The notes under the pieces are model-generated. The model had not been told where the DNA came from. It ran no database searches and was given only the letters and a program-made list of their open reading frames with translations. Of a stretch of 64,000 nucleotides of DNA, positions 1 to 64,000 are shown piece by piece. Source of the stretch: Winogradskyella eximia. Lineage in GTDB: Bacteria > Bacteroidota > Bacteroidia > Flavobacteriales > Flavobacteriaceae. A program made the translations under genes and the position numbers. The stretch covers positions 208,541 through 272,540 of the forward strand of contig NZ_QRDV01000004.1 of the NCBI RefSeq assembly GCF_003386165.1, given 5' to 3'. Position 1 is the first letter of the stretch, and the number at the start of each line of letters is the position of its first letter.

Positions 1-3000
1 ATCGAATTATTTTGAGAGGCATCAACTACTTCAAAATTTATATTTCTTGCAATACTAGAAGGTAAAACTGTAATAGTTCTCTCTTTAAAACAACCATTTG
101 TATTAGTGACTTTTACAGTATAGGTTCCTGGAGCATTTATTTCAATTTCCGAAGTATTTTCTCCTGTGGGCAACCATGCATAATAATAGTTACTAGGTGA
201 ATCGTCTATAACTCCTCCATTTAAAACAATTGTATCAGGAGAAGAGTTTAAACAATACAAGGTTTCAAATGTTGTTTCAATATTTGGTAACTCAAAAACT
301 GTTAGTTCTATTTCGCTAATACCATAACAAGCATTCGCATTTTCTACACGTCCATATATGATTTGATTGTATGGTATCGTATTGGTAAATGTTGTACCAA
401 TAGGGTTGGTTTCAACCAAAGCATCTTCATAAGTTTCATAAAATACTAAATCTAATCCTGTAGGTGTTCCTGCTAAAACAGTTTCATTAACATCAGTAAG
501 GTTAAAATTCATAAAGCCATCTTCGGTTCCATCGGTATCGCATAATTCTATACTTGCATTGTTTGAAGATGTTGTACTGACTTCTAAAGATATTTCACTA
601 AAATTAATACAACTAGAATCGGTGTTTGTTACTCTGGTATAAACAATTTGTGGGTTGAAAAAGTTATCAAACGAATCACCATCTATCTCATTTTCCTGAT
701 TCTGTGCATCCATTAGAGACAAATAATATTCTACCGTATTTTCAGTAGTATTGTCTGTGATTAATTCTAGGCTTTCGTTAATATTAAAAGTAGTGAAGCC
801 TTCTGGAATACCATCTTCATCACATTGTAAAATGGAAATATTATTTGCTACAGGAATTGGGTTTACTATTATATTAAAGCTCTCAGTTTTATAACAATCT
901 GTGAATGCGATGTTTTCAATTCTAACAAAAATAGTATCATTAAATGCAGCACTATTAGTGTAATTTAATGATAATGCCAATACATTGTCATCTGCGTTTT
1001 CTTGAGTTGCATGAAATGAAATTGCAGTTTCTGACTCCTCTTGATTTCCTCTGATTAGTGGTATTAGTTCTGCCAAATCTATTATAGCTATGCCATCCAA
1101 TTCATCACCAATATTATCACAAACTTCAATCGTATTTAATTCTGCTATTTGTGGAGTTTTAAATACTTCGAGGTTAAAAGAGTTGACATCAAAACAATTG
1201 GTATTATTTGAATTTTCTACACGAACAAATATCGTTTGTGGGTTTTCAATATTTGTATACGGAAACGTAATGTCATTGTCTCCAGAGGTTGCATCATCTT
1301 CAGTTTCAAAGTAACGCACATTATATTCTAAAGGATCTTGCGTTGATAATGCTTCGGGATTTTTATCACTAAAATCAAAACTAGATAAACCATCATTATC
1401 ATTGCCGTCACAAACTTTTACTTCTGTAAGCGGATGAGCTACAGGAATTTCAAAGACTCCAACGACAGCACTTCCTTCTATTGGACATTCACCATTGTTT
1501 GGTTCAATATATACCTCGTAAAAACCAGGTGTGTCCACAAACAACTGTGATGAGGTCTCTGTTAAAGGCAAGCCATTAAAGGACCAAGCGTAGTCTGCAC
1601 CAACAATATCAGTTGCTTCTAAAGTGTAACTGTCATTTGTGCATAATTTTAATTCTGTAGTACTAATGCCATTTTGAATAATATCTATTTCAGAATTAAA
1701 CAGAGATTGAATAAAGGGAGGTAAACCAATTCTACTTTTGTTTTGGTTGGTTCCGGTAATATCTAAAAGTATACCTTGCTCATTGTAATTTGAAGCCAAG
1801 CCATCTGCTTCAGGAAAATTTATAACACCCAAATATCTTGAAATGGTATTATTACCGGTATAACTCAATTGAGCTCTATAAATTTTTCGATCGATACCTA
1901 ATTGCAAAGCACCAGCAGATATTTGATTAGACGTGTGTATCGTTTCTATTGAATTTAGAATATCGTCACTTTCTAAATCCCATTGCATTACATAACTAGT
2001 GCCAGAACCTCCTTCACCTTCGCTAAGGGTAGCATAAACTTTTCGGTTTTCGGCAGAGAATTCCACACCATAAGGACTATTACCTAATGTTGGACTGTAA
2101 AGTTGTAGGTGGTTTGAAACGATTCCTGATTCATTATCAAAATCAAATAAATCTACACTACCAGGAGCATTTCCACCAGACTCGTTAGCATAACCAAAAT
2201 TTGCGGCAATAAGTTTTGAAGCATCAGGTGATGCTTTTAAATAGCCTAAGGCATTTCGTCTATAACCATCGATAGAAATTTCTGGACCTATTTGAGAAAT
2301 GACAGGAGTTGTGGATACACCATTAACATCAATCTTAAAAGCATAAAACGTATCTATAAATTGGGTAATGACCCAAAAAGAAGAACAATCTTCAGCTCTT
2401 ACTGCTGTGATTTTTTCGGAGCATTTATATTTAATTTCTTCGGGATCTGTAGGGTTGTAGGTTACTAAATGTATGTTTTTTTCAATAGGATCTACATCTC
2501 CCAAGCCACCATTAAGTGTCATGTCAATTAGAGAATAGTTGAAGCCATTATTAAAGCCATCGTCTTGGCCAGGAACAGTTCCACCTTGATCATAAGTACC
2601 TGAAAATTGATTAGGGTAGACTTCTGCATTATTGTGATGTGGCTCATCTACAGTAAAAAGATAGAACTTGTCTGGATCGTTTGGTTTGGGAACAATAAGA
2701 CCTGAAGACGTACTTGATGGATCACCTAAAAGTCCTGTGCCTCCAAAATAATTACCATTTGGCATTATTTGATGGTTGCTATTCCAAACCGTTTGTCCAT
2801 CAGAATAAAATAATAAATTTCCTTCTGAATCAGAAATCGATGTACACCCTTCTAGAGTATCTATCTGACCATCCGTAATTGCTGTTACTGAACCATTTTG
2901 GGCATTAAATTGCAGCCCAGCATTGTCTCCAAAATACCAAAATGAAGCTTCATTTTGAGAGAAAATTTGGAAGCTAATAACGAGTAAGACATATACTAAA

Positions 3001-3014
3001 TAGTTCTTTTTCAT
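1..3014 (-). CDS. Large secreted T9SS-type surface protein, C-terminus beyond left edge
   Basis: An open minus-strand frame starts at the ATG at 3012-3014 and stays open to base 1, about 1004 codons, so the C-terminus is outside the window. It begins with a signal peptide (MKKNYLVYVLLVISFQIFSQ). The first half looks like a beta-propeller-like surface domain: phrases such as FWYFGDNAGLQFN and LFYSDGQTVWN recur in flavobacterial T9SS type B cargo. From about residue 440 come repeated ~90-residue Ig/PKD-like modules, each with a pattern like V(F)CDxDGxxDGFxxF and FVRVEN. Such proteins normally end in a type B (gliding-motility-associated) sorting domain; here that is inference because the end is missing. 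It is probably exported by the type IX system and surface-attached. Confidence 0.8.
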   Translation of the reverse strand, partial: MKKNYLVYVLLVISFQIFSQNEASFWYFGDNAGLQFNAQNGSVTAITDGQIDTLEGCTSISDSEGNLLFYSDGQTVWNSNHQIMPNGNYFGGTGLLGDPSSTSSGLIVPKPNDPDKFYLFTVDEPHHNNAEVYPNQFSGTYDQGGTVPGQDDGFNNGFNYSLIDMTLNGGLGDVDPIEKNIHLVTYNPTDPEEIKYKCSEKITAVRAEDCSSFWVITQFIDTFYAFKIDVNGVSTTPVISQIGPEISIDGYRRNALGYLKASPDASKLIAANFGYANESGGNAPGSVDLFDFDNESGIVSNHLQLYSPTLGNSPYGVEFSAENRKVYATLSEGEGGSGTSYVMQWDLESDDILNSIETIHTSNQISAGALQLGIDRKIYRAQLSYTGNNTISRYLGVINFPEADGLASNYNEQGILLDITGTNQNKSRIGLPPFIQSLFNSEIDIIQNGISTTELKLCTNDSYTLEATDIVGADYAWSFNGLPLTETSSQLFVDTPGFYEVYIEPNNGECPIEGSAVVGVFEIPVAHPLTEVKVCDGNDNDGLSSFDFSDKNPEALSTQDPLEYNVRYFETEDDATSGDNDITFPYTNIENPQTIFVRVENSNNTNCFDVNSFNLEVFKTPQIAELNTIEVCDNIGDELDGIAIIDLAELIPLIRGNQEESETAISFHATQENADDNVLALSLNYTNSAAFNDTIFVRIENIAFTDCYKTESFNIIVNPIPVANNISILQCDEDGIPEGFTTFNINESLELITDNTTENTVEYYLSLMDAQNQENEIDGDSFDNFFNPQIVYTRVTNTDSSCINFSEISLEVSTTSSNNASIELCDTDGTEDGFMNFNLTDVNETVLAGTPTGLDLVFYETYEDALVETNPIGTTFTNTIPYNQIIYGRVENANACYGISEIELTVFELPNIETTFETLYCLNSSPDTIVLNGGVIDDSPSNYYYAWLPTGENTSEIEINAPGTYTVKVTNTNGCFKERTITVLPSSIARNINFEVVDASQNNS

Positions 3015-3110
3015 AAGAGCTTTAATGTGTAGAACACATAACGACTACAATATAACAACTAGAACTTAAAAACTCCTAAATTTTGTATTGAATCATTTAT
3101 TACAAAGCTA

Positions 3111-3938
3111 TTATAAATCTCTCTTTTTTAATAATTGATAAGATAAAAAGATGAAAATAGCAGACCAACCTAAAACAATAGCAATCTCGTACCAATGCAC
3201 GGCGTAATCGTAGGCAATGTCTGCTTTGTCCGGAAACTTGGTCATTACAATTCTTCGGAAAGGCTCGTCAATTAACTTATACATAGACTCTAAAGGGAAA
3301 AATCTTTTGATGTTAAAAGCTAAATCCATCGAATTGGTTTGCCATGATAATAGTCCAAAAATGATCCATTCTAAAATATAAAGTATGAATAAAAAACCCA
3401 ATGCAAATGCAGACCGTTTTACTAACATGCCTAAAAATAAACACAAACTAAAGAAACCAACTAGTTTTACAAAATAGGCAAGTAAAAATTCAACCTCTCT
3501 AAAAATGATTGAAGCCTCTGTGTAACTCGAATAATATAAACCAATAAAAAATGTCGCTAAACCAATTAAAATAGTAGCACAAAGTGAGAAAAACACAATG
3601 GTATAGAATTTTGAAAGAATAAATTCCTTTTTGCTTAAACCATCAATGAGGTTTTGTTTTAGAGTTTTGTTGCTGTACTCATTTCCAATCATGCTTACCA
3701 CAACTATGGCAAAGAAGAATTTAAACTGTGAGGCAAAGAAGGTTGTGATATGCCAAATTACAGGAAAGTTGAAAATACCCAACTCGCCTAGTTCTAAAGT
3801 GAAAAAACCGAAAAAATTTATCTTTATAGAAGATAGAATTAATACTGTAAATGGTAATATAAAAGAGATAATTATTAAAACTTTACTAGCTTTATTAAGC
3901 CAAAGTTTTTGCAATTCGAGTTGTATGAGACGTAACAT
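3111..3938 (-). CDS. ABC-2 type transporter permease
   Basis: A 275-aa, very hydrophobic protein with about six membrane segments. The first helix is near residues 20-40 (LIIISFILPFTVLILS); others are near 70-90, 105-135, 150-175, 178-200 and 245-265. Length and layout fit the permease subunit of a two-component ABC-2 exporter (NosY/CcmB-like group). It lies 59 bp downstream of the ATP-binding subunit on the same strand, so the two form an operon read from 4894 to 3111. The cargo cannot be told from sequence; gliding (GldA/GldF-like), antibiotic or lipid export are all possible. The protein is shorter than the gliding GldG subunit and no gldG-like gene is adjacent. Confidence 0.85.
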   Translation of the reverse strand: MLRLIQLELQKLWLNKASKVLIIISFILPFTVLILSSIKINFFGFFTLELGELGIFNFPVIWHITTFFASQFKFFFAIVVVSMIGNEYSNKTLKQNLIDGLSKKEFILSKFYTIVFFSLCATILIGLATFFIGLYYSSYTEASIIFREVEFLLAYFVKLVGFFSLCLFLGMLVKRSAFALGFLFILYILEWIIFGLLSWQTNSMDLAFNIKRFFPLESMYKLIDEPFRRIVMTKFPDKADIAYDYAVHWYEIAIVLGWSAIFIFLSYQLLKKRDL

Positions 3939-3997
3939 ATTTTGATTGGTTTTGCATTAGCCTTTTCAAAAAGGATGTATGCTGATTTTTGATTGGT

Positions 3998-4894
3998 TTA
4001 TTGGTTATCCGTTAGTTGTAAAAACTGCTCCTCTAAACTCTCTTTTCGTTTTACAAGATGTGATAGAAAAATGCCTTTTTCAAACATTAATTTATTAAAA
4101 TCTGAAGCAGACATAGGTTCATTTAAAAAGGCTGTAATGAGTTCTCCTTCTATTTTTACTTTGCCAATATTTGAGTGTGATTCTAAAACATCTAATAATT
4201 CTTGATGTTTTTCAGCCTTTAATTCAAAGAAACCGTGGCTGCTTATCATTTCATCTACACGGCCAGAATATAATTTTTCTCCTTTACGCAATACCACAAC
4301 ATGTGAGCATACTTTTTCAACTTCATCTAAAAGATGTGAAGCTAAGAGGATGGTTGTGCCTTTGGCAGCAATATCTTTTATAATTTCACGAATCTGATGG
4401 ATACCTTGCGGATCTAAACCGTTTGTAGGCTCATCTAAAATTAGAATTTCTGGATCGTTAAGTAGGGCAGAAGCAATGGCTAAACGTTGTTTCATCCCTA
4501 AAGAATAGGTTCTAAATTTGTGTGTTTTTCTGTCTAATAACCCAACAACTGCAAGTTTTTCTTCTATTTTACTGTGGTCAACACCTTTTATCCTGCAGAC
4601 TAGCTTAAGGTTTTGTTCAGCTGTCATGTATGGATAAAAGTTAGGACGTTCAATTATAGCGCCAACTTGCTTTAAAGCATTGTGCGTTGTAATATTGCCA
4701 TCAAACCAATGGAAATCTCCTTGTGTTTTATTTACCACATTTAGTACAATACCTAAAGTAGTAGATTTACCGCTACCATTAGGCCCTAAAATACCATAGA
4801 CATTGCCTTTATTTATAGTAAAACTTAAATCTTTTACGGCAGTTAAATGCCCAAATTTCTTTGTGAGATTATTAATGGTGAGGATTGGTTCCAA
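3998..4894 (-). CDS. ABC transporter ATP-binding protein
   Basis: A 298-aa cytoplasmic ATPase. Walker A GPNGSGKST is near residue 40, the signature YSLGMKQRLAIA near 130, Walker B ILILDEPTNGLDP near 155, and the switch histidine in LLASHLL near 187. The C-terminal ~80 residues are the variable tail typical of ABC-2 exporter ATPases. It powers the permease encoded just downstream. The gene starts at the ATG at 4894. A 215-bp divergent spacer separates it from the plus-strand gene at 5110, so each must have its own promoter in that spacer. Confidence 0.93.
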   Translation of the reverse strand: MEPILTINNLTKKFGHLTAVKDLSFTINKGNVYGILGPNGSGKSTTLGIVLNVVNKTQGDFHWFDGNITTHNALKQVGAIIERPNFYPYMTAEQNLKLVCRIKGVDHSKIEEKLAVVGLLDRKTHKFRTYSLGMKQRLAIASALLNDPEILILDEPTNGLDPQGIHQIREIIKDIAAKGTTILLASHLLDEVEKVCSHVVVLRKGEKLYSGRVDEMISSHGFFELKAEKHQELLDVLESHSNIGKVKIEGELITAFLNEPMSASDFNKLMFEKGIFLSHLVKRKESLEEQFLQLTDNQ

Positions 4895-5109
4895 AATTAG
4901 TTGGTTTTTAGATGCTGAAGTAACTTCAGCAAAAGTTGGTTATGTGTATAAGACGATTAATGCTTTTATTTGTTACAAGAATTTATATTTAATGATAAAT
5001 TATGAATCGGAATTGAGTGATTCAAATCAATCAATAGCTTTAAAAGATAATTTAATCAATTTTAAAAGTAACCTTTTTTTATTCATTTTAAAACCCTTAA
5101 ATTTAGCAC

Positions 5110-6174
5110 ATGAGTGAGGATTTAAAAATATCGAAGCGAAAACCAACATACCCTATTTCTGAAAAATTAGATACGTATTTATCTAAATATAGAAGAAATA
5201 TAGATTTACCTATTTTTTATTCTGATTTACTGCGCTTTCAAGGTTCTGTTGTTGTTTATGATAAAGATGATGTAGATACGCTTTGGGTACGTGTATATTA
5301 CAATGAGTTTGAACGCGAAGAAATTGATATTAGTTTAAAACAAGTGTATTCAAGTTTAATTTCAGATGGTGGGACCAGCATCTTAAAATACCTTAGTGTA
5401 GATGCTATTGATTTTTGCACATTCGGTAATTCTAAACCGTTCAGAATAAAAGTGAGAAATATTCTTAATGATAATTTTACTCATTTTTACGTTAAAACAG
5501 CAGATGCTTCAAGGGTTTATGGATTAGAACTTGAACAAATGTTATCGCCATATCAAATCAATTTTTTGGTTTGTAAAGATACGTTGATTGAAGAGCATAT
5601 TGCCGGTATTCCTGGGGATGAGTTTATAAAGAATATGTTGCCAGATTGTAGTTCATCTGAAAAAGCGCAAATAGCCAAAGAATTTGTGAAGTTTAATGAA
5701 CGTTGTTTAATTAGGCTTTTGGGTGATATGCGCTCTTATAACTATGTGATAGTTCCAACGCATGATTTTGACCATGTTGTATTTAAAATTAGAGCTATAG
5801 ATTTTGATCAGCAATGTTATGAAGGCAATTTAAAAATATATAGACCACAGTTTTTTAAAGAGAATTTTAAGATGGTAGAGTTGGTGCGCGAAAAAATCCA
5901 GGCAGAATCTATACATCAGTATAAAATTGAAGAACGCTCTATTGTTGCTAAAAGAATGATTAGTTATCACACACGCTTAAACGCATTGCTAGATTGCATG
6001 GAAGCAGATGAAATTTCCATTAAAAAGCACATTGATTTAATTAAAGAAGATATCTATAATTATACCTTGGATTTAAACTTTAGAAAAAGTAAAAATATGG
6101 GAGAGGTACTTAAAAATGCACTCGATTTTGTAAAGCGAAATTATGAAGATGTTAGTCTGAAACGTTTTACTTAA
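5110..6174 (+). CDS. Conserved hypothetical with kinase-fold-like motifs
   Basis: A 354-aa soluble protein with no signal peptide or membrane segment; I do not recognise a named family. The middle of the chain has an order of motifs resembling an atypical protein/small-molecule kinase: a lysine in FYVKTADAS (about residue 129), a hinge-like IEEHIAGIPGDEF (160-172), LGDMRSYNYVIV (about 204-215, D and N at catalytic-loop spacing) and AIDFDQQ (about 229-236, metal-binding-like). The last 60 residues are helical. The gene stops at 6174 and overlaps the convergent gene by 4 bp. The kinase reading is inference from motif spacing only. Confidence 0.6.
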   Translation: MSEDLKISKRKPTYPISEKLDTYLSKYRRNIDLPIFYSDLLRFQGSVVVYDKDDVDTLWVRVYYNEFEREEIDISLKQVYSSLISDGGTSILKYLSVDAIDFCTFGNSKPFRIKVRNILNDNFTHFYVKTADASRVYGLELEQMLSPYQINFLVCKDTLIEEHIAGIPGDEFIKNMLPDCSSSEKAQIAKEFVKFNERCLIRLLGDMRSYNYVIVPTHDFDHVVFKIRAIDFDQQCYEGNLKIYRPQFFKENFKMVELVREKIQAESIHQYKIEERSIVAKRMISYHTRLNALLDCMEADEISIKKHIDLIKEDIYNYTLDLNFRKSKNMGEVLKNALDFVKRNYEDVSLKRFT

Positions 6175-6689
6175 TTCCAGTTTTCATCAAAATTTAGATT
6201 ATCGTAATCGTCTAAATCTAAATCGTCTTCAAATTCATTGTAGTCATCATCGTCTTCTTCAGCTTCAAATGTTTTTTCTGGAGCTTGATCTGGAATTTGA
6301 CCATGTACATACATTAAATTAGGATAGTCAGTACCTTCAGCTTCTTCAACGATTTCACCTAATTCTACATAAAACGTCCACATATTCATAAAATCATATA
6401 AGTAGATAAGTCGCGTAGATGCTTCATGAATGATAGAATTAAGAACAGTTTCGTTCATCATCTTAACTTCGTTACCAGCTTCACTCATATCCATCATGGC
6501 AATTTCTTCACCTTGATTCCATTGATCGTCACTCACGTAAAAAGAAGCCATTTCCATACCATCAAAGCCAAAAGATTGTGTAATGGTATTATGTAAATCT
6601 TCCATTGTGTCAGTTTCACGAATTTCTATATCGCGGAACACATCATCTTCGGTATCGTTATCTAATATAATTCTGAATCTGTAAATCAT
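6171..6689 (-). CDS. pRiA4b ORF-3-like (IS1096 TnpR-passenger-like) protein
   Basis: A 172-aa protein. Residues 1-130 match the compact pRiA4b ORF-3 fold: an opening beta-strand (MIYRFRIIL), a helix with LHNTITQSFGFDG, then SFYVSDDQW and LIYLYDFMNMWTFYVEL. The last ~40 residues are a very acidic, low-complexity tail (runs of D/E ending DENWN). The cellular role of the family is unknown; the IS1096 name is historical and no transposon ends flank this gene. A TAACTTTG promoter element lies only 4 nt before the ATG, so the mRNA is probably leaderless. The stop overlaps the convergent 5110-6174 gene by 4 bp. Confidence 0.85.
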   Translation of the reverse strand: MIYRFRIILDNDTEDDVFRDIEIRETDTMEDLHNTITQSFGFDGMEMASFYVSDDQWNQGEEIAMMDMSEAGNEVKMMNETVLNSIIHEASTRLIYLYDFMNMWTFYVELGEIVEEAEGTDYPNLMYVHGQIPDQAPEKTFEAEEDDDDYNEFEDDLDLDDYDNLNFDENWN

Positions 6690-6693
6690 GCTG

Positions 6694-6701
6694 CAAAGTT
6701 A
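6694..6701 (-). promoter_or_regulatory. TAnnTTTG promoter element (TAACTTTG)
   Basis: On the minus strand TAACTTTG ends 4 nt before the ATG at 6689, which puts the expected transcription start at or next to the start codon. Confidence 0.6.
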
Positions 6702-6714
6702 AATCATTTTTTAA

Positions 6715-7731
6715 TTATTTCGTAAAGCGATGTAAAGTAAATGTCATTGCACTAAGCAAAATAAATGCACCAACCTGATGTAGTACTCCTAACCAAACCG
6801 GAACAGCTAAAATTAAAGTTAATACACCTAATAAAAATTGAACACCAACCATTGCTAAAAGTATATTAATACCTTTAGTTTGGTAAACTGTTAAGGTCAT
6901 TCTATTGGCTTTATACCAAATAGCAAGTATAAAAATAACCACAACATAGGCGAAAGTTCTGTGTACAAATTGAACTCCACTTTTACCTTCTAAAAAGTTG
7001 AGGTAGGTTGGCTTTTGTTCTATAAAAACAGTTTCGTGAATCCATTTACCTTCATTCATTAATGGCCAATGGTTATGAATCCATCCTGCATCTAAACCTG
7101 CCACAAAAGCACCATAGATAATTTGAATGATAAGCACAACTAAACCAATTCTAATAAAATTTCTGAATTTTTTTTCAACCGCTTTTTTGTTTGGAAACAT
7201 TAAATCTAAAGCCACCCAAAATGTATAGGCAAAGGTTAAAAATGCTGTAGTTAAATGTGCTGCTAATCTATAATGGCTTACGTTAGGCTCATCTACTAAA
7301 CCAGACTTTACCATATACCATCCTAAAAAGCCTTGAAATCCTCCTAATAAAAGCAGAATAACAGATTTTTTAATGGTGGATTTAGAAAGTCGTTTTTTAA
7401 TTAAGAAATATATAAAAGGAATTACAAATACTAAACCAATAAATCGGCCAATAACTCTGTGAATCCATTCCCAAAAATAGATATCTTTAAATTCTTCTAA
7501 ACCAAAGTGATTATGAAGTTTTTGATATTCGGGATATTGTTTGTATAACTCAAAAGCTTCATTCCATTCTACTTCATTCATAGGTGGAATAGTTCCTGAA
7601 ATTAATTTGTAATTAGAAATGGATAACCCAGAATGTGTTAATCTGGTTATACCTCCAACTACAACCATTATAAAAATAAGAATACAGCCAGTGAGTAGCC
7701 AGTAGATGACAGCCTTATTATCTTTTTTCAT
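6715..7731 (-). CDS. ctaA: Heme A synthase (CtaA/COX15 family)
   Basis: A 338-aa inner-membrane protein with about eight helices arranged as two four-helix halves. Conserved blocks seen: VVVGGITRLTHSGLSI near residues 24-39, a heme-binding histidine in WEWIHRVIGR near 88, HLTTAF near 160, and QFVHRTFAY near 255. CtaA/COX15 oxidises the C8 methyl of heme O to make heme A for aa3/caa3-type cytochrome oxidases, so the host respires oxygen. The length fits the COX15-like branch. It sits 20 bp downstream of the CCA-adding enzyme gene on the same strand and is probably co-transcribed with it. Confidence 0.93.
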   Translation of the reverse strand: MKKDNKAVIYWLLTGCILIFIMVVVGGITRLTHSGLSISNYKLISGTIPPMNEVEWNEAFELYKQYPEYQKLHNHFGLEEFKDIYFWEWIHRVIGRFIGLVFVIPFIYFLIKKRLSKSTIKKSVILLLLGGFQGFLGWYMVKSGLVDEPNVSHYRLAAHLTTAFLTFAYTFWVALDLMFPNKKAVEKKFRNFIRIGLVVLIIQIIYGAFVAGLDAGWIHNHWPLMNEGKWIHETVFIEQKPTYLNFLEGKSGVQFVHRTFAYVVVIFILAIWYKANRMTLTVYQTKGINILLAMVGVQFLLGVLTLILAVPVWLGVLHQVGAFILLSAMTFTLHRFTK

Positions 7732-7751
7732 AGCACTTATATTTTTAAGAT

Positions 7752-9170
7752 TTAGTTTGTTGAAACTTTTAATCCTAATTTTTCTCCTTTTTCTAACATC
7801 AATTGAAAAGCAGCCTCATGTTCATTTGGGATTTCTCCTTCTAATATGGCTTCTTTTATTGCTTCTTTAATTAATCCAATCTCTCTTGAAGGTTTTAAAT
7901 TGAAGGTTTTCATAATCTCCTCGCCAGTTACAGGCGGCTGGAAATTTCTAACCTGATCACGTTCTTCAACTTCAATAATTTTATCCCTTACTTTCTGAAA
8001 GTTATTGTGGTATTTTTTGAATTTTTTTGGATTCTTTGTTGTGATATCAGCCTCACAAAGTGTCATTAAATCTTCAACATTATCACCAGCATCAAAAACC
8101 AAACGTCTAACGGCAGAATCTGTTACTTCTGTAGCTAAAACTATAGGTCTAGAACTCATAAATACCATTTTTTGAACAAACTTCATTTTGTCATTTAGTG
8201 GCATTTTTAAACGTTTGAAGAGTTTGTAAACCATTTTTGAGCCTACAAATTCATGCGCATGAAACGTCCAACCAATTTTTTTGTGGAATTTCTTTGTTGG
8301 TGCTTTTCCAATATCGTGCAATAATGCAGCCCAACGTAACCAAAGGTTATCTGTGGTTTTTGCAATATTGTCAACTACTTCTAAGGTGTGGTAAAAATTG
8401 TCTTTGTGGCGTTGCCCTTCAATCTCATCAATACCTTTTAAGGCTGTTAATTCTGGAAGAATAAAATTTAAAAGTCCTGTGTTTTCTAAATGAATAAACC
8501 CAATAGAAGGAGTTTTACTTTCAAGAATTTTATTGAGTTCAACAACAATCCGTTCTTTAGTAATAATCTTTATGCGTTCTTTATTATCAGCAATAGCTTT
8601 AAGAGACGCTTCTTCAATTTTAAAATTGAGTTGCGTTGCAAAACGTATTGCCCTCATCATACGCAACGGATCATCACTATATGTAATATTTGCATCCAAA
8701 GGTGTACGGATAATACCTTTATCTAAATCGCTAAGGCCATTAAAGGGATCTAATAAATCTCCAAAATTATCTTTGTTTAAGCTTAATGCTAACGCATTAA
8801 TTGTGAAATCGCGACGATTTTGATCGTCTTCTAAAGTTCCATTTTCAACAATAGGATTTCTGCTGTCTTCATTATAACTTTCCTTACGCGCTCCTACAAA
8901 TTCTATTTCAATATCATCATAACGCAACATAGCGGTTCCGTAAGTTTTAAAAACTTGAACTTTAGGTTGGTTAGGTAGGTTTTTAGCAACTTGTTTGGCT
9001 AATTCAATACCACTGCCAACAGCAACGATATCTATATCTTTAGCGTCACCGCGTTCTAAAAGATAATCACGCACAAAACCACCAATGACATAGCTTTCTA
9101 CTTGTAATTCTTCACTAGATTGCGTGATGTATTTAAATATGTCGTGTTTTAATGCTTGTTTGTGATTCAT
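7752..9170 (-). CDS. cca: CCA tRNA nucleotidyltransferase with HD domain
   Basis: A 472-aa cytoplasmic enzyme. The class II nucleotidyltransferase head has GGFVRDYLLER (about 25-36) and DIDIVAVG (about 41-48, metal aspartates). It is followed by the RRDFTINALA motif (about 119-128), the nucleotide-selecting region with RAIRFATQLNF (about 173-183), and an HD phosphohydrolase domain with LLHDIGKAPTKKF (about 286-298). It adds or repairs the 3' CCA of tRNAs. Poly(A) polymerases share this head, but the full motif set and HD domain fit the tRNA enzyme. A TATCTTTG promoter lies about 62 nt upstream. Confidence 0.9.
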   Translation of the reverse strand: MNHKQALKHDIFKYITQSSEELQVESYVIGGFVRDYLLERGDAKDIDIVAVGSGIELAKQVAKNLPNQPKVQVFKTYGTAMLRYDDIEIEFVGARKESYNEDSRNPIVENGTLEDDQNRRDFTINALALSLNKDNFGDLLDPFNGLSDLDKGIIRTPLDANITYSDDPLRMMRAIRFATQLNFKIEEASLKAIADNKERIKIITKERIVVELNKILESKTPSIGFIHLENTGLLNFILPELTALKGIDEIEGQRHKDNFYHTLEVVDNIAKTTDNLWLRWAALLHDIGKAPTKKFHKKIGWTFHAHEFVGSKMVYKLFKRLKMPLNDKMKFVQKMVFMSSRPIVLATEVTDSAVRRLVFDAGDNVEDLMTLCEADITTKNPKKFKKYHNNFQKVRDKIIEVEERDQVRNFQPPVTGEEIMKTFNLKPSREIGLIKEAIKEAILEGEIPNEHEAAFQLMLEKGEKLGLKVSTN

Positions 9171-9231
9171 AAGACAATTGAAACTACAGGTGCTTTATAT
9201 ATTAATTAAAACAGCTGTATTTTTAGCTGTG

Positions 9232-9239
9232 CAAAGATA
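9232..9239 (-). promoter_or_regulatory. TAnnTTTG promoter element (TATCTTTG)
   Basis: On the minus strand TATCTTTGCAC lies about 62 nt before the cca ATG at 9170 and would drive cca and probably ctaA. Confidence 0.6.
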
Positions 9240-9330
9240 CGACACGTAGCTAATCTTTTAAAATGAATGTCAAGCTTTTTGAGATGCGAGAATTATTTAG
9301 AATTTTATAGTGGCAATAAAAAGAAATAGG

Positions 9331-10035
9331 TTAAAAATTTAAGTGTTTTATGTCTTCTTGAGCTTTTTTAAAATCATCATGTTTTCCAATGTCTAACCAA
9401 TAATCTAAAATAGGGTAGGTGGTGATTTTTTTATCATTCGCTAATAATACTTCAATTAAATCTGTTGCGTCAAAAAAGGTGTTTTCAGGAATGAAATTTA
9501 AACACGCTTTCTTAAATATATAAATACCTGCATTCAAATTATAAGTGTAAGAGTGTTTCTCTCTTAAATTAGAAACAAAACCTTCTTTTGTTTCTACAAC
9601 ATCATGTGGAATAGCCACATTATAAGAAACGGTTGCTATTAAAGCATCAACTTGTTTTAATATAAAATCATTAAAAATGGCTTCTATGTTTATATTAGTG
9701 AGCAAGTCTGCATTCATAACTAATATGTAATCGTTCTTTATATTTTCTAATAGTTTTAATGCTCCTATGGTTCCTAAGTGCTTAGTTTCTTGAATAAAAT
9801 TAAAATCGATATGATGTTTGTTATGATCTCTAAAATATGTAATTATCTGTTCGCCTAAATAATTGATTGAAATATGGATGTGCTTTAATCCGTAAGAAGC
9901 GAGAAGATCTGTACTGTATTCTATTATTGGCTTATTACCTACTTTTAAAAGCGGTTTTGGGGTGCTTTTTGTTAATGGCATTAAACGTTCGCCTTTACCA
10001 CCAGCCATAATTACAACATCTATTTTGTTATGCAT
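9331..10035 (-). CDS. Sugar-phosphate nucleotidyltransferase
   Basis: A 234-aa protein with the classical pyrophosphorylase start VIMAGGKGERLMPLTKSTPK (residues 9-28). It also has a second metal/sugar region VMNADLLTNI (about 107-116), NLNAGIYIFKK (about 166-176) and DYWLDIGKHDDFKKAQ near the end. It would activate a sugar-1-phosphate with an NTP. The C-terminal WLDIGKHDDF signature resembles guanylyltransferases of the PtmE/LegF group, but the N-terminal CBS domains of PtmE are missing. The gene starts 3 bp after the stop of the dehydratase gene, so the two are surely co-transcribed and probably act in sequence. The nucleotide and sugar are not determined. Confidence 0.85.
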   Translation of the reverse strand: MHNKIDVVIMAGGKGERLMPLTKSTPKPLLKVGNKPIIEYSTDLLASYGLKHIHISINYLGEQIITYFRDHNKHHIDFNFIQETKHLGTIGALKLLENIKNDYILVMNADLLTNINIEAIFNDFILKQVDALIATVSYNVAIPHDVVETKEGFVSNLREKHSYTYNLNAGIYIFKKACLNFIPENTFFDATDLIEVLLANDKKITTYPILDYWLDIGKHDDFKKAQEDIKHLNF

Positions 10036-10038
10036 CTG

Positions 10039-11253
10039 TTACATTTTATGATCTAAATATTTACCAGCCTCATTATGATTAAAGTTTGGTAATAGTTTAT
10101 TGAATAAAGCGATTAAGTCTTCTTTTGTCCACGATTTTTTAGCTTTAAGGTCATTTATGGATTTAGAAAATTCTTTGAGTTTATCACTACCATCAAATTC
10201 TAATTTATTTTTAATAATACCAATAGTGCTAAATCGTTCTAGGTCTAACTGTTCATTTTTAGTAAAAAATACTTCAGTCTCTTTTTCGCCAGTAGTATCG
10301 CTTTTTGTCAATAAATAGGGCCATTGTCCTGTTTGAGGTAATGTTTTGGCTAATTGTCTGGCTTCTTCTTCAGTAGTGCATAAATAAGGTTCAAAGCCTA
10401 AATTTTCAATATATTTTCTAGCAATATTAGCAAAACTTTTGAGGTGTAAGTCATTCTTAAGTTGAGGAAAAAATATAGTATTATTTTCTCCTAATAAGCA
10501 AGACATTAAGCATAATTCTCCTGATTCTTTGGGTGTAATAAAGTACCTGCTAATGTCGTTTGGAGCTGCAATAGGTTGTTGTTTTTTAATCCGTTGCTCA
10601 AAACCATATAGTAATGAGCCATCGGAAAATGCAACATTAGCAAAGCGTGCTGTAGAAATAGTAATGTCTTTATTTTTTTGCATTAAGAATAGTTCCATAA
10701 TTCGCTTAGAGGCTCCCATCATATTCACAGGGTTTGTTGCTTTATCTGTAGAAACGCAGAAATATTTTTTTACCTTATTTTCAATGGATTGCTGAATGGT
10801 TTTTTGTGTATTAAAAATGTTTACATCAATCATGCGCATTAATGTAAATGGGTCTTCTTCGCTTCTCACATGTTTTAAAGCAGAAAGGTTAAGAACATAA
10901 TCGTAATTTCCGTCTGAAGTAATAAAGGCATCATATTCAATAGAACCAATATCTAAAGCGAAGGTTTTAAAATCACCATTGATATAACCGTAAGAACTTC
11001 TGAGGTCTCTAACTAATTCTACTAAATTGTTTTCGCTAATATCAACAACATGAAGTTTAACAGGTTGACGTTTAAAAATTTCTTTGGTAACAGCTTGCCC
11101 AATAGTACCAGCACCGCCTAGAACCAAAAATCTTGAAGATTCCACAATAGTATTGATTTCATTTCCTGTCGTTTTAATATCGCGCTCAAACATTTCATTT
11201 TCTCTACCAATGAGATCTAATATACTTTGGTTAAACATTTTTTTGTGGTTCAT
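10039..11253 (-). CDS. Nucleotide-sugar 4,6-dehydratase-like SDR
   Basis: A 404-aa extended short-chain dehydrogenase. The NAD-binding motif LVLGGAGTIGQA is near residues 43-54. Others are NLSALKHVRSEEDP (about 125-138), an active-site stretch CVSTDKATNPVNMMGASKR (about 164-182) with the STDKA and MxxSKR features of UDP/GDP-GlcNAc 4,6-dehydratases (PglF/LegB/CapD soluble type), and a C-terminal substrate region. It has no membrane segments, unlike CapD. It would make a 4-keto-6-deoxy sugar nucleotide for surface glycan. It is the first gene of an operon with the nucleotidyltransferase 3 bp downstream. The aminotransferase and NeuB-like genes that follow in legionaminate pathways are absent here. 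Confidence 0.85.
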   Translation of the reverse strand: MNHKKMFNQSILDLIGRENEMFERDIKTTGNEINTIVESSRFLVLGGAGTIGQAVTKEIFKRQPVKLHVVDISENNLVELVRDLRSSYGYINGDFKTFALDIGSIEYDAFITSDGNYDYVLNLSALKHVRSEEDPFTLMRMIDVNIFNTQKTIQQSIENKVKKYFCVSTDKATNPVNMMGASKRIMELFLMQKNKDITISTARFANVAFSDGSLLYGFEQRIKKQQPIAAPNDISRYFITPKESGELCLMSCLLGENNTIFFPQLKNDLHLKSFANIARKYIENLGFEPYLCTTEEEARQLAKTLPQTGQWPYLLTKSDTTGEKETEVFFTKNEQLDLERFSTIGIIKNKLEFDGSDKLKEFSKSINDLKAKKSWTKEDLIALFNKLLPNFNHNEAGKYLDHKM

Positions 11254-11429
11254 AAGGCAATCAGAGCTGTTGATATTTTATAATTCAAAAGAAAAAAAAC
11301 AACTTAATTCTTAGCTTTGTAAATATAGGGTTTACCAATTATGTTTTAAAATTGTTGCATTTATTTCTTTACCTTTAATATGATAAAATTTTTCACATTA
11401 AAGATTATTAAAAATTGTAATATTGCGAC

Positions 11430-12191
11430 ATGAAAACTTTTAGAATTAGAACTGAATACAAGGATTCCCAAGAGAAACTTGATTATTTTATTCAAAATTT
11501 TGAAACAGAAGGCACACCTTTTGGTGATCAAAAAAGGAATTCGCTTAGACTCTTTAAGCTAAAAGATATACAGGTTAATATAAAATCCTTTAAGGTTCCT
11601 AATATAGTGAATCAAATTGCTTATAATTTTTTTAGAAAAAGTAAGGCACAACGCTCTTATGAATATGGTTTAGAGCTTATAAAAAGAGGGATTGGTACAC
11701 CAGAACCGATTGCCTATTATGAATTTAAAACCCCTTTCCTTTTTAAAAAAAGTTATTATTTATCTGAACAGGTAGACTGTGATTTAACGTATAGAGAACT
11801 CACGCATGATTTTAACTACCCAGATTACGATACTATTTTAAGGGCATTCACAAGATTTACGTTTCAATTACATGAAAAAGGAATTAAATTTTTGGATCAT
11901 TCTCCAGGAAATACTCTAATTAAAAAGGTAAACGATGGTTATCAGTTTTTTTTGGTGGATTTAAATCGTATGGAGTTTAAGCAAATGAACTTTGAAGAGC
12001 GTATTAAAAATTTCGATAGATTAACTATCCATAAATCTATGGTGGAAGTTATGAGTGATGAGTATGCTAAGGTTTCAGGTGAAGATTACGATAAAATTGT
12101 GAATTTAATGTGGGAAGCCACGGAAGCTTTTCAGGCTAAACACCATAAGAAACAGCGTATAAAGAAGAAATTAAGGTTTTGGAGAAAATAA
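11430..12191 (+). CDS. Lipopolysaccharide/Kdo kinase, InaA family
   Basis: A 253-aa protein of the LPS kinase branch of the protein-kinase-like fold. Seen: the nucleotide lysine region VNIKSFKVP (about 49-57), catalytic loop HEKGIKFLDHSPGNTLIKK (about 149-167, D and N in place), and metal-binding FFLVDLNRMEFK (about 174-185, where DLNR replaces DFG). The C-terminus is a basic helix (KKQRIKKKLRFWRK) that could contact the membrane. It likely phosphorylates Kdo or a core sugar on the inner leaflet, in keeping with the glycosyltransferases around it. It converges on the minus-strand GT at 12201 with a 9-bp gap. Confidence 0.88.
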   Translation: MKTFRIRTEYKDSQEKLDYFIQNFETEGTPFGDQKRNSLRLFKLKDIQVNIKSFKVPNIVNQIAYNFFRKSKAQRSYEYGLELIKRGIGTPEPIAYYEFKTPFLFKKSYYLSEQVDCDLTYRELTHDFNYPDYDTILRAFTRFTFQLHEKGIKFLDHSPGNTLIKKVNDGYQFFLVDLNRMEFKQMNFEERIKNFDRLTIHKSMVEVMSDEYAKVSGEDYDKIVNLMWEATEAFQAKHHKKQRIKKKLRFWRK

Positions 12192-12200
12192 TTATTTTCC

Positions 12201-12956
12201 TTATAGTTTATAAAGTTCTCTTAGCTTAGAATATTTTAAAAAGGTAATATTCGCTGTTTGCACGGCAATCACATAACCATTAAAGCCGTCTAAAATTCCT
12301 AATCTTAAAAAATAAGTTTTAAAAAAGGCCCAAGTTGGATTCCATATAATTTTCCAAATAGGAGCTTTTTTTCCTACATCATAATAGGCTTTGGCAGCAA
12401 TAGTAGAAAAATATTCTGTCTTTTGATTAAACTCTGAATAGGTTTGATAGGTTTTATGTAAGATATCACCTTTTAAATGTCCAGATTTAGCTTTAACGTT
12501 GTGTAATTGCACATTATCATGTGGGTTAATACCTTTCCATTCTGCACAGCGTCTATCAAAAACACGTAATTTTTTATTAGGATACCAATCCGAGTGTTTA
12601 ATCCATTGGCCACAGAAATTATTGAAACGGTTGGCAAAATAGCCATCAAATTTCCAATTCGATTTTAAGTCGATTATAGATTTTTGTAATGTTTCGGATA
12701 AGGATTCATCTCCATCTAATGATACAATATGGTCATAGCTAGCTTGTGTTAAAGCAAAATTCTTTTGTTCTATGTAACCTAAGAATTTTTGTTCAATAAA
12801 TTTTACATCAAACCGTTTGCAAATCGCTTTAGTATTATCTGTAGAAAAAGAGTCTACAACAATTATTTCATCCACAACATTCACCAAAGAATGCAAACAT
12901 TGTTCAATGTTACGTTCTTCATTAAAAGTGATAATTACTCCAGACAGTTTTAGCAT
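12201..12956 (-). CDS. Glycosyltransferase family 2, WaaE/KdtX-like
   Basis: A 251-aa GT-A glycosyltransferase. Residues 3-13 are LSGVIITFNEE, then DEIIVVDSFSTDNT (about 29-42), HIVSLDGDESLS with the DxD metal motif (about 72-83), and KKLRVFDRRCAEWKG (about 128-142). The last ~50 residues contain aromatic amphipathic segments (PTWAFFKTYFLRLGILDGFNG) that probably sit on the inner membrane. This pattern is that of WaaE/KdtX enzymes that add a sugar to the LPS core. The neighbouring Kdo-kinase-like gene supports a core-assembly role. The acceptor is not known. Confidence 0.85.
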   Translation of the reverse strand: MLKLSGVIITFNEERNIEQCLHSLVNVVDEIIVVDSFSTDNTKAICKRFDVKFIEQKFLGYIEQKNFALTQASYDHIVSLDGDESLSETLQKSIIDLKSNWKFDGYFANRFNNFCGQWIKHSDWYPNKKLRVFDRRCAEWKGINPHDNVQLHNVKAKSGHLKGDILHKTYQTYSEFNQKTEYFSTIAAKAYYDVGKKAPIWKIIWNPTWAFFKTYFLRLGILDGFNGYVIAVQTANITFLKYSKLRELYKL

Positions 12957-12984
12957 GTTATAGATTTCAATGCTGTAAAAATAG

Positions 12985-12992
12985 TATTTTTG
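12985..12992 (+). promoter_or_regulatory. TAnnTTTG promoter element (TATTTTTG)
   Basis: TATTTTTGCTAA runs directly into the ATG at 12997, leaving 4 nt between element and start codon, which suggests a leaderless message. Confidence 0.55.
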
Positions 12993-12996
12993 CTAA

Positions 12997-13821
12997 ATGC
13001 AATCTAATCTTCAAGCCACAATAATTATAAGTACATTCAATAAGCCAGAATGGCTTCAGTATGTATTATTAAGTTTTGATATTCAAACAACAAAGAATTT
13101 TGAAATTATTATTGCAGATGACGGTTCTGATGAAAAAACAAAAGCAGTTATAGGTCAATTTTCTAAAAATACCGATCTGAATGTGAAGCATATATGGCAA
13201 GCAGATGATGGTTTTCAGAAAACCAAAATTTTAAATAAAGCTATTGAGGCTTCAAACGCTGACTATTTAATTTTTACAGATGGAGATTGTATTGCTCGTA
13301 AAGATTTTGTTGAAACACATTTAAAATTAAGAAGATTAAAATGTGCGCTATCTGGTGGGTATTTTAAGCTAACAGAGGACGTTTCTAGTAAAATTACAGA
13401 TACGATTATTAGAGAGCAAAAATGTTTTGAAAAAGATTGGCTTATTGCAGAAGGACAGCCAAAGACTTTTAAAATGAATAAACTAACAACGTCAAAGACA
13501 AAAGCTATTTTTTTAAATTTTGTAACACCAACAAAGGCCACTTTTGATGGTATGAATGTGTCTTGCTGGAAAGCCGACCTTTTAGCTGTTAATGGGTTTG
13601 ATGAACGCATGAAGTACGGAGGTGAAGACAGAGAAGTGGGAGAGCGTATGATGAATAATGGTATCAAGTTTTTGCAGATACGTTACAGCGCTACCTGTGT
13701 GCATTTACATCATGATAGACCTTATGAAAACGAAGAAGCTTTGTTGTTAAATAAAAAAATTAGACAGGAAACTAAGCATGCAAAAAGCACATACTCGAAA
13801 TACGGAATTCATAAATCATAA
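12997..13821 (+). CDS. Glycosyltransferase family 2, polysaccharide type
   Basis: A 274-aa GT-A enzyme. Opening strand TIIISTFNKPEWL (about 9-21), donor-binding IIIADDGSDEKTKAV (about 37-51), QADDGFQKTKILNKAI (about 68-83), DxD motif YLIFTDGDCIARKDF (about 90-104), and the galactosyltransferase-like C-terminal GMNVSCWKADLLAVNGFDE (about 184-202) followed by GGEDREVGERM (about 207-217). The NGFDE...GGED block is typical of the C-terminal domain of animal-like galactosyltransferases found in bacterial GT2 proteins. It probably builds LPS core or surface polysaccharide. Its stop is 1 bp from the convergent gene at 13823. Confidence 0.85.
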   Translation: MQSNLQATIIISTFNKPEWLQYVLLSFDIQTTKNFEIIIADDGSDEKTKAVIGQFSKNTDLNVKHIWQADDGFQKTKILNKAIEASNADYLIFTDGDCIARKDFVETHLKLRRLKCALSGGYFKLTEDVSSKITDTIIREQKCFEKDWLIAEGQPKTFKMNKLTTSKTKAIFLNFVTPTKATFDGMNVSCWKADLLAVNGFDERMKYGGEDREVGERMMNNGIKFLQIRYSATCVHLHHDRPYENEEALLLNKKIRQETKHAKSTYSKYGIHKS

Positions 13822-13822
13822 T

Positions 13823-14902
13823 CTATTTTTCTAAAGTATATGCTTTAGAATAACTCTTAAAGGTAAAGTAACCTAGACGTTTTCGTATTTTATATTTCCT
13901 AATAAGGTTGAGCGGTTTCTTTTTTAAATAACGTTTATCTTTATGTAAAAAGGTCAGGCAAGCATCAATAACACGTTCACTAGATTTGCCGTCAAAATAA
14001 GGGTGTAATTGCTCAATAAACGCTTCTATGTTTTTTGTTAAATTCAACGACGGATGGAGTGCTTGTGTAAAAGCATTTTCAATTGCGTTTGGTGTGGTGA
14101 TATTTATGAGGTAATTGTGGTTAAATGTATGATTATAGGTAACTACAGGTTTTTGTTGGAGTAAAAACTCTTGAATTGCAGATGTGGTATCAGCAAACAT
14201 AATATCTGAGTTCTTAAATAAAGGAATTAAATCTGTGGTGTTATAGTAGGTGAAATTTTTATTTTCTAATGATTTCCATTTTGCTTTTATGGCATTGGGT
14301 AGTTTAGGATGTAATACCATGATAAATTTATACTTATCAGTGTTAGACAGCCTTTTAATTTCATTAAAAACATCGTCTTGTACAGCTAAACTTAAGCGTT
14401 TGGTAAATGTAGAGGCTATCATTATAGTTGGTGTAGCACTCTTAAGTTTTGTTTTTAATGGAAATAAGGGATCTACTTTACTCCAACCTGTTTCTATAAC
14501 TTCAAAATGCGAATGCTTTCTTTGCTGTGCCTTAAATCCAGAAGTCGATGTTGGACCTTGCGTACAATACAAATCAAAAAAGCCACGAATTCTAAAATGA
14601 GAAAAATTATTGTATCCTTCTGGGCGTTTTTGAGCATTAAAACCATGAAAAATCTGCACTTTCAATCCTGAGATAAAATCAGGTACGTCATTGGTAGCTG
14701 CTAATACAATATCTGGTTTGTAATTAACGACACTTTTAATGGTGTCTAATAGATTTTTTTTTCCTTGTAATGCTGTTTTTCCATCGTCAAGGTCGCTAAA
14801 CCACATTACGGTATCACCTCTGCTTAAGATTTCTTTTTCTAAAGGAATCCCTATGGGCAACGCATAACTATAAGATATATATATTAAAAATTTATAATGC
14901 AT
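13823..14902 (-). CDS. CDP-glycerol glycerophosphotransferase-like GT-B protein
   Basis: I place the start at the ATG at 14902 (359 aa, MHYKFLIYISYS). An upstream in-frame ATG at 14956 would overlap the preceding gene by 25 bp and adds a charged leader without similarity to the fold. The protein looks like the GT-B glycerophosphotransferase/TagF-like superfamily: KPDIVLAATNDVPDFI (about 62-77), VQIFHGF (about 83-89), EVIETGWSKVDPLFP (about 134-148) and a C-terminal DIMFADTTSAIQEFLLQ (about 235-251) followed by KPVVTYNHTFN. Such enzymes transfer glycerol- or ribitol-phosphate to glycans. It follows the Stealth phosphotransferase gene by 29 bp, which suggests a phosphate-bearing surface polymer. 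Confidence 0.75.
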   Translation of the reverse strand: MHYKFLIYISYSYALPIGIPLEKEILSRGDTVMWFSDLDDGKTALQGKKNLLDTIKSVVNYKPDIVLAATNDVPDFISGLKVQIFHGFNAQKRPEGYNNFSHFRIRGFFDLYCTQGPTSTSGFKAQQRKHSHFEVIETGWSKVDPLFPLKTKLKSATPTIMIASTFTKRLSLAVQDDVFNEIKRLSNTDKYKFIMVLHPKLPNAIKAKWKSLENKNFTYYNTTDLIPLFKNSDIMFADTTSAIQEFLLQQKPVVTYNHTFNHNYLINITTPNAIENAFTQALHPSLNLTKNIEAFIEQLHPYFDGKSSERVIDACLTFLHKDKRYLKKKPLNLIRKYKIRKRLGYFTFKSYSKAYTLEK

Positions 14903-14931
14903 TCTACTTTTATCTTTTTGGCTGTGTGGAT

Positions 14932-15876
14932 TTAGCGCATACGTTCTTCTAACCAACCTAATATGTAATTCAAAATGTGTGGTGGACTGCGATCTAAACT
15001 TTGAAGGCCTAAGAATAATTTGTCTTTAGCTTTGACATTCAATTTGAATTTATACCAATACAACGGTTTCTTGTAAGATCTAAAGTACATCAGCTGAAGA
15101 TCATTTTTAAAATAACACGTTTTGTTTTTTATTTCTAAATGATTGGCTAACCCTTGAGGTGTAAATTGACTTGTTTTTCTAAATCTATGTTTTATGTTTT
15201 CTATAAGTACGTTTTCATTAGCTTTAAAATAGGTTTCAAATGTCGATTTTCTGAGCGGATGCGGTGTGTGCTTAAAGTTGTAATATTTCTCAAAACCAGC
15301 TAGTTTAGCTGCATTTTGCTGAATAGATTTATGTCCAACTCTAGGTTTTTTAAATTTCTTATAGAAAATATCCTTATCAAACTTCAGCCATTTACCTCTT
15401 AAAATAGGAAGTCCGTCCTTAAAGAAATCACTAGGCTTGGTTTCATTTATTAAAAAGAAATCATCATTAAAATAGATAAAGTGTTCTGCTAATTCCGGTA
15501 TTCTGTATAAGCAGGTTTCAATTGGTCTACAATTAAAAGTAGGTAAGTATTCTTCGTAACCTCTAAAAATAACTTGGTGATCTACTATAGATACTTTATT
15601 ATAAGTATTATCTGTTTTGCTGTTTTTTAAAAAATTAGGTGTCTGATTATCTGTTATAATGTAAATATTTCTAATATATGGAGCATATTTTAAAATAGAA
15701 TCAATGGTGAACTTAATTTCATTGACTTGGTCATAACGCGTTCTAAATTTTTCCGAATTTACTTTAGCCTTGTCTTCTATATAAGGTAACATTTTGGCTT
15801 TATGATTATCATCATTGCCATCTACCCATAAAATCACAGCATCTATTGGGTTATTTTTAGAATTGTTTTCTATCAT
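14932..15876 (-). CDS. Stealth-family hexose-phosphate transferase
   Basis: A 314-aa protein with the Stealth conserved regions in order: CR1 IDAVILWVDGNDDNHKAKM (about 12-30), CR2 RTRYDQVNEIKFTIDSILKY (about 42-61) with APYIRNIYIITDNQTPNFL following, and FIYFNDDFFLINETKPSDFF (about 133-152). A CR3-like block KSIQQNAAKLAGFEKYYNFKH comes later. Stealth enzymes (relatives of GlcNAc-1-phosphotransferase) transfer sugar-1-phosphate to build capsular phosphopolysaccharide. It lies upstream of, and in operon with, the CDP-glycerol-transferase-like gene. Start chosen at the ATG at 15876; a TATTTTTG element is at 15914-15921 on the same strand. Confidence 0.88.
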   Translation of the reverse strand: MIENNSKNNPIDAVILWVDGNDDNHKAKMLPYIEDKAKVNSEKFRTRYDQVNEIKFTIDSILKYAPYIRNIYIITDNQTPNFLKNSKTDNTYNKVSIVDHQVIFRGYEEYLPTFNCRPIETCLYRIPELAEHFIYFNDDFFLINETKPSDFFKDGLPILRGKWLKFDKDIFYKKFKKPRVGHKSIQQNAAKLAGFEKYYNFKHTPHPLRKSTFETYFKANENVLIENIKHRFRKTSQFTPQGLANHLEIKNKTCYFKNDLQLMYFRSYKKPLYWYKFKLNVKAKDKLFLGLQSLDRSPPHILNYILGWLEERMR

Positions 15877-15934
15877 AATAAATTACATCCAAAGGGTAAA
15901 TATTAGCTTAAATCAAAAATAGAATCTACTATAT

Positions 15935-16840
15935 TTATGTGATGACTTGTTGTCCTTTTTTTAATTTAGGTAACTTAAAATAATCGCCAATAATAGTATT
16001 GTATTCTTCAGGATAAAAAGCTTTTCTAGCATCAGAAGGATAAAAAGTCATTTCGCCAAAAATTGTTTTTCCATTTATAGAATAAAAATCGACCCTTACA
16101 AATGGTATATTTTCAGCCAAAATTTCAGCACAATTTATCATCTCTTCTAAATTATCAGGTTTTTCTATTTCTGAGGAAATACTTTTATAACTAGAACTTT
16201 TTCCAAAAGGTAATAATTTAAAATTCAAATCAAAACACCCTTGTTTGTGGTCTTCATCTCTATCTATATGAATATCTATAAACTGGGCTTTACCATCAAA
16301 ACAGTAAAATTTATAATCAACAAGTGATGTTTTATCATCTTCTTTTAAAAACTTCTCAATTATGAGTCTTGGTGGTACGTCTTTATAAGCCCATTCTTGT
16401 CCTATTCTATAATATTGATTTTTACTTAGCCATTTCTTAAATAATTTAAGCGCTTTAGTTTTATCAAGCGTTTTTTTATCTGTTACAATGAGGTTATGAC
16501 TACTAGTATGGGTTGCTTTTATTGCAAATTTATTAGGTAATTCATCAAAAGGGACATCTTCAGCATTTTCATAAACACCATAAATCTCATTGAGATATTG
16601 AGCTCCAATTTTATCTTCTACAAAAGCCCTAACCGCATATTTGTCTACTAACTGATTTAAAATTTTTGGACGATAAAAAACCTTGTACCATTCTATTTTC
16701 TCATTAAACTCTTTTGGGTTGTCTAAGTCTAATTTTTTACCAGAAAAATATTCATAGTGATAACGAACGTACATTTTAGATGGTAAAAAGCGCATTTTTC
16801 TCAAATGCTTTAAGAAGAATCTACGTATTTTATTAGACAT
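15935..16840 (-). CDS. TupA-like ATP-grasp protein (polysaccharide cluster)
   Basis: A 301-aa protein of the TupA-like ATP-grasp group common in surface-polysaccharide clusters. Visible: PKEFNEKIEWYKVFYRP (about 42-58), LVDKYAVRAFVEDKIG (about 63-78), the ATP-binding lysine strand KFAIKATHTSS (about 102-112), EWAYKDVPPRLIIEKFL (about 149-165), YKFYCFDGKAQFIDI (about 176-190) and the C-terminal metal-binding FVRVDFYSINGKTIFGEMTF (about 248-267). Members are thought to ligate amino acids or similar groups to glycans; the substrate is unknown. A TACATTTG promoter element lies about 20 nt upstream on the minus strand (16858-16865). Confidence 0.83.
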   Translation of the reverse strand: MSNKIRRFFLKHLRKMRFLPSKMYVRYHYEYFSGKKLDLDNPKEFNEKIEWYKVFYRPKILNQLVDKYAVRAFVEDKIGAQYLNEIYGVYENAEDVPFDELPNKFAIKATHTSSHNLIVTDKKTLDKTKALKLFKKWLSKNQYYRIGQEWAYKDVPPRLIIEKFLKEDDKTSLVDYKFYCFDGKAQFIDIHIDRDEDHKQGCFDLNFKLLPFGKSSSYKSISSEIEKPDNLEEMINCAEILAENIPFVRVDFYSINGKTIFGEMTFYPSDARKAFYPEEYNTIIGDYFKLPKLKKGQQVIT

Positions 16841-16857
16841 TATTTATATGGTTTTAA

Positions 16858-16865
16858 CAAATGTA
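16858..16865 (-). promoter_or_regulatory. TAnnTTTG promoter element (TACATTTG)
   Basis: TACATTTG on the minus strand, 17 nt before the ATG at 16840 of the ATP-grasp gene; it would drive the three-gene stretch down to 13823. Confidence 0.5.
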
Positions 16866-16971
16866 ATATAATTATATGGTGTCTTTAATAGTGTAAATTC
16901 TAATATTAGTTATCTAACCACTACTTTATATTTATTGCATATAATGGGTAATTCTTTATGTGTCTTAATAT

Positions 16972-17787
16972 TTATACAGCCACATCATACTCACGTAAAG
17001 CATCGTTTAAAGAGGTCTTTTTATTTGTACTTTCTTTACGTTTACCGATGATTAAAGCACAAGGTACTTGAAATTCGCCTGCCGCAAATTTCTTGGTATA
17101 ACTTCCTGGGATTACCACAGAACGCGCAGGTACAACACCTTTGGTTTCAACTGGTTCGTCACCCGTAACATCAATAATTTTAGTACTCATGGTTAATACG
17201 ACATTAGCGCCTAAAACAGCTTCTTTTTCTACACGTACACCTTCAACAACAATACAACGTGAGCCAATAAAAGCACCATCTTCAATAATTACCGGAGCGG
17301 CTTGTAGAGGTTCTAAAACACCACCAATACCAACACCTCCAGAAAGGTGAACATTCTTGCCAATCTGTGCACAACTACCAACAGTTGCCCAAGTATCTAC
17401 CATGGTTCCTTCATCTACATAAGCGCCAATATTTACATAACTAGGCATTAATATTGTACCAGAAGAGATATACGCTCCATGTCTTGCTACAGCATGAGGA
17501 ACAACTCTAATTCCTTTTTCTGCATAACCGCGTTTTAATGGAATTTTATCATGATATTCAAAAATACCAACTTCAAACGTTTCCATTTTTTGAATTGGGA
17601 AATATAAAACAACCGCTTTTTTTACCCATTCATTTACTTGCCATCCATTATCCGTTGGTTCTGCGACTCTTAATGTGCCTGCGTCAACAAGGTCAATGAC
17701 ATTTCTTATAGCGTCTATAGTCTCTTTATTAGTTAAAAGTGAACGATCGTTCCAAGCATTTTCTATTGTAGATTGTAATTGTTTCAT
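16972..17787 (-). CDS. dapD: Tetrahydrodipicolinate N-succinyltransferase
   Basis: A 271-aa enzyme of lysine/diaminopimelate synthesis that succinylates tetrahydrodipicolinate using succinyl-CoA. I start it at the ATG at 17787 (MKQLQSTIENAWNDR) because a TATCTTTG promoter element lies at 17814-17821, inside the longer frame that begins at 17841. The N-terminal helical domain (1-100) is followed by a left-handed beta-helix of hexapeptide repeats (about 110-220), with MPSYVNIGAYVDEGTMVDTW and GGVGIGGVLEP visible. A C-terminal arm ends in LREYDVAV. The gene appears to be a single transcription unit. Confidence 0.96.
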   Translation of the reverse strand: MKQLQSTIENAWNDRSLLTNKETIDAIRNVIDLVDAGTLRVAEPTDNGWQVNEWVKKAVVLYFPIQKMETFEVGIFEYHDKIPLKRGYAEKGIRVVPHAVARHGAYISSGTILMPSYVNIGAYVDEGTMVDTWATVGSCAQIGKNVHLSGGVGIGGVLEPLQAAPVIIEDGAFIGSRCIVVEGVRVEKEAVLGANVVLTMSTKIIDVTGDEPVETKGVVPARSVVIPGSYTKKFAAGEFQVPCALIIGKRKESTNKKTSLNDALREYDVAV

Positions 17788-17813
17788 ATGGAATAAAGTA
17801 AAAAAATTAAGTT

Positions 17814-17821
17814 CAAAGATA
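17814..17821 (-). promoter_or_regulatory. TAnnTTTG promoter element (TATCTTTG) of dapD
   Basis: TATCTTTG on the minus strand, 26 nt before the ATG at 17787. Its position fixes the dapD start by placing the longer alternative upstream of the transcript. Confidence 0.6.
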
Positions 17822-18121
17822 AGTCCATAAATAGCCATCAAAAAATTTTTTTCAAATAATACGAACTGAAATTTAAAATAGCTGATACTAACTTTGAATG
17901 ATAATTTATTTTGATACTTCTAAAAGATTCGAAGCACTCTCGTTAGTTACTATATTTATTTGATATTTAAGTGCCTTAAAAATGAATTTGAGAAAATAAT
18001 TTCAAAATTATTGGATTTAAGTGTGACTTATCAAAAATAGTGGTGTCTTAACTATAGATTAAACGGAAGGTAATTTATTCATAATAACTTTATCTGAGAA
18101 TTTAATTAATAGCTAATTTCG

Positions 18122-18157
18122 AAAACCCCTTCCCCTTTTTTAGGGGTTTTCTTTTTT
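18122..18157 (+). terminator. Intrinsic terminator
   Basis: Perfect 9-bp stem AAAACCCCT / AGGGGTTTT (18122-18130 with 18142-18150), then CTTTTTTT. There is no protein gene immediately upstream on the plus strand, so it should end a small RNA. Confidence 0.75.
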
Positions 18158-18276
18158 TTAAGTTAAAATAATGTGACTTAATTAATGATTAGGTGTCTTA
18201 AAAGTGATTGATGAAATGATTTATTTTTAGAGGGAATAATATCATAAAATTGGTTTATTTAGATTGGTTATCTATT

Positions 18277-18308
18277 AAAACGCTTCTTTTTATAAGAAGC
18301 GTTTTTTA
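18277..18308 (+). terminator. Intrinsic terminator just before ruvX
   Basis: Perfect 12-bp stem AAAACGCTTCTT / AAGAAGCGTTTT (18277-18288 with 18293-18304), then more T. It ends 8 bp before the ruvX promoter element and so insulates ruvX from the upstream unit. Confidence 0.75.
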
Positions 18309-18315
18309 ATTACAG

Positions 18316-18323
18316 TATCTTTG
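18316..18323 (+). promoter_or_regulatory. TAnnTTTG promoter element (TATCTTTG) of ruvX
   Basis: TATCTTTGCAATT leads straight into the ATG at 18329 with 5 nt between, so the message is likely leaderless. Confidence 0.65.
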
Positions 18324-18328
18324 CAATT

Positions 18329-18745
18329 ATGGGAAGAATATTAGCCATTGATTACGGTACAAAACGAACAGGTATAGCGGTTACAGACGAAATGCAAATT
18401 ATTGCATCAGGATTAACCACTGTTGATACCAAAGAGTTACTTGAGTTTTTAAAAAACTATACAACCAAAGAAAAGGTTGAAAAAATTGTGGTTGGTTTAC
18501 CTAAACAAATGGATAATACAGCTTCAGAAAGTGAAGTGTATATTCAGAAGTTTTTAATACAATTAGCAAAGGCTATTCCTAATATTCCAGTGGATCGTGT
18601 GGATGAACGTTTTACATCTAAAATGGCATTTCAATCTATGATTGATAGTGGGTTAAAGAAAAAGCAAAGAAAAAATAAGGCTTTGATTGATGAGATTAGT
18701 GCGACTCTGATTTTACAAAGTTATCTTTCTAGCAATCTATTCTAA
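18329..18745 (+). CDS. ruvX: Holliday junction resolvase-like RuvX (YqgF)
   Basis: A 138-aa RNase H-fold protein with the YqgF signatures GRILAIDYGTKRTGIAVTD (residues 2-20), KIVVGLPKQMDNTASE (about 53-68), VDRVDERFTSKMAF (about 90-103) and a C-terminal DEISATLILQSYL (about 122-134). The catalytic acidic residues (D7, E97, D122) appear to be present. The family is linked to Holliday-junction resolution and to pre-16S rRNA processing. It is the first gene after a terminator with its own promoter; def follows 180 bp later with another promoter. Confidence 0.93.
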   Translation: MGRILAIDYGTKRTGIAVTDEMQIIASGLTTVDTKELLEFLKNYTTKEKVEKIVVGLPKQMDNTASESEVYIQKFLIQLAKAIPNIPVDRVDERFTSKMAFQSMIDSGLKKKQRKNKALIDEISATLILQSYLSSNLF

Positions 18746-18897
18746 ATTTCTATGTTGTATAAAATTCAGCGTTTTTATTCCTTATGATTATGCACGCTGT
18801 TGGTTAAGATAATTTATAACAGGTTGCATAGCAATGTTCTCAATGAAAGATCTAAGTAATTTAGCTTTAATTTTAGAATTATTATCACATAAATTGG

Positions 18898-18905
18898 TAC
18901 TTTTG
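18898..18905 (+). promoter_or_regulatory. TAnnTTTG promoter element (TACTTTTG) of def
   Basis: TACTTTTGCACC, 20 nt before the def ATG at 18926. Confidence 0.6.
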
Positions 18906-18925
18906 CACCCGAAAATATACAAAAT

Positions 18926-19516
18926 ATGATTTTACCTATCGTAGCTTATGGCGATGCAGTTTTAAAGAAAGAGGCTAAGGAAATTGACAAAGATTATCCT
19001 AAACTTTCTGAACTTATTGATAATATGTACGAAACCATGTATGGTGCGTATGGAGTTGGTTTAGCTGCACCTCAAATTGGTTTAGCAATTCGCTTGTTTT
19101 TAGTAGATGCTAGTCCTTTTGCAGATGACGAGGATCTTTCTGAAAAAGAAAGAGAGCAAATGAAAAATTTCAAAAAAACATTCATTAATGCTCAGATTTT
19201 AGAGGAAGAAGGAGAAGAATGGGCTTTTAATGAAGGTTGTTTAAGTATTCCAGATGTTAGGGAAGACGTTTTTAGACAACCAAAGATTAAAATTCAATAT
19301 CAAGATGAGAATTTTGATACTCATATTGAAGAATATGATGGTTTAATTGCTAGAGTAATTCAACACGAATATGACCACATTGAAGGTGTTTTATTTACCG
19401 ATAAATTATCATCATTCAAAAAGCGTTTAATAAAAGGTCGCTTAACTAATATTTCAAAAGGTAAAATAAAAATAGATTACAAAATGCGTTTTCCTCTTAT
19501 GAGTAAAAAGCGTTAA
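18926..19516 (+). CDS. def: Peptide deformylase
   Basis: A 196-aa metalloenzyme that removes the formyl group from nascent proteins. All three motifs are present: GVGLAAPQIG (about 43-52), EGCLSIP with the metal cysteine (about 102-108), and the HEYDH zinc/iron site in VIQHEYDHIEG (about 144-154). Length is normal for the Bacteroidetes form, which has an acidic insert after motif 1 (DDEDLSEKEREQ). It begins an operon with the DUF5606 gene (10-bp gap) and mazG (2-bp gap). Confidence 0.96.
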   Translation: MILPIVAYGDAVLKKEAKEIDKDYPKLSELIDNMYETMYGAYGVGLAAPQIGLAIRLFLVDASPFADDEDLSEKEREQMKNFKKTFINAQILEEEGEEWAFNEGCLSIPDVREDVFRQPKIKIQYQDENFDTHIEEYDGLIARVIQHEYDHIEGVLFTDKLSSFKKRLIKGRLTNISKGKIKIDYKMRFPLMSKKR

Positions 19517-19526
19517 TAACATATAT

Positions 19527-19955
19527 ATGAGCTTAGACAAAATTTTATCCATTTCAGGGAAACCAGGTTTATACCAAATTGTTACACAAACCAGAACAGG
19601 TGCTGTTGTAGAATCGTTAATTGACAAAAAACGTATTACTGTTGGTGCGCATAGTAACATTAGTATTCTTAGTGAAATTGCTATTTATACTTTAGCTGAA
19701 GAAGTACCTTTAAGAGAAGTACTGAAAAAGGTTAAAGAAAAAGAAGGTGGTAATCCAACTTCAATTAGTCATAAAGATGGAAAAGATACTTTAGAAGAAT
19801 TTTTCTTTGAAGTATTACCAGATTATGATGAAGACCGTGTATATCCATCAGATATTAAGAAGGTTGTACAATGGTACAATTTACTTCAAAAGAACAATCT
19901 TTTAGATTCACTTGAAGAATCTAAAGAAGACAAAGATACGTCTGAGGAAGAATAA
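19527..19955 (+). CDS. DUF5606 family protein
   Basis: A 142-aa soluble protein starting MSLDKILSISGKPGLYQIV, the conserved opening of DUF5606. The first ~60 residues look like a small beta-barrel (TRTGAVVESLIDKKRITVGA), then a helical part, and an acidic tail (ESKEDKDTSEEE). Function is unknown. Its tight placement between def and mazG is a recurring arrangement in Flavobacteriia and hints at a role in translation quality or growth, but that is inference. Confidence 0.88.
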   Translation: MSLDKILSISGKPGLYQIVTQTRTGAVVESLIDKKRITVGAHSNISILSEIAIYTLAEEVPLREVLKKVKEKEGGNPTSISHKDGKDTLEEFFFEVLPDYDEDRVYPSDIKKVVQWYNLLQKNNLLDSLEESKEDKDTSEEE

Positions 19956-19957
19956 AT

Positions 19958-20731
19958 ATGTCTGATAAAGCAGCCCAATTAAAAGCTTTTGAGCGTTTGT
20001 TAAATATCATGGATGAGTTGCGTGAGCAATGTCCTTGGGATAAGAAACAAACCATGGAGTCTTTACGTCATCTCACCATAGAAGAAGTGTACGAACTTGG
20101 TGATGCTATTCTCGATAAGGATTTAGAAGAGGTTAAAAAGGAATTGGGCGATGTTTTACTTCATATTGTGTTTTACTCTAAAATAGGAAGTGAAACTAAC
20201 GATTTTGATATTGCAGATGTTTGTAACAGTATTTGTGATAAACTCATAGATCGTCATCCACATATTTATGGTGACGTTGTTGTAAAAGATGAAGCCGAAG
20301 TAAAACGTAATTGGGAACAGTTAAAGCTCAAAGAAGGCAAAAAAAGTGTTCTAGAAGGCGTGCCTAAAAGCTTGCCAGCTATGGTGAAAGCTAGCCGAAT
20401 ACAAGAAAAAGTTGCTGGTGTAGGTTTTGATTGGGAAGAACCAGAGCAGGTTTTTGCAAAAGTAGAGGAGGAGTTAGCAGAACTTAAAGTTGAAATCGCA
20501 AAAGGCGATCAAGATGCTATTGAAAGCGAGTTTGGAGATGTAATGTTTTCAATGATTAACTATGCACGTTTTCTTAATGTAAATCCTGAAAATGCCTTAG
20601 AGCGTACTAATAAAAAATTCATTAAACGCTTTCAATATCTTGAAGGCAAAGCCAAAGATTTAAATAAATCTCTAAAGGACATGACACTTTCAGAAATGGA
20701 TGTGTTTTGGGAAGAGGCTAAGTTGCTTTAA
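19958..20731 (+). CDS. mazG: Nucleoside triphosphate pyrophosphohydrolase MazG
   Basis: A 257-aa all-helical enzyme with two MazG repeats. The first has CPWDKKQTMESLRHLTIEE (about 22-40) with the metal motif EVYELGDAI and KKELGDVLLHIVF (about 61-73). The second, from about 150, has EEELAELKVEIAKGD and ESEFGDVMFSMINYAR. Length equals the classical two-domain enzyme. It hydrolyses NTPs to NMP and pyrophosphate, cleansing damaged nucleotides or lowering (p)ppGpp. It is the last gene of the def operon, 2 bp after the DUF5606 gene. Confidence 0.94.
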   Translation: MSDKAAQLKAFERLLNIMDELREQCPWDKKQTMESLRHLTIEEVYELGDAILDKDLEEVKKELGDVLLHIVFYSKIGSETNDFDIADVCNSICDKLIDRHPHIYGDVVVKDEAEVKRNWEQLKLKEGKKSVLEGVPKSLPAMVKASRIQEKVAGVGFDWEEPEQVFAKVEEELAELKVEIAKGDQDAIESEFGDVMFSMINYARFLNVNPENALERTNKKFIKRFQYLEGKAKDLNKSLKDMTLSEMDVFWEEAKLL

Positions 20732-21008
20732 ATACCTGCAACGTCAGAAATCACATCAAAATTTTAATTAATACAAAGTTCTACAACGTGTTTCAGCATT
20801 AGAAACGAAGTTGAAGAACACTTTGGTTTTGGTAAGTTTTGTGCTTAAATCATAATTTTTTTTAAAAAATTTAAAATAGAAACATCCAAAAGTGGTTTTT
20901 GTGCGTAAATACCGTATATAAAAGCAAACTCGTTTTTATAATCTTAGTAGGAGATCTTAATTATTATTTTAAGCGGTTGTAATTAAGGTTAATTTAGTTT
21001 AGTTAGGG

Positions 21009-21040
21009 CAAAACCCATCTGTAGTAACAGATGGGTTTTG
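21009..21040 (+). terminator. Hairpin, 14-bp perfect stem
   Basis: CAAAACCCATCTGT / ACAGATGGGTTTTG with a 4-nt AGTA loop. It works in either direction; the short T-runs are within the stem. It most likely ends transcription from the mazG side or of a small RNA. Confidence 0.6.
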
Positions 21041-21078
21041 ATATTTATAATATTTTCTATTTTCTTTTTGAAACAAAA

Positions 21079-21106
21079 AAAGTCCAGACATTTTTGTCTG
21101 GACTTT
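21079..21106 (-). terminator. Hairpin with minus-strand T-run
   Basis: AAAGTCCAGACA / TGTCTGGACTTT with a 4-nt loop. On the minus strand it is followed by a run of T, so it should terminate leftward transcription. Confidence 0.65.
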
Positions 21107-21243
21107 CCAACTATTAACCAACTTTAACTAACACTATTATAAAAATTAATTTATAATCATTACTTAAAAACTTATCTCATTACTATAGACGTAAAAAGGA
21201 CCATTTTATTTCATGGATAAATACATTTAACGTGTATTTAACA

Positions 21244-21271
21244 AAAACCCGAAACGTAAGTTTCGGGTTTT
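21244..21271 (-). terminator. Hairpin after the outer-membrane receptor gene
   Basis: AAAACCCGAAAC / GTTTCGGGTTTT with a GTAA loop, 65 bp past the stop of the minus-strand receptor gene, with T-rich sequence on both sides. Confidence 0.65.
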
Positions 21272-21335
21272 CTTAATTTAATAATTAAACACTTTCACTA
21301 ACCATCAACTAATAATGTTAACTATTAAATGTTTT

Positions 21336-23780
21336 TTAAAACATGCCTCCACCTTCTTTTACGTCATTGTCTCGTTGTTTACGAGATTTAGCTCTGTATT
21401 TTCCACCACCAAATCGGTACGATAAGCGTCCTGAAATTTGTTGACTTTCCCAATTAAATTGGCCTTGTTGTACGTATGGTCTTTGTCCATTAAATTCCGC
21501 ATACATTGTATCAAAAATATCATTGTAACTCAGGCTAAAGCTAGCTCTGTTGTCTTCAAGAAAACTATAACGCATTCCTAAATTAACCATAAGCATATCG
21601 CTCATTTCAAATTGAATGTTTTTATTCTTTCCTCTATACATTCCAAAGGCAGAAAAACTTAAGCTTTTACTCACTTTAAAGTTATTAAATGCTCTTACAT
21701 TCCAAGCCATATTATCAACTTCTACGGTGTTTAAAACAATGTCTCCATTATCAAATGATTCTGCTAAACTTTTTTGAGTTTGAGAGAACAAATCGAAACT
21801 TGCATTAATACTCCACCATTTAGTTGGTCGGTAATTAGATGATAATTCAATACCAAATGCTGAAGTATTATCAAAATTTAAATTGGTAAGAATTAGACGC
21901 TCCGGATCTGCTCTGTCAATTAAAATGGCTTGCTGAATTTCATCTTCAATAATTCTGTAGAAAACACCAGCTGTGATGCTACCTTTTTCGAGTTGTCTTG
22001 TATAGTTTACTTCAACAGAGTTGGTGAATTGAGGACGCAATTCCGGATTTCCAAATTGTGAAATCAAAGATGTATTCCACTCTGGTAACGGATTAACTTG
22101 TCCAATTCCTGGTCGGTCAATTCTTCTACTGTAACTAAATTGGTACGAATTTTTTTCAGAAGGCGAATAGGTTGCGAATACTGAAGGATATAGTTCAAAA
22201 TAATCGTTCTTAAAAACAGAATTTAGTTCTTCATTAGAATCTAAATCTCTTTTAAAAGCATCAGAATCTACAGTAACCGTTTCTGCTCGTAAACCAACTT
22301 GGTAGCTCCATTTTTCTATAGTTCTACCATAGGTTGCATAAGCAGAGTAAATATCTCTAGCGTAATTAAAACTTGTGGTTGTAGGGATATATTCTTCTGC
22401 TTCATTTTGTTCTCTTGCATCAGATTTGTAAAATATATCTGTGTCAAATAAACGCGCTTCTAAGCCTAATTCTAATTTTGTAGATTCAGATAAAGGATTT
22501 ACATAATCTAAATTTATGGTTGTACTTTTTCTGTCAGTATCAGTATCTTCTATAAAATTTGGACGCTGTGCACTGAAAAATATATTATTAGTGTCTCCTA
22601 AGCCGTCATATATATTATGGTCAACTTCTAACTCAATATTATGACCTTCCTCATTAAAATCGTGCTTGTAATTAAAGTTATATTGTTGTGAGTTGTTTTC
22701 GTTATTTGCATTTGCAAATTGCGTTTCATTGAGTGTTGGATTTGTAAGGTAGTTGATATACGAATTTGACATGGTCCAGCCATCAAATATATTCTGATTA
22801 GTAAAAACAGAAATTGTATTCTTATCATTCAAATAATAATCTAATCCGGCTTTAAACAAGTTAGATTTGTTATTATTTAATATATCAAAGTTCTGTTGAA
22901 TTTCTTGCTCAATTCTATTTATATATCCATAATTGGCGTTTTTTGAGACACTATTACTGTATGATCCGTATAAATTAAATTTTCCATTTCTATAATTAGC
23001 ATCAATAGAGCCATTAAATTTTGGTTCAATATCATAAGCTAAACCAACATTAATATTTCCATTAAAACCAATTTGTGTGTTTTTATGAAGTACAATATTT
23101 ATAAAACCACTCATGCCTTCAGGATTGTATTTTGCTGAAGGATTAGTAATTAATTCAATACTTTTAATAGATGTTGAAGGAATTTGTTTTAGTAATTGTT
23201 CTGCAGGGATATTAGACAATTTTCCATCCACCATAACACGTACATTTTGGTTGCCACGTAAACTTATGGCTCCAGATTGTTGATCTACGCTAACCGAAGG
23301 TAAGTTATTCATAATCTCACTAGCATTTGCGCCAGCCGTTTGTAAATCTTTACCAATAGTAATCACTTTGCGATCTACTTTTTGTTGAATAGTAGAAACA
23401 TCTGCAACAATAGTTACTTCATCTAAACCTGTTGCTTCCTCTTCTAATTTAATGTCTCCAATATCTACTTTATAGTTTCCTTTGCCAATGGTTATGCTTT
23501 TATCTAAAGTTTTGTAACCTACAAACTGAATGGAAACGAGAACATTGCCTTCTGGAATATTCTCAATTTTAAAGGTGCCGTCGTTATTGGTGATTCCACC
23601 AGTAATTATTTTATTTGCTGCATCTTTAATAATAATGTTTACATAAGGTAACGGTTCATTGAGCTCAGCATCAATAACACGGCCCGATACGGAACCGTTT
23701 TTAATATCTAAATTGGAGTTGGGTTGTGCGCTTATAATAGTTGATGAAACTAGTACAAGCATTAATAAGAAATGCTTCAT
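21336..23780 (-). CDS. TonB-dependent receptor-like outer-membrane beta-barrel protein
   Basis: An 814-aa protein: signal peptide (1-19), a carboxypeptidase-regulatory-like domain about 30-115 (GSVSGRVIDAELNEPLPYVN), and a plug about 120-230 (RKVITIGKDLQ, NLPSVSVDQQSGAISLRGNQ, IELITNPSAKYNPEGMSGFI). A large beta-barrel follows to the end, closing with a basic stretch and GGGMF. This is the outer-membrane beta-barrel family often seen alone, without a SusD partner. It probably binds and imports, or exports, an unknown ligand. No SusD-like gene is adjacent, so a polysaccharide-utilisation locus is unlikely. A terminator lies 65 bp downstream. Confidence 0.9.
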   Translation of the reverse strand: MKHFLLMLVLVSSTIISAQPNSNLDIKNGSVSGRVIDAELNEPLPYVNIIIKDAANKIITGGITNNDGTFKIENIPEGNVLVSIQFVGYKTLDKSITIGKGNYKVDIGDIKLEEEATGLDEVTIVADVSTIQQKVDRKVITIGKDLQTAGANASEIMNNLPSVSVDQQSGAISLRGNQNVRVMVDGKLSNIPAEQLLKQIPSTSIKSIELITNPSAKYNPEGMSGFINIVLHKNTQIGFNGNINVGLAYDIEPKFNGSIDANYRNGKFNLYGSYSNSVSKNANYGYINRIEQEIQQNFDILNNNKSNLFKAGLDYYLNDKNTISVFTNQNIFDGWTMSNSYINYLTNPTLNETQFANANNENNSQQYNFNYKHDFNEEGHNIELEVDHNIYDGLGDTNNIFFSAQRPNFIEDTDTDRKSTTINLDYVNPLSESTKLELGLEARLFDTDIFYKSDAREQNEAEEYIPTTTSFNYARDIYSAYATYGRTIEKWSYQVGLRAETVTVDSDAFKRDLDSNEELNSVFKNDYFELYPSVFATYSPSEKNSYQFSYSRRIDRPGIGQVNPLPEWNTSLISQFGNPELRPQFTNSVEVNYTRQLEKGSITAGVFYRIIEDEIQQAILIDRADPERLILTNLNFDNTSAFGIELSSNYRPTKWWSINASFDLFSQTQKSLAESFDNGDIVLNTVEVDNMAWNVRAFNNFKVSKSLSFSAFGMYRGKNKNIQFEMSDMLMVNLGMRYSFLEDNRASFSLSYNDIFDTMYAEFNGQRPYVQQGQFNWESQQISGRLSYRFGGGKYRAKSRKQRDNDVKEGGGMF

Positions 23781-23883
23781 TTTTGATTGATTTTTTGATT
23801 GATTTGATAGTATATTATATACTAGACGACTACTTTTACATTATGTTACCCTTTTTAAATCATCTTAACATCTTTTTAACATT

Positions 23884-24246
23884 ATGAGTAAAAAAACACT
23901 AGTTATAGGAGCATCATTAAAACCAGAGCGTTATTCTAATATTGCGATTAAAAGATTAAGAAAGTACAAGCATGATGTTAGAGCTTTTGGGTTAAAAGCA
24001 GGTATGGTTGAAGATGTATCTATCGATACTGAGTTAATGCCATATAAGGACATTGATACAGTAACATTGTACTTAAATCCTATGCGTCAAAAACCATACT
24101 ATGATTATATTATAGGTTTAAACCCTAAGCGTGTTATTTTTAACCCAGGAACAGAAAATTCAGAATTTTATAATCTGTTAAAGCAAAATAATATTGAGTT
24201 TGAAGTGGCTTGTACATTAGTTTTATTAGGTACAAATCAGTATTAA
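23884..24246 (+). CDS. CoA-binding domain protein
   Basis: A 120-aa single-domain Rossmann protein of the CoA-binding type: KKTLVIGASLKPERYSNIA (residues 3-21) at the nucleotide loop, DVRAFGLKAG (about 32-41), IDTVTLYLNP (about 57-66) and KRVIFNPGTENSEF (about 82-95). Stand-alone members resemble the N-terminal domain of succinyl-CoA synthetase alpha; their function is not established. The last 4 bp overlap the stop of the convergent symporter gene. Confidence 0.85.
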   Translation: MSKKTLVIGASLKPERYSNIAIKRLRKYKHDVRAFGLKAGMVEDVSIDTELMPYKDIDTVTLYLNPMRQKPYYDYIIGLNPKRVIFNPGTENSEFYNLLKQNNIEFEVACTLVLLGTNQY

Positions 24247-25688
24247 GCTTTCTTTTTTATAAGAAATAATCCTAAAAACATTAGTAAACCATTGTAGATT
24301 AATATTTCAAATCCTATTTCATGCCCATTAAATAATTCTTTTGAATATATGTTAATGAGGTAAGAAATAAGGGGAGCAGCAATGGCAACAACCCATACCA
24401 ATTTATCTTTAATTTCGAATTTAGTGATTAGTCCAAAAGCAAATAATCCTAATAACGGTCCATACGTATAACCAGCAGCTTTGAATAGCTCCCAGATAAC
24501 GGACACATCTTTAAAGATTAAATCAAATAATAAGATCACTAAAACGAGTACAATACTAAAGCCAATATGAACGCGTTTTCTCAGACCTTTTCTTTCGGTT
24601 TCAGGTTTGTTTTCAATATCTAAAATATCAAAACAGAAAGAAGTGGTTAAGGATGTTAAGGCAGAATCTGCACTAGAATACGCTGCTGCGATTAATCCTA
24701 GCAAAAAGAATGCAGAAGTAATAATTCCTATTTCAGGTAGCATAGCAATTGTTGGAAATAAATCGTCCTTTGAGGCTGTAATTCCATTTGCTGCTGCATA
24801 TTGTGTTAGCATTAACCCAAGTACTAAGAATAGAATATTTACAAAAATCAAAACAATGCTAAAAGTGACCATGTTTTTCTGAGCATCTTTTAGATTACGA
24901 CAAGTCAGATTTTTTTGCATCATGTCTTGGTCTAAGCCAGTCATTGTAATTGTGATAAAAATACCAGATAAGAAACTCTTCCAAAAATATTGAGAATCAT
25001 TACTGTCTTCAAAAAAGAAAACTTTACTCAGGTTGCTTTCTTTGGTATATGTCACAATATCTCCAATACTGTTTAAATCTAAAGCAGAAGCTAAAAACGC
25101 AATCGTTACCACCACAGAAACCAACATGAATAAGGTTTGAAGCGTGTCTGTAAAAATGATGGTTTTTATACCTCCTTTAAATGTGTATAGCCAAATTAAG
25201 GCAATAGTAATAATTACGGTAATAGCGAATGGGATATCAAAAAGATCAAAAACTAAAAGTTGTAAAACCTTGGCAACTAAAAATAAGCGGAAAGCCGCAC
25301 CGACAGTTCTAGAAATTAAAAATGCTACAGAACCAGTTTTGTAACTCACAACTCCAAAACGATCCTTTAAATAGGTGTAAATAGATGTGAGGTTCAATTT
25401 ATAATACAGAGGTAGTAATACATATGCAATAATGAGGTAGCCAAAAAAGTAACCAAAAACGACTTGTAAATAACCAAATTGTTTGGCTTCTATTGCACCA
25501 GGAACAGAAATGAAAGTTACACCAGATAAAGAAGCTCCAATCATACCAAATGCTACTAAATACCAAGGTGCGGATTTATTTGCTTTAAAAAAAGCGTCAT
25601 TAGAATCTTCCTTCCCTGTGAAATAAGAGATTAAAATGAGTAATCCGAAGTAACATGCAATTAATAATAGTATTGATGTTGGTGACAT
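24243..25688 (-). CDS. Sodium:solute symporter family protein
   Basis: A 481-aa inner-membrane protein with about 13 helices. Family marks seen: APWYLVAFGMIGASLSGVTF (about 40-59, unwound first helix with the sodium-site serines), FGYLIIAYVLLPLYYKLNL (about 82-100), YTFKGGIKTIIFTDTLQT (about 168-185) and AAAYSSADSALTSLTTSFC (about 335-353). These match the SSS family that couples Na+ to uptake of sugars, amino acids, sialic acid or proline. The substrate is not determinable. It faces the secreted BNR-repeat gene across a 76-bp divergent spacer. Confidence 0.92.
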   Translation of the reverse strand: MSPTSILLLIACYFGLLILISYFTGKEDSNDAFFKANKSAPWYLVAFGMIGASLSGVTFISVPGAIEAKQFGYLQVVFGYFFGYLIIAYVLLPLYYKLNLTSIYTYLKDRFGVVSYKTGSVAFLISRTVGAAFRLFLVAKVLQLLVFDLFDIPFAITVIITIALIWLYTFKGGIKTIIFTDTLQTLFMLVSVVVTIAFLASALDLNSIGDIVTYTKESNLSKVFFFEDSNDSQYFWKSFLSGIFITITMTGLDQDMMQKNLTCRNLKDAQKNMVTFSIVLIFVNILFLVLGLMLTQYAAANGITASKDDLFPTIAMLPEIGIITSAFFLLGLIAAAYSSADSALTSLTTSFCFDILDIENKPETERKGLRKRVHIGFSIVLVLVILLFDLIFKDVSVIWELFKAAGYTYGPLLGLFAFGLITKFEIKDKLVWVVAIAAPLISYLINIYSKELFNGHEIGFEILIYNGLLMFLGLFLIKKKA

Positions 25689-25724
25689 GGAGTATAAAGT
25701 TTTAGTAATAATTTTGAAAAGTAG

Positions 25725-25732
25725 TACATTTG
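25725..25732 (+). promoter_or_regulatory. TAnnTTTG promoter element (TACATTTG)
   Basis: TACATTTG, 32 nt before the ATG at 25765 of the BNR-repeat protein gene. Confidence 0.55.
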
Positions 25733-25764
25733 AAAAAAAAGACTGCTTTAAAAATTAATTATTT

Positions 25765-28755
25765 ATGAAAAAGATTATCTGCTTAACTACGTTTACGATG
25801 TTCGGATTGAGTCTCTTTGCTCAAGATTTTAAACAGCTTATTGCCGAAGGTACAAATACTGTAGAAGATATCGTAGAGGTGGCGGAGCGTCACTTTGATT
25901 CCGTAGGAAGAGAACGAGGTAGAGGGTATAAACCTTTTAGACGTTGGCAGTATTTTGCTGAACGCGCTATGGATGAAACAGGGAAATTAAAATCTCCTGA
26001 GTTTTATTATGATGAATTGGAAAATTTTAATGCAAGAATAAATAATGAAGGATTATTAGCGCGAACTGTTGTAGGTACATGGGAAGAAATGGGACCAACC
26101 TCTTGGAATGCGACTTCTGGTTATAATCCTGGTGTTGGTAGAATAACATCTATTGCAACTGAAAATGGAAACCAAAATCATATAATTGTTGGGAGTCAAA
26201 CTGGAGGAGTTTGGAAGAGTTTAGATGGTGGAACTACTTGGACAGTACTAACTGATAATCTTGCTAATATGGATGTATACGCACTTGCTATAGATCCTCT
26301 AAATAGTTCAACTTATTTTTGGGGTTCTAGAAATGGTTCAATATTTAAATCTATTGATGGAGGATTTACATGGTCATTGCATAGTAGCTTACCAGGAGGT
26401 GGTCAAGTAAATAAAATTTTAATTGACCCAACAGATACTTCAAAAATATACTGTAGTGCAGATGGTGGAGGATTGTATAATTCAGCAGATGGTGGTTTAA
26501 CATGGTCCACAATAAGCTCATCAACTGGTTATGATTTTGAATTTAAACCAGGAGACCCAAATACGATTTATGCTTCGGGTTCTTATTTTTATAAATCAAC
26601 AGATGGAGGACAAACTTTTAGCATTCCTAGTGCTTTAAATACTTGGAATCAGGAATATATAACGGGTTCTAATTCTTGGATATTAGGTGATGCTAATAGC
26701 AATAGTTCAATAACACCAAAAACAGGTAATGCTATGGCAGTTTTTTATATTGGTGATTATTCTGGTCCAATCACAAGAATAGAATCTCCAGTTATAGATT
26801 TAGCAAGTGCTGTATCTCCTGAGCTTAAATTTTCCTTTACTCAAGTAAGTTGGGACTCTGATATTGATGCCTTAAAAGTTTTATATAAAACATCAGCTTC
26901 AGGAAACTGGATTGAATTAGCTAATTATACAAATGAGGTTACAAGTTGGTCTGATATTACAATTAGTTTACCTAATCCAACTTCAAATTATTATATAGCT
27001 TTTGAAGGAACAGCAAATTATGGAAGAGGTGTTACTTTAGATGACGTTTCGGTTGAGGCAACTAATCAAGGTATTATTTTTTCAGAAGGATTTGAAACTA
27101 TTTCAAATGACTTCGCTACAGGACCTAAAATGATTGGAGTATCTGCGGATAATCCTTCAGTAGTTTATGTTTTAGAAGCTGAAAACTCTTTATTTGGAGG
27201 CATTCATAAATCAGCAGATAGTGGAGTTAGTTTTATAAAAATGGATCATGCCAATAAAAATTATTTTGGTTATGATTCTTTAGCAGAAGACGATAGAGGG
27301 CAGGCTCCAAGAGATATGGATATTGCTGTTAATCCAAATAATGTTGATGATGTCCATATTGCAGGTATCAATACGTGGAGGTCTACAAATGGAGGTTTAA
27401 GTTTTAATATTACCTCACAATGGACTCCCTATAATGCAAATCTTGAAAATGTAGGTTATTGTCATGCAGATATAGATATTTTGGAGTTTGTTGGCACAGG
27501 ATCTAATGTGAAACTTTTAGTGGGATCCGATGGTGGAATTTACAGAGCAAATAATCCAACTACTGTAAATAGTGATTATTATACTGATTTAACTGCTGGT
27601 TTAGGAATCAGACAATTCTACAAAATTGGGGTAAGTCAAACAAATATCGTTGTTGTTACCGGAGGTTCTCAAGATAATGGTTCTTCCGTGCTTGGGTTAA
27701 ATGGAAGTTGGACAGATTGGTGGGGCGCAGATGGTATGGAAGGTTTTGTAGATAAAAACAATTCACAAACTATTTATGGTACATCGCAATATGGTTCTTT
27801 TGTAAAGAGTTACAATGGTGGATCTAATATCTCTTATCTTACGCAACCAGATGATAAAGGCGGTGATTACAATTGGAATTGGGTGGTGCCTTTTGAGCAA
27901 GATCCGATCATTCAAAATGTAATTTATTGTGCCTTCGATGAGGTTTACAAATCTATTGATGGTGGTGATAACTGGACTTCAATTTCTTCAAACTTTGGGG
28001 CTGATATAGACCATTTTAAAGTAGCACCTACAGATAATAATAAAATGTATTTATCAATTAATGGTGAATTTTGGTACACTATTAATGGTGGAGCAAGTTG
28101 GGTGCAGTCTTCTCTCAGTTTAGGTGGAGGGAGAATTAATGAAATTGCTGTTCATCCTATGGATTCAGATAAAATTGCAATTGCAACAACAAATGGCCAA
28201 AAAGTATATGTAAGTTCAGATCATGGTTTAACTTGGACATCTATTCTTTGGGACTTACCAAATTTTTCTGCACAAGCTCTAGTTTGGCAAGACAATGGTA
28301 AAGATGGGCTTTATGTTGGGATGAATTACGGAATCTATTATACGGATAATGATTTAGGTGATACTTGGGCACCTTTTAATAATGGATTACCAAACGTTAG
28401 AATTAATGAACTTGAAATTAACGCAGTGGAAGGTAAATTGTATGCTGCAACTTATGGTAGGGGATTGTGGAGATCTAACCTTTATAATGAAACTTTAAGT
28501 ATTAGTGATTTTGAATTTAATAATTTTTCTCTTTATCCAAATCCAGCAAGTAACGAAGTAAATTTAAAATGGAATAATAGTGAAGATGTCGCTGTAAGAA
28601 TTTACAATACCCTTGGTAAACTTATGTTTTATAGTAAAAATGTGAATTTATCAAATGATTATAAAATTGATACTTCAGCATTTAAAACCGGAGTGTATTT
28701 TGTGAAATTAAATACATCTAAAGGAGAGATAATCAAAAAACTAATTTTAAAATAA
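25765..28755 (+). CDS. Secreted BNR/sortilin-repeat protein with T9SS type A sorting domain
   Basis: A 996-aa protein. Residues 1-19 are a signal peptide ending LFAQ. From about 110 there are many BNR/Asp-box repeats ([47 protein letters not shown]), forming sortilin/VPS10-like beta-propellers. A jelly-roll-like insert (about 290-440, with [16 protein letters not shown]) interrupts them. The last ~75 residues are a type A sorting domain ([14 protein letters not shown] ... [19 protein letters not shown]). It is secreted through the type IX system and anchored or released at the surface. The enzymatic or binding role is unknown; Asp-boxes alone do not prove sialidase activity. Confidence 0.92.
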
Positions 28756-28770
28756 AATCGTTTAGCGATA

Positions 28771-28809
28771 AAGAAGTCCAATTGCAAAGTACTTGCAATT
28801 GGACTTCTT
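28771..28809 (+). terminator. Intrinsic terminator, 17-bp perfect stem
   Basis: AAGAAGTCCAATTGCAA pairs with TTGCAATTGGACTTCTT across a 5-nt loop, 15 bp after the BNR-protein stop. It sits inside a 5'-extended recR frame, which argues against that longer start. Confidence 0.8.
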
Positions 28810-28825
28810 TGTGTCTAAAAATCTG

Positions 28826-28833
28826 TACCTTCG
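28826..28833 (+). promoter_or_regulatory. Promoter element of recR (TACCTTCG)
   Basis: TACCTTCG is a one-base variant of TAnnTTTG, 5 nt before the ATG at 28839. Confidence 0.45.
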
Positions 28834-28838
28834 CGCTC

Positions 28839-29456
28839 ATGGAATTTTCATCAAAACTCTTAGAAAACGCAGTTAACGAAATGTCACAATTACCAGGAAT
28901 TGGTAAGCGTACAGCGTTACGTTTGGTTTTACATTTATTAAGACAACCAGAAAGTCAAACATTTCAATTGGCAGATGCATTGTCTAAGGTAAGGCGAGAA
29001 ATTAATTTCTGTAAATCGTGTCATAACATTAGCGATAGTGTTCTTTGTGAGATTTGCGAAAACCCTAATAGAAACAGCGAACTTATTTGTGTTGTTGAAG
29101 ATATTAGAGATGTAATGGCTGTAGAGAATACAAGCTCTTTTAAAGGATTGTATCATGTGTTGGGCGGAAAGATATCTCCAATGGATGGTATTGGACCTCA
29201 AGATTTAAATATTTCGTCATTAGTAGAAAAAGTAAAAACAGGTCAAGTAAAAGAATTAATTTTTGCAATGAGTCCAACAATGGAAGGAGATACTACTAAT
29301 TTTTATATTTTCAGACAAATACAAGAATATAACATCGCAACGTCTACTATTGCGCGAGGAGTTGCCGCCGGAAATGAATTAGAATATACCGACGAAATCA
29401 CTTTAGGGCGCAGTATAATAGACCGTGTGCCTTTTGAAGCTTCTTTAAAATCATAG
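28839..29456 (+). CDS. recR: Recombination protein RecR
   Basis: A 205-aa protein. Start chosen at 28839 ([20 protein letters not shown]) because the upstream frame runs through a terminator and a promoter element. Domains in order: helix-hairpin-helix [14 protein letters not shown] (about 15-28), a zinc finger [16 protein letters not shown] (about 57-72), a Toprim domain [14 protein letters not shown] (about 82-95) with [16 protein letters not shown] (about 103-118), and a C-terminal [19 protein letters not shown]. RecR acts with RecF/RecO to load RecA at gaps. The GT2 gene starts 3 bp after its stop. Confidence 0.95.
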
Positions 29457-29459
29457 AAT

Positions 29460-30560
29460 TTGAAATTATCTGTCATCATATTAAATTATAATGTGCGCTA
29501 TTTTTTAGAATTATGTCTAAAAAGTGTTGAGGCAGCCATTGCTAATATTGATGCTGAAATTATTGTCATAGATAACAATTCTCCGGATGAAAGTTGCACC
29601 ATGGTGAAACAACTATTTCCTTCAGTAAAGCTTATTGAAAATAAAGAGAATTCGGGGTTTTCTAAAGGAAACAACATAGGTGTAGCTCAAGCAAAGGGTG
29701 AATATTTGTGTATTCTTAATCCAGATACAGTGGTTGAAGAAGATACATTTACAAAACTCATAGATTTTACAGATACTAAAAATAATTTAGGGATTGTTGG
29801 TTGTCAACTTATTGATGGGAAAGGTAAATTTCTTCCAGAAAGTAAGCGAAATGTTCCAACTCCAAAAGTATCTTTAAAGAAAGTATTGGGTGATGCTAGT
29901 GATTACTATGCAAATCACATTCCAATAGAGAATACAGGTAAAGTTGATGTTTTAGTTGGAGCATTTATGTGGCTAAAAAGAGATGTTTACGAATCCGTTG
30001 GTGGTTTTGATGAAGCTTATTTTATGTATGGAGAAGATATCGATTTATCCTATAAAGTATTAAAAGCAGGTTATGATAATTACTATTTCGGAGAAACTAC
30101 TGTTATTCATTTCAAAGGAGAAAGTACTTTAAAAGATATTAAATATGCCAAACGTTTCTATGGAGCAATGCAGATTTTTTATAAAAAGCACTTTAAGCAA
30201 AATTTGATTTTTAATGCTGTTGTTGGATTAGGTATAAAATTGGCTTATTTACTGCGTAAACCTCCTGAGGAAATAAAAACAAAGTCGGATAGATCTTACC
30301 TTTATATCAAAAATAGTCCGCCTGCTTTAGAGAAGCAATTGCCCATGCCAATTGAAATCAGTGAGGTTTTAAAGGATAAAATAAAAATAAATAGCATGTT
30401 GGTTTACGATTTTAATATGCTGAAAGTGAATACTGTAATTAAGGACATGAAACATAAATCAATACAAGAAAATATTGTTTTTAGATTTCTACCAAAAAGC
30501 AGTAAATTTATCATCGGAAGTGATAGTGCTACAAATAGAGGTGAAGTGCTACATTTCTAG
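29460..30560 (+). CDS. Glycosyltransferase family 2, rhamnosyltransferase-like
   Basis: A 366-aa protein with a TTG start at 29460. This start is needed to keep the first strand LSVIILNYNVRYF of the GT-A fold, and no ATG occurs before residue 48. Motifs: IIVIDNNSPDESC (about 34-46), NSGFSKGNNIGVAQAKGEYL (about 64-83), CILNPDTVVEEDTF with the DxD equivalent (about 84-97), VDVLVGAFMWLKRDVYESVGGFDE (split about 162-185) and YGEDIDLSYKVLKAGY (about 190-205). These fit dTDP-rhamnosyltransferase-like GT2 enzymes. The 100-residue C-terminal tail is unassigned. It is co-transcribed with recR (3-bp gap). Confidence 0.85.
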   Translation: MKLSVIILNYNVRYFLELCLKSVEAAIANIDAEIIVIDNNSPDESCTMVKQLFPSVKLIENKENSGFSKGNNIGVAQAKGEYLCILNPDTVVEEDTFTKLIDFTDTKNNLGIVGCQLIDGKGKFLPESKRNVPTPKVSLKKVLGDASDYYANHIPIENTGKVDVLVGAFMWLKRDVYESVGGFDEAYFMYGEDIDLSYKVLKAGYDNYYFGETTVIHFKGESTLKDIKYAKRFYGAMQIFYKKHFKQNLIFNAVVGLGIKLAYLLRKPPEEIKTKSDRSYLYIKNSPPALEKQLPMPIEISEVLKDKIKINSMLVYDFNMLKVNTVIKDMKHKSIQENIVFRFLPKSSKFIIGSDSATNRGEVLHF

Positions 30561-30605
30561 GTTGTAATAATTGAATAAAAATCAACAAATCACATGTTTT
30601 TTTAT

Positions 30606-30613
30606 TAATTTTG
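30606..30613 (+). promoter_or_regulatory. TAnnTTTG promoter element (TAATTTTG)
   Basis: TAATTTTGCAGCC, 37 nt before the E2 gene ATG at 30651. Confidence 0.6.
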
Positions 30614-30650
30614 CAGCCGATTACAAAATAAAGACCTTCAAATTATATAT

Positions 30651-32051
30651 ATGGCAAAGTTCGAGCTTAAGTTACCTAAAATGGGAGAGAGTGTTGCAGA
30701 AGCAACTATAACCTCATGGCTTAAAGATGTTGGAGATACAATTGAAGCAGATGAAGCTGTTTTAGAAATTGCTACAGATAAAGTAGATAGTGAAGTTCCA
30801 AGTGAAGTAGATGGCGTTTTAGTTGAGAAGCTATTTAATGTTGATGATGTTGTACAAGTAGGGCAAACTATTGCGGTTATTGAAACCGAAGGAGGTAGCA
30901 CTGTTGAAGTGAAAGCTGCAGCAGTAGAACCAGAAAAAGTTTCTGAACCAGTCGCTCCAAAAGTTGTTGCTGAAATTGCACAAACGGTTGTAGCTGCAAA
31001 AACATCGGTAGATCCAGTAGTTTCTACTGAAGATCGTTTTTATTCTCCATTAGTTAAAAATATAGCAAAACAAGAAGGCATTTCTCAAGCCGAATTAGAT
31101 ACTATTCCAGGATCAGGAAAAGACAATCGTGTTACTAAAAACGATATTAAAGCGTATTTAGATTCTCGTAGTTCTGCACCAAGTCCTGCTGCTCCAGCAA
31201 TAGAAACTGCTGCAGCACCAAAGGTAGAGCCAGTTGCAACTAAGAAAGAAGAGGTTGTGCAGAATGTTACTCCAAGTGTTGAAAAGTCTAAGCAAGAGAA
31301 GTCAGTTGAAAAGCCTGCTGAGAAACCAATTGCAGTTTCTGGTGGTGACGAAGTTATTGAAATGACCAGAATGGGGAAACTCATTTCGAAATATATGGTA
31401 GATTCAGTACAAACTTCTGCACATGTGCAATCGTTTATTGAGGCTGATGTAACTAATATATGGAACTGGAGAAAGAAAGTTAAAGATGGTTTCATGAAGC
31501 GCGAAGGTGAAAACCTAACCTTCACTCCAATTTTTATGGAGGCTGTTACCAAAGCATTAAAAGATTTTCCGATGATGAATATTTCTGTTCAAGGAGATAA
31601 AATCATTAAAAAGAAAGCGATTAATGTTGGTATGGCTGCGGCATTACCAGATGGAAATTTAATTGTGCCAGTTATAAAAAATGCAGATCAACTGAATTTA
31701 TTCGGAATGGCAAAACGTGTTAACGATTTGGCAAATAGAGCGCGTTTAGGAAAATTAGATCCAGATGATATACAAGGTGGTACGTATACCGTAACCAATG
31801 TTGGTACTTTTGGTAGCATTATGGGAACACCAATTATTAATCAACCTCAAGTAGGTATTTTAGCTTTAGGAGCTATTAGAAAGGTTCCTGCTGTTATTGA
31901 GGGACCAGAAGGAGATTATATTGGTATTCGTTTTAAAATGTACTTATCGCATTCTTATGATCATAGAGTGGTTAATGGTGCGCTTGGTGGTCAATTTGTA
32001 AAAGCCGTTAAAGATTATTTAGAGTCTTGGGATTCTAATCGAGAAATATAA
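30651..32051 (+). CDS. 2-oxoacid dehydrogenase E2 (dihydrolipoamide acyltransferase)
   Basis: A 466-aa protein. The lipoyl domain (1-80) has the lipoylated lysine in EIATDKVDSEVPSEVDG (K44). An Ala/Pro/Glu linker follows, then a peripheral-subunit binding domain about 130-170 (SPLVKNIAKQEGISQAEL, GSGKDNRVTKNDIKAYL), a second linker, and the catalytic core (about 240-466) ending with SHSYDHRVVNGALGG. In the usual HxxxDG motif the aspartate is replaced by asparagine. It is the acyltransferase of a branched-chain or pyruvate/2-oxoglutarate type complex; E1 and E3 are not adjacent. A terminator lies 40 bp downstream. Confidence 0.9.
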   Translation: MAKFELKLPKMGESVAEATITSWLKDVGDTIEADEAVLEIATDKVDSEVPSEVDGVLVEKLFNVDDVVQVGQTIAVIETEGGSTVEVKAAAVEPEKVSEPVAPKVVAEIAQTVVAAKTSVDPVVSTEDRFYSPLVKNIAKQEGISQAELDTIPGSGKDNRVTKNDIKAYLDSRSSAPSPAAPAIETAAAPKVEPVATKKEEVVQNVTPSVEKSKQEKSVEKPAEKPIAVSGGDEVIEMTRMGKLISKYMVDSVQTSAHVQSFIEADVTNIWNWRKKVKDGFMKREGENLTFTPIFMEAVTKALKDFPMMNISVQGDKIIKKKAINVGMAAALPDGNLIVPVIKNADQLNLFGMAKRVNDLANRARLGKLDPDDIQGGTYTVTNVGTFGSIMGTPIINQPQVGILALGAIRKVPAVIEGPEGDYIGIRFKMYLSHSYDHRVVNGALGGQFVKAVKDYLESWDSNREI

Positions 32052-32091
32052 TTTGAGCTTAAGTAGTTAAGTTTTATTGCATACAATCCAT

Positions 32092-32124
32092 AAAAAGCAC
32101 AGTTTATATACTGTGCTTTTTTTT
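32092..32124 (+). terminator. Intrinsic terminator after the E2 gene
   Basis: AAAAAGCACAGT / ACTGTGCTTTTT followed by further T (to 32124). Confidence 0.8.
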
Positions 32125-32250
32125 ATGGACTAATGTTATCAATAAATTTATGTTATATCAATGTTTACTTGTGTTGCTTCTTCTCTTTTTTTTATGAATT
32201 ATTTAGTTAAAATTTTTTAAATAAACCATTAGTTATGAACGTGAGTTCAT

Positions 32251-32258
32251 TATCTTTG
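32251..32258 (+). promoter_or_regulatory. TAnnTTTG promoter element (TATCTTTG)
   Basis: TATCTTTG, 15 nt before the ATG at 32274; it lies inside a longer upstream frame and so selects the shorter start of the DUF134 gene. Confidence 0.6.
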
Positions 32259-32273
32259 TGTAAAGCTTTAGAA

Positions 32274-32681
32274 ATGCCACGTCCAAAAAAAAAGAGAAAA
32301 GTTAACTATCCTCCAAAAATGCTAGGATTTAAGCCATTTGGAATTCGGTTTCGTGATGCTGAGCATGTCATTATGCAATTTGAGGAATATGAAGCGCTAA
32401 AGTTGGTTGTTTATGATAATCTTTCTCAAGATGAGGCAGCGGAAAAAATGGAAGTTTCCAGACCAACACTTACTAGGATTTATAATAGTGCGTTAAAAAA
32501 AATAGGACAAGGTTTTGTGGAAGGTAAATCTATTCTAATCGAAGGAGGTGATTTTGAATTTGAAGAAGATTGGTATAAATGCAAAACATGTTTCAAACTA
32601 ACTGCAGGTAAAGATAACGGTCCAAAATGTGATGATTGTCCACCTAGTAATACAGAAGATTTAGTGAATTTAAATGTATAA
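32274..32681 (+). CDS. DUF134 family putative DNA-binding protein
   Basis: A 135-aa protein starting MPRPKKKRKVNYPP, the standard DUF134 start; a promoter element upstream rules out the ATG at 32235. Residues 15-45 (MLGFKPFGIRF, EEYEALKLVVYDNLSQ) precede a helix-turn-helix QDEAAEKMEVSRPTLTRIYN (about 58-77). The C-terminal third has four cysteines (CKTC and CDDC, about 106-122), a possible zinc or iron-sulfur site. DUF134 proteins usually neighbour NifX/NifB-like and DUF5320 genes, as here, and probably regulate them. It is the first gene of the 32.27-33.94 kb island. Confidence 0.88.
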   Translation: MPRPKKKRKVNYPPKMLGFKPFGIRFRDAEHVIMQFEEYEALKLVVYDNLSQDEAAEKMEVSRPTLTRIYNSALKKIGQGFVEGKSILIEGGDFEFEEDWYKCKTCFKLTAGKDNGPKCDDCPPSNTEDLVNLNV

Positions 32682-32684
32682 ATT

Positions 32685-32885
32685 ATGTCAAATTTAAACC
32701 ATAAAGGCCCCGAGAATTTAGGACCAAGAACAGGGAAGCAATCAGGAAATTGTAAAAACAAAACATCAGATGCGATTTTGCATGAAGGCAACAGGCATTG
32801 TGGAAAAGGAAGACGAAGAAAATTAAATTGTAATAACGAAAATCACTTAGAACATGAAAAAAATTGCTGTTCCCATAACAACTGA
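32685..32885 (+). CDS. Small DUF5320-like protein
   Basis: A 66-aa protein beginning MSNLNHKGPENLGPRTGKQS, with the GPxxxGPxTG start seen in DUF5320-like peptides next to cofactor-binding NifX-like genes. It has five cysteines, including a terminal CC, and is His/Asn-rich. It starts 3 bp after the DUF134 stop and overlaps the next gene by 32 bp in another frame, as expected in a compact operon. Function unknown; a metal-binding or chaperone role is only a guess. Confidence 0.65.
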   Translation: MSNLNHKGPENLGPRTGKQSGNCKNKTSDAILHEGNRHCGKGRRRKLNCNNENHLEHEKNCCSHNN

Positions 32886-33243
32886 TAACATAATTGTAGA
32901 CCATTTTGGTCAATCTAAACTATATGAAATTTATATTTTTTCGGAAAATAAGGAAATTTTAGATGTACAATTACTAGAATCTAATCAAGGTTCTGGTTGC
33001 AAATCTAATATTGCTAATGTGTTAGCAGAAGCTGGAGTAACAGCATTGTTATCTGGTCATATGGGTAATAAGGCAAAACATAGATTTAATACTGCAGGAA
33101 TTAATGTAATACGAGGCTGTAAAGGTGATTCTGCAGACACTGTTTTAAGCTTTATGGGAAATGAAATTGTAGATAAAGATTATGCGTGTTTAAAACATAA
33201 GCCTAAACATCGAAACAGTCAAAATCATATTTGTAACCATTAA
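32854..33243 (+). CDS. NifX/NifB-like iron-molybdenum cofactor-binding-fold protein
   Basis: A 129-aa protein with the Nitro_FeMo-Co fold: KKIAVPITTDNIIVDHFGQS (residues 2-21, with the conserved DHFG), YEIYIFSEN (about 24-32), GCKSNIANVLAEAGVTALLS (about 49-68), GHMGNKAKHRFNTAGINV (about 69-86) and GCKGDSADTVLSF (about 89-101). The tail is rich in His/Cys/Lys. Stand-alone members in anaerobes accompany Mrp/NBP35-type ATPases and probably handle iron-sulfur or Mo clusters. No nif genes are present, so nitrogen fixation is not implied. Confidence 0.86.
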   Translation: MKKIAVPITTDNIIVDHFGQSKLYEIYIFSENKEILDVQLLESNQGSGCKSNIANVLAEAGVTALLSGHMGNKAKHRFNTAGINVIRGCKGDSADTVLSFMGNEIVDKDYACLKHKPKHRNSQNHICNH

Positions 33244-33314
33244 TTTAAATTTTCAACGACTCAAATTAAGCTTGATTATAATTGGGTTGCGGATAAACTT
33301 ATAAAATTAAAACT

Positions 33315-33734
33315 ATGATAACTGATCTTTTTCAATTTAGGCCAGCATATGGTGATGTTGATCAAATGGGATATGTGTATCACGCTAATTATCTTAAATA
33401 TTGTCACCAAGCTCGCAATGAATTATTACGGAAGTTAGATTTAGATGAGGCAATACTCGAAAAGAATAATATTATTCTTCCTGTAATTTCTTTCAATATT
33501 AATTATAAAAAACCTGCTTACTTTGATGAGGTTATCACAATAAAAACAACAATTAAAGAGATGCCAAAGATTCGTTTTAATTTTGAGTTTGAAATTAGAA
33601 ATGAACAGAACATATTTTTAAGTAAAGCCAAATCCACAATTGTATTTGCTAATAGTCAATCGCGATTACCTAAGAATATACCAGGTTTTATAGAACAGAT
33701 TCTCAAACCTAAATTTAAAACTAATATGGTATGA
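33315..33734 (+). CDS. Acyl-CoA thioesterase, YbgC/4HBT hot-dog fold
   Basis: A 139-aa hot-dog protein. The 4-hydroxybenzoyl-CoA-thioesterase-type active site is RPAYGDVDQMGYVYHANYLK (about 9-28, catalytic Asp16 in the DVDQMG stretch). KKPAYFDEVITIKTTI (about 57-72) and the final strand IFLSKAKSTIVFAN (about 99-112) follow. It hydrolyses acyl-CoA or acyl-ACP of unknown chain. The stop TGA overlaps the ATG of the decayed metallo-hydrolase gene (ATGA), so the two were once translationally coupled. It is 71 bp after the NifX-like gene. Confidence 0.87.
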   Translation: MITDLFQFRPAYGDVDQMGYVYHANYLKYCHQARNELLRKLDLDEAILEKNNIILPVISFNINYKKPAYFDEVITIKTTIKEMPKIRFNFEFEIRNEQNIFLSKAKSTIVFANSQSRLPKNIPGFIEQILKPKFKTNMV

Positions 33735-33937
33735 AAATAACTATCCTTACTGAAAATTGTGCTGGATCAAAACACAACGATTTTCAGACTTAACAGACTA
33801 TAGAATTTCTATTAAAAAAAGAAATAAATAATATCCATCCATCGCATTGTATACAATTACCTGCACTTGTGGCATTTTATGAAAATTTTAAAATAAAGGA
33901 ATTAAAAACCGGAATGGTTCTTAAGTTTTTAAAATAA
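33731..33937 (+). pseudogene. Decayed MBL-fold metallo-hydrolase remnant
   Basis: An ATG overlapping the thioesterase stop opens MKITILTENCAGSK, an N-terminus like that of stand-alone MBL-fold hydrolases. A TAA at 33791-33793 stops it at codon 21. The same frame continues to 33937 with IHPSHCIQLPALVAFYENF and KTGMVLKF, which resemble the C-terminal HC...G...KTG end of the same family. The central metal-binding region (HxHxDH) is gone. So the gene has lost about 200 codons plus gained a stop. Assignment rests on both ends fitting one family; it is inference without a search. Confidence 0.65.
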
Positions 33938-34051
33938 ACTTATTTTTATATCATCTTAAAAATAGGTGAGCATTAATTTATTAAGAATTAAATAGTTAAT
34001 AAATTTTATCATTAAAAATCGTTTTAACGAACGTTTTAAATAAAGGCATTT

Positions 34052-36124
34052 ATGACAAATAATATAATTATAGAAAATCAATATAAAAGAACAAGTCTAT
34101 TTGAAAAAGATAATGTGAATTATCTGGTTCATGTTTTAAAACGATTTAATACTGTTCCTAAATTAAATAACATTAATATAATTACCTCTACTACTGAGCC
34201 AGATGTATTTAAAATTGTACCAAACAAATCCATCATAATAGGAGCTTTATATTTGAAAAATCCGGTTTTAGCTCTGGTTTATTTGAGGTATGGTATTGAG
34301 TGGCAACTTTGGTATAAGGCTTTAAGTAATAAAAAAAAGGATATTGCTTTATGTGATATTGCAGCATTTGAAGTTACTCGAATATTTTATAAATTATTAC
34401 CTAAAGAGGACAAAGAGAAGTTAGAATCTGTTAATAAAATTTTAATTGATTTAATTAAAAAAGATAAAGATTTAAGCGCAGAAGCCTTATTAGGTTTTAA
34501 AGAACTACAAGATTTTCATGGTTTAAAAAACACCAACAAAGAATTTAAAGAGGAGTGGAAACCTATTGTAGAAAATTTAGCAAAACCAACTGAGTATTTG
34601 TTAATGGATGGAGGTGATTTAAGATTAAATATAGACGAAGTTGCACTGTTAAATAAATATGGTTGCAGACCATTTCCTAGGCCAGATGCTTTTACTTTCG
34701 CTTCGTCAACCGCGACAAGTGTTTCTAATTATGCCTTTGATAAAACAGATAAAGTTAGAAGTATTTTAATTAAAAATAGTTTAAAGAATGGTTTTCAATC
34801 TACAACCAATGCCTTTTCTGAATCTTTAAAAAATAACTTAAAAAACATATTTAATTTAAAAGAAGAGAGTGAAATAATTTTTTCTCCATCGGGTACTGAT
34901 GCATCACTTCAAATTGCAGGTATTACTCAAATTATTACAGATAAAGATATTGCTCATATTTTAGTAGCGTCCGATGAAACAGGGAGTGGTGTGGCTGCCG
35001 CATTAAAAGGTTGTCATTTTGAAAACACTACAGCGCTCAATTATCCAATTAAAAAAGGAGATAGAATTGAAGGGTTTAGAGATGTTGAATTGATTAAAGT
35101 GCCTTTAAGAGATGAAAAAGGTGAGTTAAAATCGGCATCTCAATTAGATTTAGAAGTATTTAATGCTATTTTAAAAACTAATGAATCTGGTAAACAGATT
35201 GTTCTTCATGTTATGGATCATTCTAAATTAGGTTATCAATCACCTAGTAAGGGCATGATGCAAAAAATAAATAATCTTAATGATATCTCAATACAAGTTG
35301 TTATTGATGCAGCTCAGTTTAGGTTAGACCCTCAAGATATACAAGATAGTTTAAATAGAGGGCATATTGTAAGTATTACAGGGAGTAAATATTTTACTGG
35401 ACCTCCATATTCTGGTGCATTGATTTTTCCAGAAACTATTAGCAATCAAATTTTTGATATAAAAACCACTTTACCTAAAGGATTAAATAATTATTATAAT
35501 CACTCAGATTGGCCAACAACATGGTCTTGTTCAAAAGATTTATCAGACGGATATAATTATGGCTCTTACATGCGTTGGAATGCAGCTATAGTTGAAATGG
35601 ATAGATACTTTAAAACACCAATTCTTTATAGAAATATGGGCATTGAAATGTTCTGTAATTTTGTTGAAGATTCTGTGAAAGATGCTACTTTTTTAGAACC
35701 ATTATATGGTAATGAAATAAAGGCGAATAGCTCTAATAGTAAAGGGTTTGGATTGAGGAATATCCGTACCATTTTTCCATTCTTCATTGTTAATAACGGT
35801 AACGTATTATCAGTAGATCAAGTTAAAAAACTCTACGTATTATTAAATTCTGATATATCTGAACATTTTCAAGGTTCGCCATTAGAAATAATTAGACTAG
35901 CAGGACAAAAGTGTCATATTGGTCAAGCCGTTAATGTAAAATATGGTAATGATATTCAGAGTGCTATTCTAAGAATTAGTTTAGGAGCAAGGATTATTTC
36001 TGAAAGTTGGGTTAATAGAGATATAAGCCTCTTTTTTAGAAATATAGAAATGCAGATGAGTCAGATCACAGTGATTATAAAGAAAATTGAATTAATTCTT
36101 AATAACCCAGAGTTATTAGATTAA
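34052..36124 (+). CDS. Unrecognised protein with PLP-dependent (fold type I) domain
   Basis: A 690-aa soluble protein. Residues 1-200 form an N-terminal part I do not recognise. From about 210 it has the landmarks of an aminotransferase/cysteine-desulfurase-like domain: IIFSPSGTDASLQ (276-288, phosphate-binding turn), VLHVMDHSKLGYQSP (384-398), VVIDAAQFRLDPQ (416-428, cofactor-ring Asp419) and SITGSKYFTGPPYSGAL (441-457) with Lys446 as the likely Schiff-base lysine. A C-terminal small domain (about 580-690) follows. The reaction is unknown. It starts 114 bp after the decayed hydrolase remnant and is very AT-rich, like the island before it, and could have arrived with it. Confidence 0.7.
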   Translation: MTNNIIIENQYKRTSLFEKDNVNYLVHVLKRFNTVPKLNNINIITSTTEPDVFKIVPNKSIIIGALYLKNPVLALVYLRYGIEWQLWYKALSNKKKDIALCDIAAFEVTRIFYKLLPKEDKEKLESVNKILIDLIKKDKDLSAEALLGFKELQDFHGLKNTNKEFKEEWKPIVENLAKPTEYLLMDGGDLRLNIDEVALLNKYGCRPFPRPDAFTFASSTATSVSNYAFDKTDKVRSILIKNSLKNGFQSTTNAFSESLKNNLKNIFNLKEESEIIFSPSGTDASLQIAGITQIITDKDIAHILVASDETGSGVAAALKGCHFENTTALNYPIKKGDRIEGFRDVELIKVPLRDEKGELKSASQLDLEVFNAILKTNESGKQIVLHVMDHSKLGYQSPSKGMMQKINNLNDISIQVVIDAAQFRLDPQDIQDSLNRGHIVSITGSKYFTGPPYSGALIFPETISNQIFDIKTTLPKGLNNYYNHSDWPTTWSCSKDLSDGYNYGSYMRWNAAIVEMDRYFKTPILYRNMGIEMFCNFVEDSVKDATFLEPLYGNEIKANSSNSKGFGLRNIRTIFPFFIVNNGNVLSVDQVKKLYVLLNSDISEHFQGSPLEIIRLAGQKCHIGQAVNVKYGNDIQSAILRISLGARIISESWVNRDISLFFRNIEMQMSQITVIIKKIELILNNPELLD

Positions 36125-36348
36125 ATAAGCGGTTAATAAAATCACTACTATTTAATACGAGTTTATTGGTCAATTACTACCTCTAAAGTTCTATCAAACT
36201 GCTTGATTAAAAGTATGTAATAGTGACAAATTATATTTTATGTAACTCCACCTTGCTAAACCTATCTGTTTATTCAATATAGTAACGACACAAATTCTTT
36301 GAAGGCCTTTGTTTTGTTGTATTATAAATACAATAGTACTATGATTTA

Positions 36349-38577
36349 TTAATCGTGTTTATGCGCAGAAACAAGATTTGAAGCAAGTGTCTTTATAAAT
36401 TCGTTAACTTTATAAGGTTTTACAATAGAGTCATTGAATTGTGCAGTTTTAAAACGATCATCTTGTTCGTCTTGTGTAACTGCTGTTAATGCAATAACGA
36501 TGACAGGTTTTTGGAGTTCACGGATTTTTTTAGTGGCTTCTATTCCATCCATTATAGGCATGTGAACATCCATTAACACCAGATCATAATCAGTTAGCAT
36601 AATTTTATCTATACCTTCTTGTCCATTAGTGGCAATTTCTACTAAAATATCATGACTTTCTAGTGTCTTTTTAGTTACCATGAGATTGATTCTATTGTCA
36701 TCTACCACTAATATTTTTTTTCCGCGAAGCATGTCAATTGAAACCTTGTCTTGAATATCTTCGTTTGCATGTTTCTTTTTTGTAGTTCCAAATGTTATTT
36801 CGAAAAAGAAATTTGAGCCTTCACCAATAGCGCTTTCTAGTTGTATGTTAGACTTCATGTCTAAAAGTAATTTTTGCACAATAGTTAGCCCTAAACCAGA
36901 ACCTTGAAAATCGCCTTGATGTTTAAGTTGTCCAAATTCTTCAAAGATTTTTTGTTGGTCATCCAAAGGAATTCCTAGGCCGTTGTCTTTAACTTCAAAC
37001 TTAAGCTTTAATTCATTTTCGTTTAATTCTAATAAACCAACAATAAGTTCTACTTTGCCATTATGTGTAAACTTTAATGCATTGCCCAATAAGTTGATAA
37101 GCACTTGAGACATTTTGGTTTGATCTCCTTTTACCCAATTAGGAATTTTAGGATTTAGAGTAATAATGAGCTCATTATTAGTTTGCCTTGTTAAGTATTC
37201 TAATGATTCTTTAATATTATTTAGAAAATCTTTAAGATGAAAAGTTTTTGATTCAAATTTTATTTTTTCATGAGAATCCATCTTATTTAAGGTCAGTACA
37301 TCGTTTACAAGATTTAGTAAATAATCTGCTGAAAACTTTAGCGACTGCAATTCCGTTTTGTGAGATTTAAGATTGCTGTCATTATTAAGTACAGTGCTTA
37401 AGCCGATAATTCCGTATAAAGGTGTACGCAGCTCGTGGCTCATTGTGGATAAAAAGCGAGACTTAGCTTCGGCTAATTTTTCAGACTCTAGTTTCGCTTC
37501 CAAATATTCTTTATTCTTAATCTTTAACTCTGTATTAAGTCTTCTTCTATTTTTAATGACTTTAAGAAGGTAAAATAATAAGCCTAAGAGTAAAAGAGAA
37601 ACTAAAATACTAATGATTAAGATGTTTTTTTGTGACTCAGCTCTCTCTAGAATAATTTTATTTCTGAGTTCTTCATTTTTTAATTCTTCTTTGATTTTAG
37701 CATTTTTAAGAGAGATAGTGAGGTTGTCTGCAGATTTTTTAATTTCTTCCTTACTCTGTTCTAATGAAAGACTATCTTTTATTTTACCAATATCATAAGC
37801 TTTTTTGTAATTACCTTTAAGAGCAAGACATTCAATATAGCCATTATAGGCCTTCTTTAAAACATCGAGATTATTAGTTTCTTTAGCTAAAAAAATAGCT
37901 TGTTTGTATAGATTTATAGCTAAATCATAATCCTTAGTTTTGTATGCATAATGGGCTTTAAATAAGTTGAGACCAGCGAGCCCAATCTTAAAGTCCTTTG
38001 GCACATGCAGCTCAGCAGTATCTAGATATGGCTTTCCTTTTTCATGGTCATTATAGTGCTCAAAATATATTTGAGCTATGTTATGATTTAGGAAAAATAG
38101 AGCAAGGTCATTACTGCTTTTTTTAGCAAGTGGGATTGCTTTTTTATAAGAATTTATGGCTTTGTCTGGTTCTCCGAAGGTATAATAAATATTGCCTATA
38201 TCTATAAGAGAACCCACTAAGGAGGTATTGTCGTTTAATTTTTTTGCTAATTGAATGTTTTTTCTAGCATACTCAAGTGATTTTAGAGAGTCATTTAAGT
38301 TGAGGTAAGAATTTGCCAAGAAACTACGAATTCCACTAACCTCATGATTTAACTTATTTAGCTCTGCTATTTTGAGTATATCATTAGCTTTAATAATAAC
38401 CGAACTATAATCTTCCTTATAGTAATCAGCTATCATTAAATTTTTAATTGAATCAATATGTGTTGTAATTTTCTCTTCAGGTGTTTTTGGTAGAGTATCT
38501 AGTGTATTATCACTTTTTTGCGCATATATGTTGCTTTGAAATAAAAATAATGTTAGAGGAAGTAATAAAAATCGCAT
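36349..38577 (-). CDS. TPR-containing hybrid histidine kinase/response regulator
   Basis: A 742-aa sensor. Signal peptide 1-19, tetratricopeptide repeats about 55-265 (periplasmic), one membrane helix about 319-341, coiled coil, then a HisKA domain with STMSHELRTPLYGIIGLS (His381). The HATPase_c domain has VKDNGLGIPLDDQQKIFEEF and GSGLGLTIVQKLL (about 540-575). A C-terminal receiver starts ILVVDDNRINLMV (about 622), with the phospho-acceptor Asp near 670 in LVLMDVHMPIMDG and the conserved Lys in IVKPYK. There is no DNA-binding output, so a phosphorelay partner must act elsewhere. The gene stands alone on the minus strand. Confidence 0.93.
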   Translation of the reverse strand: MRFLLLPLTLFLFQSNIYAQKSDNTLDTLPKTPEEKITTHIDSIKNLMIADYYKEDYSSVIIKANDILKIAELNKLNHEVSGIRSFLANSYLNLNDSLKSLEYARKNIQLAKKLNDNTSLVGSLIDIGNIYYTFGEPDKAINSYKKAIPLAKKSSNDLALFFLNHNIAQIYFEHYNDHEKGKPYLDTAELHVPKDFKIGLAGLNLFKAHYAYKTKDYDLAINLYKQAIFLAKETNNLDVLKKAYNGYIECLALKGNYKKAYDIGKIKDSLSLEQSKEEIKKSADNLTISLKNAKIKEELKNEELRNKIILERAESQKNILIISILVSLLLLGLLFYLLKVIKNRRRLNTELKIKNKEYLEAKLESEKLAEAKSRFLSTMSHELRTPLYGIIGLSTVLNNDSNLKSHKTELQSLKFSADYLLNLVNDVLTLNKMDSHEKIKFESKTFHLKDFLNNIKESLEYLTRQTNNELIITLNPKIPNWVKGDQTKMSQVLINLLGNALKFTHNGKVELIVGLLELNENELKLKFEVKDNGLGIPLDDQQKIFEEFGQLKHQGDFQGSGLGLTIVQKLLLDMKSNIQLESAIGEGSNFFFEITFGTTKKKHANEDIQDKVSIDMLRGKKILVVDDNRINLMVTKKTLESHDILVEIATNGQEGIDKIMLTDYDLVLMDVHMPIMDGIEATKKIRELQKPVIVIALTAVTQDEQDDRFKTAQFNDSIVKPYKVNEFIKTLASNLVSAHKHD

Positions 38578-38788
38578 TCGAGTTAGGTAAAGTGCTTAAA
38601 TATCGGTTAAAATGTTTAAATGATGAAATTTTTTTTAATTACTTAATTATTATCATCGTTTTGGCTAATGTATATAATTTTAGTTGATCCATTTACCTTT
38701 AATAGCAATGCAATTATTAATTAGTATAATTAATTAAGGACACGGTTGCTTTTTTTTTACCTATTAGGTCTTTCTTAAAGAATCTAAG

Positions 38789-38796
38789 TACCTTTG
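38789..38796 (+). promoter_or_regulatory. TAnnTTTG promoter element (TACCTTTG)
   Basis: TACCTTTG, 17 nt before the ATG at 38814; it drives the exonuclease-FAH-Hpt-cinA operon. Confidence 0.6.
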
Positions 38797-38813
38797 TAAA
38801 AAATTAATTACAC

Positions 38814-39590
38814 ATGCAACTCAACCTAACAAAACCCATCTGTTTTTTCGATTTAGAAACTACAGGTATCAATATATCAAAAGATAGAATCGTAGAAATT
38901 TCAATCTTAAAAGTCTATCCAGATGGAAAGGAAGTGGCTAAAACTTGGGTTGTAAATCCTGAAATGCCAATTCCTGCTGAGGTTACTGCAATTCATGGAA
39001 TCTCAGATGCAGATGTTGTAGGCAAACCAACGTTTAAAGAGCTATCTAAAGAAATCTATAACTTAATTAAGGATTCTGATTTAGGAGGATTTAATTCTAA
39101 TCGTTTCGATATTCCCCTATTAGCAGAAGAAATGCTGAGAGCAGAAGTAGATTTTGATATGAAAAATACACAATCTGTAGATGTACAAACCATTTTTCAT
39201 AAAATGGAGCAACGAACTTTAGTGGCAGCTTATAAGTTTTATTGCGATAAGAGTTTAGAAGATGCGCACAGTGCAGAAGCAGATACTAAAGCAACTTACG
39301 AGGTTTTAAAGGCGCAATTAGATCGCTACGAAGATTTAGAAAACGACACTAAGTTTTTGGCAGAATTCAGCTCACGAAAAAAGTTTGCTGATTTTGCAGG
39401 TTTTTTAATATTCAATAAAGAAGGTGAAGAATGTTTTTCTTTCGGAAAGCATAAAGGAAAACGTGTCTTAGATGTTTTAGACAAAGAACCAGGTTATTTT
39501 GGTTGGCTGTTAAATGCTGACTTTCCACTTTACACCAAGAAAGTATTAACAGCTATTAAACTTCGTCAATTTAATAACAAATTAAGCTAA
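38814..39590 (+). CDS. 3'-5' exonuclease, DNA polymerase III epsilon-like
   Basis: A 258-aa DEDDh exonuclease. ExoI motif ICFFDLETTGINISKDRIVE (about 9-28, D14 and E16), ExoII GGFNSNRFDIPLLAEEM (about 93-109, with the Asp), and ExoIIIe DAHSAEADTKATYEV (about 151-165, His and Asp). The last ~80 residues add a small domain with FSFGKHKGKRVLDVL (about 211-225), seen in similar stand-alone exonucleases of Bacteroidetes. Probably proofreading or repair. First gene of a four-gene operon (gaps of 17, 0 and 0 bp). Confidence 0.88.
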   Translation: MQLNLTKPICFFDLETTGINISKDRIVEISILKVYPDGKEVAKTWVVNPEMPIPAEVTAIHGISDADVVGKPTFKELSKEIYNLIKDSDLGGFNSNRFDIPLLAEEMLRAEVDFDMKNTQSVDVQTIFHKMEQRTLVAAYKFYCDKSLEDAHSAEADTKATYEVLKAQLDRYEDLENDTKFLAEFSSRKKFADFAGFLIFNKEGEECFSFGKHKGKRVLDVLDKEPGYFGWLLNADFPLYTKKVLTAIKLRQFNNKLS

Positions 39591-39607
39591 TACCTAATAG
39601 CTAAAGA

Positions 39608-40219
39608 ATGAAATTAGTTTGCATAGGTCGTAATTACACAGACCACATTAAAGAATTAGAAAACGAAAAACCAACAGATCCTGTCATCTTTTTAAAACCC
39701 GACACGTCTATTCTGTTAAAGAAACAACCGTTTTTTATTCCTGATTTTTCTGATGAGGTACATCATGAAGTTGAAGTTTTAGTGAAAATCAATAAAGTAG
39801 GGAAGTATATTGATAAGAAATTTGCGCATAAATATTATGATCAAATAGGGCTTGGTATAGATTTTACTGCGAGAGACCTTCAGGCGCAATTAAAAGCCAA
39901 AGGATTGCCATGGGAAAAGGCAAAAGCTTTTGATGGAGCAGCTGTAGTGGGTAAATGGTTACCAAAGACTAAATTTCAGAATATAGACAAGATTAATTTC
40001 AGTTTAAAAAAGAATGATGATGTCGTTCAAAAAGGAAATACTGAACTTATGCTATGGAAAATAGACGAAATCATAGAATATGTGTCAAAATATTTCACTT
40101 TAAAAATTGGAGATATTATCTTTACAGGCACACCAGCAGGAGTTGGTAAGGTATTTGCAGAAGATCGATTAATAGGATATCTTGAAGACGAGGAAATGTT
40201 TTCAATAAAAATTAAATAA
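39608..40219 (+). CDS. Fumarylacetoacetate hydrolase family protein
   Basis: A 203-aa FAH-fold protein starting MKLVCIGRNYTDHIKELENE. Seen: PVIFLKPDTSIL (about 25-36), the metal-binding glutamates in VHHEVEVLVKI (about 50-60), GLGIDFTARDLQ (about 80-91), KAFDGAAVVGKWL (about 104-116) and DIIFTGTPAGVGKV (about 175-188). This is the short YcgM-like form, which often has oxaloacetate decarboxylase/tautomerase or acylpyruvase activity. It sits directly upstream of the Hpt gene with no gap. Confidence 0.9.
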   Translation: MKLVCIGRNYTDHIKELENEKPTDPVIFLKPDTSILLKKQPFFIPDFSDEVHHEVEVLVKINKVGKYIDKKFAHKYYDQIGLGIDFTARDLQAQLKAKGLPWEKAKAFDGAAVVGKWLPKTKFQNIDKINFSLKKNDDVVQKGNTELMLWKIDEIIEYVSKYFTLKIGDIIFTGTPAGVGKVFAEDRLIGYLEDEEMFSIKIK

Positions 40220-40561
40220 ATGTCACAACATTATAAATTAGATAGAGTACGAGAAATGGCTGATGGAGACGAAGATTTCGTCGCAGCTTTGGCAGCCGCT
40301 TTCTTAGAAGAAGTACCAGAAGATGCTGAGCGATTAAGAACAGCAGTACCAGCAAAAGATTATAAAGAAGTATATCAAGCGGCTCACAAAATGAAGCCCA
40401 CCATAGATTTGTTTGAACTTGGTGTTTTAGATACCTTAATAGAAGTACAAGATTGGGGAAAGTTTGAGCAAACAGACAAAAATGTTGATGAACAACTTAT
40501 TGTGGTATTAACAGCTGTAGATAATGCTGTTAATGAAATTAAATCCGATTTCGGACTATAA
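40220..40561 (+). CDS. Hpt-domain histidine phosphotransfer protein
   Basis: A 113-aa all-helical protein with the phosphotransfer site AAHKMKPTIDLF (His56). The usual HxxKG is HKMKP here, with proline in place of glycine. Helices before it (FVAALAAAFLEEVPEDAERL) fit the four-helix Hpt bundle. It would carry phosphate between the receiver of a hybrid kinase and a final regulator. It has no gap to the FAH gene before it and none to cinA after it. The hybrid kinase at 36349-38577 is the only receiver-bearing protein nearby and is a plausible partner. Confidence 0.8.
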   Translation: MSQHYKLDRVREMADGDEDFVAALAAAFLEEVPEDAERLRTAVPAKDYKEVYQAAHKMKPTIDLFELGVLDTLIEVQDWGKFEQTDKNVDEQLIVVLTAVDNAVNEIKSDFGL

Positions 40562-41809
40562 ATGCAAGCCGAAATAATCACCATTGGAGATGAGATTCTT
40601 ATTGGCCAGATTGTAGATACCAATTCTGCCTTTATAGGAAAGGAATTCAATAAATACGGAATTTCAATTTATCAGATTACATCTATTCAAGATGAAAAAT
40701 CTCATATTCTTCAAGCTTTAAAAGAAGCTGAAGCTAATGCAGATATCATAATCATAACTGGTGGTTTAGGACCAACCAAAGATGATATTACCAAACATAC
40801 TATTTGCGAATACTTTAATGATACATTAGTTGAAGACAAAGCTGTTTTAACTCATGTAGAGCACATATTTTCTAAATTTAGTTCAGCGCCACTTTTAGAG
40901 GTTAATAAACAGCAAGCATTAGTGCCTTCTAAATCTGCGGTGTTAATGAACCATAACGGAACCGCTCCAGGCATGTGGTTAGAGAAAAATGGAAAAGTTT
41001 TTGTGTCACTTCCAGGAGTGCCATATGAGATGAAAGCATTAATTACAGACCAAGTCCTACCAAAATTAAGAGCACAATTTAAGTTTCCTTATATAGTTCA
41101 CAAAACCATCCTTACTTATGGTCTTGGTGAAAGTGCATTGGCTGAGCGCATAGAAGCATGGGAAGATAATCTACCTCAATTTATTAAATTAGCTTATTTA
41201 CCAAGTTTAGGCCGTGTTCGTCTACGTTTATCTGGGAAATTTTTTGACAAAAAGGAATTGGAAGACGAAATACAGAATCAAGTTAATTTATTATTACCGC
41301 AAATTAATGATGTTTTCGTAGGTTTCGAAGAGGATGAATCTATTGAGGCTGTCATCGGAAAGCAATTAACTGAATTAGGGAAAACATTAGCTATTGCAGA
41401 AAGTTGTACAGGTGGTCGTATCGCAGAATCATTTACGGCAAATGCAGGAGCTTCTGCTTATTTTATAGGAAGTGTTGTTACATATGCTACAGCATCTAAG
41501 GTAAAAGTTTTAGGCATTTCAGAAAATATCATTAATAAGCATTCTGTGGTGAGTAAAGAAGTGGCGGAAGCAATGGCAAAGAATGTAAGAACATTATTTG
41601 ATAGTGATTACGCCATAAGTACAACAGGTAATGCTGGTCCCTCGAAAGGAGATTCAGATGCAGAGGTCGGAACGGTTTGGATTGCTATTGCAACAAAAGA
41701 CCACGTGTATTCTGAAGTTTTTAACTTTGGAGACCATCGTGAAAAAGTAATTCGAAGGGCTACAAATAAAGCTTTTGAAATGCTTCAAAAACTTTTTTTG
41801 AAAAAGTAG
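40562..41809 (+). CDS. cinA: CinA family protein (nicotinamide nucleotide amidohydrolase)
   Basis: A 415-aa two-domain CinA. The N-terminal MoCF/COG1058 domain has AEIITIGDEILIGQIVDTNS (residues 3-22), IIITGGLGPTKDDITK (about 62-77), NHNGTAPGMWLEKNGK (about 134-149) and LPGVPYEMKAL. The C-terminal amidohydrolase domain has AIAESCTGGRIAESFTANAG (about 277-296, catalytic serine), GSVVTYA, VSKEVAEAMAKNV and TTGNAGPSKGD (about 357-367). Family roles are ADP-ribose pyrophosphatase and NMN deamidase, recycling pyridine nucleotides. Last gene of the operon starting at 38814. Confidence 0.94.
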   Translation: MQAEIITIGDEILIGQIVDTNSAFIGKEFNKYGISIYQITSIQDEKSHILQALKEAEANADIIIITGGLGPTKDDITKHTICEYFNDTLVEDKAVLTHVEHIFSKFSSAPLLEVNKQQALVPSKSAVLMNHNGTAPGMWLEKNGKVFVSLPGVPYEMKALITDQVLPKLRAQFKFPYIVHKTILTYGLGESALAERIEAWEDNLPQFIKLAYLPSLGRVRLRLSGKFFDKKELEDEIQNQVNLLLPQINDVFVGFEEDESIEAVIGKQLTELGKTLAIAESCTGGRIAESFTANAGASAYFIGSVVTYATASKVKVLGISENIINKHSVVSKEVAEAMAKNVRTLFDSDYAISTTGNAGPSKGDSDAEVGTVWIAIATKDHVYSEVFNFGDHREKVIRRATNKAFEMLQKLFLKK

Positions 41810-41841
41810 AGTTTAATGTTTGTTGAAACATAATATTTTAT

Positions 41842-41849
41842 TAAATTTG
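41842..41849 (+). promoter_or_regulatory. TAnnTTTG promoter element (TAAATTTG) of the rpmB operon
   Basis: TAAATTTGCACC, 130 nt before the rpmB ATG at 41980. The long leader may carry ribosomal-protein feedback control, but no defined structure was recognised. Confidence 0.55.
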
Positions 41850-41979
41850 CACCCTGTTTAAAATATCCATGTTCGGATTTTAGATTCTTAATGCAAATGT
41901 TTATAAAGATTTGCTTTAAAAACAAAGACAACATTAAGAGTTAACAGAAAAACAATAATACACCTAAAGAAAGAAAACA

Positions 41980-42216
41980 ATGTCAAGAGTTTGTGAACTT
42001 ACTGGGAAGAAAGCAATGGTTGGGAATAACGTTTCTCACGCTATGAATAAAACAAAACGTAGATTTGATGCAAATTTAATCAAAAAACGTTTTTACATTC
42101 CTGAAGAAGATAAGTGGGTAACATTAAAAGTTTCTACATCTGCGTTAAAGACTATCAATAAAATTGGTATGGATGCAATGTTAAAAGAAGCTAGAGCAAA
42201 AGGATTTTACAAATAA
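41980..42216 (+). CDS. rpmB: 50S ribosomal protein L28
   Basis: A 78-aa protein matching L28 from the first residue: MSRVCELTGKKAMVGNNVSH, then NKTKRRFDANLIKKRFYIPE (about 24-43) and the C-terminal KTINKIGMDAMLKEARAKGF. Normal length. It leads the rpmB-rpmG-DUF4295 operon, with 32 bp to rpmG. Confidence 0.98.
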   Translation: MSRVCELTGKKAMVGNNVSHAMNKTKRRFDANLIKKRFYIPEEDKWVTLKVSTSALKTINKIGMDAMLKEARAKGFYK

Positions 42217-42248
42217 TAGCGTTTATTTAACGCTTAAGTCAATTTACA

Positions 42249-42431
42249 ATGGCAAAAAGAGGAAATAGAATACAAGTTATCTTAGAGTGCACAGAGCACA
42301 AAACTTCTGGTCAACCAGGAACATCAAGATATATTACAACAAAGAATAAGAAGAATACGCCAGATCGTATGGAGATTAAGAAATTTAATCCTATCCTTAA
42401 GCGTATGACAGTTCATAAAGAGATAAAATAA
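42249..42431 (+). CDS. rpmG: 50S ribosomal protein L33
   Basis: A 60-aa L33: [20 protein letters not shown], then [17 protein letters not shown] and [20 protein letters not shown]. It lacks the paired CxxC zinc motifs of the zinc form (a single Cys at 14), so it is a zinc-free type. It lies between rpmB and the DUF4295 gene, 6 bp before the latter. Confidence 0.97.
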
Positions 42432-42437
42432 TAAGAC

Positions 42438-42590
42438 ATGGCAAAGAAATCAGTAGCGTCTTTACAGACAGGATCAAAGCGTTTGACAAAAGCGATTAAA
42501 ATGGTGAAATCACCTAAAACTGGAGCTTACATGTTCGTGGAATCAGTTATGGCACCAGAATTTGTCGACGACTTTTTAAACAAAAAATAA
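42438..42590 (+). CDS. DUF4295 family small basic protein
   Basis: A 50-aa protein, MAKKSVASLQTGSKRLTKAI through EFVDDFLNKK, matching DUF4295, which follows rpmB-rpmG throughout Bacteroidetes. It is basic (about 20% Lys/Arg), so it is probably ribosome-associated; that is inference from position and charge. An intrinsic terminator follows 23 bp after the stop. Confidence 0.9.
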   Translation: MAKKSVASLQTGSKRLTKAIKMVKSPKTGAYMFVESVMAPEFVDDFLNKK

Positions 42591-42613
42591 TCTTTATTTC
42601 GATATAGATTTAT

Positions 42614-42645
42614 AAAAACTGCTTTCATTTGAAAGCAGTTTTTTT
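42614..42645 (+). terminator. Intrinsic terminator of the rpmB operon
   Basis: AAAAACTGCTTTC / GAAAGCAGTTTTT with a 4-nt loop and further T. Confidence 0.85.
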
Positions 42646-42650
42646 ATGGC

Positions 42651-42658
42651 TATATTTG
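42651..42658 (+). promoter_or_regulatory. TAnnTTTG promoter element (TATATTTG), probable ftsY promoter
   Basis: TATATTTG lies 131 nt before the ftsY ATG. The leader contains a perfect 11-bp inverted repeat AAAAGTTTAAA / TTTAAACTTTT at 42746-42771, just before the start codon region. Confidence 0.45.
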
Positions 42659-42789
42659 AAAAATTATGACAACTTAGCAGTAATTCATTAGGGGCAAGGT
42701 TGTTGCTTTTGGTTTTGACAGTATGCTTAACTAACTAAGTCAGAAAAAAGTTTAAAGACATTTAAACTTTTAACTTTAAACTAAAATAA

Positions 42790-43764
42790 ATGAGTTTTTT
42801 TAAAAAAATATTTTCTTCAGAAAAGAAAGAAACCTTAGATAAAGGTTTAGAGAAATCTAAAACGTCTTTCTTCAGTAAACTAAACAAAGCCGTTGCCGGA
42901 AAATCTAAAGTCGATGATGATGTTTTAGATAACCTTGAAGAAATCTTGGTCACTAGTGATGTTGGTGTAAATACAACTTTAAAAGTTATTACGCGTATAG
43001 AAGAACGTGTAGCAAAAGATAAATATTTAGGTACTTCAGAGTTAAATAAAATTTTAAGAGAAGAGATTGCAGCCTTATTGTCAGAAACTAAATCTGGTGA
43101 GGAAACCGAATACACTATTCCTGAGTTACCAAAACAGGCCGATGGTTCTAAAACACCTTACGTATTAATGGTTGTAGGTGTTAATGGTGTTGGTAAAACA
43201 ACCACTATTGGTAAATTAGCTTATCAATTTAAAAAGCAAGGTTTAAAAGTCGTATTAGGAGCAGCAGATACATTTAGAGCGGCAGCTATAGATCAATTAC
43301 AAGTTTGGGCAGATAGAGTAGATGTACCAATGATTAGACAAGAAATGGGATCTGATCCTGCGTCTGTAGCTTTTGATGCTTTACAATCTGGCGTTAACCA
43401 AGGTGCTGATGTTATTATTATTGATACTGCAGGTCGTTTGCATAATAAAATCAACTTAATGAATGAGTTGACAAAAGTAAAACGCGTTATGCAAAAAGTT
43501 GTTGCAGATGCACCACATGATGTCTTATTGGTTTTAGATGGCTCAACAGGACAAAATGCTTTTGAGCAAGCTAAACAATTTACAGCTGCTACAGAAGTAA
43601 CATCATTGGCGGTAACTAAATTAGACGGTACAGCTAAAGGTGGTGTGGTTATAGGAATTAGCGATCAGTTTAAAATTCCTGTAAAATACATTGGTGTAGG
43701 AGAAGGTATTGAAGATTTACAAGTCTTTAATAAGTATGAGTTTGTGGATTCTTTTTTTAAATAA
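42790..43764 (+). CDS. ftsY: Signal recognition particle receptor FtsY
   Basis: A 324-aa SRP-type GTPase. A short basic N-terminal region is followed by the N domain (KLNKAVAGKSKVDDDVLDNL), then the G domain: G1 GVNGVGKTTTIGKLAYQ (about 130-146), ADTFRAAAIDQL (about 159-170), G3 DTAGRLHNKINLMNEL (about 212-227), DGSTGQNAFEQAKQF (about 255-269), G4 TKLDGTAKGG (about 277-286) and GVGEGIEDL (about 303-311). It docks SRP-bound ribosomes at the inner membrane. It lacks the long acidic A domain of E. coli FtsY, as usual in Bacteroidetes. Confidence 0.97.
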   Translation: MSFFKKIFSSEKKETLDKGLEKSKTSFFSKLNKAVAGKSKVDDDVLDNLEEILVTSDVGVNTTLKVITRIEERVAKDKYLGTSELNKILREEIAALLSETKSGEETEYTIPELPKQADGSKTPYVLMVVGVNGVGKTTTIGKLAYQFKKQGLKVVLGAADTFRAAAIDQLQVWADRVDVPMIRQEMGSDPASVAFDALQSGVNQGADVIIIDTAGRLHNKINLMNELTKVKRVMQKVVADAPHDVLLVLDGSTGQNAFEQAKQFTAATEVTSLAVTKLDGTAKGGVVIGISDQFKIPVKYIGVGEGIEDLQVFNKYEFVDSFFK

Positions 43765-43815
43765 CTTTTCAAAGAAAATAGTATCCTTATGTTATGAGTT
43801 CTAACTTCAATTTTA

Positions 43816-44088
43816 ATGTTTATTAAATATATTGGAAATATAGTTGGACATTTATTTAGTTCTCATAGTCCGTTAATGCCAGAATATTTGCATAACTATG
43901 TTGCTTTTCCATCATACGTTTTAGTGCCATTTTTTGCAATACTAATTTTCCTTTGTATTAGAACTTTAAGTACTAAACTTTATAATGCTAAATTGGTTTA
44001 TGTTTTGTTTGGATTAGCATTGCTATTCTATATGTTTCAATGGCAGATTTATCAGTGGATTTTGAGCTTTAATCCTTATAATTCATAA
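43816..44088 (+). CDS. Small hypothetical membrane protein
   Basis: A 90-aa protein with two clear membrane segments: VLVPFFAILIFLCIRTL (about 35-51) and LVYVLFGLALLFYMFQWQIY (about 60-79). The N-terminal 30 residues include HLFSSHSPLMPEYLHNY. I recognise no family. It follows ftsY by 51 bp on the same strand and precedes a bidirectional terminator; I think it is real but cannot exclude a chance frame. Confidence 0.55.
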   Translation: MFIKYIGNIVGHLFSSHSPLMPEYLHNYVAFPSYVLVPFFAILIFLCIRTLSTKLYNAKLVYVLFGLALLFYMFQWQIYQWILSFNPYNS

Positions 44089-44151
44089 GAAAGTAATATT
44101 TCTTTATTCAAATAAAATTAGCAAAGCACAAGACCTAAATACGCTTAAATA

Positions 44152-44193
44152 AAAAAGACCTCAATTCTTTATTACAAAAATTGAGGTCTTTTT
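44152..44193. terminator. Bidirectional intrinsic terminator
   Basis: AAAAAGACCTCAATT / AATTGAGGTCTTTTT (15-bp stem) between convergent genes, with A-run and T-run on opposite sides, so it serves both strands. Confidence 0.85.
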
Positions 44194-44213
44194 ATTTAGA
44201 ATAATTTTCTGAA

Positions 44214-45179
44214 TTATGGTCCAGTAACTGTAATTGGACCTACCCAATCACTATAACCATCTGTACCACAATAAGCCCTAACATAAAAATCGTAAACAAC
44301 ACCTGAATATGTGTGATTTGTTAACTGTATAGGATTATAACTCGTATCTATATCTGTACCAGTGCCTACAGGCTGCCCATAACCAACTTTATGTAATTGC
44401 CATGTACTTTCACCATTCATCGCTTCCCAACTAAAAACTAAAACATCAGAGCCAGCAGAAGTGGTGTAAATTTGATTTAATGTGAAATTAAAAGGATCTA
44501 AGCAATTCGCATTTAAAGGTTCTTCTAACGTGCTGTGTGTAACAGGTCCTATCCAAGTACTAAATCCATTATTTCCACAAGTATTACGGACATAAAAGTC
44601 ATAAGATGTATCAGGGTTTAAGTTGCTTATTCTTGCATAACTAGGATATGTAGTAGTTAATTGTGTTGTACTACCAGTTCCTAATGTAAAACCTTCAATA
44701 CCATATTGAATCTCTGAACCATCAAAATCTCCATTAGACCAAGATAAATCTATATGGTTATGACTTACAGAATCATTGTATAATCGTACATTAAAACTTT
44801 CTGGATCTTCACAGTAAGGATTATTATTTAATGTCACAAAATTATAAGGAGTTGACCAATTACTGTACTCACCAGATTCGTTACAAAAAACTCTTACATA
44901 ATATGTGTATTGTGTGTTACCCATCAAATCTTCAACATGAACACTATTTTCAGGTACGGTTAAAATCGTTCCAGAACCTTGAGCAAAACCAAAAGTGCCA
45001 TATTCTACTTGATATAATGAAGATTGAATATCAGTGTACCAATATAAACTCGCTGTTGTGTTTGTTAAACTATTGACGTCTAACGATTCAGGAGTTGGGC
45101 ATGAGTTGCCATCTGAGCTATCACTAGAACATGCAAATAAAACAAGTGATAAAGTAAAAATAAGTAATAATTTTTTCAT
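44214..45179 (-). CDS. Lipoprotein with three fibronectin type III-like repeats
   Basis: A 321-aa protein. The lipoprotein signal is MKKLLLIFTLSLVLFACSS with the lipobox cysteine at 17. Three fibronectin-III-like modules of about 95 residues follow. Each opens with a prediction-type motif around SLDVNSLTNTTASLYWY, contains Q/EYGxxGFxxGSGT and ends YDFYVRxxCGxxGxSxWxGP. It should be anchored in the outer membrane, binding or structural in role. It is a close relative of the 223-aa gene 392 bp upstream. Confidence 0.82.
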   Translation of the reverse strand: MKKLLLIFTLSLVLFACSSDSSDGNSCPTPESLDVNSLTNTTASLYWYTDIQSSLYQVEYGTFGFAQGSGTILTVPENSVHVEDLMGNTQYTYYVRVFCNESGEYSNWSTPYNFVTLNNNPYCEDPESFNVRLYNDSVSHNHIDLSWSNGDFDGSEIQYGIEGFTLGTGSTTQLTTTYPSYARISNLNPDTSYDFYVRNTCGNNGFSTWIGPVTHSTLEEPLNANCLDPFNFTLNQIYTTSAGSDVLVFSWEAMNGESTWQLHKVGYGQPVGTGTDIDTSYNPIQLTNHTYSGVVYDFYVRAYCGTDGYSDWVGPITVTGP

Positions 45180-45571
45180 ATCTATTTTTTATAAGGTCAC
45201 GAAGATATGTGACTTGTTTAATTTCAGCAAGAAAAGTTTTAATAAATTATACTCATGCTTTTTTTTTGTTTTATAAGATGTAAACTAACTAAAAGAAATA
45301 AGGTATAGCAAATCAAATAGAACTAGTATCAATACCGTTAAGAACTGAGGCATACAACATGGCCATAATCTTCAATTACTGTAAATCAATAATTACTAAG
45401 AACAGCGTTGGTGACTGGCTTGGTTTGAGATAACTCAACGGTTAATTATAAATAACTATCTAAAATAACGCAATGGTATAGTATTCTTGTAGAATAATAC
45501 ACTCTTAATCTATTAATAAGAATAACAAGAGTTTCTTTAAATTAGTAGGTTATCTAACAGAGAAAACAATA
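45180..45571. other. Gene-free spacer between two lipoprotein genes
   Basis: Nothing convincing seen in 392 bp: no frame with family features, no strong terminator hairpin, no tRNA. It presumably holds the promoter of the 321-aa lipoprotein gene. Confidence 0.5.
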
Positions 45572-46243
45572 TTATAAATCAAGTGTAGTAGCCGTCACAG
45601 GACCAATCCAAGCACTAAAACCATTTTCTAAACAATTATTTCTAACATAGAAATCATAGGTAGTGTTTGATTGTAGATTCTCAACAGTTCCAAATCCATC
45701 CTCTATATTATTACCCTCAGATTGAATCGTACCAGTTTCTAATGCAAAACCTTGTAATCCATATTGTATTTGTGAACCATCATTACCAAAATCTTCCCAT
45801 TTAAAATCTACATGATTTGTACCAATAGCAGCACTATTGTTACGTACTATGAAGTTGGTAGGATCATCACATAAAGGATTTGAGTCTAATGTATCAAATT
45901 CATAAGGTCCAGCCCAATCACTGTAACTTTCGGTTGAGTTACAAAATAGACTCACATAGTAAGCGTATGGAGTTGAAGGCGTTAAACCGCTAATATTATA
46001 ACTGCTTTGTTGTGGTAAAACTGTAACTCCACTGCCTTGTGTGAATCCTGATAGACCATATTCTAATTCATATTCTGAAGTTTCAACTGCAGATTGCCAA
46101 TTTAAAGTGGCTGTAGTATTGGTTATGCTATAAGCCTCTAGTCCTACAGGTTGTAAACAAACCGCATCAACATCATCTGGACTATCACTTGTACAAGCAA
46201 AAATTGTAAGCGACAGCGTAAAAATGAATAATATTTTTTTCAT
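45572..46243 (-). CDS. Lipoprotein with two fibronectin type III-like repeats
   Basis: A 223-aa paralogue of the 321-aa lipoprotein. It has a lipoprotein signal MKKILFIFTLSLTIFACTS, then two FN3-like modules with GLEAYSITNTTATLNWQSAV, ELEYGLSGFTQGSGVTV, YAYYVSLFCNSTESYSDWAG and finally YDFYVRNNCLENGFSAWIGP. Both proteins share the same signal and the TNTTA...YG..GF.QGSG pattern, so a local duplication with loss or gain of one module is likely. Outer-membrane anchored, role unknown. Confidence 0.82.
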   Translation of the reverse strand: MKKILFIFTLSLTIFACTSDSPDDVDAVCLQPVGLEAYSITNTTATLNWQSAVETSEYELEYGLSGFTQGSGVTVLPQQSSYNISGLTPSTPYAYYVSLFCNSTESYSDWAGPYEFDTLDSNPLCDDPTNFIVRNNSAAIGTNHVDFKWEDFGNDGSQIQYGLQGFALETGTIQSEGNNIEDGFGTVENLQSNTTYDFYVRNNCLENGFSAWIGPVTATTLDL

Positions 46244-46301
46244 GTTTATATTTTAAAAAACACGAAGATAAATGACTGATACTGTTTCGGCAAGATTATT
46301 T

Positions 46302-47375
46302 TTAATAAATCAGCGTGTTGATTTTTTCCCAAAGTTCATTATCAAAATTAGAAAGTGCAAAATTTTCATCTTCTGCAGATTCTCCCATTCTAATGATCAC
46401 TAACTTTTTACTAGGAACTACATAAATTTTTTGGTCATTTTTTCCTAATGCTGCAAACATATCACTTGGAGCATTTGGAATAAGATCACCAGTAAATTCC
46501 ATTTGACTTTGAGGTAAGTGATAAGAGGATTTTCCATTTAACCACCATAGGTAACCATAAGATTTATTAATAGACTGAGATGTGTTTGTTGCTTCGGCTA
46601 AATATGTTTCATTTACAATTTGTTGATCTTCCCATTTGCCATTGGCATAAGTTAATAAGCCAAATCTTGCCATACTTCTTGTATTACTCCAATATACATT
46701 TAATACCCCTAGATTAAACCAACCACCATTCATGCCAATAGGTGTTCTTAGTTTGGTGTTAAAATAAGAATCCCAGGTTTGATTTGTGGCTTGCGCAACA
46801 ACATCTTGCATTTTTACATAAACGTTATGGTAAGCCCAACGCGTGCCTGCATCTGCTACATATTGTAAGTTTGAAGCAGAAATATCATCACCAGTGGTAT
46901 CGTCTAATCCCGAAGACATAGATAATAGGTGTTTGCACGTAATTAAATTTTCTTTATCTAATGCAGCACTCGTCCAACCAGTACCTACATAATCTGATAC
47001 TTTATTATTAATATCTATAAAACCTTCTTCTTGTGCAATTCCAGAAGTTGCTGTGGTAAGTGTCTTTCCTGCGCTTGCCCAATACCAAGTAGAGTTACTA
47101 TCATGTCCATTCATATATTCTTCAACAACTATTTTTCCGTTATGGAGAATCATAAAACTTTTGGTGTTCTTTTCTTCTAAAAAGTCTAATAAAGGTTGTA
47201 GTGCATTGTCATTCCAATTTAATTCAGCCATAGATTTGGTTTCCCAAGTATCAGAATTTATTGGTGGATAATAGATTGATTCGTCCACGATGTCTTCGTC
47301 ATTAGAATCGTCTGAAGCACATGAAAAGTTTATTAAAAGACTAGAACATAGAAATATAAAATAAATATGTTTCAT
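46302..47375 (-). CDS. Beta-lactamase-fold serine hydrolase lipoprotein
   Basis: A 357-aa protein starting at the ATG at 47375 (MKHIYFIFLCSSLLINFSCA, a lipobox signal); an ATG 36 bp upstream would add residues before the signal peptide. The class C beta-lactamase/esterase motifs are SAGK (S-x-x-K in TWYWASAGKTLT, about 100) and YHN (YxN in WAYHNVYVKM, about 184). YGYLWWLNG is the usual partner strand near 275, and a late AALGKNDQKIYVVPSKKLVI strand supplies the base-side contacts. It is a periplasmic or outer-membrane hydrolase, probably an esterase or peptidase; true beta-lactamase activity is not implied. Confidence 0.88.
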   Translation of the reverse strand: MKHIYFIFLCSSLLINFSCASDDSNDEDIVDESIYYPPINSDTWETKSMAELNWNDNALQPLLDFLEEKNTKSFMILHNGKIVVEEYMNGHDSNSTWYWASAGKTLTTATSGIAQEEGFIDINNKVSDYVGTGWTSAALDKENLITCKHLLSMSSGLDDTTGDDISASNLQYVADAGTRWAYHNVYVKMQDVVAQATNQTWDSYFNTKLRTPIGMNGGWFNLGVLNVYWSNTRSMARFGLLTYANGKWEDQQIVNETYLAEATNTSQSINKSYGYLWWLNGKSSYHLPQSQMEFTGDLIPNAPSDMFAALGKNDQKIYVVPSKKLVIIRMGESAEDENFALSNFDNELWEKINTLIY

Positions 47376-47459
47376 AAAAGATGGTTTTATTATTAGACAA
47401 TATAAACACAAAAAGGTTTAATAGCCTTAACGCGCAATCGAATTTAGTAAATCATTGTG

Positions 47460-47467
47460 TATCTTTG
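47460..47467 (+). promoter_or_regulatory. TAnnTTTG promoter element (TATCTTTG) of rimO
   Basis: TATCTTTGCAAAC, 20 nt before the rimO ATG at 47488. Confidence 0.6.
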
Positions 47468-47487
47468 CAAACTGATTTACAAAAAGC

Positions 47488-48795
47488 ATGAGAACCAAGA
47501 CTATAAAAAAGAATAGAATCAACGTTATAACATTAGGCTGTAGCAAAAATGTTTACGATAGCGAAGTGTTGATGGGACAACTAAAAGCAAGTGGAAAGGA
47601 CGTTGTCCATGAGCAAGAAGGAAACGTTGTTGTCATTAATACGTGTGGTTTTATTAATAATGCCAAAGAAGAGAGTGTGAACACCATTTTGGAGTACATG
47701 CAGAAGAAAGAGGATGGTGAAGTAGATAAGGTTTTTGTGACAGGCTGTTTGAGTGAACGCTACAAGCCAGACTTAGAAAAGGAAATTCCAAATGTAGATC
47801 AGTATTTTGGTACTACAGAATTACCAGGATTATTAAAAGCATTAGGTGCAGATTATAAGCATGAGTTAATAGGTGAACGTTTAACTACAACACCAAAAAA
47901 TTACGCTTATCTTAAGATTGCAGAAGGTTGCGATAGACCTTGTAGTTTTTGTGCTATTCCTATTATGAGAGGAAAACACAAAAGTACTCCAATTGAAAAC
48001 TTAGTTACTGAAGCTGAGAAATTGGCTGCGAATGGAGTTAAAGAATTAATTCTTATTGCTCAAGATTTAACGTATTACGGTTTAGATATTTACAAAAAGA
48101 GAAATCTTGCTGAGTTACTAGAAAACTTAGTTAAGGTTGAAGGTATTGAGTGGATTCGTTTACACTATGCGTTCCCAACCGGATTTCCGATGGATGTGTT
48201 AGACATCATGAAACGTGAACCTAAGATTTGTAATTATTTAGACATTCCGTTGCAACATATTTCTGATGATTTATTAAAATCTATGCGTCGTGGAACTACA
48301 AAAGATAAAACGACAAAATTAATTAACGAATTTAGAGCTATCGTACCAGAAATGACTATCAGAACAACACTAATTGTTGGTTATCCTGGTGAAACAGAAG
48401 CACATTTTGAAGAACTTAAACAATGGGTTTCAGAAATGCGTTTTGAGCGTTTAGGTTGCTTTACATATTCTCACGAAGAAAATACACACGCTTATAACTT
48501 AGAAGATGATGTACCTGAAGAGGTGAAAATTCAACGTGCCAATGACATTATGGAAATTCAATCTCAGATTTCTTGGGAATTGAATCAAGCCAAAATAGGA
48601 CAAGTGTTTAAAGTAGTTATTGATAGAAAAGAAGGTAACTATTTTGTTGGTAGAACAGAATTTGATTCGCCAGATGTAGATAACGAAGTTTTAATCGATG
48701 CGACTAAAACCTATTTAAAAACAGGTGAATTTGCGACTATAAAAGTTATTGAGGCAGAAGACTTCGACCTTTATGGCGAAGTCTTGGTGTCCTAA
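47488..48795 (+). CDS. rimO: Ribosomal protein S12 methylthiotransferase RimO
   Basis: A 435-aa radical SAM enzyme. The N-terminal MTTase domain binds one 4Fe-4S cluster via cysteines in TLGCSKNVYDSE (about 15-26), VINTCGFINNAKEES (about 48-62) and VTGCLSERY (about 83-91). The radical SAM domain has AEGCDRPCSFCAIPIMRGKH (about 146-165; CxxxCxxC). SAM-binding stretches LILIAQDLTYYGLD and RTTLIVGYPGETEAHF follow. The TRAM domain is at about 370-435 (GQVFKVVIDRKEG). It methylthiolates the universally conserved aspartate of S12. Confidence 0.95.
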   Translation: MRTKTIKKNRINVITLGCSKNVYDSEVLMGQLKASGKDVVHEQEGNVVVINTCGFINNAKEESVNTILEYMQKKEDGEVDKVFVTGCLSERYKPDLEKEIPNVDQYFGTTELPGLLKALGADYKHELIGERLTTTPKNYAYLKIAEGCDRPCSFCAIPIMRGKHKSTPIENLVTEAEKLAANGVKELILIAQDLTYYGLDIYKKRNLAELLENLVKVEGIEWIRLHYAFPTGFPMDVLDIMKREPKICNYLDIPLQHISDDLLKSMRRGTTKDKTTKLINEFRAIVPEMTIRTTLIVGYPGETEAHFEELKQWVSEMRFERLGCFTYSHEENTHAYNLEDDVPEEVKIQRANDIMEIQSQISWELNQAKIGQVFKVVIDRKEGNYFVGRTEFDSPDVDNEVLIDATKTYLKTGEFATIKVIEAEDFDLYGEVLVS

Positions 48796-48837
48796 CATAG
48801 TTTTTGAAAGGTGAGTGAGAAAAAATAGGCGAGTGGA

Positions 48838-49650
48838 TTAACAGCGATCTCTTGGTCCAAAAGTAAAAACGAATTCTTGTTCCATTTTTTCTCCTTTATC
48901 ATTTACAGCAGGTGTCCATTTTCCTGGAATATTTTTAATGAGTTCCATAAATTTCTCATCAATTGAAGTGTAACCAGTGCTCATAGCATCGTGTTTAACT
49001 TCTGTAACGTCACCTTGTTTAGATATTATAAAACTTATTTTTATAGCATTAATCTTGTCGTCTTTTATAACATTCATGTCTGTTAAACTATTTTCTTTCA
49101 GATATTGAAGTAGTGCTTCTTTACCATCTGCATATGTAGCCTGAGTCTCTGGAACAACAGTAATATGTGGACCGAAAAATTTGTCTTCTATAATACCTGT
49201 TTCCATATTCTTACCTCTAAATTCTGTTTTAATCGTAAAATGATTAAAGTAGTCCATAGATCTTAATAATTTCATTTGTCCATCAGTGAGAAGATCTGTG
49301 GTGCCAAATGCTTGCAGTTCCGATTGTTGGTTGTTTTTAATTACCACAAGATTTACGGATTTAATATGTTGTATTTGATCTTTTTCGCTAGCGTTGAGAA
49401 ATGCATAAATGCTAGTGGCATTTTGTACATCAGATTTTTGTACAGCAGTAAACCTGGTGTCTACACCATAATATAAATCTGGAATAGCTTTAAGATTTGG
49501 ACCATGGATTTCTTTGCTTTCTAAAGCAAGGTCTTTGTTGTTTGATAAGTTTGAATCTGTAACCGCGTTACTCTTCCATTTTGTGAAACCAAAACATAAG
49601 ACACTTACAATAGCTAAAGTTGTTCCTAAAATAATAATACGCTTTTTCAT
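48838..49650 (-). CDS. Hypothetical envelope protein with TonB-C-like domain
   Basis: A 270-aa protein with an N-terminal membrane anchor (about 4-24, IIILGTTLAIVSVLCFGF). The C-terminal ~80 residues resemble the TonB C-terminal fold: NAIKISFIISKQGDVTEVKH (about 204-223), SIDEKFMELIKNIPGKWTPA (about 231-250) and EQEFVFTFGP (about 258-267). The middle has no proline-rich spacer, so it is not a classic energy transducer; a bla-regulator-like or stand-alone TonB-C protein is possible. It ends in a cysteine (GPRDRC). It converges on rimO. Confidence 0.65.
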   Translation of the reverse strand: MKKRIIILGTTLAIVSVLCFGFTKWKSNAVTDSNLSNNKDLALESKEIHGPNLKAIPDLYYGVDTRFTAVQKSDVQNATSIYAFLNASEKDQIQHIKSVNLVVIKNNQQSELQAFGTTDLLTDGQMKLLRSMDYFNHFTIKTEFRGKNMETGIIEDKFFGPHITVVPETQATYADGKEALLQYLKENSLTDMNVIKDDKINAIKISFIISKQGDVTEVKHDAMSTGYTSIDEKFMELIKNIPGKWTPAVNDKGEKMEQEFVFTFGPRDRC

Positions 49651-49787
49651 AATTAAATTGTTTTTGAGATGAATGAATTCAAATGTATTATTGATAGAAG
49701 CTAGGATTGTAAAATTAAATGTAAAAAAAGTGTCAATTCTTTGTGAATTCTAGTGTTTGTAATTGCTTAAGCTAACCAGAGTGCGGA

Positions 49788-50330
49788 TTATTCGGCTTTT
49801 GTATAGGCTTCCTTCATCCACCCAATTAATTCGTCGTCAATGTCATCAATAGATGTTATTTGAACGCGATGTGTGCACATGGTACCAAAAGGACCAGAAT
49901 TGCCTAGTCGGTCTGTAGTTGGTTTTTCAGGAAGCTTTAATCCTAAATCAATTCGTGTTTTTGTAGCAGGTTTTATTAAAACAAATTGGCGTTTTCTAAT
50001 AACACTAACGCTGGTTTTTTTAGGTGTGATGGTCACATCTGTTCCAAAGGCTTTAACGGTAGCAAGTATCTTTTCATAAATAGGAAATAAACTCTCCTTG
50101 CCTTTATATTGGTTGCTCACCAAATCCTCAGACGTATTGTTTTCTTCTTTAGAAAGGGTAACAATGGTATTGGCAAAACCATGGGTGACACCATGTTCTT
50201 TTTTTAGAAAGTTGACTCCTTCAGAATGTTTAGCAAATGCTTTTTTACTTAAAATAGATTTCCATTGTTCTAACGATTTGCCTGTTTTCTCAGGCATATT
50301 ATTAATCATAGTTTGTAACGCTTTTTCCAT
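49788..50330 (-). CDS. DUF4287 and DUF5655 domain protein
   Basis: A 180-aa protein made of two small domains: DUF4287 (about 1-65, with KTGKSLEQWKSIL and KEHGVTHGFANTIVTL) and DUF5655 (about 75-178, with GKESLFPIYEKILATVKAFG, SVSVIRKRQFVLIKPATK and RVDLGLKL-type RIDLGLKL). Both are recurrent in Bacteroidetes and of unknown function; the DUF5655 part resembles a transport/nucleic-acid-associated small domain. It appears to be a single-gene unit; 220 bp upstream hold no recognisable feature. Confidence 0.85.
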   Translation of the reverse strand: MEKALQTMINNMPEKTGKSLEQWKSILSKKAFAKHSEGVNFLKKEHGVTHGFANTIVTLSKEENNTSEDLVSNQYKGKESLFPIYEKILATVKAFGTDVTITPKKTSVSVIRKRQFVLIKPATKTRIDLGLKLPEKPTTDRLGNSGPFGTMCTHRVQITSIDDIDDELIGWMKEAYTKAE

Positions 50331-50550
50331 TTTTGTTATGTATTTGTGTTAAATAAGTGACAATATGCTGTGTTTTGTGTCATATAATTGAATAAAACCC
50401 GTAGTTATATGACCAGCTCAGTGAAGCACAATAGAATGCAAATCGTCTTATTATCTTTTTATACGCTTATCAGTGCAATTATTTGGTATTTTGTTTTTTA
50501 AATGCTGCCTTTCATTTTCTAACGCTTTATCCCAATTCAATTCATTTTAT

Positions 50551-51261
50551 TTATCTGTATTCCGGATTTTCAAAATTCCAACGTGTACCATCATCCCAAT
50601 CCTTACGAGAATTACCGTAAGCAGGATACCCATTATTCTCCTTTAAAAGTTTAGCCAAATGCATTAAATTATAAGTCATAAAGGTGGTATTTCTATTGGT
50701 AAAATCGTTGTTTTTAGCATCTGCTTCTTTATCGAGATAACTAGGACCAGGTCCAACTTCTCCAATCCAACCGCAATCTGCTTGTGGTGGAATAGAATAA
50801 CCAATATGTTGCAAGGCATAAAGCATACCCATGGCACAATGTTTTACGCCATCTTCGTTACCAGTTATAATAGCACCTCCAACTTTTCCGTAGAATAGAT
50901 ATTGCCCTTTGTCATTTTGTTGGCCACTCATGGCATAAAAACGTTCAATTAATTTGGTGGCTTCCGAGGATTTTTCGCCCAACCAAATTGGTGTGCCAAT
51001 AACGCAGATATCTGCTTCAAAAATACGCTTAAAGAGTGTTGGCCATTCGTCGGTTTGCCAACCGTATTCCGTCATGTCAGGATATACTCCTGATGCCACA
51101 TCATGGTCTATAAAACGAATGGTATCTACACTAACACCTTCTTTTTTCATAATGTCTATGGAGAGATCCATTAAGCCTTGTGTATGACTCACTCTTGGTG
51201 ACTTCTTAAGCGTACAGTTAATGAAAACGGCTTTTAAATTTGAAAAATCTGGCTTTGACAT
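50551..51261 (-). CDS. Flavodoxin-like NAD(P)H-dependent oxidoreductase
   Basis: A 236-aa protein of the NADPH-dependent FMN reductase/flavodoxin superfamily. AVFINCTLKKSPRVSHTQGL (about 11-30) at the phosphate loop, DICVIGTPIWLGEKSSEATK (about 79-98) at the flavin ring, and GGAIITGNEDGVKHCAMGM (about 127-145). It probably reduces quinones or other electrophiles. The VOC-family gene lies 43 bp upstream on the same strand, so the two may be co-transcribed. Confidence 0.87.
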   Translation of the reverse strand: MSKPDFSNLKAVFINCTLKKSPRVSHTQGLMDLSIDIMKKEGVSVDTIRFIDHDVASGVYPDMTEYGWQTDEWPTLFKRIFEADICVIGTPIWLGEKSSEATKLIERFYAMSGQQNDKGQYLFYGKVGGAIITGNEDGVKHCAMGMLYALQHIGYSIPPQADCGWIGEVGPGPSYLDKEADAKNNDFTNRNTTFMTYNLMHLAKLLKENNGYPAYGNSRKDWDDGTRWNFENPEYR

Positions 51262-51304
51262 GTGCTTCGTTTTTTAGTTATCCTTAAAAGATAATAAAAA
51301 ATTA

Positions 51305-51676
51305 TTAGACATGTTGGTCGATTAAAATAGCATTACCATCAGGATCTAAAACCACAAAGCTTGCAGGTCCAGAAGTGGTTTCATCGGCTTCGTGTTCTAG
51401 TGTGATGTTTTTATTTTTTAGATGTTTCTGAATGGTACGCACATCATCAAATTTTTCGAGTGCATTGGCGTGTTGGTCCCAACCAGGATTAAAGGTAAGT
51501 ATATTGTTTTCAAACATGCCTTGAAACAAACCCACTAAGGATTCTCCATTTTTCATAATGAGATAGTTCTGTTCTATACTTCCAGCAAATACTGAAAATC
51601 CTAAAGTTTCGTAAAATGTTTGTGAGGCTTTTATATCCTTTACCGCAAGACTTATTGAAAATGCGCCTAGTTTCAT
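51305..51676 (-). CDS. VOC (glyoxalase/bleomycin-resistance) family protein
   Basis: A 123-aa single VOC module: [20 protein letters not shown] (about 4-23), [19 protein letters not shown] (about 45-63), a helix [20 protein letters not shown] and the closing strand [17 protein letters not shown] (about 107-123). The family binds metal ions and small substrates; the substrate is unknown. The first ~110 bp of this gene with its 5' flank are duplicated at 54034-54145, where they form the start of a chimeric fragment. Confidence 0.9.
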
Positions 51677-52015
51677 AATTTAGAGTTTAAGTTAGTACTT
51701 AAAGGTAATGAAAGTTTTAATTATGGCGTTTAGTAGATGTGTTTTAATACTAGGTATCATAACCGAGTACACACAGCACCAGCAATTAGTTATGCAAATC
51801 TTAAGGTTATAAGCCTGTATTATTAATCTAGATATTAGTATTATGCCTTACGCAGTGTATTCTGTTATGCTATAAGCTTGTTTTAAGTACCTAATAAGCA
51901 TGCTATAACCACGCTATAACCTGTATTGTTAAATTTTTTATATTGCTGTATTATAGGTATTTAGCTTAAAAATTGATGTTATCGCACAACAGACCGAAAT
52001 TATCCCTTTAGTAGG
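51677..52015. other. Gene-free stretch with scattered short repeats
   Basis: About 340 bp without a gene. It contains the word GCTATAA in several copies (for example around 51880, 51904 and 51915) and fragments like AGCAATTAGTTATGC near 51780 that resemble the right end of the A-type repeats. It borders the first repeat of the cassette-like array and may be remnants of one or more decayed repeats. Confidence 0.4.
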
Positions 52016-52110
52016 AACGTTATATGGTATTTTAAAAATTTGGCGACTTTCAAAAAATGCCCAAGCCTTAGTGTTAGCAACGACTTGCGCTGTTTTTTAT
52101 ATACAATGTT
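52016..52110. repeat. A-type palindromic repeat, copy A1 (degenerate attC-like site)
   Basis: Left end AACGTTATATGGT, right end TTATATACAATGTT, inverted relative to each other. The interior is diverged from copies A2 and A3. The right end runs into TTACCTACA (52109-52117), the private inverted repeat that brackets the next gene. Confidence 0.45.
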
Positions 52111-52112
52111 AC

Positions 52113-52643
52113 CTACAGTTTTTTATCGAACGTTTCTATTATAACTTCATCATTTTCGCATAAAGGTGTTACTATTTCAGTTTTTAGTTTTGCCTTAATA
52201 TTTAATTCTAAAAATCTATCAGAACGGTCTGTGTTCCAAGTTGAGTAACTTCCTGTCCAAATAACGTCAAACGCTCCATTTCCATCTTTTTTAATGGCTA
52301 TTTTGTTATTATTAATAGATTCTCCATCTCTAAAAGTGACCATAGTGAATAACATATCATCAGTCCAGCCATCTTTTAAATCCAATTCTAATTCAGATAG
52401 TTCATTTATATTTATCGGATAATTTGCGAGCATTATTGATATTGGGTCATCTAAAAATTCGTCTGCTTCATCATCCAAGTTTTCTCTAACTAAATCCAGA
52501 TTCTCAAAATGAATAATTAGAATATTTAATTTGTCAGTCAGTTTTCGCAGTTCAATTTCTCCAAACGAATTTGGAACATAACTGAAGTCAGTAGTTTTAT
52601 TATTATCAGAATCCTTTATGGTGAATTTTACGTATTGTTTCAT
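52113..52643 (-). CDS. Unknown acidic protein in repeat-bracketed cassette
   Basis: A 176-aa acidic soluble protein; I recognise no family. It is rich in beta-strand patterns (YVKFTIKDSDNNKTTDFSYV, IEFDVIW-type stretches such as GAFDVIWTGSYSTW) and has an Asp/Glu cluster near 55-70 (DDEADEFLDDP). The gene is bracketed by a private perfect inverted repeat TTACCTACA (52109-52117) and TGTAGGTAA (52650-52658); the stop codon lies within the left copy. That placement mirrors an integron cassette. Possible roles include immunity or inhibitor protein, but nothing here proves it. Confidence 0.6.
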   Translation of the reverse strand: MKQYVKFTIKDSDNNKTTDFSYVPNSFGEIELRKLTDKLNILIIHFENLDLVRENLDDEADEFLDDPISIMLANYPININELSELELDLKDGWTDDMLFTMVTFRDGESINNNKIAIKKDGNGAFDVIWTGSYSTWNTDRSDRFLELNIKAKLKTEIVTPLCENDEVIIETFDKKL

Positions 52644-52656
52644 TCAAATTGTAGGT

Positions 52657-52767
52657 AATGTCTTGCGGATATAAAAACGTTTCAAGGTTCTATATCCAAC
52701 GTTAAACGAAGGTAGCTTTTTAGAGGTTTAAAGCCAAGTGACTCACTCTTAATTGTCTAGTTTTTTA
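52657..52767. repeat. C-type repeat, copy C3 (attC-like hairpin)
   Basis: AATGTCTTGCGGATATA, loop, CTATATCC and AACGTTAAACGAAGG, then the conserved trailer ending TCTAGTTTTTTAT. Closely matches copies C1 and C2. It separates the 176-aa and 137-aa genes, and its end forms the stop of the latter. Confidence 0.75.
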
Positions 52768-53178
52768 TTCTTTCCTGTCTTTAGGGTTCAATAAATAATG
52801 TTTGGCTTTTCTAAATTTATTTGAATTAAAAAATGTGTAAAAATCAGACATTAAAGCACCTTCAGAAGCTTGGACTTCAATTCCACTTTGAATATTGAGT
52901 ATTTCAGTTTGATTTTCTTGGCAGAAAACTAAAAAACGGTTTAATCCATATAAGTTATATCCAGCAGATATTTCCAATGGTTTTATTGCGCAATGAATTT
53001 CAACAATCAGCGAGTTTTCAATTTCGGTATTTATAAACTTAAAAAGGAAACCATCTTTAGCTAAATAAAGTTCTGAATTTCGGTTTCCATTTAATTCAAT
53101 TAGTGGATTGAAATATTTTTCAACTTTACTTTTTTCAATAGGATTAACAGTTTGTAGTTTGAATTTTGGTATTTCCAT
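52765..53178 (-). CDS. Unknown small protein in the cassette-like array
   Basis: A 137-aa protein from the ATG at 53178 (MEIPKFKLQTVNPIEKSK); an upstream ATG at 53238 would extend into an A-type repeat. The chain has KYFNPLIELNGNRNSELYLA (about 20-39), CAIKPLEISAGYNLYGLNRF and a C-terminal basic helix (FRKAKHYLLNPKDRKE). No family recognised; it might be a SMI1/KNR4- or SUKH-like immunity fold but lacks a clear signature. It lies between C3 and A2, so its ends are repeat boundaries too, but no private inverted repeat was found around it. Confidence 0.55.
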   Translation of the reverse strand: MEIPKFKLQTVNPIEKSKVEKYFNPLIELNGNRNSELYLAKDGFLFKFINTEIENSLIVEIHCAIKPLEISAGYNLYGLNRFLVFCQENQTEILNIQSGIEVQASEGALMSDFYTFFNSNKFRKAKHYLLNPKDRKE

Positions 53179-53200
53179 CGTATAGTTACTCCAAATTAAT

Positions 53201-53352
53201 GCCACGTTTGGTGTATGGTTCGTTGCGTGGTTGAGCAACTAATTTAGTAAATAAATTACAGATAGACCCGAGCGCAGTGAACTGGCGAAGCAATATTCCG
53301 TAGGAATGTTCGTAAGTCGGCAGTGACCAAGCAATTAATTATACATGGTGTG
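53201..53352. repeat. A-type palindromic repeat, copy A2
   Basis: Left arm GTGTATGGTTCGTTGC (53211-53226) pairs with the complement of right arm GCAATTAATTATACAT (53331-53346) at 11 of 16 positions. An inner hairpin ATTCC-GTA-GGAAT lies at 53295-53307. The right end leads into GTATGTA, the private repeat of the next gene. Confidence 0.7.
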
Positions 53353-53364
53353 GTATGTAGTTTA

Positions 53365-53718
53365 TTACCATCTGCTATAATTATATTCAATATTCTTGTT
53401 TTGTAAGTAGTCCTTTATATTTTCAAAGCAAGAGTCTTCTCCTCCAAATTCACTATTAATTTTATTCAATAAATTTTGATTCATATTTTCGGCATCCAAT
53501 ATGTCAAGTTCAGCAATGAGTTTGTTTTTATTTTCTTTATCAATCGTTAAATAGAATTCAACACCAGAGTCAGCGAACATTGCTTCGGCAGTTTTATTAA
53601 TATCACAACAAACAATTACTACTTCATCATAATCGTTGACCTTAATTTTTACATTTCTATAGAAATCAATTCTTCCATTTTCTTTAAGTGTTTTAAAATT
53701 GTAAAGAGTTAATTCCAT
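53365..53718 (-). CDS. Unknown small protein in repeat-bracketed cassette
   Basis: A 117-aa protein from the ATG at 53718 (MELTLYNFKTLKENGRIDFY). A TTG start 36 bp further upstream would place its first codon inside the bracket repeat and is less likely. Alternating strands such as VKINDYDEVVIVCCDINKTA-type (NYDEVVIVCCDIN) and FYLTIDKENKNKLIAELDIL suggest an alpha/beta fold. No family recognised. The gene is bracketed by GTATGTA (53353-53359) and TACATAC (53746-53752), a private inverted repeat, and by the A2 and C2 repeats. Confidence 0.55.
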   Translation of the reverse strand: MELTLYNFKTLKENGRIDFYRNVKIKVNDYDEVVIVCCDINKTAEAMFADSGVEFYLTIDKENKNKLIAELDILDAENMNQNLLNKINSEFGGEDSCFENIKDYLQNKNIEYNYSRW

Positions 53719-53752
53719 TTTGAAGGGTTTCTGATTTTTCCTAATTACATAC

Positions 53753-53866
53753 AATGTCTCGCGGATATAAAATCATTCCAAGGTTCTATATCCATAGTTA
53801 AACGAAGGTCGTTTTTTTGAGATTTAAAGTCAAGTGGCTCGCTCTTAATTATCTAGTTTTTTTTAT
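53753..53866. repeat. C-type repeat, copy C2
   Basis: AATGTCTCGCGGATATA, loop, CTATATCC, ATAGTTAAACGAAGG and the trailer ending TCTAGTTTTTTTTAT. The similarity to C1 continues through the neighbouring fragment to about 54016 (end of the M14 peptidase gene), so this copy is part of a ~260-bp duplication. Confidence 0.8.
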
Positions 53867-53899
53867 CTTCAATTGTTAATAAAGTAAAACAAGAGTTTA

Positions 53900-54115
53900 T
53901 TACAACTCATAAGCGTTATTATTTACAAAGAACACAGCGTTCACTAAAAAGAGTTTTCCATTTTTCCAGAAGCTTCTAAAAAGCGTGTTGCTTACCATGT
54001 AAATAAAATTACCGGCTCCTATTTGATCTTCTTCAAATCCTAAAGTGTCGTAAAATGTTTGTGAGGTTTTTATATCCTTTACCGCAAGGCTTATTGAAAA
54101 TGATCTTAGTTTCAT
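53900..54115 (-). pseudogene. Chimeric fragment: VOC gene start fused to M14 peptidase end
   Basis: A 71-codon frame. Residues 1-28 ([20 protein letters not shown]...) copy the start of the VOC gene at 51305-51676. Residues ~33-71 (GAGNFIYMVSNTLFRSFWKN...NNNAYEL) copy the last residues of the M14 peptidase at 57492-59972. DNA similarity covers both sides: 53753-54016 with 57346-57608, and 54034-54145 with 51595-51706. The junction is near 54017-54034. Neither domain is complete, so it is almost surely non-functional debris. It is bracketed by TTAAACGAA (53798-53806) and TTCGTTTAA (54187-54195). Confidence 0.85.
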
Positions 54116-54186
54116 AATTTAGAGTTTAAGTTAGTACTTAAAGGTCTTTTTGTAACTGAGTGGTTAAATTCTAAGATAATTTGTGG

Positions 54187-54322
54187 TTCGTTTAACGTTG
54201 TTGTATATGGTTTGTTGCGTGGTTTAGCACGTAATTTAGCAAATAAAAACCGAATAGAAAATCCGCGAGGATTTTCGTAAGTAGGCTAGAACTAGCAATA
54301 AATTATATACGTTGTTGGCAAA
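54187..54322. repeat. A-type palindromic repeat, copy A3 (attC-like)
   Basis: A 136-bp imperfect palindrome: left arm GTATATGGTTTGTTGC (54203-54218) matches the complement of the right arm GCAATAAATTATATAC (54295-54310) at 13 of 16 positions. A perfect inner hairpin GAAAATCC-GCGA-GGATTTTC lies at 54257-54276. The left edge holds GTTTAAC (fits RYYYAAC) and the right edge GTTGGCA (near GTTRRRY). This is the size and layout of a long attC site. Confidence 0.65.
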
Positions 54323-54329
54323 TCGTTTT

Positions 54330-54935
54330 TTATTTCACGTATTCTAATTGCTCTCTCATTGTTGAAAAGAATCCTTGAAACCATTTAATCATTTTCGCAT
54401 TATCGTTTATTAAATGAATATGTCCGTCATCATTCATCCAGTTACCATTCATTGGAAAGTGAATTTTATTTATATCGATAATTTTTGACTTTTCTTCATT
54501 TAAAATTATTGCGGCGAAACCTTCTTCTTCATCCTCTTCTATCAATTCTGTAAAAGTGTTTTCAATTGCTTGGTTAGAGGTAATATGCCAATGTGGCTGT
54601 GGATGTTTTTCGTTAGGATTATTATAATCATCCCATTCTGCACGAAATAATTGATTCTTTTTATTGTCGCTAGCATCTCCTTGAAAAATGGAAATTGTTA
54701 TGAAAGAATTTTTATCTTCGAATCGGATTTCTAAATAAACCCAATATTCATCGAACCATTTTAATACTGAAACTTCTGAACCATAATTTTTATAATTATT
54801 TAATGCTTTAGAAATGTTGTTTCCCTTTAATTCAAATCGGTTTGCTTTTGAAAGATGTAAAAAGAAAGTAGATTCTAAAAAAAAAGACTTACAGCTTTTA
54901 TTAATTTCTTCTATGAATTTTAATTGCTCTATCAT
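54330..54935 (-). CDS. Unknown partner protein of the DNA methyltransferase
   Basis: A 201-aa soluble protein that follows the methyltransferase gene by 9 bp and so is co-transcribed with it. I recognise no family. Notable stretches: WFDEYWVYLEIRFEDK (about 60-75), ITISIFQGDASDNKKNQL (about 79-96), RAEWDDYNNPNEKHPQPHWH (about 98-117, with a clustered HxxPHWH), and IHFPMNGNWMNDDGHIHLI (about 157-175). The paired histidine clusters could bind a metal or form a nuclease-like centre, but that is a guess. Together with the methyltransferase it fills one cassette between A3 and C1. Confidence 0.6.
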   Translation of the reverse strand: MIEQLKFIEEINKSCKSFFLESTFFLHLSKANRFELKGNNISKALNNYKNYGSEVSVLKWFDEYWVYLEIRFEDKNSFITISIFQGDASDNKKNQLFRAEWDDYNNPNEKHPQPHWHITSNQAIENTFTELIEEDEEEGFAAIILNEEKSKIIDINKIHFPMNGNWMNDDGHIHLINDNAKMIKWFQGFFSTMREQLEYVK

Positions 54936-54944
54936 AGAATGGAT

Positions 54945-57275
54945 TTAAGTATTTGGATAGAAGTATTTTTCTAAAATATTATCAGATATAGTTTTAGTAT
55001 ATATATTTCCTTCTGAAAGTTCTTTTCCAATTTCAACTAACCTTTGATATCCATCGGAATTTTTGACATCATCTAAATTTACGTTTGGTATAGGTATATC
55101 TTTTGTGTATTTTTTACCCAAATCCCAACCAGAAAGTAATTCTTTAGAATAAATAGATAATAGATTATCAAAGAAAGAGCTTGAGAAAACTGCTAAATAG
55201 AAATAATAGTCTTTTTCACTAAATTCTTTTTTAGGAATCCAAGCATTCCCTCTTTCAACAACAAAGCCACCTTGTGAATCAATTGCAAAAGAACCTGATT
55301 TTCCAAATTCAGCGGAAATTAATTTTCGAGTAGGTTTTCTTAACCAAGCTCTATGCTCACTTAAATGCCACCAATTTGAATCATCTTTTCTTGCTCTATT
55401 TGATAATTCTGCTTTGGAATGTAATATGTTGTTATAAAATGAAGGAACCTTTTCTTCAAATTCTTCTTCTGTTTGTATTTTTATACCATCTTCTCCATAT
55501 GGATACCACACGTAACTAGTAATTTGAAGTTTTCCATTTATAAATGAATCATTTTCTGTTGAAGGTCTAAAATACTCTTTTTCCTCTTCAGGTAAATTAG
55601 AATATTCATTGACTGATATTTTAAAAACTTTATTATTACCTGTTCGTATCCCTTGTTTAACGTTGAAAATGTCAATAACTCTTGAGAGCCTTTTTTCAAC
55701 CACAAATCTCTCAATACCTTTGAAAAGATTATGATTTTTTATTGAGATTGGTGTCCAACTTTCTTTTAATATTGGAAATGAAATAGGTTGGTAGATACTA
55801 AAATTAGGTTTGTCTAAAGTAACTTGGTTATTATAAGTTGTCTTTCTAAAATCGCGTAAAGCTTCTTGGGCAACTCCTTTTTCATTTCTCGTCCATATAA
55901 TAGTTGGTATATGGTTAGTTTTAGGTTTTTTTCCAATTATAAAACTAACATCTGTTAATGCATCTTCAAAAATAAAATTTCCTAATTTACCTAGTAGTTT
56001 TATGTCTACTAAATCGTTGGTGTCAGTACGTAATTTTGAGTAAGAATCTAAAGTAAGTATTGAAGATGGTATAACGCATCCAATAACACCATTTTCATTA
56101 AGATGATTTAATGCCTTGTAGAAAAAAGCACTAGCTTGATTGGGTTTTTTACCAATAAAACTATTACCCAAGGCTTGACGAACTGCATCTCTGTTTTCTT
56201 TATTATTTAGCAAATCCCATGAGGAAAATGGTGGATTCATTAGGATTAAATCAAAATCATTATCCCAATCTTCCAACAAAGAATCACCGACTAATTTTAA
56301 GCTAAAATCTAATCTGTCCTGCCAAATAGTTCTTTTTTCATAGGTAAGTAAAAATCTTGAGGTATTAATTGCAGTTTCTGAAACATCCCAACCTAAAATT
56401 TCTACATTACCTTGGAAATCTAGCTCAATTAATTGTTTTAATACTTCAACTAAAAATTCAGATGAACCACAAGCTGGGTCAAGTATCTTTAATTTATCCG
56501 TTTGTAAATTTATGTTTCTTAATGAATTCTCAACAATAGTCCTAGATAAGAATGGTGGTGTGTAATGAATGCTAGAATATAAATTTGTTTTAGTACTTAA
56601 AGAACTTGATGAACCACCAAATAAGTCTCTTTGTGGATTGAAAAATAAAACTTCTTTTTGGGCTTCTTGAAATAAGATTCCGGCAGAATGTCTAATTATC
56701 AAATCAAGTTCTGGTTTAACGTTTGAAATTCCATTTTGGATTTGGTCAATATAATAATCAAATCCATCTGGTATAACTAAATTTTCAAGTCCCCATTTTT
56801 CAGTATTAATATTATGGACATCATCTTCCAAGCTGGTTAATAACCCAAAAAGTAAATTTAAGGCTTCTACTGGATTAGATTTTTCAAAAGTTAAGTTTCT
56901 AAATTGTCGAAAAATATCAATAACAAAAGGGACTAAATCGTTAGATGATTTATAACTTTTTGATAATAAATAATTATAAAATTTATTAAAATTTTCAGAA
57001 ACAATTTTATGTGAAACTGTTTCAGTTTTATCATTTAACCAATTGTGTATTTGAACATTATCATCTTTTACAATGAGAAAGTTTTTTGTGCTACTTGACC
57101 ATGATTTGGAATAAAGGTCAATATTTTCAATTTCTAAATTTGCTGTTTGTAGGCAAAAATCTCCATTTCCACCATTTAACATCATATGACCTCCATTATC
57201 ACTTAAAGGGTTAAGATGTACAGGAAGTAGACCTAGTTGTTGTTTCCAAACTTGTATGTCAAATAGGTTTTTCAT
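54945..57275 (-). CDS. N-6 adenine-type DNA methyltransferase
   Basis: A 776-aa protein. The SAM motif I is ILDPACGSSEFLVEVLKQL (about 264-282) and the catalytic motif IV is LILMNPPFSSWD (about 346-357, NPPF as in gamma-class adenine methylases). Further conserved stretches are GVIGCVIPSSILTL and FIFEDALTDVSFIIG. The C-terminal ~230 residues (GIRTGNNKVFKI, YVWYPYGEDGI, WLRKPTRKLISAEFG) look like a TaqI/Eco57I-type target-recognition domain. Residues 1-230 are unassigned; I see no PD-(D/E)xK pattern. It may be a lone modification enzyme, a type IIG-like enzyme, or one half of a two-gene defence unit with the 201-aa protein. Confidence 0.85.
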   Translation of the reverse strand: MKNLFDIQVWKQQLGLLPVHLNPLSDNGGHMMLNGGNGDFCLQTANLEIENIDLYSKSWSSSTKNFLIVKDDNVQIHNWLNDKTETVSHKIVSENFNKFYNYLLSKSYKSSNDLVPFVIDIFRQFRNLTFEKSNPVEALNLLFGLLTSLEDDVHNINTEKWGLENLVIPDGFDYYIDQIQNGISNVKPELDLIIRHSAGILFQEAQKEVLFFNPQRDLFGGSSSSLSTKTNLYSSIHYTPPFLSRTIVENSLRNINLQTDKLKILDPACGSSEFLVEVLKQLIELDFQGNVEILGWDVSETAINTSRFLLTYEKRTIWQDRLDFSLKLVGDSLLEDWDNDFDLILMNPPFSSWDLLNNKENRDAVRQALGNSFIGKKPNQASAFFYKALNHLNENGVIGCVIPSSILTLDSYSKLRTDTNDLVDIKLLGKLGNFIFEDALTDVSFIIGKKPKTNHIPTIIWTRNEKGVAQEALRDFRKTTYNNQVTLDKPNFSIYQPISFPILKESWTPISIKNHNLFKGIERFVVEKRLSRVIDIFNVKQGIRTGNNKVFKISVNEYSNLPEEEKEYFRPSTENDSFINGKLQITSYVWYPYGEDGIKIQTEEEFEEKVPSFYNNILHSKAELSNRARKDDSNWWHLSEHRAWLRKPTRKLISAEFGKSGSFAIDSQGGFVVERGNAWIPKKEFSEKDYYFYLAVFSSSFFDNLLSIYSKELLSGWDLGKKYTKDIPIPNVNLDDVKNSDGYQRLVEIGKELSEGNIYTKTISDNILEKYFYPNT

Positions 57276-57345
57276 TCGGAAACAAAAATATAATTAATTT
57301 TTAGCTATATGATAATTATTTGAGGTGTTTTTTCAAAATGTTTGC

Positions 57346-57458
57346 CAATGTCTCGCGGATATAAAAGCGTTTCAAAGTTTTATATCCAACGTTAAACGAA
57401 GGTAGTTTTTTTGAGATTTAAAGTCAAGTGACTCACTCTTAATTATCTAGTTTTTTAT
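57346..57458. repeat. C-type repeat, copy C1 (attC-like hairpin)
   Basis: A perfect 10-bp stem GGATATAAAA (57357-57366) and TTTTATATCC (57378-57387), flanked by TTTGCCAA (57341-57348, private repeat of the methyltransferase cassette) and AACGTTAAACGAA (57388-57400, GTTAAAC fits GTTRRRY). From 57341 to 57400 the site is 60 bp, the size of a standard attC. The conserved trailer continues to 57458. Confidence 0.75.
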
Positions 57459-57491
57459 CAGCAATTGTTAATAAAGTAAAACAAGAGTTTA

Positions 57492-59972
57492 TTACAACTC
57501 ATAAGCGTTATTATTTACAAAGAACACAGCGTTCACTAAAAAGAGTTTTCCATTTTCCCAGAAACTTCTAAAAAGCGTGTTATCTACCATGTAAATAAAA
57601 CTACCGCTTCCCATGGGTTCTTCGCCAAATACTAAGGTTTGGTCTAATGCTTTTAAAGCCTGTTGGCCTGCAAAACCAGAAAACACTTTGGTGTCATTTA
57701 AGTATGCCACGTTATAGCCGTTTTCTAATATATTGTATGCAGAGCTTCCTAATTTAAGCGTGAAATACTGATCGCTGTAACCAAATGCCATAGGATGCGT
57801 TGCATCTACTTTGGTATTAAAAATGGCTCCTGTAATAAGGTGATTGCTATACTCGCGTTCGCGATCTGCATAAGCCGTTAGGTTTTCTTTTTGGTCTTCA
57901 TCTTCAGGTGTTTTAGTACTCAGGCTAAAGCCTTCTTTACCTGCAAAACTTCGCAATGCACCATCTATAGCAATTACTTTTCCGCCAGATTTTACCCAAT
58001 CTTTTAGTTTAGTTAAGTTGTTTTCAGTGAACACTTTTCCGTAATAGCCATTTGGCAGAATTAATACATTGTATTTGTTTAAATTGGTTTTGCTAAAATC
58101 ATCCGTATTTATAGAGGTCAACGGATAGTGTAATTGTTGCTCAAAGAAATGCCATAGTTCACCATAGCTTAAAGACGATGTGCCTTCTCCAGAAAGAATA
58201 GCCACCTTTTGTTTGTTTACTAATTTAATATCTGGTGAGCCCATATCTGGAGTGCTTTGTGAAAATCCAGAATTAATTGCTGTTAAAGGTTGTGCATGCT
58301 CTTGTGCAATGGTATTTAATTTTGAAACCATTTTTTCAATATGCTTATTGTCGCCTTTGGTGATGATGAGTGACCCACGTTCAAATTTGGTGTTGTTAGA
58401 AGTGAATGGTTTCTCGGTAAACCTTACTTTAAAATCTTGCTTTAATAGTTCGGCTAAAAACTGAGCGTCTTCCATAGAATTCCACTTGCTTACATAGCCA
58501 TAAGCATCGTTTAAAGTTTGTAATGCTTTACGACTCGCTAATTTATTGCTGCTAACATTAGCCGTTGTTGCAATAGCATCTAATCCATAGGCATAAGGCA
58601 GTGACCAAGCCGTAATATCGTAAGTTAAAGAATCTGAAAGTTTGGTGTTTGGTTCAAATAATACCTTTACCATTTTACCTTTAGGCTGATTGCTATGCAC
58701 CACTACCGCATTTGCATCTACATTAAAACTACCTTGTTTTCCTGTGGCATAATGGTAACCAGAAACCTTAGTACTTGTCGCATTTTCGAAAGCAATATGG
58801 TGTTTGTTTAAAAGCGTTTTTAGGCTATTCAATTTATCTTCATTGCCTTTTAAGACGTAGCTTTTGTATTTTAAGTTGGTATTATTAAAGAATTTACCAA
58901 ACTCAGTATTTAATTGTTTTGCATTTTTTGATGCCATTTCAACCGTAGAAATTCCTGTGGTTGTATGGTGTGTTAAGCGTTCTACTAATGTTAACACATG
59001 GCCTTCGTCATTCAAAATGCCTAAACCAGCCATACCGTGACCACCTTGCTCATAAGTCATTCCCATGGCTCCCATAAACGTTGGGTAGGTGTCTCCATAA
59101 CTTGGATACAATAAATCGAAACGTTCTCTGGTAAAGAATAGCCAACCTTCTTTGTCAAAATACTTAGCGTGATTTTGTCCTATTTGTGTTTGAAAATCGC
59201 GTTGCCAATCTGTAATGATTTCATGAAACGGTTCTGCTGCAGGTGCAAAATAGTAAGGCTCGTTAATGCCTTGCTCATGAAAATCGACATGCACATGAGG
59301 CATCCATTTGTTATAAACTTCTAAACGTTGTTGTGTTTCTACTTGTGTTGCCCAAACCCAATCTCTATTTAAATCAAAGAGGTAATGATTTGGTCGTCCG
59401 GCTGGCCAAGGTTCGTTGTGTTCGCTAGCTTGTTTGTCAACATCATATGGTTCACTTTTTGTTCTGTTATACCAATTTACATAACGATCGCGACCATCAG
59501 GATTGACGCTTGGGTCAATAATTACAACCGTGTTTTTAAGTAATTCTTGTTGCTCAGTTAGTAATTTATATAAGGTAAGCATGGACGCTTCAGAACTCGA
59601 AGCTTCATTACCATGTACATTATAACTTAACCAAACAATGGCAATATCTGTTGCTGTTGGTTCGCCTTCTAATAAACCTGCATTTTTTAAATTGTTTTCT
59701 CTAATAGTTTCGAGTTGCTTCATATTAGCTTCACTCGTTACAAAAGCCACATACAAATCTCTACGCTCGTTGGTTTTTCCGTAGTTTTCTAATTTTACTT
59801 GATGAGGTGCTGCTTTTTCAACGGCTTTAAAATAATCAATAACCTGATGATTTCTGCTAAATTGTGTACCAATATCATAACCTAAAAAGTCCGTTGGAGA
59901 TGGAATGGTTTGAGCTGATGTTAAGGATAGACTGCCAAAAACGACAAAAAGCGCTAAGATGAATTTTTGCAT
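57492..59972 (-). CDS. M14-family zinc carboxypeptidase-like secreted protein
   Basis: An 826-aa protein. Signal peptide 1-20 (ending LTSAQ). The peptidase domain has the zinc motif HGNE in LSYNVHGNEASSSEASM (about 116-132), DPSVNPDGRDRYVNWYN (about 152-168, substrate-binding) and the third zinc ligand in HVHVDFHEQG (about 232-241). A catalytic-Glu region follows near 310-320 (MGMTYEQGGHGM). The C-terminal half has a type 1 glutamine-amidotransferase-like part near 600-680 (NKYNVLILPNGYYG). It likely degrades peptides outside the cell. Its last ~40 codons are duplicated in the chimeric fragment at 53900-54115. Confidence 0.9.
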   Translation of the reverse strand: MQKFILALFVVFGSLSLTSAQTIPSPTDFLGYDIGTQFSRNHQVIDYFKAVEKAAPHQVKLENYGKTNERRDLYVAFVTSEANMKQLETIRENNLKNAGLLEGEPTATDIAIVWLSYNVHGNEASSSEASMLTLYKLLTEQQELLKNTVVIIDPSVNPDGRDRYVNWYNRTKSEPYDVDKQASEHNEPWPAGRPNHYLFDLNRDWVWATQVETQQRLEVYNKWMPHVHVDFHEQGINEPYYFAPAAEPFHEIITDWQRDFQTQIGQNHAKYFDKEGWLFFTRERFDLLYPSYGDTYPTFMGAMGMTYEQGGHGMAGLGILNDEGHVLTLVERLTHHTTTGISTVEMASKNAKQLNTEFGKFFNNTNLKYKSYVLKGNEDKLNSLKTLLNKHHIAFENATSTKVSGYHYATGKQGSFNVDANAVVVHSNQPKGKMVKVLFEPNTKLSDSLTYDITAWSLPYAYGLDAIATTANVSSNKLASRKALQTLNDAYGYVSKWNSMEDAQFLAELLKQDFKVRFTEKPFTSNNTKFERGSLIITKGDNKHIEKMVSKLNTIAQEHAQPLTAINSGFSQSTPDMGSPDIKLVNKQKVAILSGEGTSSLSYGELWHFFEQQLHYPLTSINTDDFSKTNLNKYNVLILPNGYYGKVFTENNLTKLKDWVKSGGKVIAIDGALRSFAGKEGFSLSTKTPEDEDQKENLTAYADREREYSNHLITGAIFNTKVDATHPMAFGYSDQYFTLKLGSSAYNILENGYNVAYLNDTKVFSGFAGQQALKALDQTLVFGEEPMGSGSFIYMVDNTLFRSFWENGKLFLVNAVFFVNNNAYEL

Positions 59973-60109
59973 TTAATTTAAAATTAAGGTTGTAAGCTAG
60001 TAAAGATAGTTAGTGCAATTGAATTAACTAAAAATTAGCAGATAAAAAATTGAAGAGTCTTATCTTTATGCCATAAATATTGTCAGTTATAATACAATTA
60101 TAAAAATAA

Positions 60110-60224
60110 CGTCCGTTCGAGTGAATTCTATGATTGCAATGCATAGAATTTGTATAGAGAACTTTAATTTCAATTAAGGATAAGTTCTCGATACGATTTT
60201 AAAAGAAAATCACTCGAACTGACG
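60110..60224. repeat. Palindromic repeat with three-way-junction shape
   Basis: A 15-bp terminal inverted repeat CGTCCGTTCGAGTGA (60110-60124) and TCACTCGAACTGACG (60210-60224), one mismatch. Two inner hairpins follow: AATTCTATG/CATAGAATT (60124-60150) and GTATAGAGAACTT/AAGTTCTCGATAC (60152-60164 with 60182-60194, one mismatch). The element looks like a MITE or REP-type intergenic repeat upstream of bshC. Confidence 0.7.
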
Positions 60225-60248
60225 TAGAATAGAAATTTTGATTTTTAA

Positions 60249-61859
60249 ATGAATTCCAGACCAACCACCAACTATATTCCGTTTAAGGAAACCAATTATT
60301 TTTCGGATTTTATATGCGATTATCTCGCAGAAAAAGAAGAGTTAAAAGAATTCTACCATCGTTTTCCTAAGTTGGAAAATTTTGAAGCACAGATAAAAGA
60401 AAAAGGTTTGTCTGTTAGAGCGCAGTCTAGAACTATTCTCGCAGAAACTTTAAAGCAGCAATATAAAAACATAGCGACTTCAGAGCTAACAGCAGAACAT
60501 ATTGAACGTCTAAATCTTGAAAATACCTTCACGATTACTACAGGTCATCAATTAAACTTATTTACAGGACCATTGTATTTTCTGTACAAGATTATTTCTA
60601 CTATAAACCTAGCAAAGCAATTACAAATAGCATATCCGGAGTACAATTTTGTGCCTATGTATTGGATGGCTTCTGAGGATCATGATTTTGAAGAAATCAA
60701 TTATTTCAATTTTAAAGGCAAAAAGATTCAGTGGAATTCTGAGCAAACGGGAGCTGTTGGTCATTTTAATACCGAAGGTTTAGATGAAGTATTCGACGTC
60801 ATTTCTTTAGAATTTGGAGGTGGAAAAAATGCAGAACAACTAAAAACATGGTTTAAAGAAGGGTATCTTAAACATCATAATTTAGCAGATGCTACACTTT
60901 ATTTGGCTAACGCATTATTTGGAGAACATGGTTTAGTGATTATAGATGCAGATGATAGAGAGCTGAAACGTTTGTTTATTCCGCAGATGAAACAAGAAAT
61001 GCTAGAACAAACAGCATTTAAAACCGTTTCTGAAACCAATAAGAAATTAGAAGATTTAGAATTAAAGATTCAGGTAAATCCGAGAGAAATCAACCTCTTT
61101 TATATTAAAGATGGTTTACGCGAGCGTATTGTAGAAAGTGATGGAGTGTATTCGGTACTAGATACTGATATTTCTTGGAGCAAGAGTGAGCTACTAGATC
61201 ATCTTGATGAATTTCCGGAGCGATTTTCGCCAAACGTGATTATGCGACCTTTATATCAAGAAGTGATTCTACCAAACCTCTGTTACATTGGTGGAGGTGG
61301 AGAAATGATTTATTGGTTACAATTAAAATCTAATTTTGAAGCGCAGAACGTTACATTTCCGATGTTGTTATTACGAAATTCGGCCTTAATAAAAACGACT
61401 AAACAAGCCGAAAAGCTTCAAAAATTACATATTTCGGATAACGATTTGTTCTTAGATAGACATTCGTTTATTAATAAAAAGGTTAGAAAAATATCGAATA
61501 TAGATATTGACTTTTCAGAGCAAATTCAACATTTAGAAACCCAGTTTAAAGGCTTGTATGATTTAGCAGAACAGACTGATAAATCTTTTGTTGGTGCTGT
61601 AAAAGCCCAAGAAGTCAAACAATTAAAAGGCTTAAAACATCTTGAAAAACGATTGTTAACAGCCCAAAAACGGAAATTAGCAGACCAAATTAGTCGTTGT
61701 ACAGAATTGCAAGAACAATTGTTTCCTAATCAAAGTTTACAAGAACGAAACACTAATTTTTCGGAATTGTATTTAGAATTTGGTGAGGATTTAATTCCAG
61801 AATTACTAAAAGCCTTAGAACCACTAAAAGGTGAGTTCTTAATCCTAAATTTAAAATAG
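60249..61859 (+). CDS. bshC: Bacillithiol biosynthesis cysteine-adding enzyme BshC
   Basis: A 536-aa enzyme that adds cysteine to glucosaminyl-malate in the last step of bacillithiol synthesis. Matches along its length: NYFSDFICDYLAEKEELKEF (about 16-35), ITTGHQLNLFTGPLYFLYKI (about 96-115), NFVPMYWMASEDHDFEEINY (about 131-150), GLVIIDADDRELKRLFIPQM (about 225-244) and LPNLCYIGGGGEMIYWLQLK (about 345-364). A C-terminal coiled coil is near 430-500. Length is as usual. The decarboxylase gene starts 3 bp after its stop. Confidence 0.95.
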   Translation: MNSRPTTNYIPFKETNYFSDFICDYLAEKEELKEFYHRFPKLENFEAQIKEKGLSVRAQSRTILAETLKQQYKNIATSELTAEHIERLNLENTFTITTGHQLNLFTGPLYFLYKIISTINLAKQLQIAYPEYNFVPMYWMASEDHDFEEINYFNFKGKKIQWNSEQTGAVGHFNTEGLDEVFDVISLEFGGGKNAEQLKTWFKEGYLKHHNLADATLYLANALFGEHGLVIIDADDRELKRLFIPQMKQEMLEQTAFKTVSETNKKLEDLELKIQVNPREINLFYIKDGLRERIVESDGVYSVLDTDISWSKSELLDHLDEFPERFSPNVIMRPLYQEVILPNLCYIGGGGEMIYWLQLKSNFEAQNVTFPMLLLRNSALIKTTKQAEKLQKLHISDNDLFLDRHSFINKKVRKISNIDIDFSEQIQHLETQFKGLYDLAEQTDKSFVGAVKAQEVKQLKGLKHLEKRLLTAQKRKLADQISRCTELQEQLFPNQSLQERNTNFSELYLEFGEDLIPELLKALEPLKGEFLILNLK

Positions 61860-61862
61860 TCA

Positions 61863-63233
61863 ATGCATCATATTGATATTGAGTTAATAGAAATGACCTT
61901 GGATGTCATGAAATATGTCATCGGACGCGTTTCTGCTACCGACCATGAAATAGGAAAACCAAAAAAAGCTGAAGAATTAAAAGCATTGGTTGGCGAAACT
62001 GTAACATCAAAAGGAGTTGGAGGTGAGTACGCTTTTAACCTTTGGAAAGCACATTTAGCAAAAGCCAATGTGCCTGTAGATCACCCAAGAAACTTAGCAT
62101 TTGTGCCAGCTTCGCCAACTAAGGCAGCTATTATGTTCGATTTAATTACGTCGGCATCAAGTATACATGGCGCGTATTGGATGGAAGGTGCTGGAGGCAT
62201 TTTTTGTGAAAACGAAGCCATGAAATGGATTGTGTCTTTAACCGGTTTACCAGAAGGTGCTTTTGGAGTTTTTACAAGTGGTGGTACAGCAGCCAACTTA
62301 TCTGCGATTGTTACTGCCAGAGAACATTGGAGAGAGAACCCAGAGTTTAAGCGCGAAAAAGGATTGATTGTCACTTCAATAGGAGCACATTCATCCATAA
62401 AAGCCATGGCAAAAGTGGCTGATGTGGATATTGTTTTGGTAGATTCTGAAGAGCATTTAACAGGCGAAGCGCTTAGAGAAACTATTGCAACATTAACCGA
62501 ACACCAACGTAAATGTTTATTTGCCGTTGTAGCAACTGGTGGAACTACTAATGCCGGAATCATTGACGATTTAGATAGTATAGCCAAAGTCTGCGAAGAA
62601 GAGAATTTATGGTTTCATGTCGATGCGGCTTATGGAGGAGGCGCTTTGGTGGCTGATTCTGTACGTCATTTATTTAATGGTATAGAAAAAGCCGATAGTA
62701 TTACTATTGATCCGCATAAATGGATGTTTTCACCATACGATTGTGGTGCTGTAATTTATAAGAATATGGAATTGGCAAAAAATGCCCATTCCCAACAAGG
62801 CTCATATCTCGAAATATTTAAAGACGAAGGAGCGCATGGATTTAATCCAACCGATTACCAAATTCAACTCACACGTAGAGTTAGAGGTTTGCCTTTATGG
62901 TTCTCTTTAGCAACACATGGTACCGACCGTTATAAAGAAGCTGTAGAACGTGGTTTGGAATTGGCACAAATAGCAGGACGACTGATTGAAGCGCATCCTG
63001 ATTTGGAATTGGTGAGAGCACCAAGTTTATCTTGTGTCTTATACAGAAGAATAGGTTGGAAACCCGAAGATTACACACACTGGACCTACGAAAACCACAA
63101 AAAAGGATTTGCATTAGTGACACCAACCAAATGGAAAAATGGTGATACCTATGAAACTTGTTCGCGTTTTTGTTTTATCAATCCTGATACCACAGAAAAG
63201 GATATTTCTATGATTCTAGAATCTATGATTTAG
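61863..63233 (+). CDS. PLP-dependent group II amino-acid decarboxylase
   Basis: A 456-aa fold type I decarboxylase. GVFTSGGTAANLSAIVTARE (about 134-153, phosphate-binding), VVATGGTTNAGIIDDLDSIA (about 219-238), LWFHVDAAYGGGALVADSVR (about 247-266, cofactor Asp), and the lysine motif SITIDPHKWMFSPYDCGAVI (about 278-297, Schiff-base Lys in HKW). These match aromatic-amino-acid/glutamate/diaminobutyrate decarboxylases; the substrate is not clear. It begins 3 bp after bshC, so it is co-transcribed with it. Confidence 0.9.
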   Translation: MHHIDIELIEMTLDVMKYVIGRVSATDHEIGKPKKAEELKALVGETVTSKGVGGEYAFNLWKAHLAKANVPVDHPRNLAFVPASPTKAAIMFDLITSASSIHGAYWMEGAGGIFCENEAMKWIVSLTGLPEGAFGVFTSGGTAANLSAIVTAREHWRENPEFKREKGLIVTSIGAHSSIKAMAKVADVDIVLVDSEEHLTGEALRETIATLTEHQRKCLFAVVATGGTTNAGIIDDLDSIAKVCEEENLWFHVDAAYGGGALVADSVRHLFNGIEKADSITIDPHKWMFSPYDCGAVIYKNMELAKNAHSQQGSYLEIFKDEGAHGFNPTDYQIQLTRRVRGLPLWFSLATHGTDRYKEAVERGLELAQIAGRLIEAHPDLELVRAPSLSCVLYRRIGWKPEDYTHWTYENHKKGFALVTPTKWKNGDTYETCSRFCFINPDTTEKDISMILESMI

Positions 63234-63274
63234 TTGAAACGTATTGATGTGTTAAATGGATGAATTATTAGATG

Positions 63275-63305
63275 CTTTTGTGATATTAACTTAATAACAC
63301 AAAAG
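63275..63305 (+). terminator. Hairpin after the decarboxylase gene
   Basis: CTTTTGTG / CACAAAAG with inner pairing, 42 bp past the stop. There is no clear T-run, so termination is only possible. Confidence 0.35.
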
Positions 63306-63373
63306 TGGGTTTTATGTTAAAAACTTAATCTAAAAAATTGTAAATCGTAAATCGTAATTCGCAAATCAATCCT

Positions 63374-63381
63374 TATTTTTG
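63374..63381 (+). promoter_or_regulatory. TAnnTTTG promoter element (TATTTTTG) of guaA
   Basis: TATTTTTGCGC runs into the ATG at 63385 with 3 nt between; predicted leaderless message. A tandem GTAAATC-like repeat lies at 63338-63366. Confidence 0.6.
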
Positions 63382-63384
63382 CGC

Positions 63385-64000
63385 ATGCAACACAACAAAG
63401 TCCTAATTTTAGATTTCGGATCGCAATACACACAACTTATTGCGAGACGCGTCAGAGAGTTAAACATCTACTGCGAAATTCACCCATTCAATAAAATTCC
63501 TTCAGATTCAGAGAGCTTTAAAGCTGTCATTTTATCTGGTAGCCCAAACTCGGTTAGAGGAGAAGCTGTGCTTCACCCAGACTTAGAAGGTATTCGAGGA
63601 AAAAAGCCAATGCTAGCCGTTTGTTATGGCGCGCAATATTTGGCACATTTCGCTGGAGGTGAAGTCGCAGAGTCAAATACTAGAGAATACGGAAGAGCAA
63701 ATTTGGCTTTTATAAAGTCTGATGAAGATTTCTTTGAGAATATTCATGAAGGGAGTCAAGTTTGGATGAGTCATAGTGACACCATTAAGCAATTACCAAC
63801 AAACGGTGTGCTTTTAGCAAGTACGAGTGATGTTAAAAATGCTGCTTATAGAATTGACGGTGAGCAAACATATGCGATTCAATTTCATCCTGAAGTGTAC
63901 CATACTACAGATGGACATCAATTATTACAGAACTTTTTAGTTAAAATAGCTGCGGTTGAACAAGATTGGACACCCAATGCTTTTGTTGAAGAAACGGTTC
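63385..64000 (+). CDS. guaA: GMP synthase (glutamine-hydrolysing), N-terminal part
   Basis: The first 205 codons, cut by the right edge. The class I glutamine amidotransferase domain is present: [20 protein letters not shown] (about 5-24), [17 protein letters not shown] (about 47-63), the catalytic cysteine in [17 protein letters not shown] (about 75-91) and the His-Glu pair in [12 protein letters not shown] (about 170-181). The ATP-pyrophosphatase and dimerisation domains lie outside the window. It makes GMP from XMP. The promoter directly abuts the start codon. Confidence 0.96.

What the first reader, a model, noticed from the sequence alone, without database searches (positions are those of the whole stretch)
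54330..57275. Two-gene DNA methyltransferase plus unknown protein module in one cassette
A 776-aa adenine-type methyltransferase (DPACGSS, NPPF) is followed after 9 bp by a 201-aa protein with two histidine clusters and no known family. The pair sits alone between cassette-type repeats, far from any other restriction or BREX gene. Cargo of such cassettes is often defence. The partner could be a nuclease, an inhibitor or a specificity factor, giving an undescribed two-gene system.
Basis: inference. Interest (0 to 1): 0.75.

Follow-up and report, generated by a model that had tools for sequence, protein, structure and literature searches.

The report
Mobile DNA-methylase and partner-protein pair
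A DNA-marking enzyme and a small protein of unknown family sit side by side as a two-gene unit in every locus examined, and while the enzyme's DNA-reading part gets swapped the small partner stays with the rest, which hints at a compact, still undescribed defence or epigenetic system.

Summary
On the minus strand a 776-aa N6-adenine methyltransferase is followed after 9 bp by a 201-aa protein without a match in Pfam, NCBIfam, PADLOC, PHROGs or PDB sequences. The pair is a real module: in 26 of 26 evaluable Bacteroidota loci the methyltransferase gene or its remnant lies directly upstream of the partner, and in samples of 299 and 395 genomes both genes hit the same genomes (two in each). Two Alphaproteobacteria plasmids carry a 28%-identical methyltransferase followed by a distant partner homologue. 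The methyltransferase is a CamA/M.BseCI-like enzyme with its own recognition domain plus about 230 N-terminal residues lacking a conserved nuclease site. The recognition domain has been exchanged independently of the methyltransferase body and the partner (p-AU 6e-5 or lower), which argues against an ordinary type II restriction enzyme. I favour a minimal R-M/BREX-like module in which the methyltransferase marks self and picks the site and the partner is effector or gate. Function is untested; PADLOC hits lie nearby in at least 5 of 26 loci, without a baseline. In the window and one other genome the pair is cargo of a repeat-flanked cassette.

The parts
54945..57275 (-). N6-adenine DNA methyltransferase, 776 aa; residues 1-110 N-terminal part of unknown role, about 112-230 helical, 231-500 catalytic (NPPF 347-350), about 535-690 target-recognition domain (boundaries chosen by me), 700-776 C-terminal helices
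   Evidence: Pfam N6_Mtase E 1.6e-15; PDB profile hits CamA 5.5e-28 and M.BseCI 4.3e-25; VIA Z 23.0 to CamA over model residues 194-774, rmsd 5.0, 507 aligned
54330..54935 (-). partner protein, 201 aa, no known family; model with N-terminal helix, seven successive strands, then a conserved loop, a short strand and C-terminal helices
   Evidence: 0 families in Pfam, PADLOC, NCBIfam, PHROGs; AF2 mean pLDDT 81.5; no Foldseek match at E<=0.001 in PDB or BFVD
54165..54330 (.). cassette-type repeat directly behind the partner gene
   Evidence: 40 matches in the own genome, itself included; 90% match over 105 bp about 20 bp behind the partner gene in L006
57326..57458 (.). 133-nt repeat (D1) upstream of the methyltransferase gene; further copies at 52636-52768 and 53732-53864

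Best explanation
A minimal two-gene, methylation-based self/non-self module. The methyltransferase binds its site through its own exchangeable target-recognition domain and methylates adenine in host DNA (shown by homology only). The partner works on or with the methyltransferase body rather than reading the site itself, and acts as effector or gate when the site is unmethylated, as on incoming phage or plasmid DNA (inferred). It would thus work like BREX or a split type IIG/IIL enzyme, in which one recognition domain serves both marking and attack. The nature of the attack (cleavage, replication block, toxicity) is not known; the conserved R98, E100, H115 and H159 suggest a catalytic or metal site in the partner (inference).
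For: Obligate pairing: the methyltransferase or its remnant lies directly upstream of the partner in 26 of 26 evaluable loci; the same two genomes are hit by either gene in 299 and in 395 genomes. Deep conservation: Alphaproteobacteria pairs, hhalign 92%, E 6.7e-7 for the partner alignment against P0001. Recognition-domain exchange without partner exchange: types I and II are rejected as clades on the partner tree (p-AU 1.05e-5, 1.03e-5) and on the body tree (6.0e-5, 3.3e-7); L027+L031 are 100/100 sisters in both and rejected on the recognition-domain data (2.6e-5). In the nine loci that I looked at one by one, the partner's nearest relative is the body's nearest in 8 and the recognition domain's nearest in 0. 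No other gene family occurs in more than 3 of 28 neighbourhoods. PADLOC hits nearby in at least 5 of 26 loci.
Against: No enzymatic activity, methylation or phage phenotype was measured. No nuclease motif was recognised in either protein. Many neighbours with Pfam names are housekeeping genes, and no background rate for PADLOC hits was computed; three of the five loci owe their count wholly or partly to PADLOC candidate (PDC) models. A partial correlation of the partner with the recognition domain, given the body, remains (0.27, reached in 8 of 2000 permutations; partner with body, given the recognition domain, 0.41, 0 of 2000). On the partner tree the type labels, though scattered (7 changes, least possible 2), are still more clustered than shuffled labels (mean 9.7, as low in 4 of 200), and one origin of type III is not ruled out there. 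No match in the phage or plasmid collections for the window's partner itself at E 1e-5.
Confidence: 0.42

Rival explanations
1. The partner is an activating or regulatory subunit of a solitary (epigenetic) methyltransferase; the pair marks host DNA and has no attack function, like CamA with an extra subunit.
For: Closest structure is CamA, described as an orphan methyltransferase (abstract of PMC8187626); the partner follows the body and over all 23 loci correlates most with methyltransferase residues 700-776 (r 0.81; without L032 and L033 0.76, tied with residues 1-230 at 0.77), which may also be mere linkage; many named neighbours are housekeeping genes.
Against: Patchy distribution (2 of 395 genomes of the phylum) and cassette carriage are unlike a host regulator; repeated exchange of the recognition domain is typical of systems under phage pressure (recalled knowledge of type I, IIG and BREX systems).
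Confidence: 0.25
2. Toxin-antitoxin-like pair: the partner is a toxin (for instance an RNase of TumE-like shape) and the methyltransferase holds it in check or senses invasion.
For: Partner carries R-x-E-W-D ... PHWH in the order seen in two TumE sequences (R-[WY]-D-N-A-P-H-H ... PHHKH); TumE is described as helices packed on a seven-stranded antiparallel sheet (PMC10584680, passages), and the partner model has seven strands before the PHWH loop (sheet order not seen).
Against: No TumE hit by Pfam in 26 partner sequences; hhalign probability 0.1-0.9% (with a two-sequence template).
Confidence: 0.15
3. Ordinary type II restriction-modification: the partner is a site-specific endonuclease of unrecognised fold that cuts the same site that the methyltransferase protects.
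For: Size, order and lack of similarity are typical of type II endonucleases (recalled knowledge); one locus keeps an intact methyltransferase with a broken partner (L034). The weak partial correlation of partner with recognition domain (0.27) would fit.
Against: Recognition domains have been exchanged between methyltransferases whose partners stayed with the body; a separate site-specific endonuclease would then cut unprotected host DNA unless the types share one target.
Confidence: 0.1

Closest known systems
CamA (C. difficile) and M.BseCI, N6-adenine methyltransferases
   Same: Catalytic domain, recognition domain and C-terminal helices align (CamA from residue 194 or 191, M.BseCI from about 230, to 774-776) at about 21-22% identity.
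   Different: The window enzyme has about 230 extra N-terminal residues and a constant 201-aa neighbour; CamA is described as an orphan, unassociated with a restriction endonuclease (abstract of PMC8187626).
BREX PglX/BrxX
   Same: Helical N-terminal part plus catalytic and recognition domains align (8q56 Z 21.2, model 113-776, rmsd 3.8, 564 aligned); in type I BREX, site binding by BrxX is required for both methylation and defence (start of abstract of PMC11842806).
   Different: No third gene family is constant beside the pair (none in more than 3 of 28 neighbourhoods).
Type IIG enzymes (DrdV, BpuSI)
   Same: Their alignments start at model residues 27-39 (Z 18.2-18.6, rmsd 7.8-11.3), among the few that reach the N-terminal part; PacII M.1M.2S (7vru, from residue 30, Z 20.6) is another.
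   Different: No D, E or K is invariant in the first 110 residues across two phyla (5 sequences), so no PD-(D/E)xK site is supported; a second protein is present.
TumE (DUF6516) toxins
   Same: Order of an R/D strand and a PHxH loop; strands-and-helices build.
   Different: No significant sequence relation; paired with a methyltransferase here.

Membership tests
N6-adenine DNA methyltransferase with C-terminal recognition domain | SAM motif, NPPF and C-terminal recognition domain in that order | tested here: met
   D266-P-x-C-G-S and N347-P-P-F invariant in 24 of 24 rows; CamA and M.BseCI matched over 224-762 and 231-762
Type IIG/IIL single-chain restriction enzyme | N-terminal PD-(D/E)xK nuclease with conserved catalytic residues | tested here: not met
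   A7 (5 sequences, two phyla): no invariant D, E or K in the first 110 residues; D39 of the window is T or S in the Alphaproteobacteria. Rests on the alignment; activity not measured
BREX | PglZ, BrxC ATPase and further genes constantly beside the methyltransferase | tested here: not met
   No gene family besides the pair occurs in more than 3 of 28 neighbourhoods (I did not name the recurring ones); PADLOC table of 86 neighbours shows no BREX row among the 25 of 87 families displayed. Several contigs are short
Type II restriction-modification | Separate endonuclease matched to the methyltransferase's specificity | tested here: inconclusive
   Partner follows the body more than the recognition domain, which argues against; activity and motifs not measured
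TumE toxin (PF20126) | Match to the family profile | tested here: not met
   Not among the 12 families matched by any of 26 partner sequences at E up to 10; hhalign probability under 1%
DUF2290 (PF10053) | Match to the family profile | tested here: not met
   Not among the 12 families; hhalign probability 0.1% with a single member
Anti-phage defence system | Protection against phage | not testable with these tools
   No bench data; only neighbourhood evidence

The most novel reading that the evidence does not exclude
An undescribed minimal defence system of two genes, shared by Bacteroidota and Alphaproteobacteria, in which a CamA-like methyltransferase with an exchangeable recognition domain both marks self and aims a small effector of a family and possibly a fold not yet catalogued.
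Probability: 0.35. Interest if true: 0.78.

Novelty: new variant of a known kind. Interest (0 to 1): 0.6.

Why it matters
If it is defence, it would be a very small methylation-based system that shares one recognition domain between marking and attack, which BREX does with a typical six genes (passage of PMC12839542); two genes of 3 kb make the open question of how such systems stop unmethylated DNA easy to test. If it is epigenetic, it would show an orphan-type methyltransferase with a conserved constant subunit.

Tried and rejected
Partner as a known family: Pfam, NCBIfam, PADLOC, PHROGs and PDB profile searches gave nothing. Fold search of the partner: Foldseek best E 0.026 in PDB (CapZ, probability 0.41) and 0.008 in BFVD (an uncharacterised siphovirus protein, probability 0.94 but TM-score 0.27/0.34); VIA best Z 7.2 to a Mediator chain and 7.1 to CapZ. 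This is inside the range that the tool gives for chance arrangements, so no fold claim is made. TumE and DUF2290, chosen from motif memory, were tested by hhalign and failed. Integron integrase family TIGR02249: no match over the cut-off in the own genome, so the cassettes are not shown to be a classic integron. Pairwise identity correlations alone do not separate body from recognition domain; the tree tests do. Papers on such a pair: 2 listed; 7 listed; none; 6 of 65 listed; on the cassettes: none; 6 listed. I saw titles and starts of abstracts, and passages of PMC12839542 and PMC10584680; none described this pair. That is a limited search of open-licence papers.

Rows dropped: L015 is the same locus as L006 (G245) and was left out from then on; G309 is L026. 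From the 23-row tests I left out L010 (frameshifted methyltransferase), L017 (contig starts in the partner), L023 (methyltransferase cut by the contig end), L030 (internal deletion fusing both genes) and L034 (broken partner). For the neighbour scan I gave 86 of 180 neighbouring ORFs, picked by hand, mostly the nearest, from 26 loci (L030 not included). The recognition-domain types were named by eye from the alignment before the trees, so their monophyly on the recognition-domain tree is by construction; the tests of types I and II on the other two trees are not. The three reverse tests (L027+L031, window+L008+L009, L021+L016) were chosen after seeing the trees, so their p-values are optimistic. 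The alignment window 535-690 and the nine loci inspected singly were also my choice.

Full report
What is there. The two ORFs are as described, on the minus strand: a 776-aa methyltransferase at 57275-54945 and, 9 bp on, a 201-aa protein at 54935-54330. The methyltransferase matches Pfam N6_Mtase (E 1.6e-15). The partner matches nothing in Pfam, PADLOC, NCBIfam or PHROGs.

The pair is a module. Searching 299 genomes of the window's family, the partner and the methyltransferase at E<=1e-60 hit the same two genomes, the own one and G245. In 395 genomes of the phylum, the partner profile and the methyltransferase profile at E<=1e-30 again hit the same two genomes, the own one and G309. These are small numbers, but no genome had one gene without the other. 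A scan of genome contigs with the partner found 27 loci, all Bacteroidota by their record titles, among them Flavobacteriaceae, Sphingobacteriaceae, Cyclobacteriaceae, Weeksellaceae and Bacteroidales. One of them (L015) is G245 itself (L006), and L026 is G309. The methyltransferase, or a remnant of it, lies directly upstream of the partner in 26 of 26 loci where the contig reaches that far; this includes a frameshifted one (L010), one cut by the contig end (L023), a fused remnant (L030), and one with a broken partner (L034). In L017 the contig begins inside the partner. The gap is -8 to +11 bp in the 25 loci measured, the window included. No other gene family occurs in more than 3 of 28 neighbourhoods. 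Both genes evolve under purifying selection in the three unsaturated comparisons.

It reaches beyond the phylum. Two plasmids, of Sphingomonas sp. NY01 and Sinorhizobium mexicanum, carry a methyltransferase about 28% identical over 98% and 92% of the window's. In both, the next gene, overlapping its end, is a 'hypothetical protein' of 260 and 245 aa. Those two proteins share the partner's core, R-x-E-W ... H-P-H-W ... H-L-A ... W; hhalign of the partner alignment with the Sphingomonas protein gives 92% probability, E 6.7e-7 for this single comparison. W60, G86, K93, Q95, R98, E100, W101, P114, H115, W116, H159, W166 and W185 are invariant in the 12-sequence alignment across both phyla. No partner was found in the phage records or viral contigs.

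What the methyltransferase is. By profile it matches solved CamA (5.5e-28) and M.BseCI (4.3e-25) from residue 224 and 231 on. The predicted model (mean pLDDT 80.5) aligns with CamA at Z 23.0 (507 residues, rmsd 5.0), M.BseCI at 22.3, BREX PglX at 21.2 from residue 113, and type IIG DrdV and BpuSI at 18.2-18.6 from residues 27-39 on, with large rmsd (7.8-11.3). So it is a complete enzyme with its own recognition domain, plus a helical part shared with PglX and others, plus about 110 N-terminal residues. In those 110 residues no D, E or K is invariant in five sequences of two phyla, so a PD-(D/E)xK nuclease is not supported there. The first 107 residues were hardly tested by the structure search (tool note).

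What the partner is. The model (mean pLDDT 81.5) has an N-terminal helix, seven successive strands (25-102), a loop and short strand with the PHWH motif, and C-terminal helices. Residues 101-180 are less confident (ten-residue means 58-82; 75 for 111-120, 82 for 151-160, 58 for 161-170). No solved or viral structure matched convincingly.

Recognition domains move, partners do not. Twenty-three loci with both genes intact were compared (five loci dropped, see Tried and rejected). Residues 535-690 of the methyltransferase fall into three types, with L012 apart. Type I (window, L008, L011, L021, L027) and type II (L009, L013, L018, L031, L032, L033) are rejected as clades by the partner data (p-AU 1.05e-5 and 1.03e-5) and by methyltransferase residues 1-500 (6.0e-5 and 3.3e-7). 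Conversely L027+L031 are sisters with 100/100 support in both the partner and body trees but rejected on the recognition domain (2.6e-5), as are window+L008+L009 (body 98/96, partner 80/84; 7.3e-6) and L021+L016 (body 99/98, partner only 51/79; 1.5e-5); these three sets were picked after seeing the trees. In nine loci inspected singly, the partner's nearest relative by identity is the body's nearest in 8 (L009, L011, L013, L014, L018, L021, L027, L031) and the recognition domain's nearest in none; L016 fits neither. Against this, the type labels are still more clustered on the partner and body trees than shuffled ones (7 changes on each; shuffled means 9.7 and 9.6, as low in 4 and 6 of 200), and a weak partial correlation of partner with recognition domain remains (0.27, 8 of 2000 permutations), smaller than that with the body (0.41, 0 of 2000). 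Over all 23 loci, residues 700-776 correlate best with the partner (0.81); without L032 and L033 they tie with residues 1-230 (0.76 and 0.77). That could mean contact or simply physical linkage.

Reading. A separate endonuclease that reads its own site should not survive repeated change of the methyltransferase's specificity, unless the types share a target. The pattern fits a partner that works on, or through, the methyltransferase body. That leaves an effector aimed by the methyltransferase (favoured), a methyltransferase subunit, or a toxin held by it.

Context. Among 86 hand-picked of 180 neighbouring ORFs from 26 loci, PADLOC at E<=1e-10 shows Vsr in L016 (AbiEi and AbiEii also appear once each in the table; I assign them to L016 by position and look, not by a separate scan), a DpnI-like enzyme in L023, type III-A retron proteins and the candidate PDC-M30A in L029, the candidate PDC-M60A in L033 and the candidate PDC-M32A in L028. 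That is at least 5 of 26; only 25 of 87 families were displayed, and I have no baseline. Two loci (L006, L028) have an Mrr-type nuclease gene upstream (Mrr_cat_2, E 0.00098, below the curated cut-off, and 4e-6, above it; 35% identical to each other). Other neighbours include tRNA synthetase, NadA, HSP70 and SecD/SecF families (25 of 101 families displayed).

Cassette. The repeat at 54165-54330 has 40 matches in the own genome, itself included, several in clusters. The same repeat (90% over 105 bp) starts about 20 bp behind the partner gene in L006, with a 20-bp perfect piece about 100 bp upstream of its methyltransferase, and another copy (80% over 128 bp) lies 0.9 kb behind the pair in L009. 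So in at least two genomes of one family (the window's and G245) the pair looks like cassette cargo. No integron integrase over the family cut-off was found in the genome.

Verdict. A genuine, mobile and probably old two-gene module whose parts are known (methyltransferase) and unknown (partner). Defence is the best guess, not shown. I searched the literature only lightly and found no description.

Noticed in passing
window 53900-54115 (minus), with 51596-51706, 54035-54145, 53732-54060 and 57326-57652: A 71-aa chimeric ORF joins the start of the glyoxalase-like gene (51305-51676) to the end of the large gene at 57492-59972, which looks like an M14-type peptidase (name recalled, not searched); duplicated ends of both genes flank the cassette region, a scar of rearrangement or insertion.
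   Followed up: partly
window 52113-53754 (minus): Three further small ORFs (129, 157 and 176 aa) without Pfam matches over cut-off sit in the neighbouring cassette units.
   Followed up: partly
G000 contigs C2, C4, C5, C8, C13, C14, C17, C18: A roughly 120-bp repeat occurs at least 40 times, often in clusters with copies about 0.6-2.3 kb apart (for example C4 137-143 kb and C14 1-5 kb), suggesting cassette arrays; no integron integrase over the family cut-off was found.
   Followed up: partly
L030:3777-4286, L034:9378-9990, L010:7668-9990: Decay forms: an internal deletion fusing methyltransferase start and partner end, a broken partner behind an intact methyltransferase, and a methyltransferase frameshifted more than once (a metagenome-assembled genome, possibly sequencing error).
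   Followed up: partly
L037:5528-5974 and 3932-5179: In the Sphingomonas plasmid a protein with a weak MerR-type match (E 0.0028, below cut-off) directly precedes the pair and a PIN-domain protein lies upstream.
   Followed up: no
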